From Spirodela intermedia (lineage: Eukaryota; Streptophyta; Magnoliopsida; Alismatales; Araceae): 64,000 bases of DNA. Made by a program: the position numbers and the translations under genes. The notes below the pieces were generated by a model. The model was not told where the DNA came from. It saw nothing but the letters and a program-made list of their open reading frames with translations, and did no database searches. The DNA is taken from the NCBI GenBank assembly GCA_902729315.2, contig LR746270.1:5628221-5692220 (forward strand), written 5' to 3'. Positions 1 through 64,000 of the stretch are shown in pieces (within the stretch, counting starts at the first letter, position 1; every line of letters starts with the position of its first letter).

Positions 1-2770
1 TTCAAAAAATGATTCTACAAGGTGGAGAACACTGATTGAATGCAATATGGATTTAACAACTGACTAGTAAAGTTTTGACTTTATTATAAATAAAAAATGG
101 TCCACCATTGAAGCCACCCCATCAGTGGAGAGACATTGTTGCTAGTTCCCTCGGCTAGCCTCTGCTCCAAACAAGCTATGCATCCATATTCATGGCAATA
201 TACTTGACTGCAGAAACCATTTAAGCATGACTATCCATCTTAGTGTACTGTTTCAATCTTGAGTCTTTATTAGTACACTCTTTTCATATAACAAGAGGCT
301 GCAGTGCCACAACCACCAGCTGCTTCCAGTGAACCATCTTCTGCTACACGTCAATGCCAGAAGTTGAAAGTGCCAACCCATCCCACTATGCTTTTCTTCT
401 ACTACTTTCATCTACCCTCGAACTTGTCTCTAACTTCAGTCTCTTTCCGTCATCGCCATTAATTTTAACTTTTTTTTCTTTTTAATTCACAAGGATTGGA
501 AAAATACAACAAGCTCGAAATCTATATCAAACTGTCCTTGGTGATAACGAGCTCATGATTATTCTCAGCAAACTCTCTTGTGAATAGCATCATAGTACCT
601 ATACTTTTTGAAAAAATTAAAACACTATTAGGGTGCGAAAAGAATACTGCCCAGCACGTGTGACATGATCTGACTATGTGGATGGAAGACAGGCATACTG
701 TACCAAACCAAGGTACAGATATAGTTAAACAGAATCAGGATCAGTATATAAAAATTTAGAGGCTACAGAAACGAACATGAAGATATAGATCAAAATGGTA
801 TTTATTGACATAAAACAAAAAATGCGTTTCATGGATTGTTTTAAACCGATATGATTCATCTCAATTGATGTAAATATTCAATAATCATTATCATTGTGTT
901 TTTAAGTGACTGAACTATCCGGCCTTGAGCAGATTTTTTAAAAACAAGAGTCCAAAATTAAGAAGCTAAAAAATTTAGCATGAACAGCTAGAATGTTGAT
1001 TTGCATTCACAAGGCCACTATGGTCCAAATAGCTACGGACTTTTAAAAGTTAGACTGGAACATCAAAGTAGCCAAATGAAGGAAAAAGAAGCAAGATCAT
1101 CCCTGGAGCAGGAAGAATGGAATAGATCTGAATAAAAGCAAAGTGCTTGCTGATGTAATTCGATTTTTGCTGATTGGATGACAGAAAAACCAGCAAACAG
1201 CAACCAGGGGATGTGTTGCCACAGTGCGTGCTACTGAGTTGACATGAATGATTCATAAGGAGCTTTACTGCAATAATCTTAAGAGTACCAAGGCATTTAT
1301 TTGAGAAATCCAAAAAAAGTACCCATTTTTAAGTATTGAGTATATTTTGTTGGTACTCCAAACTCCTTGTGAATTTAAAAGCTGTTTAGTCCAGATATAT
1401 GAAGGGCCTGACTTATGAACGTACTGATTCCGTTCACCTCCAGGATTACGTTATTAGATCAACATAACTTTTGGGTTACCAGGAATGGCCTTCCAAATCA
1501 CAAGGGGGATTACTGATGATGAACCTGAGGATATCTCGATGATGTAGAATTGAATTGCTAAACTTAAATAAACAATAACTCTATTGATCAAAAATTCAAA
1601 AATCACTGCCCAAGCAGCACTTCTCAGTAAGAGCATCTGTTGATACTGGTGAAGGCAGTGGATGTAGAGTGGTGTAAGAACTTCTACAGGGGAAACTATC
1701 AAAGAAAATCACAATTCGTCTCTATAAAGTACCTCGCCTAACGTTGGCAATAGGAAATAGAATAAGAATCTTTGAACAGAAGCTGCATTCAGATGTTTTC
1801 TCTGTGACATTTGAAAGTATCGATCATGCTTTGCGTTCATTATAAGAAAATAAGGGTCACATGGGAGATTTTTACAAAGGCGGTTGTTTTTCAGTGGAAC
1901 AAAATCAATGGTAAAATTGTAAGATATAGAGTGACTGACCAGCCAAAACTTACCACTACCTTGTGGATTATGGCTATTTGCAAAAAAAACATAGATGAAG
2001 ATTTCATAAAACTTAAATGAGTATCCAATAGGGATAAATAAAGATACCTTATCATTAGATAACTTGTAGATTGAAGAAAATTTGGAAGGTCATGAAAGCA
2101 ATATTTTTTTATGTAGAATGGATGAAAGAAATATTTTTCTCTCCAGAGCTTTCAATTTGTCATAAGAAGGTGATCTAACACGTTGACAGATCATGTGTCA
2201 GTGATGTTTTCCTCATACTTTTCTTATGATACAAAAGGATGTCTGTTTTCTTGTTGGGAAATGGATAATTGCACAATATTTTTGTTATAGTCAACAGGAA
2301 TTGGTTTTGATAGATTACTGAGATAGAATCAGGAGTGTAGCATCAATATCTGTATTTACGTTGGAATAGATGATTCTAAAACAGTGTTCATGCACAACGC
2401 CAGTGTGTGGCCATCTTTTATTCCAAACGGAGAGAAGAAAATTATCTGATGCATCAAGATAAGGCCATCAAGAGAATTAGCAGCCACATTAAGGGACTAA
2501 GAAGAGGAACTAAAGGAGTTCCGGTACATAAGATGCCCTCTATACAGAAGTTCAGAGAAAGTCAGGATTTCAAGAGACTTTCGTCAGAAATGGGACCAAA
2601 TCAAGTCGGCGTCCCAACGTTCATTCTAAAAACATGACTCATAAACATCCATTCATAGATAAGCAAAATCCAGATATGTGGGAAATCCCAGCTGTGCCTT
2701 CGTCTCGAAAAATACACGAAGTGAAATAACAGAGAAGTCAGGCAGGCATACGCAAGAAGGGTCCACATAC
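1..2770. other. AT-rich stretch; possible intron or 3' flank of the hydrolase gene
   Basis: No coding region, RNA gene or repeat could be supported here. If the EMB8-like gene is intact, this is its third intron or more, because the exon at 2771 ends in a splice donor. A short open frame at 1454-1702 (minus) ends in residues loosely like a hydrolase C-terminal segment (IPGNPKVMLI), but the match is too weak to call an exon. The plus-strand open frame at 2407-2637 resembles nothing I recognise. Confidence 0.4.
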
Positions 2771-3435
2771 TTGAGCTGTCGTGACAGGGCTATCGCCGCA
2801 GCCTCTACTGTTAAACACTACAACCCGCCAACCTTTGCTCCGCGCCTTCAATAACATGTGTCTCACATAAGAATCCCCACTCCCTCCCGTAAGGCCCGGC
2901 TGCATGCAAAAGCAAATCATCAAACTCTACTACGATGAAGAAACTCAAAGTAAACCCAATAACAGACAGAGCCATGAAAGTTGAGATGAACCAGCAGGAT
3001 GAGCACGGGTGCGTCAGCGGGAAGTAACCGAGAGTCGCCGCAGCACCAGTCAAGAGCCACCGAACCGTCATCAATCGTCCGGATGCACTCCCTCCGGAGG
3101 CACACTTCGGGAACGGATCGAAAGAATGCAGCGAAAATGGTCTCCAGGTGATTGTTCCACCCCAGGATGGGGAAGACGTCGTACGGCGTCAACCGTAGGC
3201 CCTGGCCACCCGCGGCTCCGTGGAGCAGCGCACCGGCGGCGCCACCGATGACCTCGAGGGAGGAGTAGGAGGAGCGGAAGGAAAAAGATGCGGGCGGCTC
3301 TGAGGGGAGGCCGCGGGATGAGCTAATCCTGAGAGCTATGGCGCAGGGACGGGGTGGTGCCGCTGCTGGGGACGATAGCTGCAGAGGGAAGTGTGACCGG
3401 AGGCAGCCGTGGCGAGGGAGGGCCGACGACCACAT
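2771..3435 (-). CDS. EMB8/YheT-type alpha/beta-hydrolase, first two exons only
   Basis: Two exons read on the minus strand: 3435-2992 (148 codons) and 2899-2771 (43 codons). They join in phase 0 through a GT..AG intron and end at a GTATG donor. The protein starts with a Ser/Ala/Pro-rich stretch of about 70 residues that looks like a plastid transit peptide. It continues with the family segment containing LTPYDVFPILGWNNHLETIFA and, across the splice, LPGLTGGSGDSYVRHML and VVVFNSRGCGDSPVTT. These are hallmarks of the embryogenesis-associated EMB8/YheT hydrolases (esterase/thioesterase-like, alpha/beta-hydrolase fold). The family's next blocks, with the nucleophile-elbow GWSLGAN and the catalytic Asp and His regions, were not found in 1-2770. 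They may lie beyond the window after a long intron, or be lost. The start at 3435 is the first in-frame Met of the open frame. Family assignment is fairly sure; completeness of the gene is unknown. Confidence 0.7.
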
Positions 3436-4610
3436 CGCCCCCCGAGACGGCCGCCGGAGTGGTCGGGGAACGACGGTGGCGCTGGCCGATTGGGCGAGCC
3501 ACCATCCCCACCAGGCCTAAACAAAGCGTCTCTGGTCACCTACTCCCGCGACGTGGGGAGGGCTCCGCCAGTCATGTAGCAGAGAAAGGAGCTCCAGTTG
3601 GCTCGAGGAAGATCCAACACATGGCATCATCCGAGAGCCACCACCGACGTTTTCTGCAACAGAGAAAATGGGATTTTCTAGGATTTTAAAAAGAAAAAGG
3701 AGGACGGTTGGTGTCAGTTTTTCCCTCCATTCAAGTAACGAATAATAAATAAAAAAAGAAAGAATAAATTGAGATTCCTTTTATCTTGAAAACCCACTTT
3801 TTTTCTGTCTCTTTCCTGCAACCCCCAAAATAGTCAAAACTTCTCTTGACTCCTACTTTCTTGGGAGACGTTACAGTCATTCGAATGCATGAAGAAACTT
3901 GCCAACGAAGAAGCTCCTAGAAAGTCAAAGAGGTGGACTTCTGAGATCTGGGATTATTTGAACAGGATGATGAGAAAACTTACCGGTTGCCGTCCCCATA
4001 AAGACAGTCAGTTCTCTATAAAAATCTTCTATTCTGGTGATTAATTTTACTTGATCGGAGTGCGTTGCTCATAAATGAGGTAATTAGAGCATTCTAGCTC
4101 ATTTCGTATAATCACATAAAAATAAAGGTAAATGGAAAATAAGCATTATCCAATACCAGAATTTGAGGACATCATAAATAAGCAGGGGGACGAACATAGC
4201 TATACCGGCCACATCATCTCGATTGTCTCGTGATGCCATTCTGCTAATAAAATAATAATAATAATAATAATTTATCAATGTATTTATCATTTTCTTTTCT
4301 TGGAATCATTGAAAAAACAGTTAATTAAAAAAAATGATGATTAAAATTTTTAAATTGTGTATGTATAGATTAAGAATGGTGCACATTGATTCCTAATGGA
4401 CTAGTTGTTGTTGGATTATTAAGCCGTTTATTGGGCCATTTCTAGAGTCAGATCCTCGTCGGAGCCGTCCCCGCAGACAAGCAGGGATACGTGTCGGGGT
4501 GGATGGCTGCTCCCGCCAGAAAGTAGTAGAGCACCGCTCCTCCCCAATCTTGCTAAAACCCTCGGGGGAAATCCCCTGGGGTGCGCTTCCTCTCTGCCAG
4601 CTGCCGCACC
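3436..4610. other. Intergenic region between divergent genes
   Basis: This separates the minus-strand hydrolase gene (start 3435) from the plus-strand plastid membrane protein gene (start 4611). It is GC-rich near 3436-3690 and 4440-4610, next to the two gene starts, and AT-rich between. An ATT/ATA-rich run lies at 4244-4275. It presumably holds both promoters. No clear TATA box was fixed. Confidence 0.4.
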
Positions 4611-7391
4611 ATGGCTTTCGTTGGGGCTATCTCGGGTCTTCGTCCTCCTCCTACCCGCTTCCACGGGTCTGATTCCTCCTCCCTCCTCTCTGGGAAACCG
4701 TCGCTGCTGTACTCGAGCCAGAGAATACCCGGCTGGAAGCGAACGAGTACTTGGCTGCCATCGACTACCACGACGAGGAGGTGTAGGAGGAGGCTGCATG
4801 ACTCCCTGGTAAACTGTGTTGATCATTGCCGGCATTCTTCTTTCCAGTCTGATCCTGGCCCCGTGAGTTGTTTGTTTGGGCATGGAGTCCGCTTAGTCTT
4901 GTTCATCCTGGAGGTAGGGAATGAAGGGAATTGTTAGGGCGCACCTTGCTGAGGACGCACCCTTCGCTGTCGCCATTGGGGCCTCCATTCTAGTCTCACT
5001 CGCCTTCCCGGTCCGTAATGATCCTGACGAGGGCACGGAGGATGATGATTTCGGTGGGATTGATTTCACGGACACGAGGTTTGGGGTGATGGGGATCTTA
5101 AGCGTAATCCCTTACTTCAATTGGATGGTAAGGCACCATTGACCTAGCTATTCTATCCTTCTGATTCAGTTTGCTTCTCTTCTTTTGCTGATAACGGTTA
5201 ATCATGTGTCTCTTTTCCTCTCCCCGTCTGCTTATTAATAGAGCTGGATTTTCGCATGGCTAGATACTGGCCGGCAACGCTACCTGGTCTATTCAATCGT
5301 GTACCTGGCTCCCTACATAAGGTTAAGGATTTAAAATGTTTTTACTGGGGTATATTATACAGATGATGGACTTGTTTTAAACTAACCGAGGCCTCTTATT
5401 CATGACCACATCTTTTTTTTCCTGCGTAATGATCATCTTCTGAGACATGTGAGACTAAATTAATGCTCAGCTTCTAGTATGGTGTGATTGTGTCTCATCT
5501 CTATTTAGCCTTATATTCAATCCCTTCGTCTGGTAGTTCACATTATTTTCCCTAAATAAGCCATCGGCTCTTGTTACTCCTTTCAATAAAAGACGTAGAA
5601 CGTGGACAATACTTCCATCACATTTGCTAGAGTTTGCTGGTTCATAGTTTTCTTGTCCAAAAAAATGTATCGCCCAGCATTATGAATCTTACACATTACT
5701 GACATTTGTTTTCAGCTTTAGGCAGCTCCTATTTGAACGTGGGTATGCCGATAGGCCAAGCTTAGTCCAGACATGACATAATCAAGCCCGATAGAAAAGA
5801 ACAAGCTCAAACTCAGTCCAATTCCCTTTCAATAAAATCATTCCAAGTTTGGTTACTTCGGGCCGTTTAATATATTCATATTTTTCTCTGTTCTTTGTTT
5901 TTGTTCATAGTCACTTGGGATTCAATGCACACTTCTGATAGGATTAATGTGGGAAGCTGTAGTTGTTAAATTAGATTTAGTAGCTGCTGTGATCAGACCC
6001 AACACCATAAAATGAATGGGCTGAAAGTTTTTCTTTTCTAAATCTCAGCGAAAACTTGAATGGGTTCATATGTACCGCCCATGCCCCTTTCTTGATCATT
6101 TGCAAAGTTTGACGAATCTAGAATGCTATTGTTGGCAGTAAACCATTCAGTTCCTCGGATTTTCTTTTGTCTGCTTTGCTGTACGAACACAATGGAGATT
6201 CCGTGCCCTAGAATAGTTTGTTTTTATTGAAAGTTGCGGCTATATTGAGACATCTGCATTTTTAACTAACATCTCTTATCTATGAAACCAATGCTGATTT
6301 GATGAGGCTTGCCTACAATAATAAAAAGTTCTTTGGATCTTTTTAAATGTATACCTCGTGAAAAAGACTTGTTGGCTTCCAAACATAAAAAAACTCTTTG
6401 TGATTCCACGCAAAAGCAAGTGCAACCGGGAAAATCTAGTGAGGGCAGAAGTTCCTTACCAGTTGCAGTTTGCCTTCTGCAAAATCTGTGCCGCTGCTCT
6501 GATCTTTTACCGAGTTTCTTTCTTCCTCACGTTATGGACTCTAAAGTCTAATAGACAGAATGTTGCCTTCTTAGTTGCCATATCTTAGAGAAGAAGTCAT
6601 TCAAGAAAATCAAGCAGAATTTAGTTTAGAGCGGCTCACTGATAAATCATGACTATAGAAGTGGGAAAATGCTGTCTATATAGACGACCTAAGCCAAACT
6701 TTTTGCCTTTGACCTGTGATAGAAAAGTTAGTAGGGAAACATCAGTGTGTTGATCACTGTTTTCTGGATCTCTTTTATTAGCTTCTGTTCTCCTTACCGC
6801 ACTTAGCTGCTCCATTACCTAGGAATGGATCAGAAAGAATACATATATATCCTCTTTCAATAATGTCTTTCCGTTACCTCTAATGCATAAAAATTGGCCT
6901 TATGCTTCGATTCCTACAACTCTGTGCCAATCGATGGAATCCGCCCTACTCTATAGCAACCCCAGCTTAATTTCCACAATCCATTTGACGTCAAAACTGG
7001 GTCTCTGTCTTCACCCAAATGATCTATCAATCTTCTCCCATCATGATCGTTCCTTTATTTACAGGACAAATTTGTCAATCTCCCCGGACGACAGCTGGTT
7101 GCCTATTTTCAGCATTCTTGCCTGCATCTTCCACGTTCAGGTACAGCTTTGGTGACTCCATCTCCACCCTGAATCACTAATTTATGTCATAAATCCCGGT
7201 AATGTTTTCATTGATAGCTGGAAGCAAGCATAAGGAATGGAGACATCAACGGCATTCCACTGCTGGACAAAGCCGTAAAATACCTCTTCCCGGCAAAAAA
7301 GAAGGATGCCGATGACACCTGGAGAAGATGTAACTTTCTTCCACCCCTCTACCTGCTGCGTGTATTGGATTGGATCAAGTTCAAACAGTAA
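4611..7391 (+). CDS. Plastid-targeted small multi-pass membrane protein, five exons
   Basis: Exons 4611-4808, 4918-5127, 5242-5321, 7065-7140 and 7218-7391 join in frame through GT..AG introns, giving about 245 residues. Residues 1-66 are Ser/Arg/Pro-rich, like a plastid transit peptide. The mature part has likely membrane segments around DAPFAVAIGASILVSLAFPV, the stretch from FGVMGILSVIPYFNW into SWIFAWLDTG, QRYLVYSIVYLAPYI and SWLPIFSILACIFHVQLEAS. The acidic DPDEGTEDDD loop lies between the first two. The pattern FxVMGIxSxIPYFNWLSWxFAWLDTG is conserved in a plant/cyanobacterial family that may be DAC (cytochrome b6f accumulation), but I am not certain of that name. The last splice is uncertain: a GTAACT donor at 7330 joined to a GTGCAG acceptor would give a TGA stop at once and shorten the C-terminus by about 20 residues. 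Intron 3 is long (1.7 kb). Confidence 0.75.
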
Positions 7392-8271
7392 CTGTCCTTC
7401 GTGCAGGAATTGTCAAGATATGGACTTGCAGGGAGCGAAGCCCTGAAGAGATTGGTGGATCATCTGAGACATCCGAACAATTAAAAGCATTTGGACAATG
7501 AAGAGATGCTATTGGACTAGTTTGTGCTTTTAAATGGGTTGAGTTTGTGGTCCAAGGTCAAGAATAGATGCGCATGAAATTGGGATTTTATGCTTTGGAG
7601 GTGTGTTTGACTTCGGTGTTGGGTGCTGCTCAAGCTCAGCCCATTAATCATATCAACAACGCTGACCATGACCCTCCAGGAAAGTGACGCTGTCACCGCG
7701 TCATCTCATTGCAGTTATGCTGGATCATCACGAACCCAGCTTTGTGAATTGTACTAAATGTGATTCTACTCTTGCATATTATCGATCACTGTGGAGAATC
7801 AATAACATCAGGGAAAAACCGAGTGTACAGAGCTCATTTGCTCGAGCCCCGAGCTTTCAAGCCTCTTGAGGTGTGTGCCTTTGTACATCTTTAAGCCAAA
7901 CATCTTCATGGGAATTTCACATGAAATCGTTGTCTAGTCTTCAATGTTGCAAGCTTGAGAAAGGTGTCCATAAGGTTACAGAAAATCGAAAGAATGTCCA
8001 CGCTCACAACTGAACACCTGCGCTGCCTGAGAACCACTGGAGCATAGTTGTGAAGGGGAAGGTGCATACAGGATCCTTCTCTTCTTGGAATAAACGCTCA
8101 GACCATGACAGAGAAATTCTTCCATCCATTTCCTTCTACTGTGCTAGATGTGAAATTTTTATTATTAATTTTTGTTTCTACAATTTGGGATCTCACAGTA
8201 TACTCAGAGGCATATAAACAGTTTTCTTCCAGCCTGAGTGACAACTGCCAAGTTACTGATTGCTCCTCAGA
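7392..8271. other. Intergenic region between convergent genes
   Basis: This lies between the 3' end of the plus-strand plastid gene and the 3' end of the minus-strand plastid gene, so it should hold both 3' UTRs. The open frames at 7684-7869 and 8105-8371 show no family resemblance; the second runs antisense over the last exon of the minus-strand gene. Confidence 0.4.
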
Positions 8272-9378
8272 TTACTTTCTGATGGGACCAGGACTCAAGA
8301 CCCTCGTTTTGAAGCAGAAATCCAGAGCCACGGCTGAGAAGAGGAAGATGAATGTGCTCTCCGAGACATGAATCGCTCCATCGGCAGCAAGCTGCAGGAA
8401 GCCGTCGATGCCACTGAATTCCCAAGCCCCCCTCCCAGCTTCGACCGTCGAGAGCCCTGCAATTTGACAGCCACGAACGGGCTTTTCAGAGGGCCTCTGC
8501 AACACATCTAGAGAAATTTGCAGAGAATGGTGGGTTACCCTTGATGAACCCGAAGGCCGCGCATGTCCCCGTCTTGAGCTGAGTGTTGTTCAGGTCCCTT
8601 CTCACAGTGTAGCGGAAGGTTACCCCGAACAGAGCGCAGCTGAGGAAGATGACTGCCAGGTGAGCCACCCACTGGGTGGTGCTGGTGGCTTGATAGGCGG
8701 AGATGGGTACGCCCGCTAGGGTTCCCACTGCGGAAGAAATCATCGCCGCCTTGATGGACTCCAGCCTCTCCAGATCCTTGTCTATTATTTCCCCACCTTC
8801 AGCTGCATCTCCCGGCGTGTTCTCCCCCATATTTGGCGAGAGGGAACGCTCTGCTTCCTCCACCATGCTCCTCGCCTCCAATAGCTCCCTCTGGGTTTCT
8901 TCAATCTGGAGAGAAGCATCGGGTCCTGATCAAATGCCGCGTGAATAAGAACAACTGTGATTCCTCTACCCATGAGGAGAAGGGAAGGTAGAAGGCGGGG
9001 GACCTCGGATTGGCGGCTCTGGAGCTGGAGGATGTACTCCTTGGCACGGGCGGCCTCGGCTTCCTGCCGCTGGATGTCGGCGAGGGCGCGGCGAGCGGCG
9101 TCCACGCGGCTGGAGGCTTCCTCCAGCCCGTCGAGGAGGGCCCGATTCTCCTCCTTCTTCAAGAGGGCCTCTACCTGCTCCCCGAGGAAGCCTCTTAGCC
9201 CGTCGCCCGTACCGGCGGCGCCGCCGCCGGAGTTGCCGCATGGGGGGCGGAGGCCGCCGCGGGATCTCAGGGGCCGCGGCGCGGCGGCGGAGGAGAAGCG
9301 CTGGAGCAGGACGGAGGCAGTGGCAGGAGAAGAGAGCACCGCCGGGAGGGACGGGACGAAGGGGCCTTGACGAAGCAT
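8272..9378 (-). CDS. Conserved plastid membrane protein with coiled-coil N-terminal half, three exons
   Basis: Minus-strand exons 9378-9004, 8905-8539 and 8456-8272 join in frame to give 308 residues. Residues 1-50 are rich in Ser, Ala, Arg and Pro (plastid transit peptide). Residues 60-170 are highly charged (EQVEALLKKEENRALLDGLE, EAARAKEYILQLQSRQSEIE) and look like a coiled coil. The C-terminal half has hydrophobic segments ISSAVGTLAGVPISAYQ, WVAHLAVIFLSCALFGVTF and FIFLFSAVALDFCF, ending LSPGPIRK. The arrangement matches an uncharacterised plant chloroplast family (I associate it with At3g61870), so its role is unknown. The first intron uses an unusual donor (GAG then GTCCCC). It is required to keep QSE-IEETQRELLEAR in frame, and other nearby GT sites break the frame. 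Family and exon 3 are well supported; the exon 1 donor is less so. Confidence 0.78.
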
Positions 9379-10059
9379 CGTTGGTGCCGCGGGTGGTGGT
9401 GGATTTGGCTCCCCTCCACCCTATCGGGATCTCAGAACACGGAGAAAGGCGAGTTATTTGAAGATGCGGCTAAACCCACTGAGTGGAAGGTCTACCAGAC
9501 ACCCTGGTAAGGCCCGATTCCTGCGCTAGTGTTTCAGCTGTTTTCTTGGTAATATCCTAATTTCTGAATATTTTAAATATATATAGCTGCATTATTTTCA
9601 AATTAGAATGCGTAAGATTTTGATTTCTGGTTAAAATAATGTTTTTCTAAAATTTGTTGAATCTTCCATAAGTTTGTCCTTAAATGTTCGTGACTCTATA
9701 GATGCCAAAATAAAATCAAAGTAATTTGTGACCAATATAATTACCTCTAATATTTTCAACCAGTAATAATCCTCCATTAACTAAATGAAGAGCTGAGCAG
9801 AGATCAACTGCCAAGATCATCATTTCAAATCTGCGTTGCATTTTTATTAATGAGTTATTTTGTTATGGCTTCCCATAATTTGGTCCAAATTATGGACATC
9901 AATAATACCCATTTTTCATATGCCGTTTTATGGCCCAACACCCGATGCATCTTTTGGTAACTAATCACTCCTCTAACCCATGATTAATATTTACAAAGAA
10001 TTCTCTCATCTGCTGCAAAATAATTCCATCCTATTTTCTTCAAAAGGCTCGATAAAAGA
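9379..10059. other. Upstream region of the minus-strand plastid gene and intergenic DNA
   Basis: The first 90 bases are GC-rich and probably the 5' UTR and promoter of the plastid gene. From about 9540 the sequence becomes AT-rich, with no recognisable coding region or repeat. Confidence 0.35.
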
Positions 10060-10107
10060 TGAGAGAGAGAGGGAGAGGGAGAGAAGAGAGAGAGTGAGAG
10101 AGGGAGG
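10060..10107. repeat. (GA)n-rich imperfect microsatellite
   Basis: A run of GA/GGGA units interrupted by single bases. It is intergenic. Confidence 0.8.
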
Positions 10108-10761
10108 TGTGTATGATTCTAGTAATTATTTTGTCGTTGATCTTCACCGGATCTAGGTTGATCCTGGGTTCGGGGTTTAATTTAATTTAATAACTTAAAA
10201 ATCCCAAGTTTCTCATCGTGTTCTGATGATCTTCTTATATAATTAAAGAATTGTATAGTCATTGCCTTCTGATTTTTCATCGACCTTGATGATGATTAAT
10301 TCAATCACAAGGTGGACGATATGATGGGCCACAAGCATGTCTGGATTGCTTTAACGGTCCATCGTGATTTATTGGGCCAGCCCAAAAGAGAGTCTCACAG
10401 AATAAGCAGCCCCCGTGGGTAGCGAGCTATGCAGGCGATGATGGGCCCCCGGTGAGGTCTTTGAAAACCCGGTCAGAGTCAAACGGAGGGCTTCTCTCTC
10501 TAGAACACATGCGCGACAACCTACGCGTTGACATTTTTTCTCTCCCACGTTGATTATGCTCGCCACGGAGGGACAGCCGAAGGTGGGCCGTTTGGTTGAC
10601 CGTCGGAGAGTCCCCGAAGGTTGGCGGACCGGGCCGGGGAGAGGGACGAGCGTCCTTCCCCTTTGATGGCACCTTACGGCGGCTTCCAAAGCCGGCTGCT
10701 GCCCTCTACCGAACCCAGCTGGCCCAAAAGTCAGACCGCGACAACAGTACATACTGTGACC

Positions 10762-10793
<32 letters not shown>
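10762..10793. repeat. (CT)n microsatellite, about 16 units
   Basis: Uninterrupted CT dinucleotides visible in the sequence. Confidence 0.95.
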
Positions 10794-10797
<4 letters not shown>

Positions 10798-11061
10798 CAT
10801 AAACTGGTATGAGGATGAATAAAACCATTAAAAAAACCTAATCAAATCTAAAACTACTCAAATTTGAAGATTATATTCCTCAAGTTATAGCCTAGGTCAA
10901 AGCCCGCAAAACTTTCTAAATTGAGCTAATTTTATATGATGGCAATTAGTCTAAACACAGTGAGTCCATAAACGGGTGAGAGCAGAGCTCAGCCCAACTC
11001 ACTTCCCATTTCTGAAGCCCAACACCATGTCCAAGCCTGACCTTCTCATAGTCACTACTTA

Positions 11062-11083
11062 ACTCTCTCTCTCTCTCTCTCTC
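11062..11083. repeat. (CT)n microsatellite, about 11 units
   Basis: Uninterrupted CT dinucleotides in an intergenic region. Confidence 0.95.
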
Positions 11084-11759
11084 AGGCCAAAGGGATGGAA
11101 AGTGTTGGGCATCTGCCGACCAAGCTAGGGCTCCAGAAGAGGCCGACTTTCTAAAGAGTTGGGACTAAAAAGTTCAACTTTCACCAGATGGCTTTCGCCC
11201 CTAAGGTCAAAGTTTGGTGGGTCAACAATCTACGCTCTCCAACTACCCTCGTGCCACATGGCATTCTAAGGATGCTGACTGTAATCCCCACCTCGAGGAA
11301 GTACAGATAATGGTTTAGGGTGGACAATGACGTAATAAATATTTTATGTACAAATATTATATATACATACCCCTGTTCGATTTTGCCTTAAAAATGTCGT
11401 AAAAATCCTAAAAAATCAGGATACTTGCCAAGAAAGATGCCTTTTTGAGGAAACTTAGGCTCGAGTTCGAAGAAAAAATCTTAATTTATATTCTGTGTCA
11501 CGTGATGACGCCATATCTCCGTCCGCCACTGTTGGGGCAAAGGTCGTCAGGCTGACCAGTGGGGGTCCATCTTTGGTGTGACGACATATCGCAGTCAACA
11601 CCATCGGCTGTGTAGAACGGAACAAGATGGTGGAGACGGGCCAACTGCCCCCCCCCACCCCCGTCTGGAAGCGCCTCGGACGGAACCGATTTCTGATCCC
11701 ATTCTGCGCGTGTAAGGGGGAGGGGTGGAGAGAACAGGACGAGATTGATAGGGTAGACC

Positions 11760-11810
11760 GAGAGAGAGAGAGAGAGAGAGAAGAAGAAGAAGAAGACGAA
11801 GAAGAAGAGA
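11760..11810. repeat. Compound (GA)n-(GAA)n microsatellite
   Basis: GA dinucleotides run into GAA trinucleotides. The surrounding 11700-11960 stays GA-rich, which creates long spurious open frames on both strands. Confidence 0.9.
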
Positions 11811-12762
11811 TGAGTATACAAAGAGAGATTGATAGATAGTAATATCGGAGAGAGTTCAAGTGGACAGAGAGACGGAGGAGGACAGAGAGCGAGAGAGAGA
11901 GAATACGGGGACGCATTAGTGGACAGAGAGACGGAGGAAAAGGAGGGAGGGGGGAAGGGGGGAGAGAGAGAGGGGTACGCATGCAGGGAAGGGGGGCAGC
12001 AGTCTGCAGCGGGCGTCATCAATGGCGGGCGCTGGCTGGCTTCGCAGCGCGGTGAATGCCATAAACGCCAGATAATAAAATGCTCCTGTCGCCTACTCAA
12101 TTAACTCCGCCGCCCTCTGCACCTGCCATGTGATCCACGGACAGAGAGAGAGAGAGAGCTGTCTGATGCATTGAGGTGGATAGAGAATGGGTAGAGACAG
12201 AGACTCATTCTGGTCAACATTTTCCGAGGAGTTGATGAAATCAAAGAGTTGCCCGGTGAACCGGAGGAATAATGCCCGGGGAGTCCAACCGCCGCCGACG
12301 ACGGGCCGCGGACGGCGCATTATAGCAGCCGCCCGCCGGATCAATCAGTCCCGATTATCGACCAGCTAGGCAACGGTTTCTTCCCGACGGATAGCGGCTA
12401 ACGTGCTCCGTACAGCGCCACCTGGCTGTTAAAGCACAGCCCACCGGTCGTTAGACGCGTAATCACATACAGAACAAATAATTGTGGATAAAAAAAAAAA
12501 GATTCTACAATTGAACCCAAAAAATAGATAATTAAATTAAATATAATTAATATATTATTATAAATAGAAAATATTAAAAAATATAAGATATGAAATGTAT
12601 GTGAATATATTTGGTTATACTACACTCGCTTATTCCATATATATAACGACGATATATCATGTGCGCCGTATTCATTCGTTAGTTAATATATATTCTAGAC
12701 TAAAATCCTCGTAAGGCACCAGATCACGAAAATGATCCGATATTTCTTTCTCTTGGAGATAA

Positions 12763-12765
<3 letters not shown>

Positions 12766-12795
<30 letters not shown>
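12766..12795. repeat. (CT)n microsatellite, about 15 units
   Basis: Uninterrupted CT dinucleotides, intergenic. Confidence 0.95.
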
Positions 12796-12798
<3 letters not shown>

Positions 12799-12931
12799 GG
12801 GTTCAACCTCAATAAAAGCCATAGATTTGAGCTTAAAGAAAATTACAGAAAATAGTCTCTTATCGAGACTTCCGTGAAGCTCAGCTCTTGTCTAGGTAGT
12901 ACACCCAGACCAGGTGTCTTCATATTGGGAA

Positions 12932-12961
12932 GAGAGAGAGGGAGAGAGAGAGAGAGAGAGA
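12932..12961. repeat. (GA)n microsatellite with one GG interruption
   Basis: GA dinucleotides on the plus strand, downstream of the AAA-ATPase gene. Confidence 0.9.
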
Positions 12962-13309
12962 GCACGCCGGTCTTATTACTCCCTGAGCTTTGGGCCCGAG
13001 CCCAGAAAAGGTCAGAAATATATTTTTTAACCTCATCTGACTAGTTGAATATAATAACACGAATTCAATGCAGTGTGTGTGGTGAAAGATCTGTTGGCCA
13101 CTTGATTTCGCTGGAGTTATATACAAATTAGAAAATGCGTACAGATTTTTTGTTATTCAAGGGACTTTATGGGAGTGAGAAAGAAAATTTTCTATTTTAT
13201 GTGGGCTGTCCATTTCCGGACCAAAAATAATTTAAAAAATCGTTTAAGGTGGTGGGGGAGTATGACAGCGGAAACTATTTCGGGGGAGCAGATTGAGGCT
13301 GCGGCGGAG

Positions 13310-14821
13310 CTAGCAGGTAATTTCCTTCTCGACGGCGGCGGCGGCGAGGGGGGCCTCCGACGGCGGCGAGCCGCCGCCCCCTTCCCTCCTGCTCCCACTC
13401 CTCAGCTTGATGAGGCCGTAGAGCTTGCGGATCTCCTTCAGGGTCCCCCCTTCCGAGCCCGCCTCTGCATGCTCCTCCGGCGGGGGTAACCAGCTGCCGC
13501 CGTCGCTAATCTTCCCCAGCGGCACCGCCGACATCCTCTCCGATGTCCCGGAGACCTGCGGCAGCGGCGCTGGTGGCACTGGCTGTTTCTTCTGTTGCTC
13601 CCGCAGGGCGGTGATAACCATCTTGAGGGCCCTGCTGGTGGATCCCCTGTTTGAGATCATGATCTCCCCGATCTCCGCCTGGCTGAGGCTCGCGCCGCCG
13701 TCGAAGATCTCCTCCACCTGCGGGTAGAGCTTGTGGTCCTTGAGGCCGAGATAGCTGCTGGCCATCGTCTTGAAGGTCGGGAAATTGCAGAGCGGGAAGT
13801 GGATGTGGACGTCCAACCGGCCAGGACGGAGCACCGCGGTGTCGACCCGTTCCTTCAATCCGCTCATGGTGAACACCATGACGCGCTCCTCCCCGCAGCA
13901 GGAGAAGATCCCGTCCATGAAATTGAGGATCCCCGCGAGGCTGCTCTCCGGCGACGGCGCCGCCGCGGCGGTGCGCAGGTGCCGGTCGAGGTCCTCCACC
14001 ACGATGACCGATTGAGGGGTCGTCTGGAGGAGGAGGTCCTTGAGATCGCCGCCGTTGGAGGAGCACCCGGCCAGGTCGAGATCGTAGAGGTCGTAGCAGA
14101 GGAACCTGGCCATGGCGGCGGCGAAGGTGGACTTGCCGGTCCCGGGAGGGCCGTAGAGGAGGTAGCTCCTCTTCCACACCCGGCCGAGGCGATGGTAATA
14201 GGACCTGTTCTTCAAGAAGGACTCCAGATCTGTCCTGACGCGGTTCTTCAGCTCGGCGTCCATGGCTACGGTTTCTAGCGTCGAGGGGTGGGAGAAGGGC
14301 GCTGATCTCCACCGCCGTCCCCCCGATCCCCCGCAGGAGTTGGTGTACAGGCGGAGCTCCCTCCGCCGGAGCTGAATCTCTTCGGCGACGGACTCGACGT
14401 GGTTGAGGTAGGGCCGGAGGATGCGGCGCTTGTCCCGGCGGCGCACGCGGATGACGAGGGCGGCGTTGGAGAGGTTCGTCCACGAGATCGGAGCACCGAG
14501 GAAGGAGTCCCTGACGGTGCGCCCCTCCTCGAGCTGCAGCGAGAGGTGGTCGCCGCCGATCTTCTTCTTCGAGGCGGCGGCGGTGGAGGAGAAGATATTG
14601 GCATAGTCCGAGTCCTCGAGCGATGGGAGGGAGGAGATGTAGGCGGCGGCCTTTCGGTAGAGGGGATTCTCCTGGAGGCTCTCGTCGTACCGGGGGATCT
14701 TGTAGTGCTGGCAGGCGTAGAGGCTCTCCTCCAGCCAGCGCCACCACCGGAGGGCCAGCCGGAGAAGAACCAGGCCGGCGGCCGCGGAGCAGATCCACAG
14801 CAGAGCGTTCGCCGGCGTCAT
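13310..14821 (-). CDS. BCS1-type AAA-ATPase, intronless
   Basis: A single open frame of 503 residues, the usual length and gene structure of the plant AAA-ATPase/ASD (BCS1-like) family. Residues about 6-28 form an N-terminal membrane anchor, followed by the AAA-associated domain (YKIPRYDESLQENPLYRKA, near 40-58). The ATPase core has Walker A GPPGTGKS at 224-231, Walker B VIVVEDLD at 272-279, the sensor region VMVFTMSG, and the arginine-finger region LRPGRLD near 331-337. A substrate-lid segment (EIMISNRGSTSRALKMVI) follows. The Ser/Pro/Glu-rich tail after 410 is variable in this family. The At2g46620-like subgroup is the best fit. Members are ATP-driven remodelling proteins of mitochondrial or ER membranes; the substrate is unknown. 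The sequence is very GC-rich, so long antisense open frames cover it and are not genes. Confidence 0.93.
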   Translation of the reverse strand: MTPANALLWICSAAAGLVLLRLALRWWRWLEESLYACQHYKIPRYDESLQENPLYRKAAAYISSLPSLEDSDYANIFSSTAAASKKKIGGDHLSLQLEEGRTVRDSFLGAPISWTNLSNAALVIRVRRRDKRRILRPYLNHVESVAEEIQLRRRELRLYTNSCGGSGGRRWRSAPFSHPSTLETVAMDAELKNRVRTDLESFLKNRSYYHRLGRVWKRSYLLYGPPGTGKSTFAAAMARFLCYDLYDLDLAGCSSNGGDLKDLLLQTTPQSVIVVEDLDRHLRTAAAAPSPESSLAGILNFMDGIFSCCGEERVMVFTMSGLKERVDTAVLRPGRLDVHIHFPLCNFPTFKTMASSYLGLKDHKLYPQVEEIFDGGASLSQAEIGEIMISNRGSTSRALKMVITALREQQKKQPVPPAPLPQVSGTSERMSAVPLGKISDGGSWLPPPEEHAEAGSEGGTLKEIRKLYGLIKLRSGSRREGGGGSPPSEAPLAAAAVEKEITC

Positions 14822-14906
14822 CAGCGTCGTCGTCGTCCCTGCGCAGGGAGGAGGAGGAAAGAGGAAGACGGCTGTTGTTCTAGGCGGGAGGCGAGCTCTC
14901 CGTCAG

Positions 14907-14914
14907 AATATAAA
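14907..14914 (-). promoter_or_regulatory. Possible TATA box of the AAA-ATPase gene
   Basis: On the minus strand this reads TTTATATT in an otherwise GC-rich stretch, 86-93 bases upstream of the start codon at 14821. That is a plausible core-promoter position for a gene with a short 5' UTR. The evidence is position and composition only. Confidence 0.4.
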
Positions 14915-16037
14915 GGCTGGTTGGAGAGGGGAGGAGATTATTTTTACCAGAGGAAAGACGGCGCTCCCTCCCAATTTTAGAGGCAGAGAAAGAGCTCCCC
15001 CGCCGGCACGGCCCTCCCCCGCTCTACGTGGCATATTATTCAGCATCCACCTGGCGTAATGCGCTTGGTGCTCCTCCGGGTTTTTGGCCTCACGTGGCAT
15101 TGGGAGCAGGGAGAAATCCTCCACGTCGAACAAAAGGGCTAAGTCAATTCCCCCGCCGACCGAAACCGCCTATCCGGCCGGTCTTCCGGTTTGATTCCGG
15201 TCCGCCGTCAAACGGCAACCGCCGGAAGAAGACCGACGCTCCCATGACGAGTCAAATGCAGCGTCTGGTCGGGTCTACCGCTCTTAATGGGCCGCCCGCC
15301 CCCAGATACGCAGGTGTCTGTTTCTGGCCCAACTGCCAGGTCAGAATCTGAGATCGATCTGAATCTCCACCGGGCCTGGGTGGGTTCGTGCCAGCATGGT
15401 ATTAGGATAAAGTTTTCGGAAAAAAATTAATTGGAATATTCAGAAATGATCTCGAGCACATGCTTCCCGGACCCAGTTCATGTTGTGAGATTTTTTTATC
15501 ATAAAATATATTTTTTTATTAATTTTCCTTTTCTCTGGAATATTTTTTATTTTATAAAATAAGATACCTTGTCATTTTTCACACACATATATATCTAAAT
15601 GCATAATAATGTGATAGGATCTCAAGAAGAAGGTTTGGAAAAGAGGAGGACCGAGAGAACTAATCTGAGCAAGAAGAAAAAATGGTTGAACTAAGATAGA
15701 AGAAAAAGGGGATAGAAGAGATCCTTGAACATAACCAAGTGCAAGTTTGAGAGAGCCCCAATTTTCCCATCTTACTTCATCAAAACTTCACAAGTTCAGC
15801 CATTAAAGTTACATATATCTGTTCCCTTAATGTATCCACACTTGACCCAATTACCACCTAACCACCTCATCACTATTTAGGTTACCAAAATAGTGAACCT
15901 ATTTTTGGCATGACAATATTGAACCTAACCGCACCCCCTTATTGGACCTACATGCCAAAGGTGCTTCGGTGAGTGTCTAACATCACTTTTGATTAGATTA
16001 TCAATTAGAACTCTTCATCAATAAGAGAAGTGGTTGG
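14915..16037. other. Upstream of the AAA-ATPase gene, then AT-rich flank of the transposon island
   Basis: 14915-15360 is GC-rich promoter-side DNA with no recognisable gene. From about 15400 it turns AT-rich and merges into the transposon island. No coding region is supported. Confidence 0.4.
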
Positions 16038-16081
16038 TCAATTTTCCATAGTTCTTCAAATTGAGAACTATGGAAAATTGA
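16038..16081. repeat. Perfect inverted repeat, 18-bp arms, 8-nt spacer
   Basis: Arms at 16038-16055 and 16064-16081 are exact reverse complements (TCAATTTTCCATAGTTCT on the left arm). It can form a hairpin. It lies about 400 bases outside the left LTR of the Athila-like element and has no flanking element I can identify. Confidence 0.85.
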
Positions 16082-16485
16082 GTGTATGCAGGTGGAGTCC
16101 AATAGATTCATCTTGTGGGCAATAATACCAACATTGTTGAGGATATGATACAAAATATATGGGATATAGTTTTTCATCTCGTCATGTGACTAGCAAATAT
16201 ATTTTTTAGGGCTTGAACTTGTGGTAGGCATATTCCTTTTGACAAACTCAAGTTCTTGACGATATTCATCTACCAAGTTTTTTACTAAGGTTTATCCATA
16301 AGTTAATTGTTGTTTTAGCTCCAATATGACATCACATTCTTGTAGTTTGTCCTCTAATGATTTGACTCATATTTATAGAAACTCATAATAGATGAATAGT
16401 GGTAGATCACACTCAAACAACTAAAAAGGGATAATTTTTGTGGATAAATGAAAATGTGTTGTACCAATATTCAATCAAAGGCAAT

Positions 16486-19010
16486 TGTTTGTTCTAAGAT
16501 TGAACAAAATTAAATACTTTTTACTAAATTCCTCAATAAGATTTTTATAACAATATATAATGGAATTCAAATTGATTTCCTAAGAAATCAAATAAATCAT
16601 ATATCTTCTCTATCAAAACATCTTTGTTCATGTCATTTGCATTTAGAATTAACTCCTTAGGTTCATTTGGTATTTGTATTATAGTTGTTCTTTGAATTGA
16701 TACCCTCATATCCCCTCACTCAATTGCCCTTTGAATTTTACCTATAAAGAATTAAAGATAGTACAACAAATAGATTCTAGAAAATACAAAATATTGGACA
16801 AAACTTTAGACTAAACAAAAGCCTCTATAACTAAAACAATAGTACTCCCATTGATGGAACTAATTATTTCTAACAAGGTGACAACAAAACGATTCCAATC
16901 CTAGGTGAATTATGAAATTAATAAAAGATGTGAAAAGAATGAAATCATACAAGAATCTAATTCTTCTAGTCAAGTGTGTTACCCATTGGGCGAGTGAGAA
17001 CACTGAAGCAAACAAAATAAATAGTAAATCTCAAGAAAAATAAGTAGTTCACAATGAAAAAGAGTCATCCTTTGATCCTTATGTCACCCAACGATCACCG
17101 GAAAAAGGATGATAAGTCTTCATTATCATGAGTTAATAATTAGTAAATAATATAGTTTTAACCTTAACTCATGATAAATAGACTTATATTCGTGTTAAAC
17201 TATGAAAAGTAGTTTTCAGTTGATTAATGTGAATTTTTTAGTATTATGTGATTTTATATAAATTTATTTAATTTTTACAATCTTACTTTTGAGATAAATG
17301 AAGAAAAAGAAATAAAAATAAAAATATAGCAAAATGGGGGAACCCGTTAGCTAGTTAGGCTCACAAGTGGGTCAGAAGCACAGTTGAAAAAGAGCTGCGA
17401 GTAAGAGCTTGAGCGGCTAGGACCAATAGGGGCACGTGTGTGCCACTCCCCTTCCAAGTCACTAGTGGCCAATCAATTGTGGGGCAAAGAGTAGTCGTAC
17501 ACATATAAGAAAAGGACTTGATCGTAAAATTATTATTATTATATATTCACCAGAAACTTTGGCACACAAGTAATATGGGACTAGACCCGCATCACACCTT
17601 CCCCAAAAAGGGCGGACAACTAGTGCAGGTTTGAATCCTCCTAGAGCCAAAACTCATATTTTTTATCTGATTATTGCAACTTTCTTACAGATCGTCGGTG
17701 AAGGATTAAGCAATCAGAATTGTTAGATTATCAGCAAAAATCTCGTCAACATGATTCACGGAGCATTATTACAAAAATTGCTAAGTGATTCGTGATAGAA
17801 AGATCGTGAATCCATCTAGTAAAGTATCTCTGATTAATCGATGAACAAGCCATCGTCAAGAAGAGGAAAATTTGCTGGGAGATAAGTCACCACCTCTTGA
17901 AAGAGTATCAAATACGATGAAGAGCCTCCTCTTGTTACGTGGACCTGAGGATGAAGCTCTCTAACATGTGTCCCACCTCCATCCAACTCTTCTTTATTGG
18001 GTGACAGCCGCCAAAGAGCTACAAAGTCATTATTTTTTCACTCTATTAGGTGACAGCTGCCAGAGATGATTCAACGACTCATTTTATTGATCTCTAGACT
18101 TTGCAAAGAGATCTAGAGATTGATCATGTCGTCCTTGTCTAAGGAGAGCCTTCGAGATCATAAACACTGCACAACGACTCTCCCAAATGCTTAGGATTCT
18201 AGTGCATCGCCGCCGCGATGCCAGAACTCTATTTTTCTACTTTCAACTTAATTTTTGCTCCATTTAGTGATAATTTATATAATTTAAATTTACCAAGATA
18301 CACTTTATTTAATTACGATTCTTCTCGCTTTTATAGATCTTAATTTGATCAATTAAATCATTTGTAATCACTTATGTAAGAATCACCAGGTGGAACTCTA
18401 TTTTCGCCCTATTCGCATTCATTAGGTGCTAATGTCATCTTGACATCCGCACCCTTATTTCCTTTTTTTTGTGAATTTTAAATATATTTTATTTTTATTT
18501 CCTAGTATAAAATTCATAGAAAATAATATTTTTTATGAAAAATTCTGAATAATTACCCGATATTATATTACATCCTTGTGATCAGACTTGGAAAATTATC
18601 ACTATTTTTAAAAGTTTTATTAAATTATAATTGATATATTTGTTCAGAAATACTTCTAAATATCTAAAAGTTCGTATTTTCTAGTTTTATAAATTTTAAA
18701 TTTATATGATTTAATATATAATGACTAAGTCATGTCAAAGGATATAAAGTAGACTTTAAGAAAATCACTAACAAAAAATAAAAATTGAGGGAGAACAAAG
18801 AGGGGTTCTCACTCTTTATTATGTCACTCAAGAGGGAATAAGAGTAACGAAAAAAAGTCCTCTAATCCTTGTGTCTCCTAGAGACTAGTGGAGGGAGACA
18901 AATGTAAGTTACAATAAAAAACCTAAGAGTTGATGACTAGAAAAATAGTAAAGAGGATCTTATTCATCTAGTATGCTCAAGAAACATTATACAATAGATA
19001 ATCAGAAATT
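16486..19010 (-). repeat. Left (3') LTR of the Athila-like element, interrupted
   Basis: The segments 16486-17109 and 18743-19010 align in order with 25591-26515. Shared blocks include the opening TGTT, ACTAAATTCCTCAAT, ATAACAATATATAATGGAA, GATAGTACAA, AAATCTCAAGAAAAATAA, ATCCTTTGATCCTT and TTCAAGAAAATCACT-like sequence. The solo LTR at 17110-18737 sits between the two halves. Similarity fades near 19010, and the true end may lie at the pyrimidine tract near 19120. Confidence 0.8.
17105..18742. mobile_element. Solo LTR (17110-18737) with 5-bp target duplication AAGGA
   Basis: The inserted sequence runs from TG at 17110 to CA at 18737 (1,628 bases). It is flanked on both sides by AAGGA (17105-17109 and 18738-18742). 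Removing it and one AAGGA restores collinearity with the right LTR of the host element, so the boundaries are exact. Length, TG..CA ends and 5-bp duplication are those of an LTR. There is no internal coding region, so it is a solo LTR left by LTR-LTR recombination. A 14-bp perfect inverted repeat (17123-17136 with 17164-17177) lies just inside its left end. Orientation and family are unknown. Confidence 0.85.
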
Positions 19011-19120
19011 CTTCTTTAAACTTAAGATAGTTCTCAATTTTCCAATCCTCAACCCTTTTCTCTAGATTTAAAGTTTGATAGCCCATTATTTATATATATA
19101 TATATATAACATGGTTATTA

Positions 19121-19158
19121 GAGCTTTCCCCCTCTCATCTTTTTTTCCTTCTTTTTAG
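19121..19158 (-). other. Polypurine-tract-like sequence next to the left LTR
   Basis: On the plus strand this is almost pure pyrimidine, hence purine-rich on the minus strand, the strand of the retrotransposon. It lies about where the polypurine tract of a minus-oriented element should be, just inside the 3' LTR. Decay and the fading LTR similarity prevent exact placement. Confidence 0.5.
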
Positions 19159-20299
19159 CAAACAAGTAGCTTTTTCTCATATGAGATTTACTTTTCTATT
19201 TTTTGAATAAAAATTTCTCACTTTAGTGCTGCACATTGTCAATCATTTACTCTATATAATATGTCTAAGGTTTTTGGATTTCTTTTCTAGAATTTTTTGA
19301 TTGAGAAAAACAAGAGCCTCGTTCAAACTCAAACATTCAATGAAGATTTTGATATATATTAGATAATATATATTAAATCATAAAATGGAAAAAATATATG
19401 GACATGAGGAGTAATCTAACAACTTCAATTATTAAACTCTTTTGAACTTGTCACATTTGTCTGAACATGTCATGAAACAAGTTAAATTCATTGAATTTCA
19501 CCCTTGAATGAAACACAAAGCATGAATACTATAAGGGTTGTTCCACTAATAATTCTAACAACATCTTTCAAGAAAAAGTTTCAAAAAAATGATGACTTCA
19601 AACAAATATTTTTGCTCTCTCATATCTTACCTCTCAACTTACCTAATATTGTCCTTAATGACATCAAAATCATACAAGTAAATTAAAAGAGAGTGAGTAT
19701 ATAGAATGTATGTTTTCTTTTAACAAGTCATCAACATTACTCTGATCAATTTTTATATTGGTGTTTTGTTCCTTGATCTCTCTTGTGAAAATGAAAAAAA
19801 GGAAAAAAACTAGAACATAAAAAAGAAGAGAGTCACATAAATTATAATGGGTTCTCTCCTATTCAATGCTAGGTTTAATGTCTTCAACTAGATGTATATT
19901 AAATCTACGTCTATGGGTCAATTAGAATTTGACTATATTTAAAGTCAATTTTCTCACTTTTGAAATATGGTTCAAAGTGTTCTTCATTGAGTACTAAAAT
20001 TTGTCTACTTTTCAACTTGAGGATATGCACTACTCTATTATCATATATATTCAAAACATTGTATGGATCATCTCATTAAAATCTCAATTTTCCTAGAAAT
20101 AATTTGAGCCTTAAATTTAACTAACCATGCTTTTTTGTCCTCTAAGAATTGATTTCTTGCAAATGTAATTTATGAAGCATCTAAATTTTATCTTTATCTA
20201 TTCACAAAATTTCATATACATGATTTCTAATTTCCTATAATTTTCCAATATGTAATGACCTTTATGCCAACTTTTTCTAGGTCCAAATCTAGTTTCTTG

Positions 20300-20945
20300 A
20301 CAGCCTAATACATTTTATATTCTATTTCTACCAAAAGGCGGCAAGCTTTGCCAAGAGTAATTTATATGGTGATTCACCTATATAAGTTTTAAATCATGTT
20401 ATATCTGACCATAGTACATCATCTAGTTTTAGCAACTAGTCCTTTCTATCAAGTTGAATCATTTTCAATAAAATTTGTGTAATTTTTCTATTAGATACTT
20501 GTATGTTAGTCAGCAGATGGAACAATGTTGCAACCTTGGGAGTTATTCTATATTTCTTGAAAATATAAAATTAATTATTTGCTGAATGTTAACCCCCATC
20601 ACTAATGATTACTCACAAAAACGTAAATTAAGAAAAAATACTTTTCTAAATAAAGGTAACAACTACTTTAACATCATTGATTTAAGATGAAACTACCTCA
20701 ATTTACTTAAAAACATAATCTACAACTATTATGGTATATTCATAGCTAAAAATAAAGGGATGTGACTCATAAAATCTATCCCCAAAATATCAAATACTTC
20801 AACGACTAGAATTTAGTTAAGTGGCATCATATTCCTTTTTAACTGCCACTTACTATTGGCATTTCAATAATGTTTGGCTGAAAAGATAGCCATCCTTGAA
20901 TAAATTTACCTAATAGAAGCCACTTTATAATACTTAGCAGCAGTT
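20300..20945 (-). pseudogene. Retrotransposon integrase remnant (Athila-type)
   Basis: In broken minus-strand frames, 20945-20760 reads like the Athila integrase zinc-finger and core entry: MPLN, then VVEVFDILGIDFMSHIP. Stops interrupt it, and the lower-coordinate part is too decayed to follow. It is part of the element spanning 16486-26515. Confidence 0.65.
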
Positions 20946-21224
20946 TTCTTTCCTAAAAAATGACCTTCAATAATAAAAGAATGGTATAAATGTTAACATT
21001 CTATTTTTCTTCCTCTAATATGCACCTAAAGAATCTGATCAAATATTAAATAAAAAAATTAGGGTCATTTCAAAAATAAAATTTCAACTTAGAGAAGAAT
21101 GAATTCTTCTTATTTTTTGACCAACTTGTTAGTGTTTTTTCTGTGATTAAATAGTTCACTATGCTTGAATAATTAATATAATAATTGTTCATCACGAAAT
21201 TAATCTTGTAATTTAAAGCTATTA

Positions 21225-21485
21225 GTAGCATTGAGCCTAAAGAGGTGATCGACTATAATATTTTCTAATCCTTTTTTATTTTTGATCTCCAAATTAAATT
21301 ACTACAACAATAAAATGAATATCATCAATCTCGATTTTTCTTCTTTCTTAGTAAACAAATACTTCAATGTCAAGTGATCAGAATAAATTGTAACTTTAGA
21401 TCCTAAAATATATGATCAAAATTTTCCCCAAACTAAAAACCACCAATACTAATTCTTTTCCACTACTCGTATAATTAATTTAGGC
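21225..21485 (-). pseudogene. Retrotransposon RNase H remnant (Athila-type)
   Basis: The minus-strand frames give INYTSSGKELVLVVFSLGKF, SYILGSKVTIYSDHLTLKYL and KKGLENIIVDHLFRL. These are the recognisable RNase H blocks of Ty3/gypsy elements, with internal stops. It follows RT in the expected order. Confidence 0.75.
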
Positions 21486-21799
21486 TTCAGATATAGTTCT
21501 ATTGGCATAATAAATTACTACATGTATGTACTCTATTATTTGACTTAAGACTAACCATAGTAAAATTTGAAGCTTTGTACATAATTTCAAAAGAAAAATT
21601 CAAATTTGGGATTTACAAAATAAGTGCTTTTGTGGAGATTGGTTTCAACATATTAAAGGCTTCTAAACATGTTAAATTAAAATTTAATTGTGCATCATTA
21701 GCTAATAATCCACTAAGTGGTTAAATTTTGTTTAATAAACTTCATATAAAATTCTATACAACCTAAAAATGAACTGATCTGCTTGACTAAATCTAGTAA

Positions 21800-22320
21800 T
21801 GATAAATTGATCATAACTTATACTTTTTCTTCACCTACTTCTATCTCTCGCTTGTTGATTACATGTCCTAAAATGATTCCTATTTGACCATAATTTTTCT
21901 TTTCCTTCTAACTTAGAATTGTACTCATCTCATTGCATCTAGTTATGCCTTTTCTCATGTGTTCCAAATAGATATAAAAAAAACCAAAAAAAAGTAAGAT
22001 TATCCATAAATATTTTTTAAAACAATGTCAATCATTTTAGAGAAAATAGAAAGCATGCATTGTTCAAAAGTTCTTGGTGTTTTACATAGGCCAAAAGACA
22101 TTCATTTAAATGATTTTTTTTCATAAGGACATGTAAAAGTTATTTTGTCTTGATCTTCAAGATGAATAGAAATCTGGTTATATATTGGTTTATCATACAA
22201 AAAGAACTCTTGGCGTACTAGTTTTTTCAATATTTGATCTAACAAAGGGAGAGGAAAATGATTTTTTTTGTTACAATATTTAATTTTTTGTAATCAATAC
22301 AAACCCTCCATTTTGTAGCT
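21800..22320 (-). pseudogene. Retrotransposon reverse transcriptase remnant (Athila-type)
   Basis: The minus-strand reading begins KWRVCIDYKKLN near 22312. In shifted frames it continues through segments like YNQISIHLEDQDKITFTCPY and MSFGLCKTPRTFEQCMLSIF. These correspond to RT motifs of Athila/Tat elements. Stops and frameshifts abolish the frame, and the catalytic block is not preserved in one frame. Confidence 0.8.
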
Positions 22321-22422
22321 AATTGTGTTTGAATTTCCTCTCATTCTCATTTTTAGTGACAATCAATCTTGATTGTTTAGAAACTACCTACGTAAGGCAT
22401 CTTTGCATCTTTTTACACTACT

Positions 22423-22641
22423 TCATGTTGGAGTTAAGTCTTCTTTGCATCTCTCTAAAGGTTTTGACTTCTCTTTAACATAAAACTTATGACTGTAAAT
22501 TTCTAGATTTATTCCTTTCAGATCTTTAATACTCCATTCGATAATTACTTTGAATTTAGTAAACACTATCATTAACTTATTTTCTATTTCTTCTAATAAA
22601 TCTGCAGTTATTATGATTTGATACATCTTATTTGATCCCAA
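22423..22641 (-). pseudogene. Retrotransposon pol linker upstream of RT
   Basis: An open stretch of 72 codons contains IIEWSIKDLKGINLEIYSHK followed by KPLERCKEDLTP. This matches the conserved segment (IGWTIADIKGIS, then the RRLNP block) that precedes RT in Athila elements. It lies immediately upstream of the RT remnant on the same strand. Confidence 0.75.
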
Positions 22642-22865
22642 TTAAATATATTTCAAATTAGGTGATAGAGGCTTACATTCTGAGTTTAAATTTGATGTTG
22701 ACACTTTTTAATCATCTTGTCCTATGATGGTTGTTTTTTTATATGATGTAGGATATATAAGATGAAGTACTTCATAATCTGAAAATTTTACTTCTTGCAT
22801 TCAAAAGATGTCTTCTATTGTTCCAGCATTCATCATCTTCTTCTCTAGGATATTTAGCTATTCTA

Positions 22866-22914
<49 letters not shown>
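22866..22914. repeat. (TAA)n microsatellite, about 16 units
   Basis: Uninterrupted TAA/ATA trinucleotides inside the retrotransposon core. It produces a spurious poly-Asn open frame (22818-23093). Confidence 0.95.
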
Positions 22915-22916
<2 letters not shown>

Positions 22917-24749
22917 TCACCATATGAAATCTCAACCACTCATATTTCACAATTAATGTTGGCTCTAGTTGTTGCAAGAAAAGGTCTTCCTAAAATTATT
23001 AGTGTTTGGCTAAGTGTCATATGTGTTTTTAAATCTAAGAGCTTAAAGTGTACTGCAAAATATTTTTTTTACTTTAATTATAACATCCTCTGACATGAAT
23101 TTCAAAGTCTTAATTGACATATAACCTAGTTGCAATACAACAAGTGTAGGTTTGAGTTTACTTATTCTAAATTACTTACATGTTAATACAAGTAAGAGAT
23201 TAATAGTTGACTCTAAATCCAATATGGCATTATTAAATTTTATTCTTCCTATGCTACATCAGATGATTAATGCCCCATAATCTTTTAACTTCCTTGGTAG
23301 CTGGCTCTATAATATTACACTAATTTATATTCATAATTATATTTTCTTAAAATCTCTACATTAAATATATAGTTATTTGGTACATGTTTAATGGCATCCA
23401 CCAAGGGAATAAGTATTTGTACATATTTAAATAGATTTAATAATGCTTCATTTTGAATCTCTCTTCTTCAAAGTTGGGGCTCTAAAGCTTAAGAGAAAGA
23501 TTGGTGGTGTGTATTTATCTCGACCTATTCCTTTTTATAATTCTTTTTGTCTATTGTTGTCCACATTGAGCATTGTTAACTCATCATCTTTATCTATATT
23601 CTCTTCCTCTATTTGATTCTTCTTCATATTTACTTAGTTGTTTCGAATAAACTCAAAGATAGGCTTGTTCCATAAGCTGATTTTTCTTTATTTTTATGAG
23701 GGTTTTCATAATTTTCTATTGCTAAGACTAAAAATAGTGTGAATATTCTCAAATTAGGTTGTATGGAAAGATAGGTGTATTTTTGAAGACTAAATTGATG
23801 TTTTGAGATGAAAATCCTGGAGGATGTTAAGGGTTAGGGTTTGCTATAAGTTAGATAAGCAATTGTCTAATTTTCTCCTAATATGTGGTTTATTTTTCTG
23901 TACTCAATGCAAATGATTTTTGTAATAGTTATTAGATTATTTAGTTTTCTTAGATGATCAATAAATAATCTTGATATTATTCCTCTTGTATCATCATCTA
24001 TCGAAAACTACTAACTACCTCCATAGTCTCATTTTTCTTAGGTTGGACTAATGAAAAATTTTGTATTGATGTCAACATAAATTGTTTTTCTAGAGACTAT
24101 TAAGGTTGATTTTTAGGTACTATCGTGATTGACACAAGTTCTGATCTGGTTTTTAGACATTTACAAGTTGGGATGTTGACGGGTTAGAAAGTGAACATTG
24201 GTTATTTTTCACAAAAAATTATGGTGGTATCTCTCCACCCTCGGTTGTAGGTATTGAAATTTGGGTCATATTTTTGCTTGTACTGTGAACTGCATGTGCT
24301 TAATCATGACTATTAGAAGCTAATTGTGTTTCTATTGAAATATTTCATTCAATTTGGTTTGCATCTGCATGAATAGAGAACTAAATTAATCAATCGGAAA
24401 CTATGTGATGATTGAGTTATTCAAGTTTACAATGATATAAGTCAATTCATTTATACCTTTAGTTCATCTATTTTATTAAGTTTTTCCTGGTTAATTTATT
24501 TCAGCGTTCCACTCTTTCTCCTCCAATCACTTAATCTCATATATTCAACCATTTTTTATAGATGTATCATTTCTGTAAAAAAGTAAAAATGATTTGTAAT
24601 TCAATGAATTCTCACTTAATTTATTGAGTAAATTAAGTGTTTCATCATCATTTTTATTCATATAAGATCCTCCAATTGATGTATCTATCATCTTTTTTTT
24701 TTTTTACCTTATCTATTATAAAATATATGTAATATTTTCCATTGAATAA

Positions 24750-25085
24750 TTCCATGGTGTGGGTGTCTCCTAAATATATTTTTTAAATTTGTCTCATACT
24801 TTATGAAATGGCTCCCCATCGATTTAAGTAAAGTCCATAATAATCCACCTCATTGGGGTTCTCTTACTCCTAAGATAAAATTTGTTTAAGGATTCTTGTG
24901 TTACTGCTAGCCATATGTTCACTTCTCTCCCTAGAATAGCATATTATTAACTAGCCTCATTTTTTAGTGAAAATGAAAAGAAGGTAAGCTTAAGCAGGTC
25001 ATCTGCATCTTTAATAGTCCCACATATCCTTAAAAGTTCTAATAAATGTTGAAGTGGATCTTCATTTGGATTTCCATAGAAAATA
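24750..25085 (-). pseudogene. Retrotransposon gag remnant (Athila-type)
   Basis: The minus strand reads FYGNPNEDPLQHLLELLRI, then LLKLTFFSFSLKNEA, and later GEPFHKVWDKFKKYI. These are the familiar blocks of the retrotransposon gag domain, in the expected order and spacing but with in-frame stops. Confidence 0.75.
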
Positions 25086-25553
25086 GGTAATATTTACATT
25101 TTTTCTAATTAATATCTTCTGCAAATAGGATGTTGAATCAAGACTAGACCATTAGCTGGATTGAAATAATCTTAATTGTTTATGGGGATCAACTACATTT
25201 TACTTATTTTCCATTCCAAACAGAGGCTCTAAGTTTTTAGGTTGTGGCCTCCACCTACTCTCTCTAATAGTGTGCTAGTTTTGGTTTAAGTGCCATCTAA
25301 TATGCATACATAGTTCACAATGTTTTTATCAAAATAAGTAAAAATATATTAAAAAATCAAACTAAAAGAAACCAAGTTCAAAGAGGGTTTCACTACACAT
25401 TTGAGGGCTTCTTTCCCACTTTAACTCCTCGATAATACATATTGTCCACAATTCTCCCTTTAAAAAAAAGATTGAAGAAGGAAAGCAAACACTAGCATTG
25501 AATCTTAAAAAATAAATAAAATAGACAATTAACACCATGTTGTTCAAAGATCA

Positions 25554-25571
25554 TCCCTAACAATGACATCA
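25554..25571 (-). other. Decayed tRNA-Asp-type primer-binding site
   Basis: Read on the minus strand, these 18 bases lie just inside the right (5') LTR. They match the complement of the plant tRNA-Asp 3' end at 11 positions, and all seven differences are C-to-T or G-to-A. tRNA-Asp is the usual primer of Athila-type elements. The gap to the LTR edge at 25591 is longer than normal, so either the LTR edge or the site has shifted. Confidence 0.6.
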
Positions 25572-25590
25572 AAAAATTCTCAACCCTAAC

Positions 25591-26515
25591 TGTTGTTACA
25601 TGATTTAAAAAAATTAATTACTTTTACTAAATTCCTCAATGATATTTTTATAACAATATATAATGGAACTCAAGTCGCTTTCCACAAGGATGGTCTGAAA
25701 ATATTGGTAACCAATTGCTTTGTTCTCTTGACTGACTCAACACATGAAAAAAGATAAAAATATAATCTTCTCTATAGGAAACATCTTTGTTGTTGTCATT
25801 TGTGTTTAGAATTAATTCTCTAGGTTTGTTGGTTATTTGTATTATAATTATTCTTTAGACCTCATATCCCCTCAGTCCTCAATTGTCCTTTGAATTTTAC
25901 ATGTGGGAAATTTAAAGATAGTACAATAAATAAAATTTCTAAAAAAGATAAATACTAGACTCAACTCTAGACTAAACATAGCCCTCTATAACTAAAATAA
26001 GAATACTCCAACTAAGAGGACTAACCTTGACATCAAGGTGACAAGAAAATGATTCCAAGCCTAGGTTAATTGCATAATTAATAAAAGATACCAACAAAAT
26101 GAGGTCATATAAGAATTTGATTCTTCTAGCAAAGTCTATCACCTACTAGGCAGGGGAGAACATTGAAGTAGATGAAAGCGATGGTAAATCTCAAGAAAAA
26201 TAAATAGTTCATAGTGGAAAAGAATCATCCTTTGATCCTTGTGTCCCCTAAGGACTAGTAGAGGAAGGACATAAGCCAAATTTCAAGAAAATCACTGACC
26301 AAAAAAAATTTGAGGTGAGAACAATGAGGGGTTCGCACTCTCTACTCCATCACCTAAGAGGGCATTGTAGACAAAAGTCCCCCTCTAACACTTGTGTCAC
26401 CCAAGGACCAGTGGAGGGGGAGGAATGCAAGCTATAATAAAAAAGCTTGGAGTAGACAACTAGAATACAATAAAGCGAACTTATTCCTCTATTGTGTCAC
26501 CCAACAAAAAATGAG
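25591..26515 (-). repeat. Right (5') LTR of the Athila-like element
   Basis: It aligns in order with both halves of the left LTR. It begins TGTTGTT on the plus strand, and similarity ends near 26515. It contains internally repeated blocks around CTTGTGTCxCCxAAGGACxAG (near 26238 and 26390), which also occur in the left LTR (near 17078 and 18868). Confidence 0.75.
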
Positions 26516-26616
26516 AATAGGGGAAAGCTCATCATAGAAAGTATCGTGCCACCATCATTATCATGCCACTGCCAAAGCACTTGGGGGCCCTCTTTATCCC
26601 CTAGCTGTCCCTTCTC

Positions 26617-26640
26617 TCTCCCTCTCTCTCTCTCTCTCCC
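26617..26640. repeat. (CT)n microsatellite with interruption
   Basis: CT dinucleotides between the two retrotransposon remnants. Confidence 0.9.
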
Positions 26641-26899
26641 CTCTTAAGCACCCATCGTGATGGGCTAGGTATTGGGCATGTTGTAATTGGCACATTACCA
26701 AGTTTTCCAAAAGCCACTCCATCAAGTCCAACAAACGTATGACTGTGAAAAAGAAAAGATAAAAAGAGGTAAAATGTTTCTCAAGACTAGGGCTTGGATG
26801 TTGCACTAGTCTATGGGTTAAATCATCAAATGGATATTTATTAAAAAATAAGAATATGCACATTTAACAAAGAAAAAGCATGAAACATATAATAAAATA

Positions 26900-29100
26900 T
26901 ATTTGATTTTTTAATTTAATTTTATTATATTTTACCATAGTAAAATTGATATTTCTTAACAAATCATTAATTACCATCTAAAATTGATAACTTAACACAT
27001 GTACAAGAAAAAAAACATGAATAAGTCTTGAGGTCCTTATTAATATCCTCATGTTGACAATCAATTTGAAGATAGAATGTGACATTTTAGAGAAGTGTCC
27101 TACAATCAGAACAATCCCATGTAAAGTAAATTAACAATTATTTTATCTTGACCTAATAATATAGATGTAAGAATGTTATATACCTTGATGACTTGGTTGA
27201 AAAATTATTTTAGGATATTTTTTGTTGTGAATGGATGTTTTAAGAGAATAAAGTAAGCATATTTACTCAACTTATTGACCACTATCAGAATTTTCTAATA
27301 ACAATTGAAGGATAAGAAGCCTTCAATAAAATATGTTATACTATTGTCTCAAGTCAAATTGGGAATCTAAAGCAGTTAGAGTTACAGTTGCAAACATCAA
27401 TGATTCATATTTGTTATGTTGGACTCTATGCATTAGTGTAAATAATTTTTGACAACGTTTTTGATTCTCAAGTAATAAAAATCTTGAGATATGTGTTTAT
27501 AATAGGTTCATAAGAACCTTGAAAGTCCACATGCAGTATTATCATGACATTCTTAGAGTATAACGAAATCATTCCAATTTTTTTGGAAAGAACCAACTCG
27601 CCTTAATAAGATAGAACACCATGATGCAACCTGTATTTAAGGTTCTTGTCTAACCCATTGGATAGCTCTTGTTTGATCTTAGTAAGTTTGCTATGCTCGT
27701 CAACTTATGTTGTCAAGCTGTTATAATCAAACTATCATGACATGACAGTATTTTTTATTCGTTATGTAATAGGTAGAAGGATTCTTGAGATGATATCTAG
27801 CACCATATTCTCTATTCTAGTCTTATGTTTTATTTTAAAATAAAATTTTATAAGCTTGCTTAACACATTTGGTGTTCAAGAAAAAACAACTACTATTCAA
27901 GGAAATATTTCAAATAAATTTGGTTTGTATATATTATGAATGGGCTACCCATAAGATAATATTTTCACTTTAAATGGCAGTATCATAGTCCTAAGTTCTC
28001 TCTCAAATACAAATTTTAGCATATTTTTGGTGAATGATACTTGACTGAAATAGACCATCAACTAGTGATTTTGCATAAGTACAACACATCCTAAATCCTG
28101 AAGCATCAATTTTTAATTCAAATGACTGAAAAAAGAAGTGAAGTCACTAAAAATATTGTTATCATTGTTCATTTATGTTCTTAAAATAGTTTCTCAAGCC
28201 TATGTTCCACTGGAATATATCATTCTTGTGCTTATGAGGAGCCAAGCAATGCTCTCATCATTAACCACAAAGTGTCAAAAATAATCTTAACAACATTTAG
28301 AATATATATAATTCTCATGAATTGATATGAGTGGGCCATTAACCATTTTCTTGGAGTCTACGATCACTCTATCCTTTGACACTTAATGATTGTAGTATTC
28401 AATATGCTTGCTAAAAATTACACTTTTTCACATTAATATGGAGCTAATGTTCTTAGATTAGTTGGAACACTTGAGTCAAGTGTTGGTTGTGTGTTTATGT
28501 ATCTAGATTGTATATGAATATATCATCAAAAAATATTAATATTTTTTTGAATGAATAGGTAAAAAAAAATTATGTCCATTAAGATCTGAAATGTGGCCGA
28601 AGTATTTTTGTTTTCAAAAGACACTACTAGAAATTTGTAAAAACCCTTGTGTATTTTGGACGTTATTTTGTGTAAAATTGTCTTGTCCATACAAATTTGA
28701 TGGCAACTAGATTTTAAATTCAACTTGGAGAAAACTTTTAGATCCATACAATTCACCCAAGAATCTTTCAACAATTGGGATTTGAAAGCTGTCAAAAAAT
28801 AATGTTGTCAAGTCACCCATAATTGACATAAAATCTCTAACTATCATCTTTTTTTTTATCAATGGAGTCTAAGTAGCATATGGACTCATTGAAGGGTAGA
28901 TGATACCCATATTACACATCTTTTCTATTAGTTTTCAAATTTATTTTTTTGAAAACGTGACAATAATTTCTAGTAGCAAGAGCACTTAACTCTAATGTGA
29001 TGTAATGACTGATCTCTCTAATAGTCAAGTGAGAGTCCATCACATGACATGAAAACCTTGAAAAACATCTAGATTAATTATTATTTGTTGATTGAGTAGG
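26900..29100 (-). mobile_element. Pol remnant of a second Ty3/gypsy retrotransposon
   Basis: The minus-strand frames, high to low, read as RT and then integrase. RT covers about 28940-28520 and includes MGIIYPSMSPYAT and VFSKLNLKSSCHQICM. From 28460 to 27800 come segments like the post-RT block (VSKDRVIVDSKKM) and RNase H (CVVLMQNH). Integrase covers about 27420-27060 (LSKYAYFILLKHPFTTKNI). These blocks differ from the Athila copy next door and resemble chromovirus/Tekay-Reina-type elements. It is full of stops and frameshifts. No LTRs could be paired, so this is a truncated copy or its LTRs are unrecognisable. Confidence 0.75.
28526..28940 (-). pseudogene. Ty3/gypsy reverse transcriptase remnant
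   Basis: The clearest part is an 89-codon open stretch (28795-28526) with LKVFSKLNLKSSCHQICMDK, then KGFYKFLVVSFENKNTSATF and QILMDIIF. These are RT motifs 3 to 5 of Ty3/gypsy elements. Upstream, in shifted frames, lies the MGIIYPSMSPYA block. The catalytic YxDD region is not recognisable. Confidence 0.8.
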
Positions 29101-30262
29101 AGGTGAGGGTCTTCTCCATGACTCTCTTGACTTGTTGACACAACCTTAAAAATATTTCATCCCTTCATTGAAAATCACAAATTATTTACTTTAGTGATAT
29201 GTCAGACTTACGTAGATGTAAGTTTTCTCATAGGATGAGTGTGATACCATCAACCAAAAACTTCATTGGGAGTTAGTTTCAGCCCACCCTCATGATATCT
29301 AGTACTCTAAGCCACTACATAAAGTTTTAACTTGATCTAGGATGTGTGCTGTATATGCCATCCCGAAGTGATCTATTAATCTGCTAATAAGTCGTTTCAT
29401 GGCAGCTCCATCTATCACTTAATATGACATATGTGTTGTCCAATGAATATTTGATCACCCTCAACTCTTGTATCTTCAAAACTACTCCTTGACAATGTAC
29501 AGGTCCTCTGACTGTCATGTCATTTATCATCACAATCTCGTAACTAATGGTAGTATAAAGACAATCTCAATTCTTGTATTAATTATTGAGTCACTAAGTT
29601 GTTAGTCAGTCTACATTCTTGTATTTTCTATTGATTCGCCCCTTCAGCTTCATGGTCCTTGGTATCAAAGATTAATAGTTGAATTAAGGGAATTTTCAAT
29701 ATTTACTTAGATCTCAACTTACTTCTTGGTTGTCTGAAATATTATGATCTGTTCAATATCATCTCTAATGTCACCCTCGTCTTCATGAATAAAAGATAAC
29801 CATTCAACCCTTACCCTTCCCTTTCCGGGCAGAGGTTACTTGAATACTGGGCCTATTTTTTTGGTCTGATAATACCGTACCCAACATGATGCTGTGTTCA
29901 ATTGATCTTTTTATTTACTGGAACCCTGAAAAACAAACATAAGTTCTTATTTGATATAATAACTGGAGCATAGGAGGTTAATTAATTAAAAGGCATCTGT
30001 GCAAAGTTCATCGAGGATAGGCTCACAAGTGCCGAGATCATTTAGATTCTTATAGAAACAGAGAAACTATTTCACGGAATCAAGCGTGGTAAGCCTCCTG
30101 ACTGATTCTATTCACCTTCTCAAACACCGAAGCCCAACTGAATCCTAGAAACCCCAGACGGGGGAGGAGCTGGTCAGCAGCGAAGCTCGGATACCAAAGA
30201 GGCCTGCATAAATACTACAACAGCCCCTGACCAGCCGTCCACTTTGCGGCAGTAGCGGCGGG
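29101..30262. other. Edge of the transposon island and 3' flank of MTA
   Basis: 29101-29800 is AT-rich with no recognised content and may be further decayed element. 30000-30262 is closer to genic base composition and should hold the MTA 3' UTR. The minus-strand open frame at 30145-30342 partly overlaps the last MTA exon in another frame and is a shadow. Confidence 0.4.
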
Positions 30263-33200
30263 TCAGGCATCCGAGGCTTCAGACTGTGATTGGTCCATAA
30301 ATGGTCTAGGTAGCGGCGGTGGCTTGGACTCAGAGCCCACATAGGGGCTCCTCATTTGGGCAGCACTAGGATCTCCCTCTGCTGCTGATGACGGTCTGGG
30401 CGGCGATGACGGCTGGACCTCCACATCCGGGTATGCCGCCTTGAACCGGGCCCTCAGCCCTTCGTCAACCAGCCGGACCCCATTCAACTGGTTTCCTAGC
30501 GACAGCCAGCTGCTCAAAAAAATAAAAGTACATAGAATTATGATCGTTGATAAGCATAATGACACCAACCTAATACCTGAACAAAATAAAAAATGAACGC
30601 TTGCCCAGATTCCGGCATACCCTGCATGGGTGTTGTGCATTCGGGCGAACAATTCCAGCTTCCTTGTTCTTGGGCTGATCCTCTCCAGAAGAGGGTACAT
30701 CTGCAAATAATTACACAAGTTTTCCTCTTTATAACTCAGATTATCTGTAATAACCAAGGCCGAACTATTCTTAGCAGCTCACACTAAACTGCAATCTTCC
30801 CTAATTTCTTCCCTTTTCAAGGAGAGAAATTCGAGAAACTGTAGGCTCAAAGCTACCTCGTCAGGCTTGCGGCTGGTCTCCCGAACTTCAGCGACGATGA
30901 CATCAGTGTCGATGTTCCTGTTGATCTCCGGGTTGCCCTTTATACCAACGAGGCAGTGCTCCTTGCTGTGGTTCAGCCAATGGCCGGTGCGGCCGGTTCT
31001 AATGATCCGTTGCAGCTGATTGGTCTTCACCCAGATGATCTCCTCTACACGCTTGTATCCCCATTGCTCCAAGCTGTTTATCAGCACGTAAAAACAGAGC
31101 TTAGTCAATACTTCTTTCACAAACTCTGGCTAAATGCTGAACAAATATATCATCCACTCAGGAGTGATCGTGCCAAAGGTATACTAAAGATATGAATTCG
31201 TTAGAAAAAAAGTTAGTTTTTCATCTTGTCAAAGAGTTGAACAATGAAAATAGATGCCGATAGCCCCACAGAGATATAAACTAATCCGTATATTTTACCG
31301 CAATTAATTAATTATAGCAGGGAGATGGAAAATAAGAATTAAGAAAAAAGACTTAATTACTGCTGTCTAGGAGGATAACAATTACGAAATTGATAAATAA
31401 ATGGCAAGAATGGGCCGCACTTCCTGGTTAAATTTGTTGAACGGAATGAAGGAGAAATAACCTGGAGGAGGTACTTGTCCAAGGGCAATGGGGAGAAGGT
31501 GGTCCCCAAGCTCAAGAGAGCGCACTAACCTTGGCAAAAACGGACTTAATGACGGAAGTCTGATGTAAAGCTGGTCAATTGGAGCTCCAAATTTAGACGT
31601 TAATTTCAACAGTAATTAAGCCTTTAATCCGAGCTAGACGATCTAAGCCAAGCCTTAAATAGGGGCTTTTCACACGAATCACCAAGCTGGTGAAAAGCCC
31701 CTGATATTATTAATATGAGTACAAGAACCACTCACAATTACATAGTGTGAGAGAGCCTTAATCATGTGGAGTGTAATGGATAGGAGTACGAGGAATCATA
31801 ATGAGTGTTGTTCACGAAAAGAATATTCGTCACACTAGCAGATGAAATAGTGTGTGCATGGAAGATAAAGTTACACAGAAGGCTAGAGCTAGTAAGAGGA
31901 CCTCTAGCATCCAGTAATCTATTGCGTCCCTAGAATCTCAGACTCATTGCCATTCAAGATTTAATAATCATCCACGGATTAAAGAATCAGCCAACACCCG
32001 AGACAAACATTGGTTCTAAGATATCTTTCCAAATCAAAGAAACCCAATCGATTTTAATGCTCTATATCAAAGAATCACCCATATTTTATCAGTATATCCC
32101 AATGCTGTGAAATTCTGACGATTTATTTGGAAAAAGATGATATGCTTGCAGCTTTGTATGCACCTTTCCGACCCTGACACTCCTTCAAAGGGCGGGGCTG
32201 GAGTTTCCCCCACCCTTAATTATTTCGACTGAGCTTCCCGATGAACATAGCTGGCACAAGGTATTGCATAAAGAACAGAACTAAGCCTAAACAAGAACAA
32301 GTCAATGGAATAAATTTGGTAAGCACTAGCACTTCACCCTAGGGCATACTCTTTTGTTTTCATTAGTTGGGATCGAGAGACAACTTTAGCCCTTACCTGC
32401 GTACTTAATTTACACCAATGCTAATAGTTTATTAGACCACAGACGAGGTGACACAGATAATCTAGAACCAAGTGTATTCTTTTCCAAATTTATTATGCAT
32501 TTTAATGCGTAATTTTTATCAATGATCAGAAGCCATAAATAAAGCATCCACTACCGTCAGTTCAATACAAAGGAAGAGATAGAAAATGTGTCGGTGCAGA
32601 TGAACACAAGAAGAGCCATTAAACAATCAGTCTTACCACAAATCTCATAAAAAGTGAGGCATAAACCTCGGTAGGACTTGGAATGACCATGATTATTCAG
32701 AAATCAAAATTTTAAAATTCATCCAGTGCGCCTTTTATCCTTAGAAGACCCTTCTAATTGGAAAAAAATAAAAAGGAGAGCATTAGATAGACAATCTCAG
32801 ACCAGCCCAAATTCATCCATGTCAAATGCAGCCCAAGACCACACCCAACTCAGGTTCAGCCTGATCCAAATTACCTCATGCATTTGCCTAGCTGACCTTG
32901 TACATACACTAGTTATAAGCCAAATTGAGAGCTTATGCCTAAAGATATGCACGCATATCGCATACGAAAATATAGACCAACAGCCAAAGGAAATGTCAGG
33001 GTCAGCTCAACTGAGTCCAGTTCAATTTTTGGGGGCTTGATGATTCTTCAAACCAGGGCAAGCCATTCACGCAGAAGCTCGCTCCAAAAGTGTTATACGT
33101 AAAATAAATGCGTTGTTCAACGAAAATGACTTGACTCACATGTAGAAACAGTATCATTGAATTGGTAGCAAATAACTTGATGAGCAAAGAAAGGGGGGGA

Positions 33201-36200
33201 GGTAACAAAGATGACTATCAGCAAAAATAAGCATGCTCAAGGAAAGACAGATGAACATGAACACATACCATTCACGCCCTAGTTCCATTGCCCGTCCAGT
33301 GACCCAGAGAAAAATTAGACCATCGGTCTGTAATGCAGGAACGTTCAGATTTCTCATCTCATCATCAGCCATAGTTCCATAAGGTAACTCCATATGAATG
33401 TCCCAAGGTGGATCTGCCATGATGACTCCAAATTGTCCGATGATGTCCATTCTAAATGAACGGATATCGCAATTAATCCACTGTGGTTCGCCAAGTTCCA
33501 CTTCTGAACAATATTCTGCCCTCTGTGTCTTCATTGGTTTTGGAGGAGCCATACTTACAGCTCCCATCATCAGTGGAGACACATCAGGTGTAGGATCAAG
33601 CTCATAATGAACATACTTGCATGTCTGTAACAATCACGAACATCAACACCGTATCAAATGCAGAACAACTACGCGGCAAAAAAAGATAACCTTTGTGCCC
33701 GGCAGTGACACAATGTAAGGTGCAGAAGAACTGCACAGAACAATGAATTACCTTCATGTGTCGACAAGTGTCCAGGAATGAGCAGTCGCCTAAATTTGTG
33801 TCCGTATGTGGAGCAATTATCCGACGGAAGTGCACCTTAAGAAAAAAGTTGTTTCAAGGCCAACTGAGCAAAGTCAAACATTCACATGCGAAACTGGGAC
33901 CATTTGATAATGTATTATTGGTCACACTTGACCCTCACACGTGCTAAGGTGTCTAAATATCATGATGTTGATCCCCCATAGCTTTCAGTTAACTTTATTG
34001 CTAGCGAGAAGGTAACTCTTAAAAAGCATTGGCAAGTACAATACTTGTAGATGTGAAAGTGTTGTCCAACAAAATTAAAATCATTTCAAGGATTTGCCCA
34101 AGATGAATGAGAACTTGGATGATAAATAAATGTCATGTTTGGCACATGGTTCTAGCTATGAAACAAGAGGTGGCGAGGTCAATATGATGGGAATAATCAG
34201 CATCAAACCATTAAAACTAACCTTCTCGCATGCTATGTATGAGCCAGACTGACGTCGGCAATCTTCCTTCGTTAAGTTTGAACAATATTCTTTCAGCTGA
34301 GAGCCACCTTTTGTCTTGAACTGTAACGCACAGCAATAGTAGCAATACAAACTGGCATATATCAGGAAAAGTTGTAGGAGAAAGGCAAAAATTGAAAAGA
34401 TAATTTCAAACAAATAAAAGTACGAGTAAATCAATCACACATCTTGAAGATGTTGATATTTTCAGAAGCACAAAGATTCCAGATTTTAAAACAAAGTGGT
34501 AATAGTGGGATGGGAGGAATGCCCACATGCCAATGTGACTATTGCAAACAGTTGCACGGGCCTACCAGAGATTGATCTTTTATACCGATCCAAAGAAGAC
34601 TAGAATCATCAATTGCAGGGCGGCGGTCAGATTCTAACTGGGTAAGGATGAGTAAGAATCCCAAAACTGTAGGTTCCTTTTCTCTCGAATGATATCCACG
34701 TTTTCACTCCCAGTGGAGTGTTCATGATAAGACCATTCAATCAAAGATAGAATAATACCAACAAACACTCGATTTACACAAGTTATCAAGTCATCTGAGT
34801 AACATAAATTCGTGCCTACAGGTCACTGAACCAAACGAATAATTTGTAGCAGGACAAAATAACTCAGCGCAAAACCCAAGATAATGCTTACCTGATGCAT
34901 GAGATCTATAAAAAAAAATGTTATGTACAGTTCAGTTCAAAATTTTCTATTGAATAATCAAAGAAAGCTAATGCACAAAACAATAGCCAATACGATTAAA
35001 TAGAATAAAACAACAAAAATCACAAGCATGTGGTGTGGGTTTTCTGAAGAGAAAATTTTCTATCAGCAGCCTTCATATTTCTATATCAAAAATCTGAGAA
35101 AAAAAAAGCATGATATAGGAATGTAGTTAATTTAATATGAAAATTTTGATTGAAATCCAGGGAAAAATCATACTCCACCTTCCTCACCTTAGTCACTTTA
35201 GCAACTAAGATCCAGAGGGATCTGCCAGGAGCCACATAATCAGGTGGAATCAACACTTTTATGTCCAAAAGGTTTCCCCAATTTGGCCAGATATGGAAAA
35301 TCTAGGACAACCTGCTCTAGCTCGAGACTGGAATCCAAAATAAACAATTCAACAGCACTATGTGATTTCGAATTCTTTGTTGCGTTTTACTGACAGGTTG
35401 GGTTACCCAAGCCATGCAAAAAAATATATGAGAATCCCAAATGGAATACACAGAAAAGCTTCAATCTTTATTGAATTGAAAGCTTCTACACAAAGCTGCA
35501 ACTTCACACAGAGAAGAAGGCCAAAACTGTAGGACAGCAAAGTCTGATTGCTTCCCTAAGAACTCCAGAGCCTAGTGCTTGGCACGATGTGAAACATAAA
35601 TAAAGGGCTACCCGAGAAAATGTACCAAAGTCAACGCATATATCAGGATAAAACACGACAAGACAAGCTTTCCAGGATAACATCCCATGTGACCAAGTGA
35701 ACACATGTGACAAGCCTGAAATCATCAAAAACATGCGGGAAATCGAACAGAAGAACATAATTCACACAGATTTACAAAGGGTTTCCAGACCTTTGCTGCG
35801 ACTGCAGTCTCCTTTGCTGTAGGCCGGTGGATTAGATCCAACAGCTCTTCTCCAGTCTTCGATTTCTGCAACTCCATGAATGACTTCCTGCTAAGAAGAG
35901 CTTCAAGATCCTTGAGATCGTCCTCTTCCGTACTCTTTTGAGGAAGCAGACTGGGACCACCCATCCCAGGTGGAGGGGCGAGAGGAGGCCGGTGGAGAGG
36001 GGGAACACCAATCCCCCTGGGGATCCCCATGAGCCCCATGACTCCCCTCGGGCCACCTCTCGGCCCCAGCATAGAACCCGGTCCTCCAGCTCCAGGAAAA
36101 ATGGGAGGCAAGCCCGAAAGATGAGGATCGACAGGCCCCAGCCACATCTCTGGATGCGGCGGCCTCGGCATCAGAGCTGCAGTAGAGGCATCAACTGCGG

Positions 36201-37014
36201 CCATGCCTCCAGAGTGATTCGGCATGTTACCATCCGCAGGAGTGGGCTCAGACGTCGACTGATTCAGCTGAGCAGTCTCCGGCAATTCTTTGAGAAGGCG
36301 GCTGCGGTCGATTCCCATGACCATCAGTCTCGCCTTCCCGCTGACCACGAACTCTTCCAAATCCACGCCTCCGTTGGCTTCAGCTATACACCGCATCGCC
36401 CTCTCAACAGCGGATATAGCGCCGTCCTCACCACCAAGCTCATTCAGAGCCTCCTTCTCCGCGGGTGAGGCTGAGGACTGGTCGCCCTCCAGCTTCCTGA
36501 GGACCGCGGCGGAATCAATTGCGGTGAAGGGGACTCTCTCCAGGAGGCAAACGGCCACCATTGTGCGCACCACCGCCAGCCGGTCGCCCGCGCCTCCCTC
36601 GACGATGAGGGAGGATCTCTCCCCGCGAGACCGCTGCGACTGCTGCCCATCGTCACCGGATCGCTTCGCCCGCGTCCTGGGAAAGGGAGAGTGGGGCTCC
36701 GGGTGAAGGCGGCGGCGAGGGTTTGCAGAACCAGCGTCCACCGGGGGCCGAGAGGTTGGTACAGGGACGGGATTCGGCCTCGTCGTGGGAACAAAAGGGC
36801 GACGGTTTACAGCAGCGATGAGGCGGAGGAAGATGTCGAGGGAGGAGACGAGGTCGGGGACGAGCGGCTGGATGGAGGAGATGAGATCCTCCTGGGCAAC
36901 GCGGCGAGCCTCGATGCGTTCCTCCAGCTGCTGCCGCATCACCTTCAGCGTGGCCAAGTCCTCCCCTCCTACTCCGCCGCCGTCTGCGACGGTGGCGGAC
37001 GGCTGTGACTCCAT
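30263..37014 (-). CDS. MTA: MTA (METTL3-like) mRNA N6-adenosine methyltransferase, seven exons
   Basis: Minus-strand exons 37014-35791, 34320-34222, 33835-33752, 33624-33269, 31073-30857, 30700-30621 and 30509-30263 join in frame to 768 residues, slightly longer than Arabidopsis MTA (about 685). The N-terminal 408 residues (exon 1) are charged, then Pro/Gly-rich with low-complexity [12 protein letters not shown] Cys/His-rich region follows ([12 protein letters not shown], then [19 protein letters not shown]). The MT-A70 domain starts near 500. Its catalytic DPPW is at 540-543, within [20 protein letters not shown], and [20 protein letters not shown] follows. The C-terminal tail is Ser/Pro-rich. 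MTA with MTB writes m6A on nuclear pre-mRNA using S-adenosylmethionine. Intron 4 is long (2.2 kb). All splice sites are GT..AG; the exon 1 donor (AAG then GTCTGG) is weak. Its 5' end faces the telomerase-RNA candidate across about 870 bases. Confidence 0.96.
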
Positions 37015-37885
37015 GACGACGGCAACGAGCGACCAAAGGCCTCAGCTTCCGGGAGTCGCCGTCTCGTTTTATTCACCGCAGAGTCGGCGGCGGGGCGGCG
37101 ACGGTGGGATCGGCGAGTGTTTCTTCGAAAAACCCAACTGATTTCACAAATAATTACATTTTTCCCACTCAAATCAAACACCATTTCTACTCTGCTACGA
37201 AGAAATCGGCCTGATTAATTATTTTTTAAAAACCTGGGTTTTCGTTTTATGATCTTATAATCGCCCATTTCGAAAAAAAATACTTTTTGAAAGGAAAATC
37301 CAAATCCATCTATGTATTTTCCAGCGCCTCCTCGTTGATTTTTTTTCCCAAAAATGTTAAATTAATTCAACTTAAAAATTAAAAATTATAAAACTACACG
37401 AAAAATATTTAAAAGAAAAAAAAATAATTCAAGAAGCTCAAGCTACTGCTTCCAAGCTCGAAAGTAGAGGCTTTGCCTCGTTCAAGGATTCATCCCACGC
37501 TTTCAAAACCAGGCAAAAATGCAACTTTTATCGACTCTCTCCCATCCGTGTTAAACCCTGAGAGCCCCATCAAGTCAAACCCAGAAACCAAAGATTTTTT
37601 ACCCAGAACATCAACGGTCAAGCATGTCCGGCAACTCACAGTATCCTCTTAAATAATCAGAGGGCAGACCTGGCGATGATCCATCATCGTCAAGTTGCAC
37701 GCCCTACTTCTCCCTCCCCTCTCTCTCACTCGCTCCATGGAGTTCAAATGCGGCGGGCAAGAGAGAGTAAAGTCAAAGGGGCGCCCATATGAGTGGAGGA
37801 TTGAGATGGGGGCGGGGGGGGGCGTGTATGCTACTGGTTGAGGGGTTAACGAAGATGTAAGGAGGTTGCTGAGTGAGTTGACCAA
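37015..37885. other. Bidirectional intergenic region between MTA and the telomerase RNA candidate
   Basis: The first 120 bases are GC-rich (MTA 5' UTR and promoter side), then AT-rich, then GC-mixed from 37640. No coding region is recognisable. The open frame at 37649-37909 overlaps the USE and is not believed. Confidence 0.45.
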
Positions 37886-37896
37886 ATCCCACATCG
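37886..37896 (+). promoter_or_regulatory. Upstream sequence element (USE) of plant snRNA-type genes
   Basis: The sequence ATCCCACATCG matches the plant USE consensus RTCCCACATCG at all 11 positions. USEs drive U-snRNA and other small non-coding RNA genes. I saw no other exact copy in the window on either strand. Confidence 0.85.
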
Positions 37897-37923
37897 GTAA
37901 ATCTTTCAAGTGAGATATGGTTC

Positions 37924-37931
37924 ATATGTAT
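37924..37931 (+). promoter_or_regulatory. TATA-like box at Pol III spacing
   Basis: ATATGTAT begins 28 bases after the USE ends. In plants this short (about three helical turns) USE-TATA spacing specifies RNA polymerase III; Pol II snRNA genes have about ten bases more. The box is imperfect. It predicts transcription starting near 37950-37957. Confidence 0.6.
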
Positions 37932-38016
37932 TCGGTACAATAATTTGGCAATCTTCCAGGGGTCGAGTGGGGTTGAGAGGACAGCTGCTCAGACACCCGC
38001 TAACCGGGTAGTCCGA

Positions 38017-38029
38017 TAAACCCTAAACC
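38017..38029 (+). other. Telomere-complementary template of the TR candidate
   Basis: TAAACCCTAAACC is 13 bases of perfect complement to (TTTAGGG)n, long enough for alignment plus one repeat of synthesis. It lies about 64 bases from the inferred 5' end, on the strand set by the USE. Confidence 0.75.
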
Positions 38030-38243
38030 TGACTCTGTTGAGGTCTTCGCCCCACATTCTCACTGAGAAGTGGTGGGTTGGGGGTTGTTTACCCGGCGTT
38101 TAAACTCCCTCCCCACGTTGAGATATATACAAACGCCGATGCCCGCGGCTGCTCCTCTCATCGATTATATTGGCACCACGGGAGCGCTCGCAGGGGGCGG
38201 CGCCGCCAGGTTAGCCGAGGTCCCTCGCCCTCCCAAACCCCTG

Positions 38244-38249
38244 TTTTTT
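38244..38249 (+). terminator. T6 Pol III terminator of the TR candidate
   Basis: Six Ts follow immediately after the 3' strand of the closing stem (ends 38243). No run of four or more Ts lies between the inferred start and this point. Confidence 0.7.
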
Positions 38250-39440
38250 CTTCAACACCGGACTTCCCCGGCACGGCCCCTGCGAGTGAGTGGGCTCTCT
38301 CTCTCTCCCCTTCCGCAGGCTCTCGTTAATGGTGGATTGAAGATGGGTCGCTTTGCATGGTCAAAACCCTCATCCCGCTTGGTCTCCAGGGCAAGAGTTG
38401 GGTCCTGTGATATCAGCCAGGCTCTCGTTTTCTGTTTATTCAAAGATATTTTCAAATCACACGGCTTTGACCTGGCTCCATCTCAGCCTATGATTCATAT
38501 ACTCCTGGCTTAAACATATCATCAATATCATTGATGAGATGACTCCGCCGCAATCTGCAAAATATCATCTCAGCCTCTGCTTTCATCACAAAACCTACCC
38601 CACATCAAGAGCAATAGCCTATGCTTATATAGATATAGATATATATATATATATATCTATATATATGTGGTGAATCCGTTGGTGGGTAGCAGGATTCAAA
38701 AAAAAAAGAAGAAAGAAATGACTTTTAGCCTGTGGGTATTTAAAACAAAATTATCAGAAAATAAAATTAGACCCTGTCTTCTAAGCCTGCCGTTGGAGGG
38801 GAGGGGGAGAGACTGACCGCAAGAGATTAGGGCAGAAGCACTGAAGCTTGATCATGTTCTAATGGATTCCAAGAGGAACCTGTTGACTATTCCAATAAAA
38901 GCTGTTAATTTTAGCAATGACTATAAGCTAATCACTAAATACAGCAATCTGGGCGATTAAAGGGGGGAAATAGGATGTCTCCTCCATCTCCAAACGACCT
39001 GAAGCTTCCATCAGACACCATCAACCCACGGCGATGGCATGGGAGTCGAACAAGAAGCAAGTTTGCAAAAAGCTAGTATGAATCTAGACAAGGTAACCCG
39101 AGCCTCCAAGATACCCATTCCATGGATTGACAGCAAAAATTATTCTATGTTTCAAAAGTGCGCCGCTAGATGTGCACGGTGCAGGCAACGAGAAGCAGGT
39201 GGGTGGAAAGGAAAGAAAATGGCAGGAAGCCAGGCTCTCTGACGTTGACATTCCAAGAATTCCTAGCAGGCCCTTCACGCAGATGCAGCTCCGGACCATG
39301 AACAGACTGACAGCACGCATCTGGAAGACGAATCCCAGCCCTGTTTGTTAGGTACGAAGATTGAAGTAATAAATTTTTTTTGGAGCTCAGAGCTTGGAAC
39401 ATGTTCATCACCTCGTAAAGGGAAGATAGACAGCTGCCAG
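38250..39440. other. Intergenic region and 3' UTR of the RRM gene
   Basis: This holds a TA-rich palindromic microsatellite at 38629-38670 and otherwise unremarkable DNA. The part below 39441 should carry the RRM gene 3' UTR. Open frames at 39039-39490 on both strands show no family resemblance. Confidence 0.4.
38629..38670. repeat. (TA)n-rich palindromic microsatellite
   Basis: TA dinucleotides with GATATAGATATA on the left and ATCTATATATAT on the right, so the whole run can cruciform. Confidence 0.85.
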
Positions 39441-42400
39441 TCAATGCCTCCCACGGGGCCATGCAGATCTCGGGCCAGCATAGCGTGCAAACTGTAGTCT
39501 TAAGGTAGCTGAGTCTCGGTCGTGTTCATCAAACTTGTAGCCTGAAAAGTTAAACCATGGCCGCTTCATGATCCATAAACAGCTCAGAATGGCGGCGTGG
39601 AATTATTTGATGTAGAGACTACAGTTCATCTCTTGAGATCTAATAAACCAGTCGTGCCTGTCTAGATCTAGCAGAATATAAATCCTCAGACAGAGGCTGT
39701 GAACATCAGGGCTTTGGCTCCAACCAATAATTTCCCCAAATACTTCCCTTGGGAAGAACAGAAAGGGAATTGCAGCTGTGAGACCCAGACTTAAGCGAGG
39801 TCAAAGAGTCGAGAAAATCCTCTAAAAAACCCAGAACTGAAGCAGACAGACAGATCAAGGAGAAAGAAACATATTGGGGGGAATATTATTGAAATAAATA
39901 GTAATAACAAATTATTACACGCGATTTCTTCACTCACCTTGTAAGGCTCCAAGTGCAATTGCTGCTTGGCTGGGAGTCAGGAAGTCAGCAAAGCAAAGGA
40001 CATGCGGTTCACCTCCAGGCTGCAGTGAGGATATACGTTGAAGAATCACTTGCCAGCCCAAACAGCTTAGACCATTTAAAATACACTCGGAATGCAAGAC
40101 CATCTTACATGCTTGGACTCCTTGTTGACAATCCTCACCTCTTGAAATCCTACAAAAGGACGAAAAATATCTGCAAGCCTCAAGCTAAGAAAATGGCGCA
40201 GATGGTAACACATAGGAAGTCATAGTTTCCCATTGGAATTCATAGTTACAGGTTGAAGGGCTGATGTGCAAAGGATACGAGAAACTTCCCTGCGACTGCA
40301 ATCCGCAGGGAGACCTTCCACGAATAGTGTATTCGAAGCATCTGGGGGAAGAGACATTTCCTGTCTTCCACCGCTATATCCCACACTCCGGTTCTCCACA
40401 AGACCCACGTTCATCAATCGGGGATCTGCAACATGATGAGTGGAGACTCCTCCACTCGAAGGGCCACCAGAGTCTCCAGCACCATAAGAAGATATTTGCT
40501 GGTGATATCATCTATCAGAATTTCACACAACAACAGACGAAATAAGAAAATAACAAGTACTACAACAGATTTAGAGCATACCCCACTGCGTAGATACTGA
40601 TCATAAGATGCTTCAATTGATTCTGTGTCCCTGATTACTCGTTGTCCGACCCTCTCTTCCTCACGAGGAATATAAGCACCATACTCGGTTCCACCAGGAA
40701 TCTCTTAAAAAATAAAGCAGCTTCAGTCAGCAAGATTTGCGGAAAACACAGCAGTGATAAGATCCAGAGCCCTTAGACTATATTCTCGGACCATGATATG
40801 GCATCCCATTCCTTTCACTCATGATTGATTTGCCCACAGAGGTAAGCCAGCAACGTCACTCCACAGAAAGGGAAAAATAGAAAAAAACGAAAACCGAGGA
40901 GGGGAAAAGGCTGTCTAGGCAACAGTAAGTGTGGAGGCGCTCTGTGTTCGTTTTTGCATTCTTATGTTTTTAATGGCCATTAACGAAGCATGTCCTTTAT
41001 TTGCAAGGTAATACTGTGGTGAACTATCAACTTGTCCTGTCACTTGAGAACCTTAAGGATCACTGCAACATTTATGGAATGCAAAATAAAAGAGGCAATA
41101 GTGATTTTATTCTATCACTCATTATTTTTCTTATACCACCTACAGTAGCCTCATCTCCCCTCTCACGATAGGAAAGGCAAAGGGAACTCCTAAATGTCCA
41201 GGCCTGAATAGCTGAAGAGGAAGAATCCATGGAATGAGCTAATTTCTCTTCAAAGATAATTGATTCCAGACTGATCCGAGTTTTTTCCATTTTGTTGTCA
41301 GGTTCAAGGATGAATTAGGATACCAAAGGATGGTCGATCCTTATCCCAATGGCACATTTGGATGATGGTACTTTTTAAAGCACACGAGTCTTCAATCCGA
41401 TGAAAAATGGAATAAGCCAAGTAAGAATCTATAATCTGTATCTATTTATAAAACTTAGTATTCAGAATAACTGAACAGCATAAGGCCGTCCATCTCCAGC
41501 TCTCACAACCATCTCTCCACTCTTTACACACTATAAAATCATCCAACCAATTCTATCAATTCCCTGATTGGCATGCATCCATACTGATAAGAAAGAAGCA
41601 AGCGACTTTGGGATTTTAGAACGAAACCCCAGCATGACCATGAACAAGCAGAGAACTTTGCTCCCACAGCCAAGATGAAGACCAACAGAACTTCCCAAAA
41701 AATGTAATTAACACGGCTACCATACACAACCATTTTTTCCATTAGTACGTTGTATATATTCAGAAAGAGATAGGAGTCAACAGGAAAACATCCCAGTATC
41801 AAAAAATGAATTTCCTTCATGCAAATGTTCTGACGACCTTTTTCCATGACTTCAAACCATCCCTTGAAGATTTCCAAATAGATCACAACACATTTATATA
41901 AATAGCTACTAAGATTTCACTGACACTGCCAAGCTACTTGCTGCATAAAGCTGCAATGATGCCTCTCAAACCTGCCAAAGAAATAAATCCTTAAATCGAT
42001 GGACAGCACAGTGGATTGTGATGACCAAAGTGAATAACACTAATCTTTTTTTTTTACTCAGTCTTTGTCTATCATAAATTCTTGGACCGGGTCATGTCAG
42101 ACAAGATTAACCAAGCTGTCCGGCCTGCATAAGGACTGAGCCGATAAATTTTCTAATGAATAAAAAGTTATTATGTAGAATAAAACAATGATGCACCATA
42201 TAAATGTCTACATTGGAAAGAATATCACACAGGCAACTGATCAGGCTTGCAGTGACAAATCCAACCTTGATTTGGGTTTATATGAGAGAAGGCACCAATT
42301 GAATTGGGAGTTCAAGAAAAATGGAGATCCTACAATTCAGAAATGATTAAACATGTGCAACTTCAATAGTTAATATAAAAATACAGTAATAGGCTGGAAC

Positions 42401-45380
42401 ATGATACAAGGTGGAAATGTGATTCAAAAGAGAGGCTCAGTGTAAGCTCCTCTTATAATATACAGAGATGATGGTGGCAGAGATTGTGTGAAGTGCACAG
42501 CGTATAATAATAATATTTTTTAGCATCTGCGTAGGGGGAGCATTGATCGATATTTTTGCAGGATTGTATAACTATTAACGTATTCTCGAAAATCATAAGA
42601 GGGTACATGTCGTAAATACCATGGAGAACAATGTGGCATACAGATACAAGAATTTTTAGAAAAGTTCTCAGCTCTTGAGGATGCAGAATTCATATATTTT
42701 AAACAGAAGAAATATATCTTGCAATAGATGGTACGCATTCTGAAGTAGATTGCAGAGAGCATCTGGACCAACAATCACAAAATGAGGCAGAGAATGAATT
42801 TTTCAAGAAGTCAGATCTGATCGCAAAGGCATAGTGCCCTAATGCTATAAAAAAAAAAAGGATCATTTATACAACACCGAATGTAAGACTCAATAGAAAA
42901 AAATTCATCACAATGGCTTCATTTCTTGACAGGTGATGGGAAGCCTTAAAAGGGAAAACAAATGATAAAAATGGATCAAATGTTTCCACGTAGAAGACAC
43001 AATATAAATTCGCAACATTTAATCACCACCCAAAAAAAATCTTTTTTCAATGATCAAATATCTACTTATCTTACTGTCATGAATCTACTTACAACATATC
43101 TTATTTAGGTGAAGACCAAAGAAGGAATCCTACCTTTTTACCATTTTGATTGGGCGGTCTAAATGGATACTGTTAACAGTAACAAGTCCAGCCATGAAAT
43201 TATTTTTTCTCATGATCTAAGAAATGAAAATCAAGCTATCGTATATCACGAATCATCAGCCTCAAATAATGCACATACGATTATGAATACCAACATTTAA
43301 AATCACACAAAGATAGAAAGCTCATAGTCCATGAAACTACATTTCATGGAGGAGACCTTTCAAGCAGGGAATATCCCAAAATATTGGCAAAACAAATGAA
43401 CCCAAAGAAAAATAGGATATAGCTTTTCCCAAATCAAAAGAAGACAACTGCTTCGAGCATTTCAGGAGAACAAGACTGTAGCTCGCTAGACGGATCCAGC
43501 TAAATCATGCAAGTAATGCACCATAGACATTACTGAAGAAAATGCATATTTGACTGAAAATGAAATCCTTATTTTCAGTCAAAATCCTAACTTGCCTTTC
43601 AAATATTATCTTAAGCATCGTTTCATGAGCATTGTTTGTTCAGCATTTTCAATGCCACACACAGAAGATTCTAGTCGCTTTAAGTAAACTCTTATGAAGC
43701 CGGAAAGAAGGGCTTGAGTCACCTAAGGCTTACCTGCTACAAGATTTTCTCTGATATTTGCTTCACTCTATAAAAAATTATAATGTGTTGTCCATTTTGT
43801 AGTCTTTCCCTCTTCCCATAGTAACATGTCTCTTCCTATCTATACTATACTTTATACTTCCTTAAACCTCCCCACCTACAATTTAAGAACGACACCGACC
43901 TCTTTTTACAGAAACAAATATCAAAGGCCTTTTTATGTAGTAAAGAGGATGTTGCTTTGTATCAGGGCACTTCAAAGGAAGCACCGATGTTGCCCAAAGG
44001 CAAAAAAAATAAGCATAACACAAAGAGTAAAGAGTGTTGATATACTCGTTCATAAAGCTCGTATCCCGTGTCATATTACATGACGAAGTAACACAATTTG
44101 AAGGCGGTACACATAACTTATTTCTCAACATTTATCCACAACAGGGAGAGCACTAACTCAACAACAACCAAGAAGAACCTTGTGAATTTATGGTAAAGAA
44201 TGTCCCAAGAAGCAATATTCAAAGGTCGCTAGAAAAATACATTGAAAATTAGCTTAAATTTTCTATTCACCTAAAGTGTTGCACGCCATGACATTAAAAT
44301 AATTCTACACAAAAGGGGGGTAAACATCACAATAACGGCAATATAAAGTGTTACAGAGATGCCAACATCACCAGTGAATGCAGGAAAAAAAATCATCATT
44401 TGACCCGAATGAGATTTCTACCCAGAAGCTTCACAATAAGAAGTGAAACAAAGCCAGCCACTCCTTTGGTGTAAATAAATGCGTATAAGTGAACGCTCTC
44501 CCGAATTAAAATTTGATGAATTTAGTACACAGCATCAGCCCATTATTTCTTTTTTTTTAACAGCACATCATCAATAAAATCAACCGAAACCTTAACATTT
44601 AAGGCATGCGTTCTTCTCTGTCTCCTGCACATTATAAGGTACTAATCATATGGATAAATAACTACCTTTGATATTTAGTCTTTGTCACAACCAGTGCGCT
44701 TAAACAAATATTTGAAACAAACATTGTTTAAAACGTATGCCATCTTCATAAATGTATCCTTCGAAAACCATTTTTTAGGTTTTCGATCTAGTGATTATAA
44801 AACAGTATGGGCGATCCGAAAGACTGCACTTCTATTCTATTTTTCAAGTCTGGATTTGTGCATCTAATTATCACAGAAAATTATTCCCTTATTCATTTAA
44901 TTTTTATTTATTCATAAGCCAAAAAGAATAATCCTTTTTGTTTCAATTTAGGTAGTTACGACTGGTTTGTATATCTCATGACTGAAAGTCATTGCCCTAT
45001 TTAGAAAAAGAGAGAGTCGACTGGTTATAAGTGTTGTGTTCATGTCATTATTTAAAGGGATTGCCCTCTTCTTTTTTTATCCAATTCTGCGTGGTCACAT
45101 TATCTATGCGTAATATTCAAGCTCGCTGAAATGCCGTTAGAAAACTACGAAGAGTTTAATCAACTTTTGACTCTACCCGCCTCAAAAATGCCGCACAAAA
45201 CCCTACGAGAGAGTGCGTTACAAATGAAATCTTCCAAGAGGGCGGAAAAGAGGTCGAGAGGAGCACAGAGATGGACTCACCAGCGTACTCGGAGCGGGCA
45301 CGCTTGACAGGCCCCTGAGAGGATTGCATCGCCCCCGCCTGCGGGCGCCCGTCACTGTACATCCAGTATGCGTCCCCCAT
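39441..45380 (-). CDS. Single-RRM RNA-binding protein, six exons
   Basis: Minus-strand exons 45380-45281, 40703-40582, 40498-40279, 40170-40109, 40019-39938 and 39541-39441 join in frame to 228 residues. The N-terminus (MGDAYWMYSDGRPQ) and the linker (SSYGAGDSGGPSSGG, then SLPPDASNTL) belong to a plant RRM family. The RRM has RNP2 LFVEGLP and RNP1 VLCFADFL, with HIFRPFVGFQEVRIVNKESK between and ATLRLQFAR closing the domain. The family (At2g42240-like) resembles RBPMS/U1A-type proteins with one C-terminal RRM; its RNA target is unknown. Intron 1 is 4.6 kb and contains nothing I recognise. The last exon ends in TGA after SAWPRGRH. A GA/CT microsatellite lies just upstream of the start. Confidence 0.87.
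40704..45280 (-). other. Long first intron of the RRM gene
   Basis: The GT at 45280/45279 and the AAG acceptor at 40706-40704 bound a 4.6-kb AT-rich intron. No exon, RNA gene, transposon domain or long repeat was recognised in it. It may carry a regulatory element or an alternative promoter, but no sequence sign was found. Confidence 0.6.
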
Positions 45381-45445
45381 CTTCCCGATACAAAGCAAAC
45401 GAAGCCGACAAGAAGCGAGGGAGCGGGCGAGCGAGCGAGAGAGAG

Positions 45446-45470
45446 AAATAGAGAGAGAGAGAGAGAGAGA
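45446..45470. repeat. (GA)n microsatellite in the 5' flank of the RRM gene
   Basis: GA dinucleotides on the plus strand, hence CT on the transcribed sense of the RRM gene, about 65 bases upstream of its start codon. Confidence 0.9.
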
Positions 45471-47240
45471 CCACCGCTACTGGAGACGAGCCGCCTCCGC
45501 TTCAATCGGGACTTCCCAGATCGACGACCATTGAGCTTCCCAAATACTGTAGGCCCAGTAGAAGGTTAAATGGGTCTTTAACCATTGACCTTCCCAGATC
45601 ACGAATGCTAAACCAGTTCGCAGTTCACATATGAGTAAAAAAATATATTAATTTATTCATAAATTATTAAAGGAACAGCCCATACCTTCAGTTTAAACCC
45701 AATATATATATATATGAAATAATATATGAAAAGTGATAGGTAATTATTTCACAAATTAGACATATATATATGAAACATAAAATGTTTCAGTTGTTGGAAA
45801 AAATAATCAAAGGTTTTGACATACGAGTCTAACTAAAAAAATGTCATTTAAAAAAATAATGAGGTTTATACTCTCAACTAAGGAAGAGAAAATAATTTGA
45901 AAACAATGAATTAAGGCCAATATTCGTCATATAGTTTTGTAGCTAAATTGAATAATTTTTTGAGTCAGTATGAAAGAAAGATAATTTATAGTTGATTTAA
46001 TATTTTTAACTTAATTATTTTTTAGGTAGTAGTCATATAGTTTGGGAAGTAGATTAGATAATGATCATATATATTTCAAAATCACTCATGAGATATTTAT
46101 CTATAAGAAAATAAAAAATAATGTTAGAATTATCTTGTAAAGACCCAAAATGTGGCCTCTAAAAAGAATTATCTTGTTATTTTAAAAAACCATGTCCAAT
46201 TATTAGAATTAAAAATGAATACGGAGAATTATGCATCAATAGCCAATGGAAAGTAAAGCACTATAGATAGTCAATTATTAGGCGAGAGCTCATCATTTTT
46301 TATGCAGTAGTTCAAATACATAAACAATAATAAAATCAATCATGCTTTTTATATACTCACAATGAGAAAAAGAAAGATCATGTGAAAGAAGAACATTAAT
46401 TCATGAATTCGGTCCTCCCCCCCCCCCCAAAAAAAAAATGTATCAAAATATTTAATAATCACAGCGGATGAGAATGCAAATGCAAATGCAAATATTGGGT
46501 CTTCACAAAGTAGTTTAAATAGATAGTATTTCAGAATTAATTGTGAGGATAAATTAATTACTAAGAAATCAAAATAATGCGAAAAAATGGGGAGATGCTT
46601 AGGACCTCAAAAGAAATAGATCTGCCCATTTTTAAATCATCTATGATGTAAATTGAAAAAAAACTATACAAAAGGCATGTAATTACTACCCGTAGTAGAA
46701 AAAATATTTTCTGAAATATCCAGTTCTTGCAGAGCTGGTCAGATTTTAAAGGCCACTGCATCAGAATTGCCGCTGGGCTCATAGCTACCAAGAATAAAGG
46801 ATTACTATAACGAGAAAAATATAGGAAGGCATGAATTGGGTCTCTAAGTTTCCTTTCCGAATATTTTAATGTAATTTATCAAGAAATCTACAGATTTATA
46901 TGACTCCTCAGGGATTTAAATAGTCAACGGATGAGTTTTTAAGCTTTAATTTCCCTCTAGTATTGGCTCTTTCTCCTAACAGATGAATAAATATGTAGTT
47001 AACCCCCTATTAGGCGTATGATCACAAATATATTGTCCTTGTTCTTCCCCTCGCCGGGGCCATTTTGTGCTCTGGCTCACGCAACCTCTTTCGTGAGGGT
47101 TCTGATCTCCTCCCCTGGGGCATATCGAGAGATTGTTCGATCAATTTCTTCTGTCTGATTCGGCAAAACATTCACAGTTTTCTTTTTCTTTTTCAATTTG
47201 ATCTTCCTCTCTATCGCCGACTGGCTCGGAATCCGGTCTC

Positions 47241-47339
47241 GGAGTCTCCGTAATTCCCCCGAGACTTCGGCGAAGGAGATCGGAGATTTTCGCTGGTCGC
47301 GGAGTCTCCGTTATCCCCCCGAGACTTCGGCGAAGGAGA
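47241..47339 (+). repeat. Tandem duplication, 60-bp period, in the Yippee-like 5' region
   Basis: Bases 47241-47279 and 47301-47339 are almost identical (GGAGTCTCCG, then CCCCGAGACTTCGGCGAAGGAGA), offset by exactly 60. It lies 130-225 bases upstream of the start codon, probably in the 5' UTR. Each unit contains the small palindromes GGAGTCTCC and CCGAGACTTCGG. Confidence 0.85.
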
Positions 47340-47465
47340 CGACGGGAGGATCAGTTTCCCGTCTGAACCGGTCAATGAAGAGACTCGGTGGAAGCCGAAG
47401 TCGACGTCTCTGATACCGCTCCCATTTCTCGTCTTTGAGTAGCAGGCATAGCTCCGGCGGTGCCG

Positions 47466-47671
47466 ATGGCGCAGCAGGCGGGGCCTCGTATCTACTGCTG
47501 CTGCAAATGCCAGAACCGCGTCTCCGTCCACGAGGATATCGTATCCAAAGCTTTTCAGGTGAGTCTCCCCTCTCACGCGATCTCCGTTGTTGATTGATCC
47601 ACCAAGCCAGCGCAGTTTGCCAATCAACTATTAGTTTCCTTCTCCTCAGCCTATGCTCGATCCTTGTTTGC

Positions 47672-47708
<37 letters not shown>

Positions 47709-48121
47709 GCTTCTTTTTTTTCTAGGATCAAGGAACGGAGGTCGTACATAAACTGCTTGCCCTCAAGTCCACGCGATCCGCGTCTCGTCAGCTATCTCCA
47801 TCAATTAGAGATCCAGACACGAGTGAATCTCGTTTCTCTAAGTCGATTTCCGGCGACAATTTTAGGGTTCCAACTAGTTCTAATTTCTTCCAGGGGAGGC
47901 ACGGCCGGGGATTCCTATTTTCCCATGCCATGAACATAGATTTGGGGCCGAAAGAGGACAGGCATCTCATGACCGGCCTCCACACCGTCGCCGACGTATA
48001 CTGTAAGGAATGTCAGGAGGTGCTTGGTTGGAAGTACGAGAGAGCCTACGAGGAGACGCAGAAGTACAAGGAAGGGAAGTTCATCCTCGAGAAATCAAAG
48101 ATTGTGAAGGAGGATTGGTAG
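47466..48121 (+). CDS. Yippee-like zinc-binding protein, two exons
   Basis: Exons 47466-47558 and 47894-48121 join in phase 0 to a 106-residue protein, the normal Yippee length. The Yippee domain has a first Cys pair in YCCCKCQN (residues 12-15 region) and a second in [18 protein letters not shown]. Between them are [14 protein letters not shown] and [16 protein letters not shown], the family's most conserved stretches, and it ends [18 protein letters not shown]. Yippee proteins bind one zinc ion. Their role in plants is poorly known; animal relatives act at centrosomes and in the CTLH ubiquitin ligase. The intron carries a (CT)n run. Confidence 0.95.
47677..47708. repeat. (CT)n microsatellite in intron 1 of the Yippee-like gene
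   Basis: CT dinucleotides with one CC interruption, inside the only intron. Confidence 0.9.
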
Positions 48122-49099
48122 GCACAGCGGATGAACACAGTCGTGCCATGGAGTTAAAAAGGCAAATGGCCTCTCCACATGTGAATATGCCGCCCTCCTG
48201 ATTTCATGTTCATGCTGCACGTACCACTCGATTCAAAAAACCCCAGATCCATGCATTCATCACAGGGAGACCAGAGGAGTCTAAGATAGCAGAGGTTTAG
48301 GGGTCGGCACCTTTGGATGAACAAAGGTTCTATGCATTTGATTGCTAAATGGGTTCTGTCTGTGATTCCTTACATGTGCATCTGTGTTGAAATTCTCATC
48401 TTTTGTACATAGCAGTCGATTGAAAATCGCAGCTCTTGCATTCTATGTCAGCCGTGGGGTAGTTACCCTCTTGTTCATGTGCCCTGCTATAATTTGATGA
48501 ATACTATTTAAATTTCTTATTTTTTTGCTATATAAGCAGTCAATTCCGTTTTTCTTTTAAACTATGTATGAAGAAAAGCATGCTGCTATGGGGAGGATCA
48601 TCTCATTGCGCAGACTATGGGGAGGGAGCCATGTAGTTCATAGCTCTTATAATATTTACACCACAGTCGAAAGTCTAGGTTTATGAAACCCTAAAACTAT
48701 ATAAAACTTGTGGATCATTTCACGATTCAGTGTAGAAAAAGACGATATAATATTTCTTTATTTATTATGCTGTCAGAATTATTGGGCATCTAAGCTCAGG
48801 ATCGATTGATTGCATGGCTACCCATATGACCGCATGAGTTTATGAATTATTTTCATTGGCATGCAAGCTTAAAACCAACGTAAGAAATGGAATGTTCAGA
48901 TGATGGTGTGCATTCATGAGGTCAAGCTCTAGACTCCAGTATAAAACAGGGATCCACTAGAACAACACTTCTTGAGGAGGAATCTCTCAAGAATGACTGA
49001 AATCGAGACCACCATCTTCTACAAAAAGCTGTTTCTGGATGCTAAGAAATCAAATGGAATAAGTAAATGGATAGAGATATAGAAACAGTTAGAAGGTTC
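48122..49099. other. Intergenic region between convergent Yippee-like and WNK genes
   Basis: This should hold both 3' UTRs. It is AT-rich with no recognisable coding region. Confidence 0.45.
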
Positions 49100-50803
49100 C
49101 TAGATTTTCTTCTTCAGGAAGTACCTCCTCCTCGCATCATCCAGTGCTCTCGCCTGCATCCTGGACAACTCCTGAAGCTTCTGCTGGTATTGCACTTCTA
49201 GTGTCTCCAGCTCCATCTTTAGATCAACATCATGGCTGCTATCCACGGATGATGCGAGAGAAGAATCGGTGGGTATGCTTGAAACATTAGCTGGGTCCTG
49301 GATCTCGGACATAAATGTGTCTAAACTGTCAGTAGAGTGATTAATCGCAATAGGGTTTCCATCATGGCCACCAATCCTTTCAAGCGCCAGGTATCCACCC
49401 GGATTTCTTCTGACATATCCCATGGCTCCTTGAAAGGAATTTTCGCCAGAGTTGCCCAGCGTCAAATGGGAGAAGATCAGATCATCAGCGTCTATGTCAG
49501 TATTATCACTTGACCGAGGCCCACTCCACTGATTCACAGTGTAGACTTGTCTGACCTCATTGACCCTAGCCTTCTCACATGCTGATGGTGACCAACCAAG
49601 AATGAGCTTCGTGACCGAGAAGTCTATGAAGTTAGCTATAAATGTATCATCGCAGTTAGATAAACTAAGGTGTTCTACCATTTCTCTTGTTACTGAGATG
49701 GCAGTATCGGAATCAAGATAGAATGTGAAATGGATGTTCTTTGCTTCCCCTGCAAATTTGCAAGGAAAAATTTGTCAAAGAGAATGATCATTAGTGGCCG
49801 AGTAAATTGAGAATTATGTGCCAAAAATCCGTTTTGTCTTACCTTCTCGGTTCAGGATTCTCAGAATAAAAGAGATCGTGTTGTTGTCGATCTTCTCTCC
49901 TCTCAGAGTGAACTCATTTTGGTCCTTAGTCTTCTGAAACTCCATGCTCAGCACCCATGGGTCTTCAAAATTAGTCTCTGTGTTCCTGTTGTTCGAAGGC
50001 TGTACATAGCTCACTTCATCCATGGGTTCGTACTCTATCTTCTCTGATGAACGAATGGGATCTTGAACAGACCGAGAGATATCAGATCGGAAGAGAGGAT
50101 CTTGGAGAAGTTCTTTCACAGAGGATCTCTCGGAGGCAGGGAGCAGGCATTTTTCAATGAGCTGCTTCACTTGAGGGTCTGCCACTTTCCCAAGTGCCAA
50201 TGGCTTGATCCCCTGTAAATGGGATAACTTTAGTGAGAAAAAAAATAAATTCCTCCACCATGCCCAGATTATTAGCGTTTAAGATGGATAACTTACTGAG
50301 GTGACCTTCTTGTATATTTGAGCTGCATTCTTACATTCACTATATGGGTATTCGAGAGTGACCATCTCCAGCAAGCACATTCCAAAAGAATACACATCAA
50401 CTAGCTGATTGTACTCCTCTTCATAAAGCTCAGGGGCCATGAATTCTGGAGTTCCTGCAACACCCACGAATATAATTCCTTCAAGTATTCGATTTCATCC
50501 TTGATATCATGAATTGATTATCTTACGATAAATCGTGATCTACCAATGATACTCCGAGCATTGGGACGCTGCATGATGATTGCCAACCCAAGATCGCCGA
50601 TCTTGACTTCCCCCTTGTTGCCATTAACGAGGATATTGTCGCATTTTAAATCTCTGTGCAAGATCGGTGGGTTGTGAGTGTGCAGGTACTGCAATCCACG
50701 GAGGATTTGCCTCGCCCAGCTCTTCACTGCCTTCATGTCCACATTTGTGTACTTCTTGCGGTACCTGAATGGGCACAACCATCATAAAAACAGTGCAACC
50801 CCT

Positions 50804-50843
<40 letters not shown>

Positions 50844-51548
50844 GAGCAGGGAATCAACAATATGAAGGAATAGTTATTAATTCGGAAACTTACTGTCTGA
50901 GGCTTCCTGATGTGAAGAGCTCGGTGATGATGTTGATGGTTTTCTTCTGATCATCCACCCAAGAGTTCAAGTACTGGATGATGTTCTCATGCTGCAGTGA
51001 TTTGAGGAGGTGGACCTCGGAGTACAGTCTCTCAAGATCCTCGGGCGAGCGAAGAGCATCATCTATCTTCACCTGGTTCCAGGCGACCTCCCTTCCTTCA
51101 ACCTCATCAAATGCCCTGTACCTGTCCATGAGAGGCCTGGAATCTAAACATTCCCATGAAATACATTCATGGAAAACGAATCTGCATGTAAGATATATAT
51201 ACATTACTCGAGTTTGAAAGCATACACTGTCTTGAAGGATCCTTTGCCCAGAATTTCCTTGTACTGCACCAAGAAGAAAGGGAGAGAAAGGATTCATGGT
51301 GAACAGACTGAGAAAATGTAGATATTCACAACTAAAATGGAGAAGGGAAGAGGAGATCAGCGTTGAGCATCAAAGAAATTCTCATTCAAGTCCGTTTCAT
51401 TGTTGGAAGAAGAGAAGATATCCAGGATCTGCATCACTTTCAGGTAGAAACGTGGGCGTACCCGAACGTATCTGCCCGTCGGATCAGCCTCGAGGACCTC
51501 CCCGTCGTTGTCGACGTTTCTGGAGACGCCTCTTCCGGTCGGCTCCAT
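49100..51548 (-). CDS. WNK (with-no-lysine) Ser/Thr protein kinase, seven exons
   Basis: Minus-strand exons 51548-51462, 51263-51226, 51121-50894, 50764-50544, 50454-50297, 50212-49843 and 49749-49100 join in frame to 583 residues. The kinase domain starts near 30 with the glycine loop [15 protein letters not shown]. The second K of GKGSFK is the WNK ATP-binding lysine, and the usual subdomain-II lysine is replaced by Asn in [12 protein letters not shown]. Also visible are [25 protein letters not shown] and [20 protein letters not shown]. After the kinase comes an OSR1-C-like (PASK/SPAK-binding) region ([21 protein letters not shown], then [19 protein letters not shown]), and the C-terminus ends in a coiled coil ([20 protein letters not shown]). 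Plant WNKs act in flowering, ion and ABA responses. A (CT)n run lies in intron 3. Which WNK paralogue this is cannot be decided here. Confidence 0.96.
50809..50839. repeat. (CT)n microsatellite in a WNK intron
   Basis: CT dinucleotides within intron 3 (between exons 50894 and 50764). Confidence 0.92.
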
Positions 51549-52123
51549 CTCCAGAGAAGTAATCTAGATCCGCAGGGGATCCCCCGAGAGCCGGAAACGG
51601 GACCCCCTTCCTCTTCAAAGCTGCTTCGAGGTCGCCATGTCCCTCCCTCTCGCAGTCGGGATTCCTGAAGATCCTTCAGCAAAATGCTCGAATACGGAGG
51701 AAATCTTACCGAATCCCGCTCGCCTCCGGAGCCAGCATCCGAGGCCGACGGTCTCCAGCATCGAGGTCAGATTCATCGCTCCCATTCCACAGACCACGGC
51801 ATGTGGCAGCTTACCACCATGAGAACGGCCCTCATCAGCGAGAGGGAAGGAAGAAGAGTGGGAACAGGACCCGGAGGCCCCCTACAACATCGAAACCACC
51901 GGCGCCTACCGCTCTCAATCGGTAGAACTTAACCAAAAGCCTTGGATGATAGCAGGCAAGGCAGAAGCCATGATCTGTATGCCGGCTCAAAGCAGGGAGG
52001 CCGCGCAGAAGAACAAGCCCCGCTAATGTTAGAAGGAGAACGAACGGAGCAGAGAGCATCAAGGAACGGCCGTTCGTGTTGCTGGCGATCGACTCACCCC
52101 CCACCCAGGCGGGTTATAATGAC

Positions 52124-52168
<45 letters not shown>

Positions 52169-52586
52169 AACAGTCGTTCCATGGACGGTGGGTCGCCCGA
52201 GAAATACTGCGAGGGCGAGGGGTGTGGAGTTGCCTGGTGCTGCTCCGACGCAAAGTGAGGAAGACGAGGATGAACGGTGGGTCCCACCTGTGCCCCTCAA
52301 TCCGTTTGGGTAATATATAATTATTAAATAATATTTGGGCACAAATATTGAAATTATTATTATTTGTTCCTTTGTTTTATTCTTACTAAAAAACTGACGG
52401 GTTAGGCTACGACGGTCGGTGCCGTACAAAAAACGGTCTTCAGGCCGGGCCTTAAAAAGCCCGTTTCATGTTGGTCCAACTTTTAGACTCCACCACCGAT
52501 TACCCGCTGAAGTACGTCTGAGCTCACCGTTGTTCTGATCTTATTCTTCTCGCCTTCTCCAGCTTCCCGCGTTTCCTACCTCCCCC
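51549..52586. other. Intergenic region upstream of WNK and of the broken UBX gene
   Basis: 51549-52100 is GC-rich and likely the WNK 5' UTR and promoter. Open frames there (such as 51835-52104 minus) look low-complexity, not conserved. A (GA)n run lies at 52129-52165. 52310-52400 is AT-rich. Confidence 0.4.
52129..52165. repeat. (GA)n microsatellite, about 18 units
   Basis: Uninterrupted GA dinucleotides upstream of the WNK gene. Confidence 0.95.
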
Positions 52587-53517
52587 ATGGCGAACCCTGG
52601 GAGTTGGAGCGGAGGATCAGGAAGGGGTCCGGTGGTGGATTCCAGGAGTGGCGTTGCAAAATTCGAGGAGAATTTGGCGAACTTCAAGGCGATCACCGGC
52701 CTCGACGACCCCGAATTATCCATCGGTAATTGGGACCTCGAGGTGGCAATCTCCTCCTCCGCTTCCCCTCCGCTCTCGTCCCCTGCCAAGATCGCCGCTA
52801 GATTGATTTCTGCGGCTGAAAACTGCTCCGCAGCTTCCGTGGTCTCAATCCGAAGCAGGATCTTGTCGAAGCGCATGTTGTCTATGGTGGTACAGGCCTC
52901 ATCACCGGCGCACTGGGACTTGGCGCCAGGGTCGCCGGCGGCGTCACCTCCAGCACTATTGTGCTTCTCAGGCTGGCGCCTCCGAGCAGACCAGACGGTG
53001 GTGCGTCCTCTCCGATTCCCCCTGGGTTGATTCCCATCCTGAGAAGTTTATGGGATCTCAAATCTGACAAGAAACGGAAGCTCTTTAAAAATTTTGTTAT
53101 GGTGCACCAGTATTCCTTACAATGGCATACTCAGGAAGTTAGTACACCGTGAGGAGCATGATATTAGATTGGAATAGGCCACGCATGATCTGATTTCACC
53201 GGTGGGAGGGTGAATCCGTTCTTCATGAGCTTGAAAAGAAAAAAGAACGAAAACTAGAATCAACTGAAAATTGCACAATCTCACTTTGTTCTTTCAGGGA
53301 ATACCAGAGGAGGACGAATAATATCAGGACCTTACACAGCCAGGTGTAAGGTCAGAGAGGGAAGCTGCAGAAGCTGAGAGGAAACTCAAGGATGAGGAGG
53401 CAAAGGAAAGAGCTGCCTGTGAGGTAGCCGAGAAGGATGCTTCTCTGGCTAGAAGTCTGAAAGAGAAGGCCATGTCACTCGGCATTGAACCTTCAAAAGG
53501 GCCCGATGTCACACAGG
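52587..53517 (+). pseudogene. Broken PUX10-like (UBA-UAS-UBX) gene copy
   Basis: Fragments of a plant UBX-domain protein (PUX10/FAF2 type, a lipid-droplet/ER adaptor for the AAA-ATPase CDC48) lie in order on the plus strand. First is a UBA-like start (FKAITGLDDPELS, then GNWDLEVAIS), missing about ten residues found in the family. Next, in another frame, is the membrane hairpin region (GTGLITGALGLGARVAGGV, about 52880-52980). Then comes the coiled-coil segment at 53343-53517 (REAAEAERKLKDEEAKERAA, ending PSKGPDVTQ just before a GT). The roughly 200-residue thioredoxin-like UAS domain that should precede the coiled coil is absent, as is the UBX domain after VTQ. The retained donor-like GT suggests a genomic rather than cDNA-derived duplicate. 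It could instead be a divergent expressed gene; frameshift and missing domains argue against that. Confidence 0.7.
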
Positions 53518-53781
53518 TAAACTCTAAACTTAAACTGGTAGATAAAGGCATTCTTGTGCAATCTTCTTCTGATGGATCAATCGACCTTCGTAGGACTATC
53601 TCCATCCCTTTTCAATCCATTTCTAGCGATCCGGGGAGAGTTGCTCCTCCAGATCCGGCTGGGGTACGAGTTCGGGCCCAGGCAGAGCCAACATCAGAAC
53701 TTTATTACATGTGAACATAATAACCGAAGTCCAGGACAAAGACTGAACAAGCGTCAAGAACAACCTATGGGTTCCCCTGCT

Positions 53782-55764
53782 TCACTGAGACTCCTCCTGA
53801 TTCACCCCATGTTCCACAGGCGGGCCAAGGTTGGCACCCAGCTCCTCCACAGAGATCTTGATGACGTCCCTCCTGACCCCCACGTCGGTCATGTACCGGC
53901 CGGCGCAGTACACACCGGCAGCGGCCACGGCCACACCAGCGGGGCTCGCCATGACCAGCTGGAGAGGGGAGGAAAGAGCAGCCGCCAGTGGGAAATTGAG
54001 TAAGGCCGAGGCCTGCCCACTCTTCCCCGGGCCAGCCTTGTCAAGTGTGAGGAGACCTGTCTTGCAGTAGATTGCAAAATCCTCGCAGTTGTTCTTGAAG
54101 ATATCATAGCTGCCGAAGCCGATCCGGAGAAGGTACATGGCCCGGTGGATGGCCGCTTCAGGTGGGTCGGCGGCAGCCGTTGTGCAGGTCCCGCCCCTGA
54201 GCTTGGTGAAGAAGGCTGAGGGGGCGACACCATATTCGAAGCAGTGCAGGAGGCCGTTGCCGAGGAAGCAGTCCAGGCATGTGAGCACCACGCTGCTGCC
54301 TGGCTGCTTGAAGCCGCAGTCAGGGAACGTCGGGCAGGTGGCGGAGCTCGACACGGGCCTGTTGGAGGTGAAGTGCACCACTTTGTTCCCTCCCACGTAG
54401 ATTCCTGCAGGGTTTCATAATTCTTTCTTTCTTCATTCAGAAAATGCTATTGCAAATTGCAAATCAAAGGCCAGGTTTTTCTTTCCCTTTTTTTTCCCTC
54501 TACTAGAAGCATTGAATGGTGGACAGATTTTTGTTCATGGAACTATCTATGTTCGTTGCTTAATTTTATCATTTTCCATATGGGTATTATGAGAATATGC
54601 CACTTCATACGGGGTCATGTCATGATGAAATCTCAGAAACAAAAAAAAAACAAAAGTCAAAATAAAAATTCATGCTCAAGAACAGCATCAAGATCAGTAA
54701 AAGAAGAAAAAAAAGGGAAGAGGTTAAAAAAAAACTGGGCTAAAAGTACTCTATGGTGGGATGTTTTAATTTATTATGTGAGACTCCACTATGCAGGTAA
54801 TGTTGTTATTTATTAACCAGACTGAGGTGTAAAAAATAAATGATTTTTCTCAGAAACATGCTTGGAGCAACAAACTCTAATTAGCAAGAAAAATGAAGAA
54901 AAGATTATGGTGGGTCTGGGTCCTTTGGCAAGGATATTCCTCCAGAGATTTCCTCTGATATCTGCGTACAGAAACAGGGAGGGAGTTCACTTCTACCACG
55001 GACCCTACAAAGCGAGATCCTCTGGTGTGCGGTTCTCGGAGGAATCCTCATGTGATTACCGTATGAAGAAGGGAATTCACACTAGGATGGAGATCACCGA
55101 CTGCTCAAGACCATCCCCGAAGAAGAAAGATCTCGAGAATTCTGGTCAGTTTTCCAGTCTTTCAACATCGGCAAGCTCATTCATGAGAACCCAACAAAGA
55201 ACAGAGTTCGGTCAGAAGAAGTGGGAGATAAAAATCGATGCCGATCCTGGCAGGATTGGCAGCAGCTCCTCATCCTCCGGTGGCCAATTGATTCTCATTC
55301 CCAACTGACGATGCCTGTGGGTCGGAGAAGAAAATCATGAATGAAGAAGACATGCCAGGTGAGATTGATGGCCACGAAGAATCAATGTCCCGCTGGGGAA
55401 GACAGGGCAGCTCTAGTCCTCTCCTCCACAGCGCCGGTTGACGGCCCAAGGACTCAAACCCACGCCGAAGCGTCATCGACCGCCGAGGAATCCGGCGAAG
55501 ACGGGGAGGTGAGAGATTTGATGTCGATCAGATCCACGGGCGAGCATTCAAGAACGCGAGGAACGAAGGCGAGTTGCGGAGAATCGGCGCGCATTCTGCG
55601 ACGCTGACGAAGAGGAAGAGCAGGTAGAGGGAGGGAGCCGGCAAGGGCGGCCCTCCATAGCTCTTCTTACCGTGGTGGGAGTAGGTGTAGATGGCCCGCC
55701 AGGTGTAGATGTGGTGGCCGGCCTTGATCTCCGTCTTCTCCACCCGCTGCGACAGCAGCCCCAT
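53782..55764 (-). CDS. LRAT/NC-domain protein, two exons
   Basis: Minus-strand exons 55764-55671 and 54404-53782 join in frame (phase 1) to 238 residues. The LRAT-like domain begins at once: [20 protein letters not shown], then [14 protein letters not shown] with a conserved His (residue 42), and later the NCEDFA motif (about 137-142) with the expected catalytic Cys. The Cys-rich block CPTFPDCGF and [16 protein letters not shown] are typical of the plant family. A hydrophobic segment near the C-terminus ([20 protein letters not shown]) may be a membrane segment. LRAT/NlpC-type proteins are thiol hydrolases or acyltransferases; the plant members' substrate is unknown. The 1.27-kb intron contains an unexplained 148-codon open frame on the other strand. 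Confidence 0.93.
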
Positions 55765-56035
55765 CTCCCCCTTCTCAACCCTCTCCCGCTTCCTCTTCTC
55801 AATGCTCGCGGTCTATGTGATCTGATGTCCGGTCAACGAACCAGAAGCCTCTCCATCTCCCCTCCCGACTGAACAACCCGCCGAGAGGAAACGAAGCCGC
55901 TGAGAAATGGCCGCCGTCCGCTCGTCTCCGTCTCTAGGAGTAGGACAAGGCCAGTGGCGGCGGCGACGCTCTCCCCTGTCGCCCCGACAGATGCGGGTAG
56001 AGAGACTCCCAAGCGCGTCTTCAGACTACGACAAC

Positions 56036-56075
<40 letters not shown>

Positions 56076-56824
56076 CTACTTGTTGATGACAACAAAAGAG
56101 CAGGGGGTGTGAGTGTGATGCATAATTAATGATAAATTATTTTATTATTTATCAATTTTTCTCATCTAAAGTCAATCACCATCATTTGTAGTCTACTTCA
56201 CACCGCGGGATATAAATATTTACCATATCTGGCCATGGCTAAAAGCTAATTAGGTAATAAACACACTTAGATTTTGCTGGCCCAGGGGAAAGAAAACGCA
56301 GAAATATCTTTAATACTCAGAATATTAAGAACACTAAAATAAGTTCAAGAAAGAGAAAAAAATGAGATATTTTCCATCATTAGGGGGATGAATTTCTGGG
56401 GGCTTTAAATTACTATAAAAGTAATATTTTATATCTGCAGTTAATATTAAAATTGAGGTCAAATCTGATCGAGTCAACTAATCCGTGTCGTCTAATTAGA
56501 TTTCCCACGTAGAAAACGACATTTTAATGGAATCCATCAAAGCTCGCCGAAGCCTTCTCAAGGGCCGTCCCATTGACTTCGACGTACTGTAAGAAGTCAA
56601 CGCTCCGAGTCTGATGCTTGGGGAGAGAGAGAGAGAGAGAGAGTGGGCTTGGTCTGGCAAGCACAGATCGTAGAAAATGGACTGATTCCTGAAGCTACAC
56701 GCTATGGAGCCACTCGTTTCTTCAGGGCACAGAAGATGAATGAAGCCTTGATCACTGATGGCAGGAGGGAGCCATGGAAAATGAGGATTTTTTGCGTTAC
56801 TTTTTAGTTCCTTTGAGGCTGAAC
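55765..56824. other. Intergenic region between LRAT-domain and Ycf20-like genes
   Basis: 55765-56070 is GC-rich (LRAT gene 5' side) with a (CT)n run at 56038-56070. 56100-56500 is AT-rich. 56620-56824 is the 3' flank of the Ycf20-like gene with a short (GA)n run at 56625-56642. No further gene is recognised. Confidence 0.45.
56038..56070. repeat. (CT)n microsatellite upstream of the LRAT-domain gene
   Basis: CT dinucleotides about 275 bases upstream of the gene's start, in the intergenic region. Confidence 0.92.
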
Positions 56825-57343
56825 TCAGCTGCCCAGTTTGAAAGCATCCACGAAGAGGCCCAAACAGACCCCGGCCTTCCAATAGTTCACCATCTCGATG
56901 AGGGTCTGCAATCTCCCAGACCTCATCACGGATGGCGACCGTCTGTACACGAGCACGCCGATCCCTTCAACGGCGGCCACCGCGATTCCGGCGACCAGCA
57001 CGTCCCAGTCGCCGGTCTGGCCCAGGATGGTGGCCAGGGCGTTGGCCGTGTAGAAGCCGAGCAGCAGGAGGAAGATCTTCGTGGGGAAATTCTTGCGGGT
57101 GCTGTTGAGCTTCTCCAGGAGCTGGTTTGCCGCTGCGCGGACGATGGTGCCCAGTCTCGTCCTGCCGAGCCCCGAGCTCTCTCCGCCGAGGCCCTCCTGC
57201 CCGCCACCGCCGCCGCCGTCAGTCGCGCCGCCGGTGTCCAGGGCGAAGGCGACGCTCCACTGGTCCCGTCCTCGTCGCCGGCTGAAGCAGAGAACGGTTG
57301 CAGACGGATGAAGAAGAAGATGACGACGAAGAAGAAGAAGCAT
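56825..57343 (-). CDS. Ycf20-like plastid membrane protein, intronless
   Basis: A single open frame of 172 residues. Residues 1-65 are basic then Gly-rich (transit peptide). The Ycf20 domain (DUF565) follows: TRLGTIVRAAANQLLEKLNS, then KNFPTKIFLLLLGFYTANAL, WDVLVAGIAVAAVEGIGVLV and YWKAGVCLGLFVDAFKLGS at the C-terminus, with about three membrane segments. Ycf20 proteins are encoded in algal plastids and moved to the nucleus in plants. One Arabidopsis member (NPQ7) affects non-photochemical quenching. The C-terminal VNYWKAGVCLGLFVDAFKLG is the family signature. The start at 57343 is the first in-frame Met. The three-way GC-rich overlap with antisense frames is compositional. Confidence 0.95.
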   Translation of the reverse strand: MLLLLRRHLLLHPSATVLCFSRRRGRDQWSVAFALDTGGATDGGGGGGQEGLGGESSGLGRTRLGTIVRAAANQLLEKLNSTRKNFPTKIFLLLLGFYTANALATILGQTGDWDVLVAGIAVAAVEGIGVLVYRRSPSVMRSGRLQTLIEMVNYWKAGVCLGLFVDAFKLGS

Positions 57344-57642
57344 CTGAAACGGAGAACCTAAACCCTGGGGGAGAGCAACGGTGAGAAGGTTGCGGGGAAG
57401 GTCCGGGTGGGAGAGAAATCGAATCCATTGATGAAGCGCTTGACGAAATTGAATCCATTGATTTTATCTTCGATGAGTTCTTAGAAGCCTAGCGGTTTGG
57501 GTAGAGCTTGAATGGGACCATCAACTACTGAGAATCTGAATGGCTCTGTACTGGGAGGGGCATTCGATCAAAACCAAAAAAGGCCAAGGGATCATCCACA
57601 AACCTGCTAAAATTAGGCCATCATTTAAAGTCCAGCTTCAAC

Positions 57643-57673
<31 letters not shown>

Positions 57674-58290
57674 AAGAATCCAGCTTCAAGGATTGAAATT
57701 GTCAGAAACATCCACTCATAGAAAAATGGAAAAGAAAAACCTCCCAATGCAATTTTCTATCCATTTGATCTTTATATTCAAGATCCCTCCACGCTTTAAA
57801 AAAAAGCTAATTTGTTACGTTTACTGTAAAAATTGCATGGTTTTGAACGAGCGGAGGTAAGGAAATATGGGAAGACCACAGAGAGATAAAACTGGATTTA
57901 TTGGAGAGCCTTTCATGTCTGAAGAACTGAAGAAACGAACCTCAACCCATGAACAGACCCACGCCGAAAAGGGAATCCAGCAAACTGCAACCCAATGCTT
58001 GTCTTCATCTCCCAGCTCTGTGGAGAGCCACAGGCTTTGTGAACTGTGCTGGGCCTTTCCAGGAAATCATTATCCAGTATCATTCTGGCCGCCTGAGCCA
58101 TCATGATTCCCATATTTCTAATGAGACAAACAGCCAAGAAGAATTATAACCTGGGAATTAGGGAGGGGGGGGGAGAGTTAGCATTCTGTGATTGATAAAC
58201 ACCGTATTTATGATAACAGCAAAGATTATTCAAAGCGGAAATCAGTTGATTTAGAAAAAAAAAAGAAAAAAGAAAGACTGAAACGTGAGG
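57344..58290. other. Upstream of the Ycf20-like gene and intergenic DNA
   Basis: 57344-57480 is the likely Ycf20-like promoter side. A (CT)n run lies at 57645-57675. Open frames at 57867-58149 resemble nothing I know. Confidence 0.4.
57645..57675. repeat. (CT)n microsatellite with one CC interruption
   Basis: CT dinucleotides in the 5' flank of the Ycf20-like gene, intergenic. Confidence 0.9.
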
Positions 58291-58351
58291 GTCAAGAGTC
58301 AAAGGTCAACAGTGAAAGCAGATGTAATTAATCCACTTGAACTATGGTCAA
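58291..58351 (-). promoter_or_regulatory. Cluster of four W-box cores
   Basis: On the plus strand GTCAA occurs at 58291, 58298, 58305 and 58347; the complement TTGAC is the core recognised by WRKY factors. The first three are spaced exactly seven bases apart. No gene start lies close by, so the target is unclear. Confidence 0.35.
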
Positions 58352-59386
58352 AAGTGGGAGCGAGATCCAAGGGATAGCTCCCATAGAACTAGCAGCCACA
58401 CACGTCTTTGATAGTGCCCGACAGTGCCTTATAGACCCAGGAAAGAAAAAGAAAAGAAAAAGGAAGTTGTGGAGAGTGTATTGCAGATCATCTCTAAAGG
58501 AAGAGCGACCATCAGGTGATCAAGGAGATGGTCTAGGATCAGATGAACATCCAGTGGTTAATTACATCGTTACGTTGACTGAGGAGATGGCTGCATATAA
58601 ACTTGGCCTGCACTGTGTACAGAGGAGTCTAGGACTATAGCTATAGATAAGCCCAAACTTGGTCATGGATAACCATATCCGGGAACTATCGCGTCATAAA
58701 AATAATAACGAGGTGGTGATTAGTCATAAGATTGTCTAACATCTCGAGATATTTGTTTCATCTTCAGCTGTAGCAGTAACCTACCTCTTCTGATATTAGG
58801 CCTCATCCTATGCTTGAAGACCTAAGACCCAGACTCTGGCCTTAAGTAGCACATGCGAATTGCCGCTCAATAAATACGCCCAAATGTATTTCTATGTCCC
58901 ACCACCACTATTTTACTATCCCAAACATCAGATGTCAATGAATCCACAAGAAGCGGTCTTTTTTTCCATCTATTTTTTTTATCATGATTGACGACCTCCA
59001 TTGCTTGCTTACCCATGAATCTGAATCCACACCTGCCTTTTAAAACTGTCTTCACAATTAAAGACGGTAGCTTGTTGTAAATACCTCCATTGCTCACCTA
59101 TGATCTTGCTGTAAGTTTGGAAGAAGATCAAGTTGCAGGAACTATTTGAGTTGCATCAACTACTGAAAGTGATACCATTCTCTTCCCAAGGGGGTATGTC
59201 AGGCTAAGTCAACAAGAACATCGTTCTTGAGAAGGCTTATAATAGAATGACTTTGATTTCTGTGAATGGGGCACAGCTTCCATGGGCTTTCGGCGACCAT
59301 TAATGAGTTCGATAAATGATTCAAATGAAAGGCGACCAGACTGCGTAGTCTACTGTGATGATTGGCAAGGCATGTGGTTCTAGGAC

Positions 59387-59451
59387 GGGTTATAAGATGG
59401 TTAGCTCTGTGCAGAGAATGCCCGAAGAAGATGGGTTACAAGATGGTTAGC
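59387..59451 (+). repeat. 19-bp direct repeat, 46-bp offset
   Basis: GGGTTATAAGATGGTTAGC (59387-59405) recurs at 59433-59451 with one change, just before the palindrome. Confidence 0.85.
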
Positions 59452-59465
59452 AATTTCCTAAGGAT

Positions 59466-59500
59466 AAAAGTACCCAAACGTGACACGTTTGGGTACTTTT
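59466..59500. repeat. 35-bp perfect palindrome, 17-bp arms, 1-nt centre
   Basis: AAAAGTACCCAAACGTG (59466-59482) is followed by one A and then its exact reverse complement (59484-59500). The centre contains ACGTGACACGT, with a G-box-like ACGTG core in each direction. Confidence 0.95.
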
Positions 59501-60980
59501 CAAGAAATCCATTAGGTTTATTACGCATGTGCCGCTTTATTTCCAGCTTAAACCCGTACATTGACTGTCCGGGATGGTCACTCTAGACTTTTTCCTGGCT
59601 AAGTGAAAGGAACTGCCAGAAACGGCCTGCAAAGTATCAAGAACAATAACACAGATTATAATAATCTTTGAGCCATGACACTTGTCTTATATCCTTGGAA
59701 GTACTCATTTAAATGCATCTGATGATTTAATTTATGCAAGTAATTTAGCGGGCAACGCACATATGTCCATAAGAAAATACATTCATGGACAAACCGGGGA
59801 AGAACAGAGCGAGGAATGGCAAGCTGAATCACAGAGTTCAGAAGATAACTACATTCCACACCCTGTCGAGGTAAAGTATAAGTACCCAATACATCTTTAC
59901 CATGTTCTTTCCTTTTTCTGTTTTGATGTTTATAGAGACATCAGATGCTAAAGTTTTTTCCACCACTTGACTCAATCAGTTATCAACACTTTCCTGAGCA
60001 GTCACAAAAAATTTAATCATCTTCAGGAAGAAAGAAAGGGCCAGTTTAGGAAATTAGTTTCAGTAGAATCGTACGCTCAGTAGTTTTCAGACTGAAATTC
60101 GAAATTGGCTCGGCCTCAGGAAATTACATGAACAGAAATCGTCAAACTTCTTAAACCAGGCTGCCGCAGGTCCCTAAGTGAACGGAAATATAAATGAATC
60201 CCAGATATGGAAGGGATGGAATCGTCTATAGCTCAATCGGCGTCCTGGGTATTACTTGTCATTCTTTGTTGCTCGGATATTTCGGTAAACTTAATTTGTC
60301 TCGAAATAGCGATCTATGAAACAGCAAGAGGACATCTCAAGAACATTCAAATGAACGCCACAGAAGAGAAAACTACAACATAAGGCACGCTACCGAAGAC
60401 CCACGATGTGAAAAGGGTAGCAAAAAAGGAACGAGAAAACAGTCCAGAAGTCTCACTCAGTTCTAGAAGTCGAGTCGGCCCAGGACATTCCGATTCCAAG
60501 GGTTGGCAGGCATGTGAGGGGTAACGAAGAGGGTGAAAACTTTCGGAAAGAGAGAAAAAACTGCCCGCCGTTCTGATTACAGATGACGCCTCTTTGTCTC
60601 CTACTCCTGCTCCTGCCCTATCGGCAATCCAGCAGATAACCCAGAGAGTTTCCAAACGGCAGGAGAGAGTGCTGGGGTGGGTGCGTGGGAGAGAGTACGA
60701 CCGCAAGGAGGATGCCAATTCTGCCGGCGCCGGCGGAATCCGGGAGGGCGCGGAGGATGCAGGAGGCAGACGGGGCGCCGGGCCTGCCGTTTGATTGGTC
60801 GGCCAGGCTTTATCGTAAGGGAGCCAGCTTAGCACAACCGGCTCAGGCAGTAACGCAGCGCCATCGCAGGCGCTGGTCAAGAAAAATGTCATCCCGAATT
60901 TTTTTCAGGTACTCCTCTCAAATTTCGCGATTCTGTGTCTCCTTTCATCTTGGTGCGAAAATCCTTGGAAAACTATAAGA

Positions 60981-63900
60981 AAATTATTATTATTATTATT
61001 ATCCTTTTTTCAAAAAAAAAATCTTTTAAAAAAGAAATTTGAATTTTATAGAGCATCAGCAACCCTCTAAAGACGTTTTAAATGAAGATATTGATTATCT
61101 TTTTCTCGTGACGGAATATATATTTTTTGAAAGGCATGAATATATTACATAAATAATTAATAAAAAAGATACATATTTACTGATTATATGATTTTATTCA
61201 TCATCATTTATAGATTTCCCATATTATGATAGCATATAAACTTTCTTATAACTAGATAATTTTTTAAAAGGGATTATTTCAACGTTCTATAAATCATTAT
61301 TAGTACTTAAATGATGTTTAGCTTATGGATTATCACATCTCAATAGGGCTATTTTCATCCCGACAACCTATCACAAGCAGCCATAGAATATCTCCACTTT
61401 GAGGCTATCAACTTATATCTGACTGTATGTTTTTCCTCCAAGACTTGCAACTTTGGATGGGTCAAATAGGTCAAGTAAATCATTCCTAGATGGCTAACAT
61501 TGGATAGATCTTTTTTGATTTTAAAGTTTTCTTTACATGTTTTTCATAATATAAGTTTCTCATTCTACGTTATGCAACAAGTTGATATCATTTATTGAGT
61601 TATTAGTAGCCAAACATTGATTTCACTCAATAATTCCAAGAGTTCCACAATGTACACATTTCATTTTTTAAGGGCAGCAAAGACTCATCACTTTAATAGT
61701 TGATTTAAGATGACACTACAACAAGATTTGAATTCAATGTTCATCCTATTTCACTCAATTGAGTAATATTAATAAGGTTATGTGTAAGTCTTTTAGCGAA
61801 TGTAAAATTCATAATTAAGGTACAATTATTCATAGTAATATTTTCAGACCCAATTAGTATGCCCTTCATTAGCCTCCTATTATGTGCATGAGTTAAAAAA
61901 TTTTCACCATATTTTGGATTCTCTCACATCATACACAAAACAAAGATTTACTATCTTAGTATTTATAGATTCCATTTTACATAACTACTCTTAGAAAAAT
62001 CTTGGATGCTTTTTGAGATCATAAGGTCCATTTTCAATTTCTTTATTGCCTAAATCCTTGATGTTGTAAGAAAAAAATTCATTCTTATTTTCTAGTAAGA
62101 GTGATATAGATGGCCTATGTGCTAAATAATTTTCAATATGATGAATTTTTGAAATGCTCGTTAGAAGAAACATTGATTTTTGTGCACTAAGGTTGCCTTT
62201 GATACCACTTGTTGACATCAGCATGGTTACACTTCTCACAAAGAGGGTGATGAATTAACAACAAAGTTTGTAAAGGTTAAATCATTTATCTCAAAATCAT
62301 CCAATATTGTTTGATTTTAAACATTTCAATCACTTGATTTAATTCAAACTTATAAAGCTTAATTAATTTATCATCAAACTCTACACAATTAGCATGATAA
62401 AGTTTTCAATAGTCAATTCTCAAACCTACATCCACTCTCTACAAATTCAGCTTTAAGTATCACTATGATATATCATTCAAATACAAGTACAAATTCAAGA
62501 TTTACAACTTAAACACTTAGTGAACCCTATTAATTATGAACTAAGTCAGATTACATGAAATTAAAGGTTTATGTGATCCTTTCACTCACCTTTTAAGACA
62601 TAGTTATAGTTAAAGCACAAAATATCATGAATTTTGGTAAGCAATGTTGAGCTTATGGTGTCAGTTACTCAATTGGCTGAGAATCATGGAGTTATTGGTA
62701 AATCTCTTACTTTAAGTATTTTTTAACTTGAATTAATTTAATAGTTTCCCTTTGGTGAGTTTTAAGTTATTCAACTAATTTGGAACAAGGATAACCTTAA
62801 AAGCCATACATTGGAAGTTCACTTTTTTTTTTTCATTGAAATCAATGAAGAGGAGGTTGGAAAGCTTTAAGATGGTATTATAGGTGTCAGCGACATCAAA
62901 GATTGATGATCTTGATGTTATAGGTGGAGGTAATGTTGGAGATTGATGATCTTACTCTAGGGAGGCTTGAAGATGATTTGGTGGAGAGGAAGCCTCAAAA
63001 TCTTGTCCAACCCTAATCTTGGTGAAAGAGAATCTTTTATGCACATTATTGGGCTGACTTGTGGTTATTTCAACACCTTCACCTTCTTATTTTCTTACAT
63101 TAAAATATCCAAGAAAATATATTAAATCCATAATAGTTAGAATACTTACAATTTTGATCTGTTATTTGTGGCATTGGATATCGAATAAACTTTTCTACAG
63201 GATTTGTCTCTAAAATTCATTTTATCATCAGCACTTAATTTGTTGGACAATTTTGCCCATTTGAAAATTCCACCTAAATTATTCATCTCATTACAGTTTC
63301 AATCAATGTCTTAAAACATAGGTCATCATTGATCTTTCAAGATACCTCAAAACCTCCTTGTCATCCCCAAAATTACTTGGATAATAACCCAATAACCAAT
63401 TAACACCCCCTCACCTCATGGTGATGTGCTGTCATATAGAATCCAACAACTTACTCAATGGGCCTAATTCCCAATTTCAATAAGGATTGATGACTTAGAT
63501 TATAATCCACATCCCCTTCTTAAAAGTCACTTAATCTTCATGTTGACATACATTACAGAGTTAAGACTGGGATAACAAGCAGTTGATCAAATTCTAGTGG
63601 GTCACTCATGTTGCCAACTCTCCAGCACTTTGATTGATAGATCAAGAAACTTTTAGCCCAAATCGGCAAATATATTATTCAATATTTTTGGGCTTTATTG
63701 GCTGATTTTGATACAATCGAGCTGAATTCAGTCAATGAAAAACAAAACAACTAGAATCAGCAGCTTCACTCATATCCTCGGTTGGGGAGTTGACCCAAGC
63801 GTGGACCCACATCAGCCAACCCGGGCTACCTCAAACCCTTCCATCTGATTCTGGAGGATCACCTCTGATGCATCAAGTGATTTCAAGACATAGTAGAGAT

Positions 63901-64000
63901 AAAGTTGGCAAAAATACGATGGGATCCTCAGGCCTTGATCATCAGATTTCATACATTACAGAGGTGAATTTGGGACGTTATAATAAATCAGGCTAGAACT
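60981..64000. other. AT-rich, probably transposon-derived DNA
   Basis: After an (ATT)n run at 60982-61002 the sequence is AT-rich with no recognised coding region. A copia-type primer-binding site at 62196-62207 (minus) suggests an old LTR element. 63760-63990 returns to a more balanced composition without a recognisable gene. Confidence 0.4.
62196..62207 (-). other. Possible copia-type primer-binding site (tRNA-iMet)
   Basis: The minus strand reads TGGTATCAAAGG. The first eight bases match the complement of the plant initiator tRNA-Met 3' end, the standard Ty1/copia primer site. It is preceded, two bases away, by a CA (plus-strand TG at 62210), as at an LTR end. No internal copia domain or paired LTR was recognised. 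Confidence 0.4.

What the first reader, a model, noticed from the sequence alone, without database searches (positions are those of the whole stretch)
37886..38249. Unannotated telomerase RNA gene candidate
Seen directly: an 11/11 match to the plant snRNA USE; a TATA-like box 28 bases after it; a 13-nt TAAACCCTAAACC; a T6 run at 38244; perfect pairing of 37957-37963 with 38237-38243 directly before the T run; a second pairing 37975-37982 with 38220-38226. Known: plant telomerase RNAs are Pol III transcripts with USE and TATA, about 250-300 nt long, with a template complementary to TTTAGGG and a closing P1 stem. Independent features (promoter, template, end pairing, terminator) fall in the right order, strand and spacing. 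Inference: this locus encodes the telomerase RNA of this plant.
Basis: partly seen in the sequence, partly recalled or inferred. Interest (0 to 1): 0.95.

Follow-up and report, generated by a model that had tools for sequence, protein, structure and literature searches.

The report
Duckweed telomerase RNA gene
This stretch of a duckweed chromosome very probably encodes the RNA that telomerase copies to rebuild chromosome ends: a real gene of a known kind, found here from raw sequence.

Summary
The finding holds. The genome is very probably Spirodela intermedia clone 8410. Window 37886-38249 (+) carries an exact USE, a weak TATA-like block, a 13-nt telomere template and a T6 run. The stand-alone 13-nt template occurs 28 times in the genome. 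Only this one has a USE upstream; the other 27 reach at most 8 of 11 USE positions within 220 nt. The locus is single copy, TERT is encoded, and 7 of 20 contig ends fetched carry TTTAGGG arrays. The predicted fold gives the telomerase-RNA core: a hairpin just before the template, a 15-bp enclosing P1 and a possible P2/P3 pseudoknot with U tracts. These are rare in shuffles, though the criteria were set after seeing the sequence. Not tested: expression, TERT binding, covariation, earlier annotation. It is a new member of a known family, of modest interest.

The parts
37886..37896 (+). Upstream sequence element (USE), ATCCCACATCG
   Evidence: Exact match. Same element at -62 or -63 in the USE-bearing U6, U3 and SRP RNA genes of this genome.
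37923..37932 (+). TATA-like block CATATGTATT, weak
   Evidence: TATG 28 nt after the USE; U6/U3/SRP RNA genes 23-29, U2/U5 genes 29-33.
37948..38249 (+). Predicted transcript, about 300 nt (start inferred, end within the T run)
   Evidence: USE-to-start distance of 62-63 in U6/U3/SRP RNA genes; longest internal T run 3.
37957..37963 (+). 5' strand of the outer terminal stem
   Evidence: Pairs with 38237-38243, probability 0.97.
37974..37988 (+). 5' strand of the core-enclosing P1-like helix (8 + 7 bp)
   Evidence: Pairs with 38145-38160, probability 0.96-0.98.
37992..38013 (+). Hairpin just 5' of the template, proposed template boundary element
   Evidence: 8 bp, probability 0.98-0.99; two further pairs (37989-37990/38015-38016) at 0.54.
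38017..38029 (+). Template UAAACCCUAAACC
   Evidence: Fits TTTAGGG arrays at contig ends. One of 28 stand-alone copies in the genome.
38052..38073 (+). Extra hairpin between template and pseudoknot
   Evidence: 9 bp, probability 0.94-0.98.
38080..38109 (+). P2-like stem 38080-38086/38103-38109
   Evidence: 7 bp, found by stem listing and pseudoknot scan; not part of the nested MFE fold.
38094..38138 (+). P3-like stem 38094-38101/38131-38138, crossing P2, with UUU:AAA at its inner end
   Evidence: 8 bp, probability 0.95; U-tract pseudoknot in 3 of 393,639 shuffles.
38145..38160 (+). 3' strand of the core-enclosing P1-like helix (one bulged base)
38172..38216 (+). 3' stem with several short helices, possible P4/P5/P6
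   Evidence: Probability 0.52-0.63 only.
38237..38243 (+). 3' strand of the outer terminal stem
38244..38249 (+). T6 run, proposed Pol III terminator
   Evidence: U6 and SRP RNA genes of this genome also end in T runs.

Best explanation
The locus is the telomerase RNA gene of this duckweed, with no second copy found. A type 3 promoter (USE plus TATA) drives a transcript of about 300 nt from about 37948 to the T6 run at 38244, most likely made by RNA polymerase III. The RNA folds into a core enclosed by P1. Inside it the 13-nt template is bounded on its 5' side by a hairpin that stops copying, and is followed by a P2/P3 pseudoknot that TERT would grip; a 3' stem would give a second contact. TERT copies the template into TTTAGGG repeats. 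Shown here: sequence features, uniqueness, matching telomere repeat, a TERT gene, a predicted fold. Inferred: transcription, the polymerase, the pseudoknot and triple helix in the real RNA, TERT binding and templating.
For: Only 1 of 28 stand-alone template sites in the genome has a USE upstream. No second copy. TERT RNA-binding domain encoded once. TTTAGGG arrays at 7 of 20 contig ends fetched. USE identical to that of U6 and U3 genes here. No internal T run above 3 and a final T6. P1, boundary hairpin and P3 each at pair probability 0.95 or more. P1, boundary hairpin and pseudoknot together in 24 of 154,214 shuffles, with the terminal stem in 0. U-tract pseudoknot in 3 of 393,639 shuffles. 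Length near 300 nt, within the 234-390 bp quoted for plant telomerase RNAs (PMC12169523, section read).
Against: No expression, binding or comparative data. Rfam gives no match. The TATA-like block is poor and its spacing lies near the border of the Pol III and Pol II groups. In the nested fold most of the template is paired with 38075-38086 (0.73-0.77). The P4/P5/P6 part is uncertain. Total folding energy is only slightly better than shuffles (z -1.62). Three other places in the window reach the same three fold scores. Two AtR8 primer stretches show no significant similarity. Fold criteria were set after seeing the sequence.
Confidence: 0.93

Rival explanations
1. A telomere-like motif (telo-box) of a promoter or leader lies by chance downstream of a USE-like sequence, and there is no RNA gene.
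For: The USE is frequent here: 1309 sites against 42 for the reversed pattern. AAACCCTAA occurs 3 times in the window. PMC6765143 says such motifs often occur in promoters (passage). Three other places in the window reach the same three fold scores.
Against: About 0.03 coincidences of USE and template expected in the genome, one seen (my arithmetic). The terminator and four stems come on top.
Confidence: 0.04
2. A different USE-driven small RNA (snRNA-like or another Pol III RNA) whose telomere-like stretch has no template function.
For: The same promoter type drives U6, U3, SRP RNA, U2 and U5 genes here.
Against: No Rfam family matches. The order of boundary hairpin, template, pseudoknot and enclosing stem is that of telomerase RNAs (PMC9841428, passage).
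Confidence: 0.02
3. A decayed or silent paralogue, the working telomerase RNA being elsewhere in the genome.
For: Telomerase RNA duplication and loss of copies occur in Mimulus (PMC12169523, abstract and sections read). My census used one template form only, and 7 of 20 contig ends fetched are wholly or mostly N.
Against: No second copy by DNA search at E up to 10. USE, template, stems and terminator are all intact here.
Confidence: 0.01

Closest known systems
Land-plant telomerase RNAs (AtTR/AtR8 of Arabidopsis, AcTR of onion and orthologues; PMC6765143, PMC12133305)
   Same: USE, TATA, terminator; G-rich 5' part, template and C-rich part in the same order; boundary element, P1, pseudoknot; length in the plant range.
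   Different: Unbroken template match of 13 nt against the 9-nt CTAAACCCT named for Arabidopsis; about 300 nt against 262 for AtTR; no significant similarity to two AtR8 primer stretches; no alignment with a full relative was possible.
Ciliate and vertebrate telomerase RNAs
   Same: Template, boundary element and pseudoknot in this order; U tracts as in the human pseudoknot (that detail recalled).
   Different: No Rfam telomerase family matches; vertebrate telomerase RNAs are H/ACA RNAs made by Pol II (PMC12133305, section read).
Other USE-driven RNA genes of this genome (U6, U3, SRP RNA)
   Same: Same USE and a similar USE-TATA spacing; U6 and SRP RNA also end in T runs.
   Different: Transcribed part unrelated: no Rfam match at the locus.

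Membership tests
Land-plant telomerase RNA | Template complementary to the species' telomere repeat, longer than one repeat | tested here: met
   13-nt template; TTTAGGG arrays at 7 of 20 contig ends fetched.
Land-plant telomerase RNA | Type 3 promoter: USE plus TATA at a set spacing | tested here: met
   USE 11 of 11; TATA-like block weak, spacing 28 (Pol III group 23-29, Pol II group 29-33).
Land-plant telomerase RNA | Made by RNA polymerase III, T-run terminator | tested here: inconclusive
   T6 end and no internal T run above 3; the polymerase itself cannot be tested.
Land-plant telomerase RNA | Core enclosed by a P1 stem | tested here: met
   37974-37988/38145-38160, probability 0.96-0.98; prediction only.
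Land-plant telomerase RNA | Template boundary element 5' of the template | tested here: met
   Hairpin 37992-38013; prediction only.
Land-plant telomerase RNA | P2/P3 pseudoknot 3' of the template | tested here: met
   Crossing stems 38080-38086/38103-38109 and 38094-38101/38131-38138; the P2 stem is not in the nested fold.
Land-plant telomerase RNA | 3' stem P4/P5/P6 | tested here: inconclusive
   38172-38216, probability 0.52-0.63.
Land-plant telomerase RNA | Sequence or covariance-model homology to known plant telomerase RNAs | tested here: inconclusive
   Rfam no match; two AtR8 primer stretches not significant; no alignment of plant telomerase RNAs was at hand.
Land-plant telomerase RNA | Binds TERT and templates telomere synthesis | not testable with these tools
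   A TERT gene is present; no biochemistry possible.

The most novel reading that the evidence does not exclude
A telomerase RNA with an unusually long unbroken template (13 nt, nearly two repeats, against 9 nt named for Arabidopsis) and a pseudoknot whose U-rich loop faces a U3:A3 tract, that is, a human-like triple helix in a monocot of the order Alismatales. Duckweed telomerase would then align and shift its primer differently from the Arabidopsis enzyme.
Probability: 0.25. Interest if true: 0.45.

Novelty: new member of a known kind. Interest (0 to 1): 0.36.

Why it matters
It gives a testable telomerase RNA for a duckweed that propagates mainly asexually (PMC7645714, abstract start), where telomere upkeep over very many clonal generations is a fair question. 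It also shows that a census of template and USE plus a core-fold check can point to one locus in 136 Mb with no known sequence as query. It changes no general picture: telomerase RNAs were reported in all representative plant orders but Zingiberales (PMC6765143, figure legend).

Tried and rejected
Rfam over the window at gathering score, and over 37600-38500 at E up to 10: nothing meaningful (the six weak hits include no telomerase family). Similarity to two AtR8 primer stretches: 555 and 130 of 1000 shuffles score as well. A protein-coding reading: four ATG ORFs of 30 aa or more overlap 37880-38260, the longest 124 aa (38139-38513, +), crossing the T run; not pursued. The USE as evidence by itself: rejected. 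Total folding energy: weak. Print check for this species: 'Spirodela intermedia' + 'telomerase' gave 1 paper, on a meiotic complex (listing and abstract start only); 'Lemnaceae' + 'telomerase RNA' gave 0; both in the held open-licence library only.

Full report
Where it is. The window is contig C7:5628221-5692220 of a 136,496,439-base genome in 32 contigs. The size and the largest contig I saw (13,401,826 bases; not every contig was seen) match the published assembly of Spirodela intermedia clone 8410 (136.6 Mb, largest scaffold 13.4 Mb; PMC7645714, passages). The organism is therefore very probably that duckweed; this rests on size alone.

How strong the parts are alone. The USE alone is weak: RTCCCAYATCG occurs 1309 times in the genome (643 + 666) against 42 for the reversed pattern, and 17 of the 30 sites fetched belong to one dispersed repeat. 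The template is rarer: as a stand-alone 13-mer with a base other than C on both sides, so not part of a regular telomere array, it occurs 28 times. I fetched the other 27 sites with 220 nt upstream of each. The best USE score is 8 of 11 or less in 27 of 27; the candidate has 11 of 11. By my arithmetic about 0.03 exact coincidences are expected. Other template forms were not counted, and the direct gapped search did not complete (14 attempts).

Promoter, calibrated in the same genome. A USE of at least 9 of 11 within 120 nt upstream was found in 2 of 10 U6 matches (both at -62), 1 of 4 U3 matches (-63), 2 of 2 SRP RNA matches (-63), 5 of 10 U2 matches (4 at -74 to -77; the fifth, L018, at -42 of a match that does not begin at a true gene start) and 7 of 9 U5 matches (-78 to -80). 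U6, U3 and SRP RNA are Pol III genes and U2 and U5 Pol II genes in plants (recalled). The first TATA-like base near the expected place lies 23-29 nt after the USE in the first group and 29-33 in the second; the candidate's lies at 28, with other TATG/TATT at 19 and 32. This fits Pol III but is close to the border, and CATATGTATT is a poor TATA box. Mimulus telomerase RNA genes have TATA 28-30 bp after TCCCACAT (PMC12169523, section read), which the candidate matches. A distance of 62-63 from USE to start puts the start at 37948-37949, and 37948 is G. The longest T run inside is 3 and the transcript would end in T6.

Partners. The genome has one match to the telomerase RNA-binding domain of TERT (PF12009, E 1.4e-29). 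Of 20 contig ends fetched, 7 carry TTTAGGG arrays (41 to 294 overlapping double repeats; two of the seven, the ends of C1 and C6, are identical), 7 are wholly or mostly N, and 6 have no array (0 to 4 double repeats). A DNA search of the genome with 37880-38255 finds only itself at E up to 10.

Fold. The MFE fold of 37947-38246 (helices with probabilities) has an outer stem 37957-37963/38237-38243 (0.97); a 15-bp helix 37974-37988/38145-38160 with one bulge (0.96-0.98) that encloses template and pseudoknot region; an 8-bp hairpin 37992-38013 (0.98-0.99) ending 3 nt before the template, with two more pairs reaching the template's edge at 0.54; and an extra hairpin 38052-38073 (0.94-0.98). Stem 38094-38101/38131-38138 (0.95) can be crossed by 38080-38086/38103-38109, giving an H-type pseudoknot. 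Boundary element, template, pseudoknot and a closing long-range stem are the described core of telomerase RNAs (PMC9841428, passage; for plants PMC12133305, section read).

Controls on the fold. In 154,214 dinucleotide shuffles with the template kept in place, a P1 as strong was reached 5,170 times, the boundary hairpin 6,946, the pseudoknot 19,767 and the terminal stem 3,146; the first three together 24 times, all four never. A first run of 300 shuffles gave 9, 15 and 30, and 0 for the three together. Over 63,700 placements in the window (every second position, both strands) 16 reach the three scores, in 4 clusters: the candidate and three others, at 37003-37009 (+), 9206-9214 (-) and 3470-3476 (-). 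Fold strength alone therefore does not single it out. A further trait is UUU in the first pseudoknot loop with three U-A pairs at the inner end of P3, modelled on the human pseudoknot triple helix as I recall it (that a triple helix exists there: PMC8480181, passage). With a pseudoknot as strong it occurs in 3 of 393,639 shuffles, and in 0 of the 5 placements checked from the three other clusters. All these criteria were set after seeing the sequence.

Against. Rfam release 15 gives no match over the window at gathering score and six weak hits, none a telomerase family, over 37600-38500 at E up to 10. Two AtR8 primer stretches do not align significantly: 555 and 130 of 1000 shuffles, and 290 of 1050 and 79 of 902 window tiles, score as well. 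In the nested fold most of the template pairs with 38075-38086 (0.73-0.77), which would have to open when the pseudoknot forms; a mostly closed template state is reported for a moss telomerase RNA (PMC12133305, section read). The P4/P5/P6 part is uncertain (0.52-0.63). Total folding energy is only slightly below shuffles (z -1.62; 11 of 200 fold as well). No expression or comparative data were at hand.

Known or new. Telomerase RNAs of this plan are known across land plants (75 candidates; PMC6765143, passages). Whether this species' gene has been listed before I could not see: supplements were closed, and the searches cover open-licence papers only. I file it as a new member of a known kind, confidence 0.93.

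Noticed in passing
L062, L063, L065, L066, L070, L071, L073, L075-L082, L086, L087: 17 of the 30 USE sites fetched lie in one dispersed repeat, mostly 80-89% identical, often about 1.6 kb long (some copies longer), which carries a USE and a TATA-like block about 470 bases before one end. It may explain why the USE is about 30 times commoner in this genome than its reversed control. Nature of the repeat not determined.
   Followed up: partly
L004-L010: Seven U6 copies over the Rfam cut-off lack a USE; 6 of the 7 are flanked by exact direct repeats of 8-17 bases, as retroposed copies would be.
   Followed up: partly
L049-L051 (G000:C11:6136773-6160424): Three U5 genes with the same score and the same upstream sequence stand 11,766 bases apart, which suggests a tandem repeat of about 11.8 kb.
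   Followed up: no
L057, L058 (G000:C10:6466838-6467806): Two SRP RNA genes with the same promoter stand tail to tail, about 355 bases apart.
   Followed up: no
L030 and L035 (ends of C1 and C6): The last 3,000 bases of contigs C1 and C6, nearly all telomere repeat, are identical letter for letter: a recent exchange or an assembly effect.
   Followed up: no
window 33154-37041 (-): An MT-A70 methyltransferase exon (33154-33633) and an ORF of 438 aa (35725-37041, no Pfam hit; it looks like the N-terminal part of the m6A methyltransferase MTA, recalled) run divergently from the candidate, a useful anchor for synteny tests.
   Followed up: no
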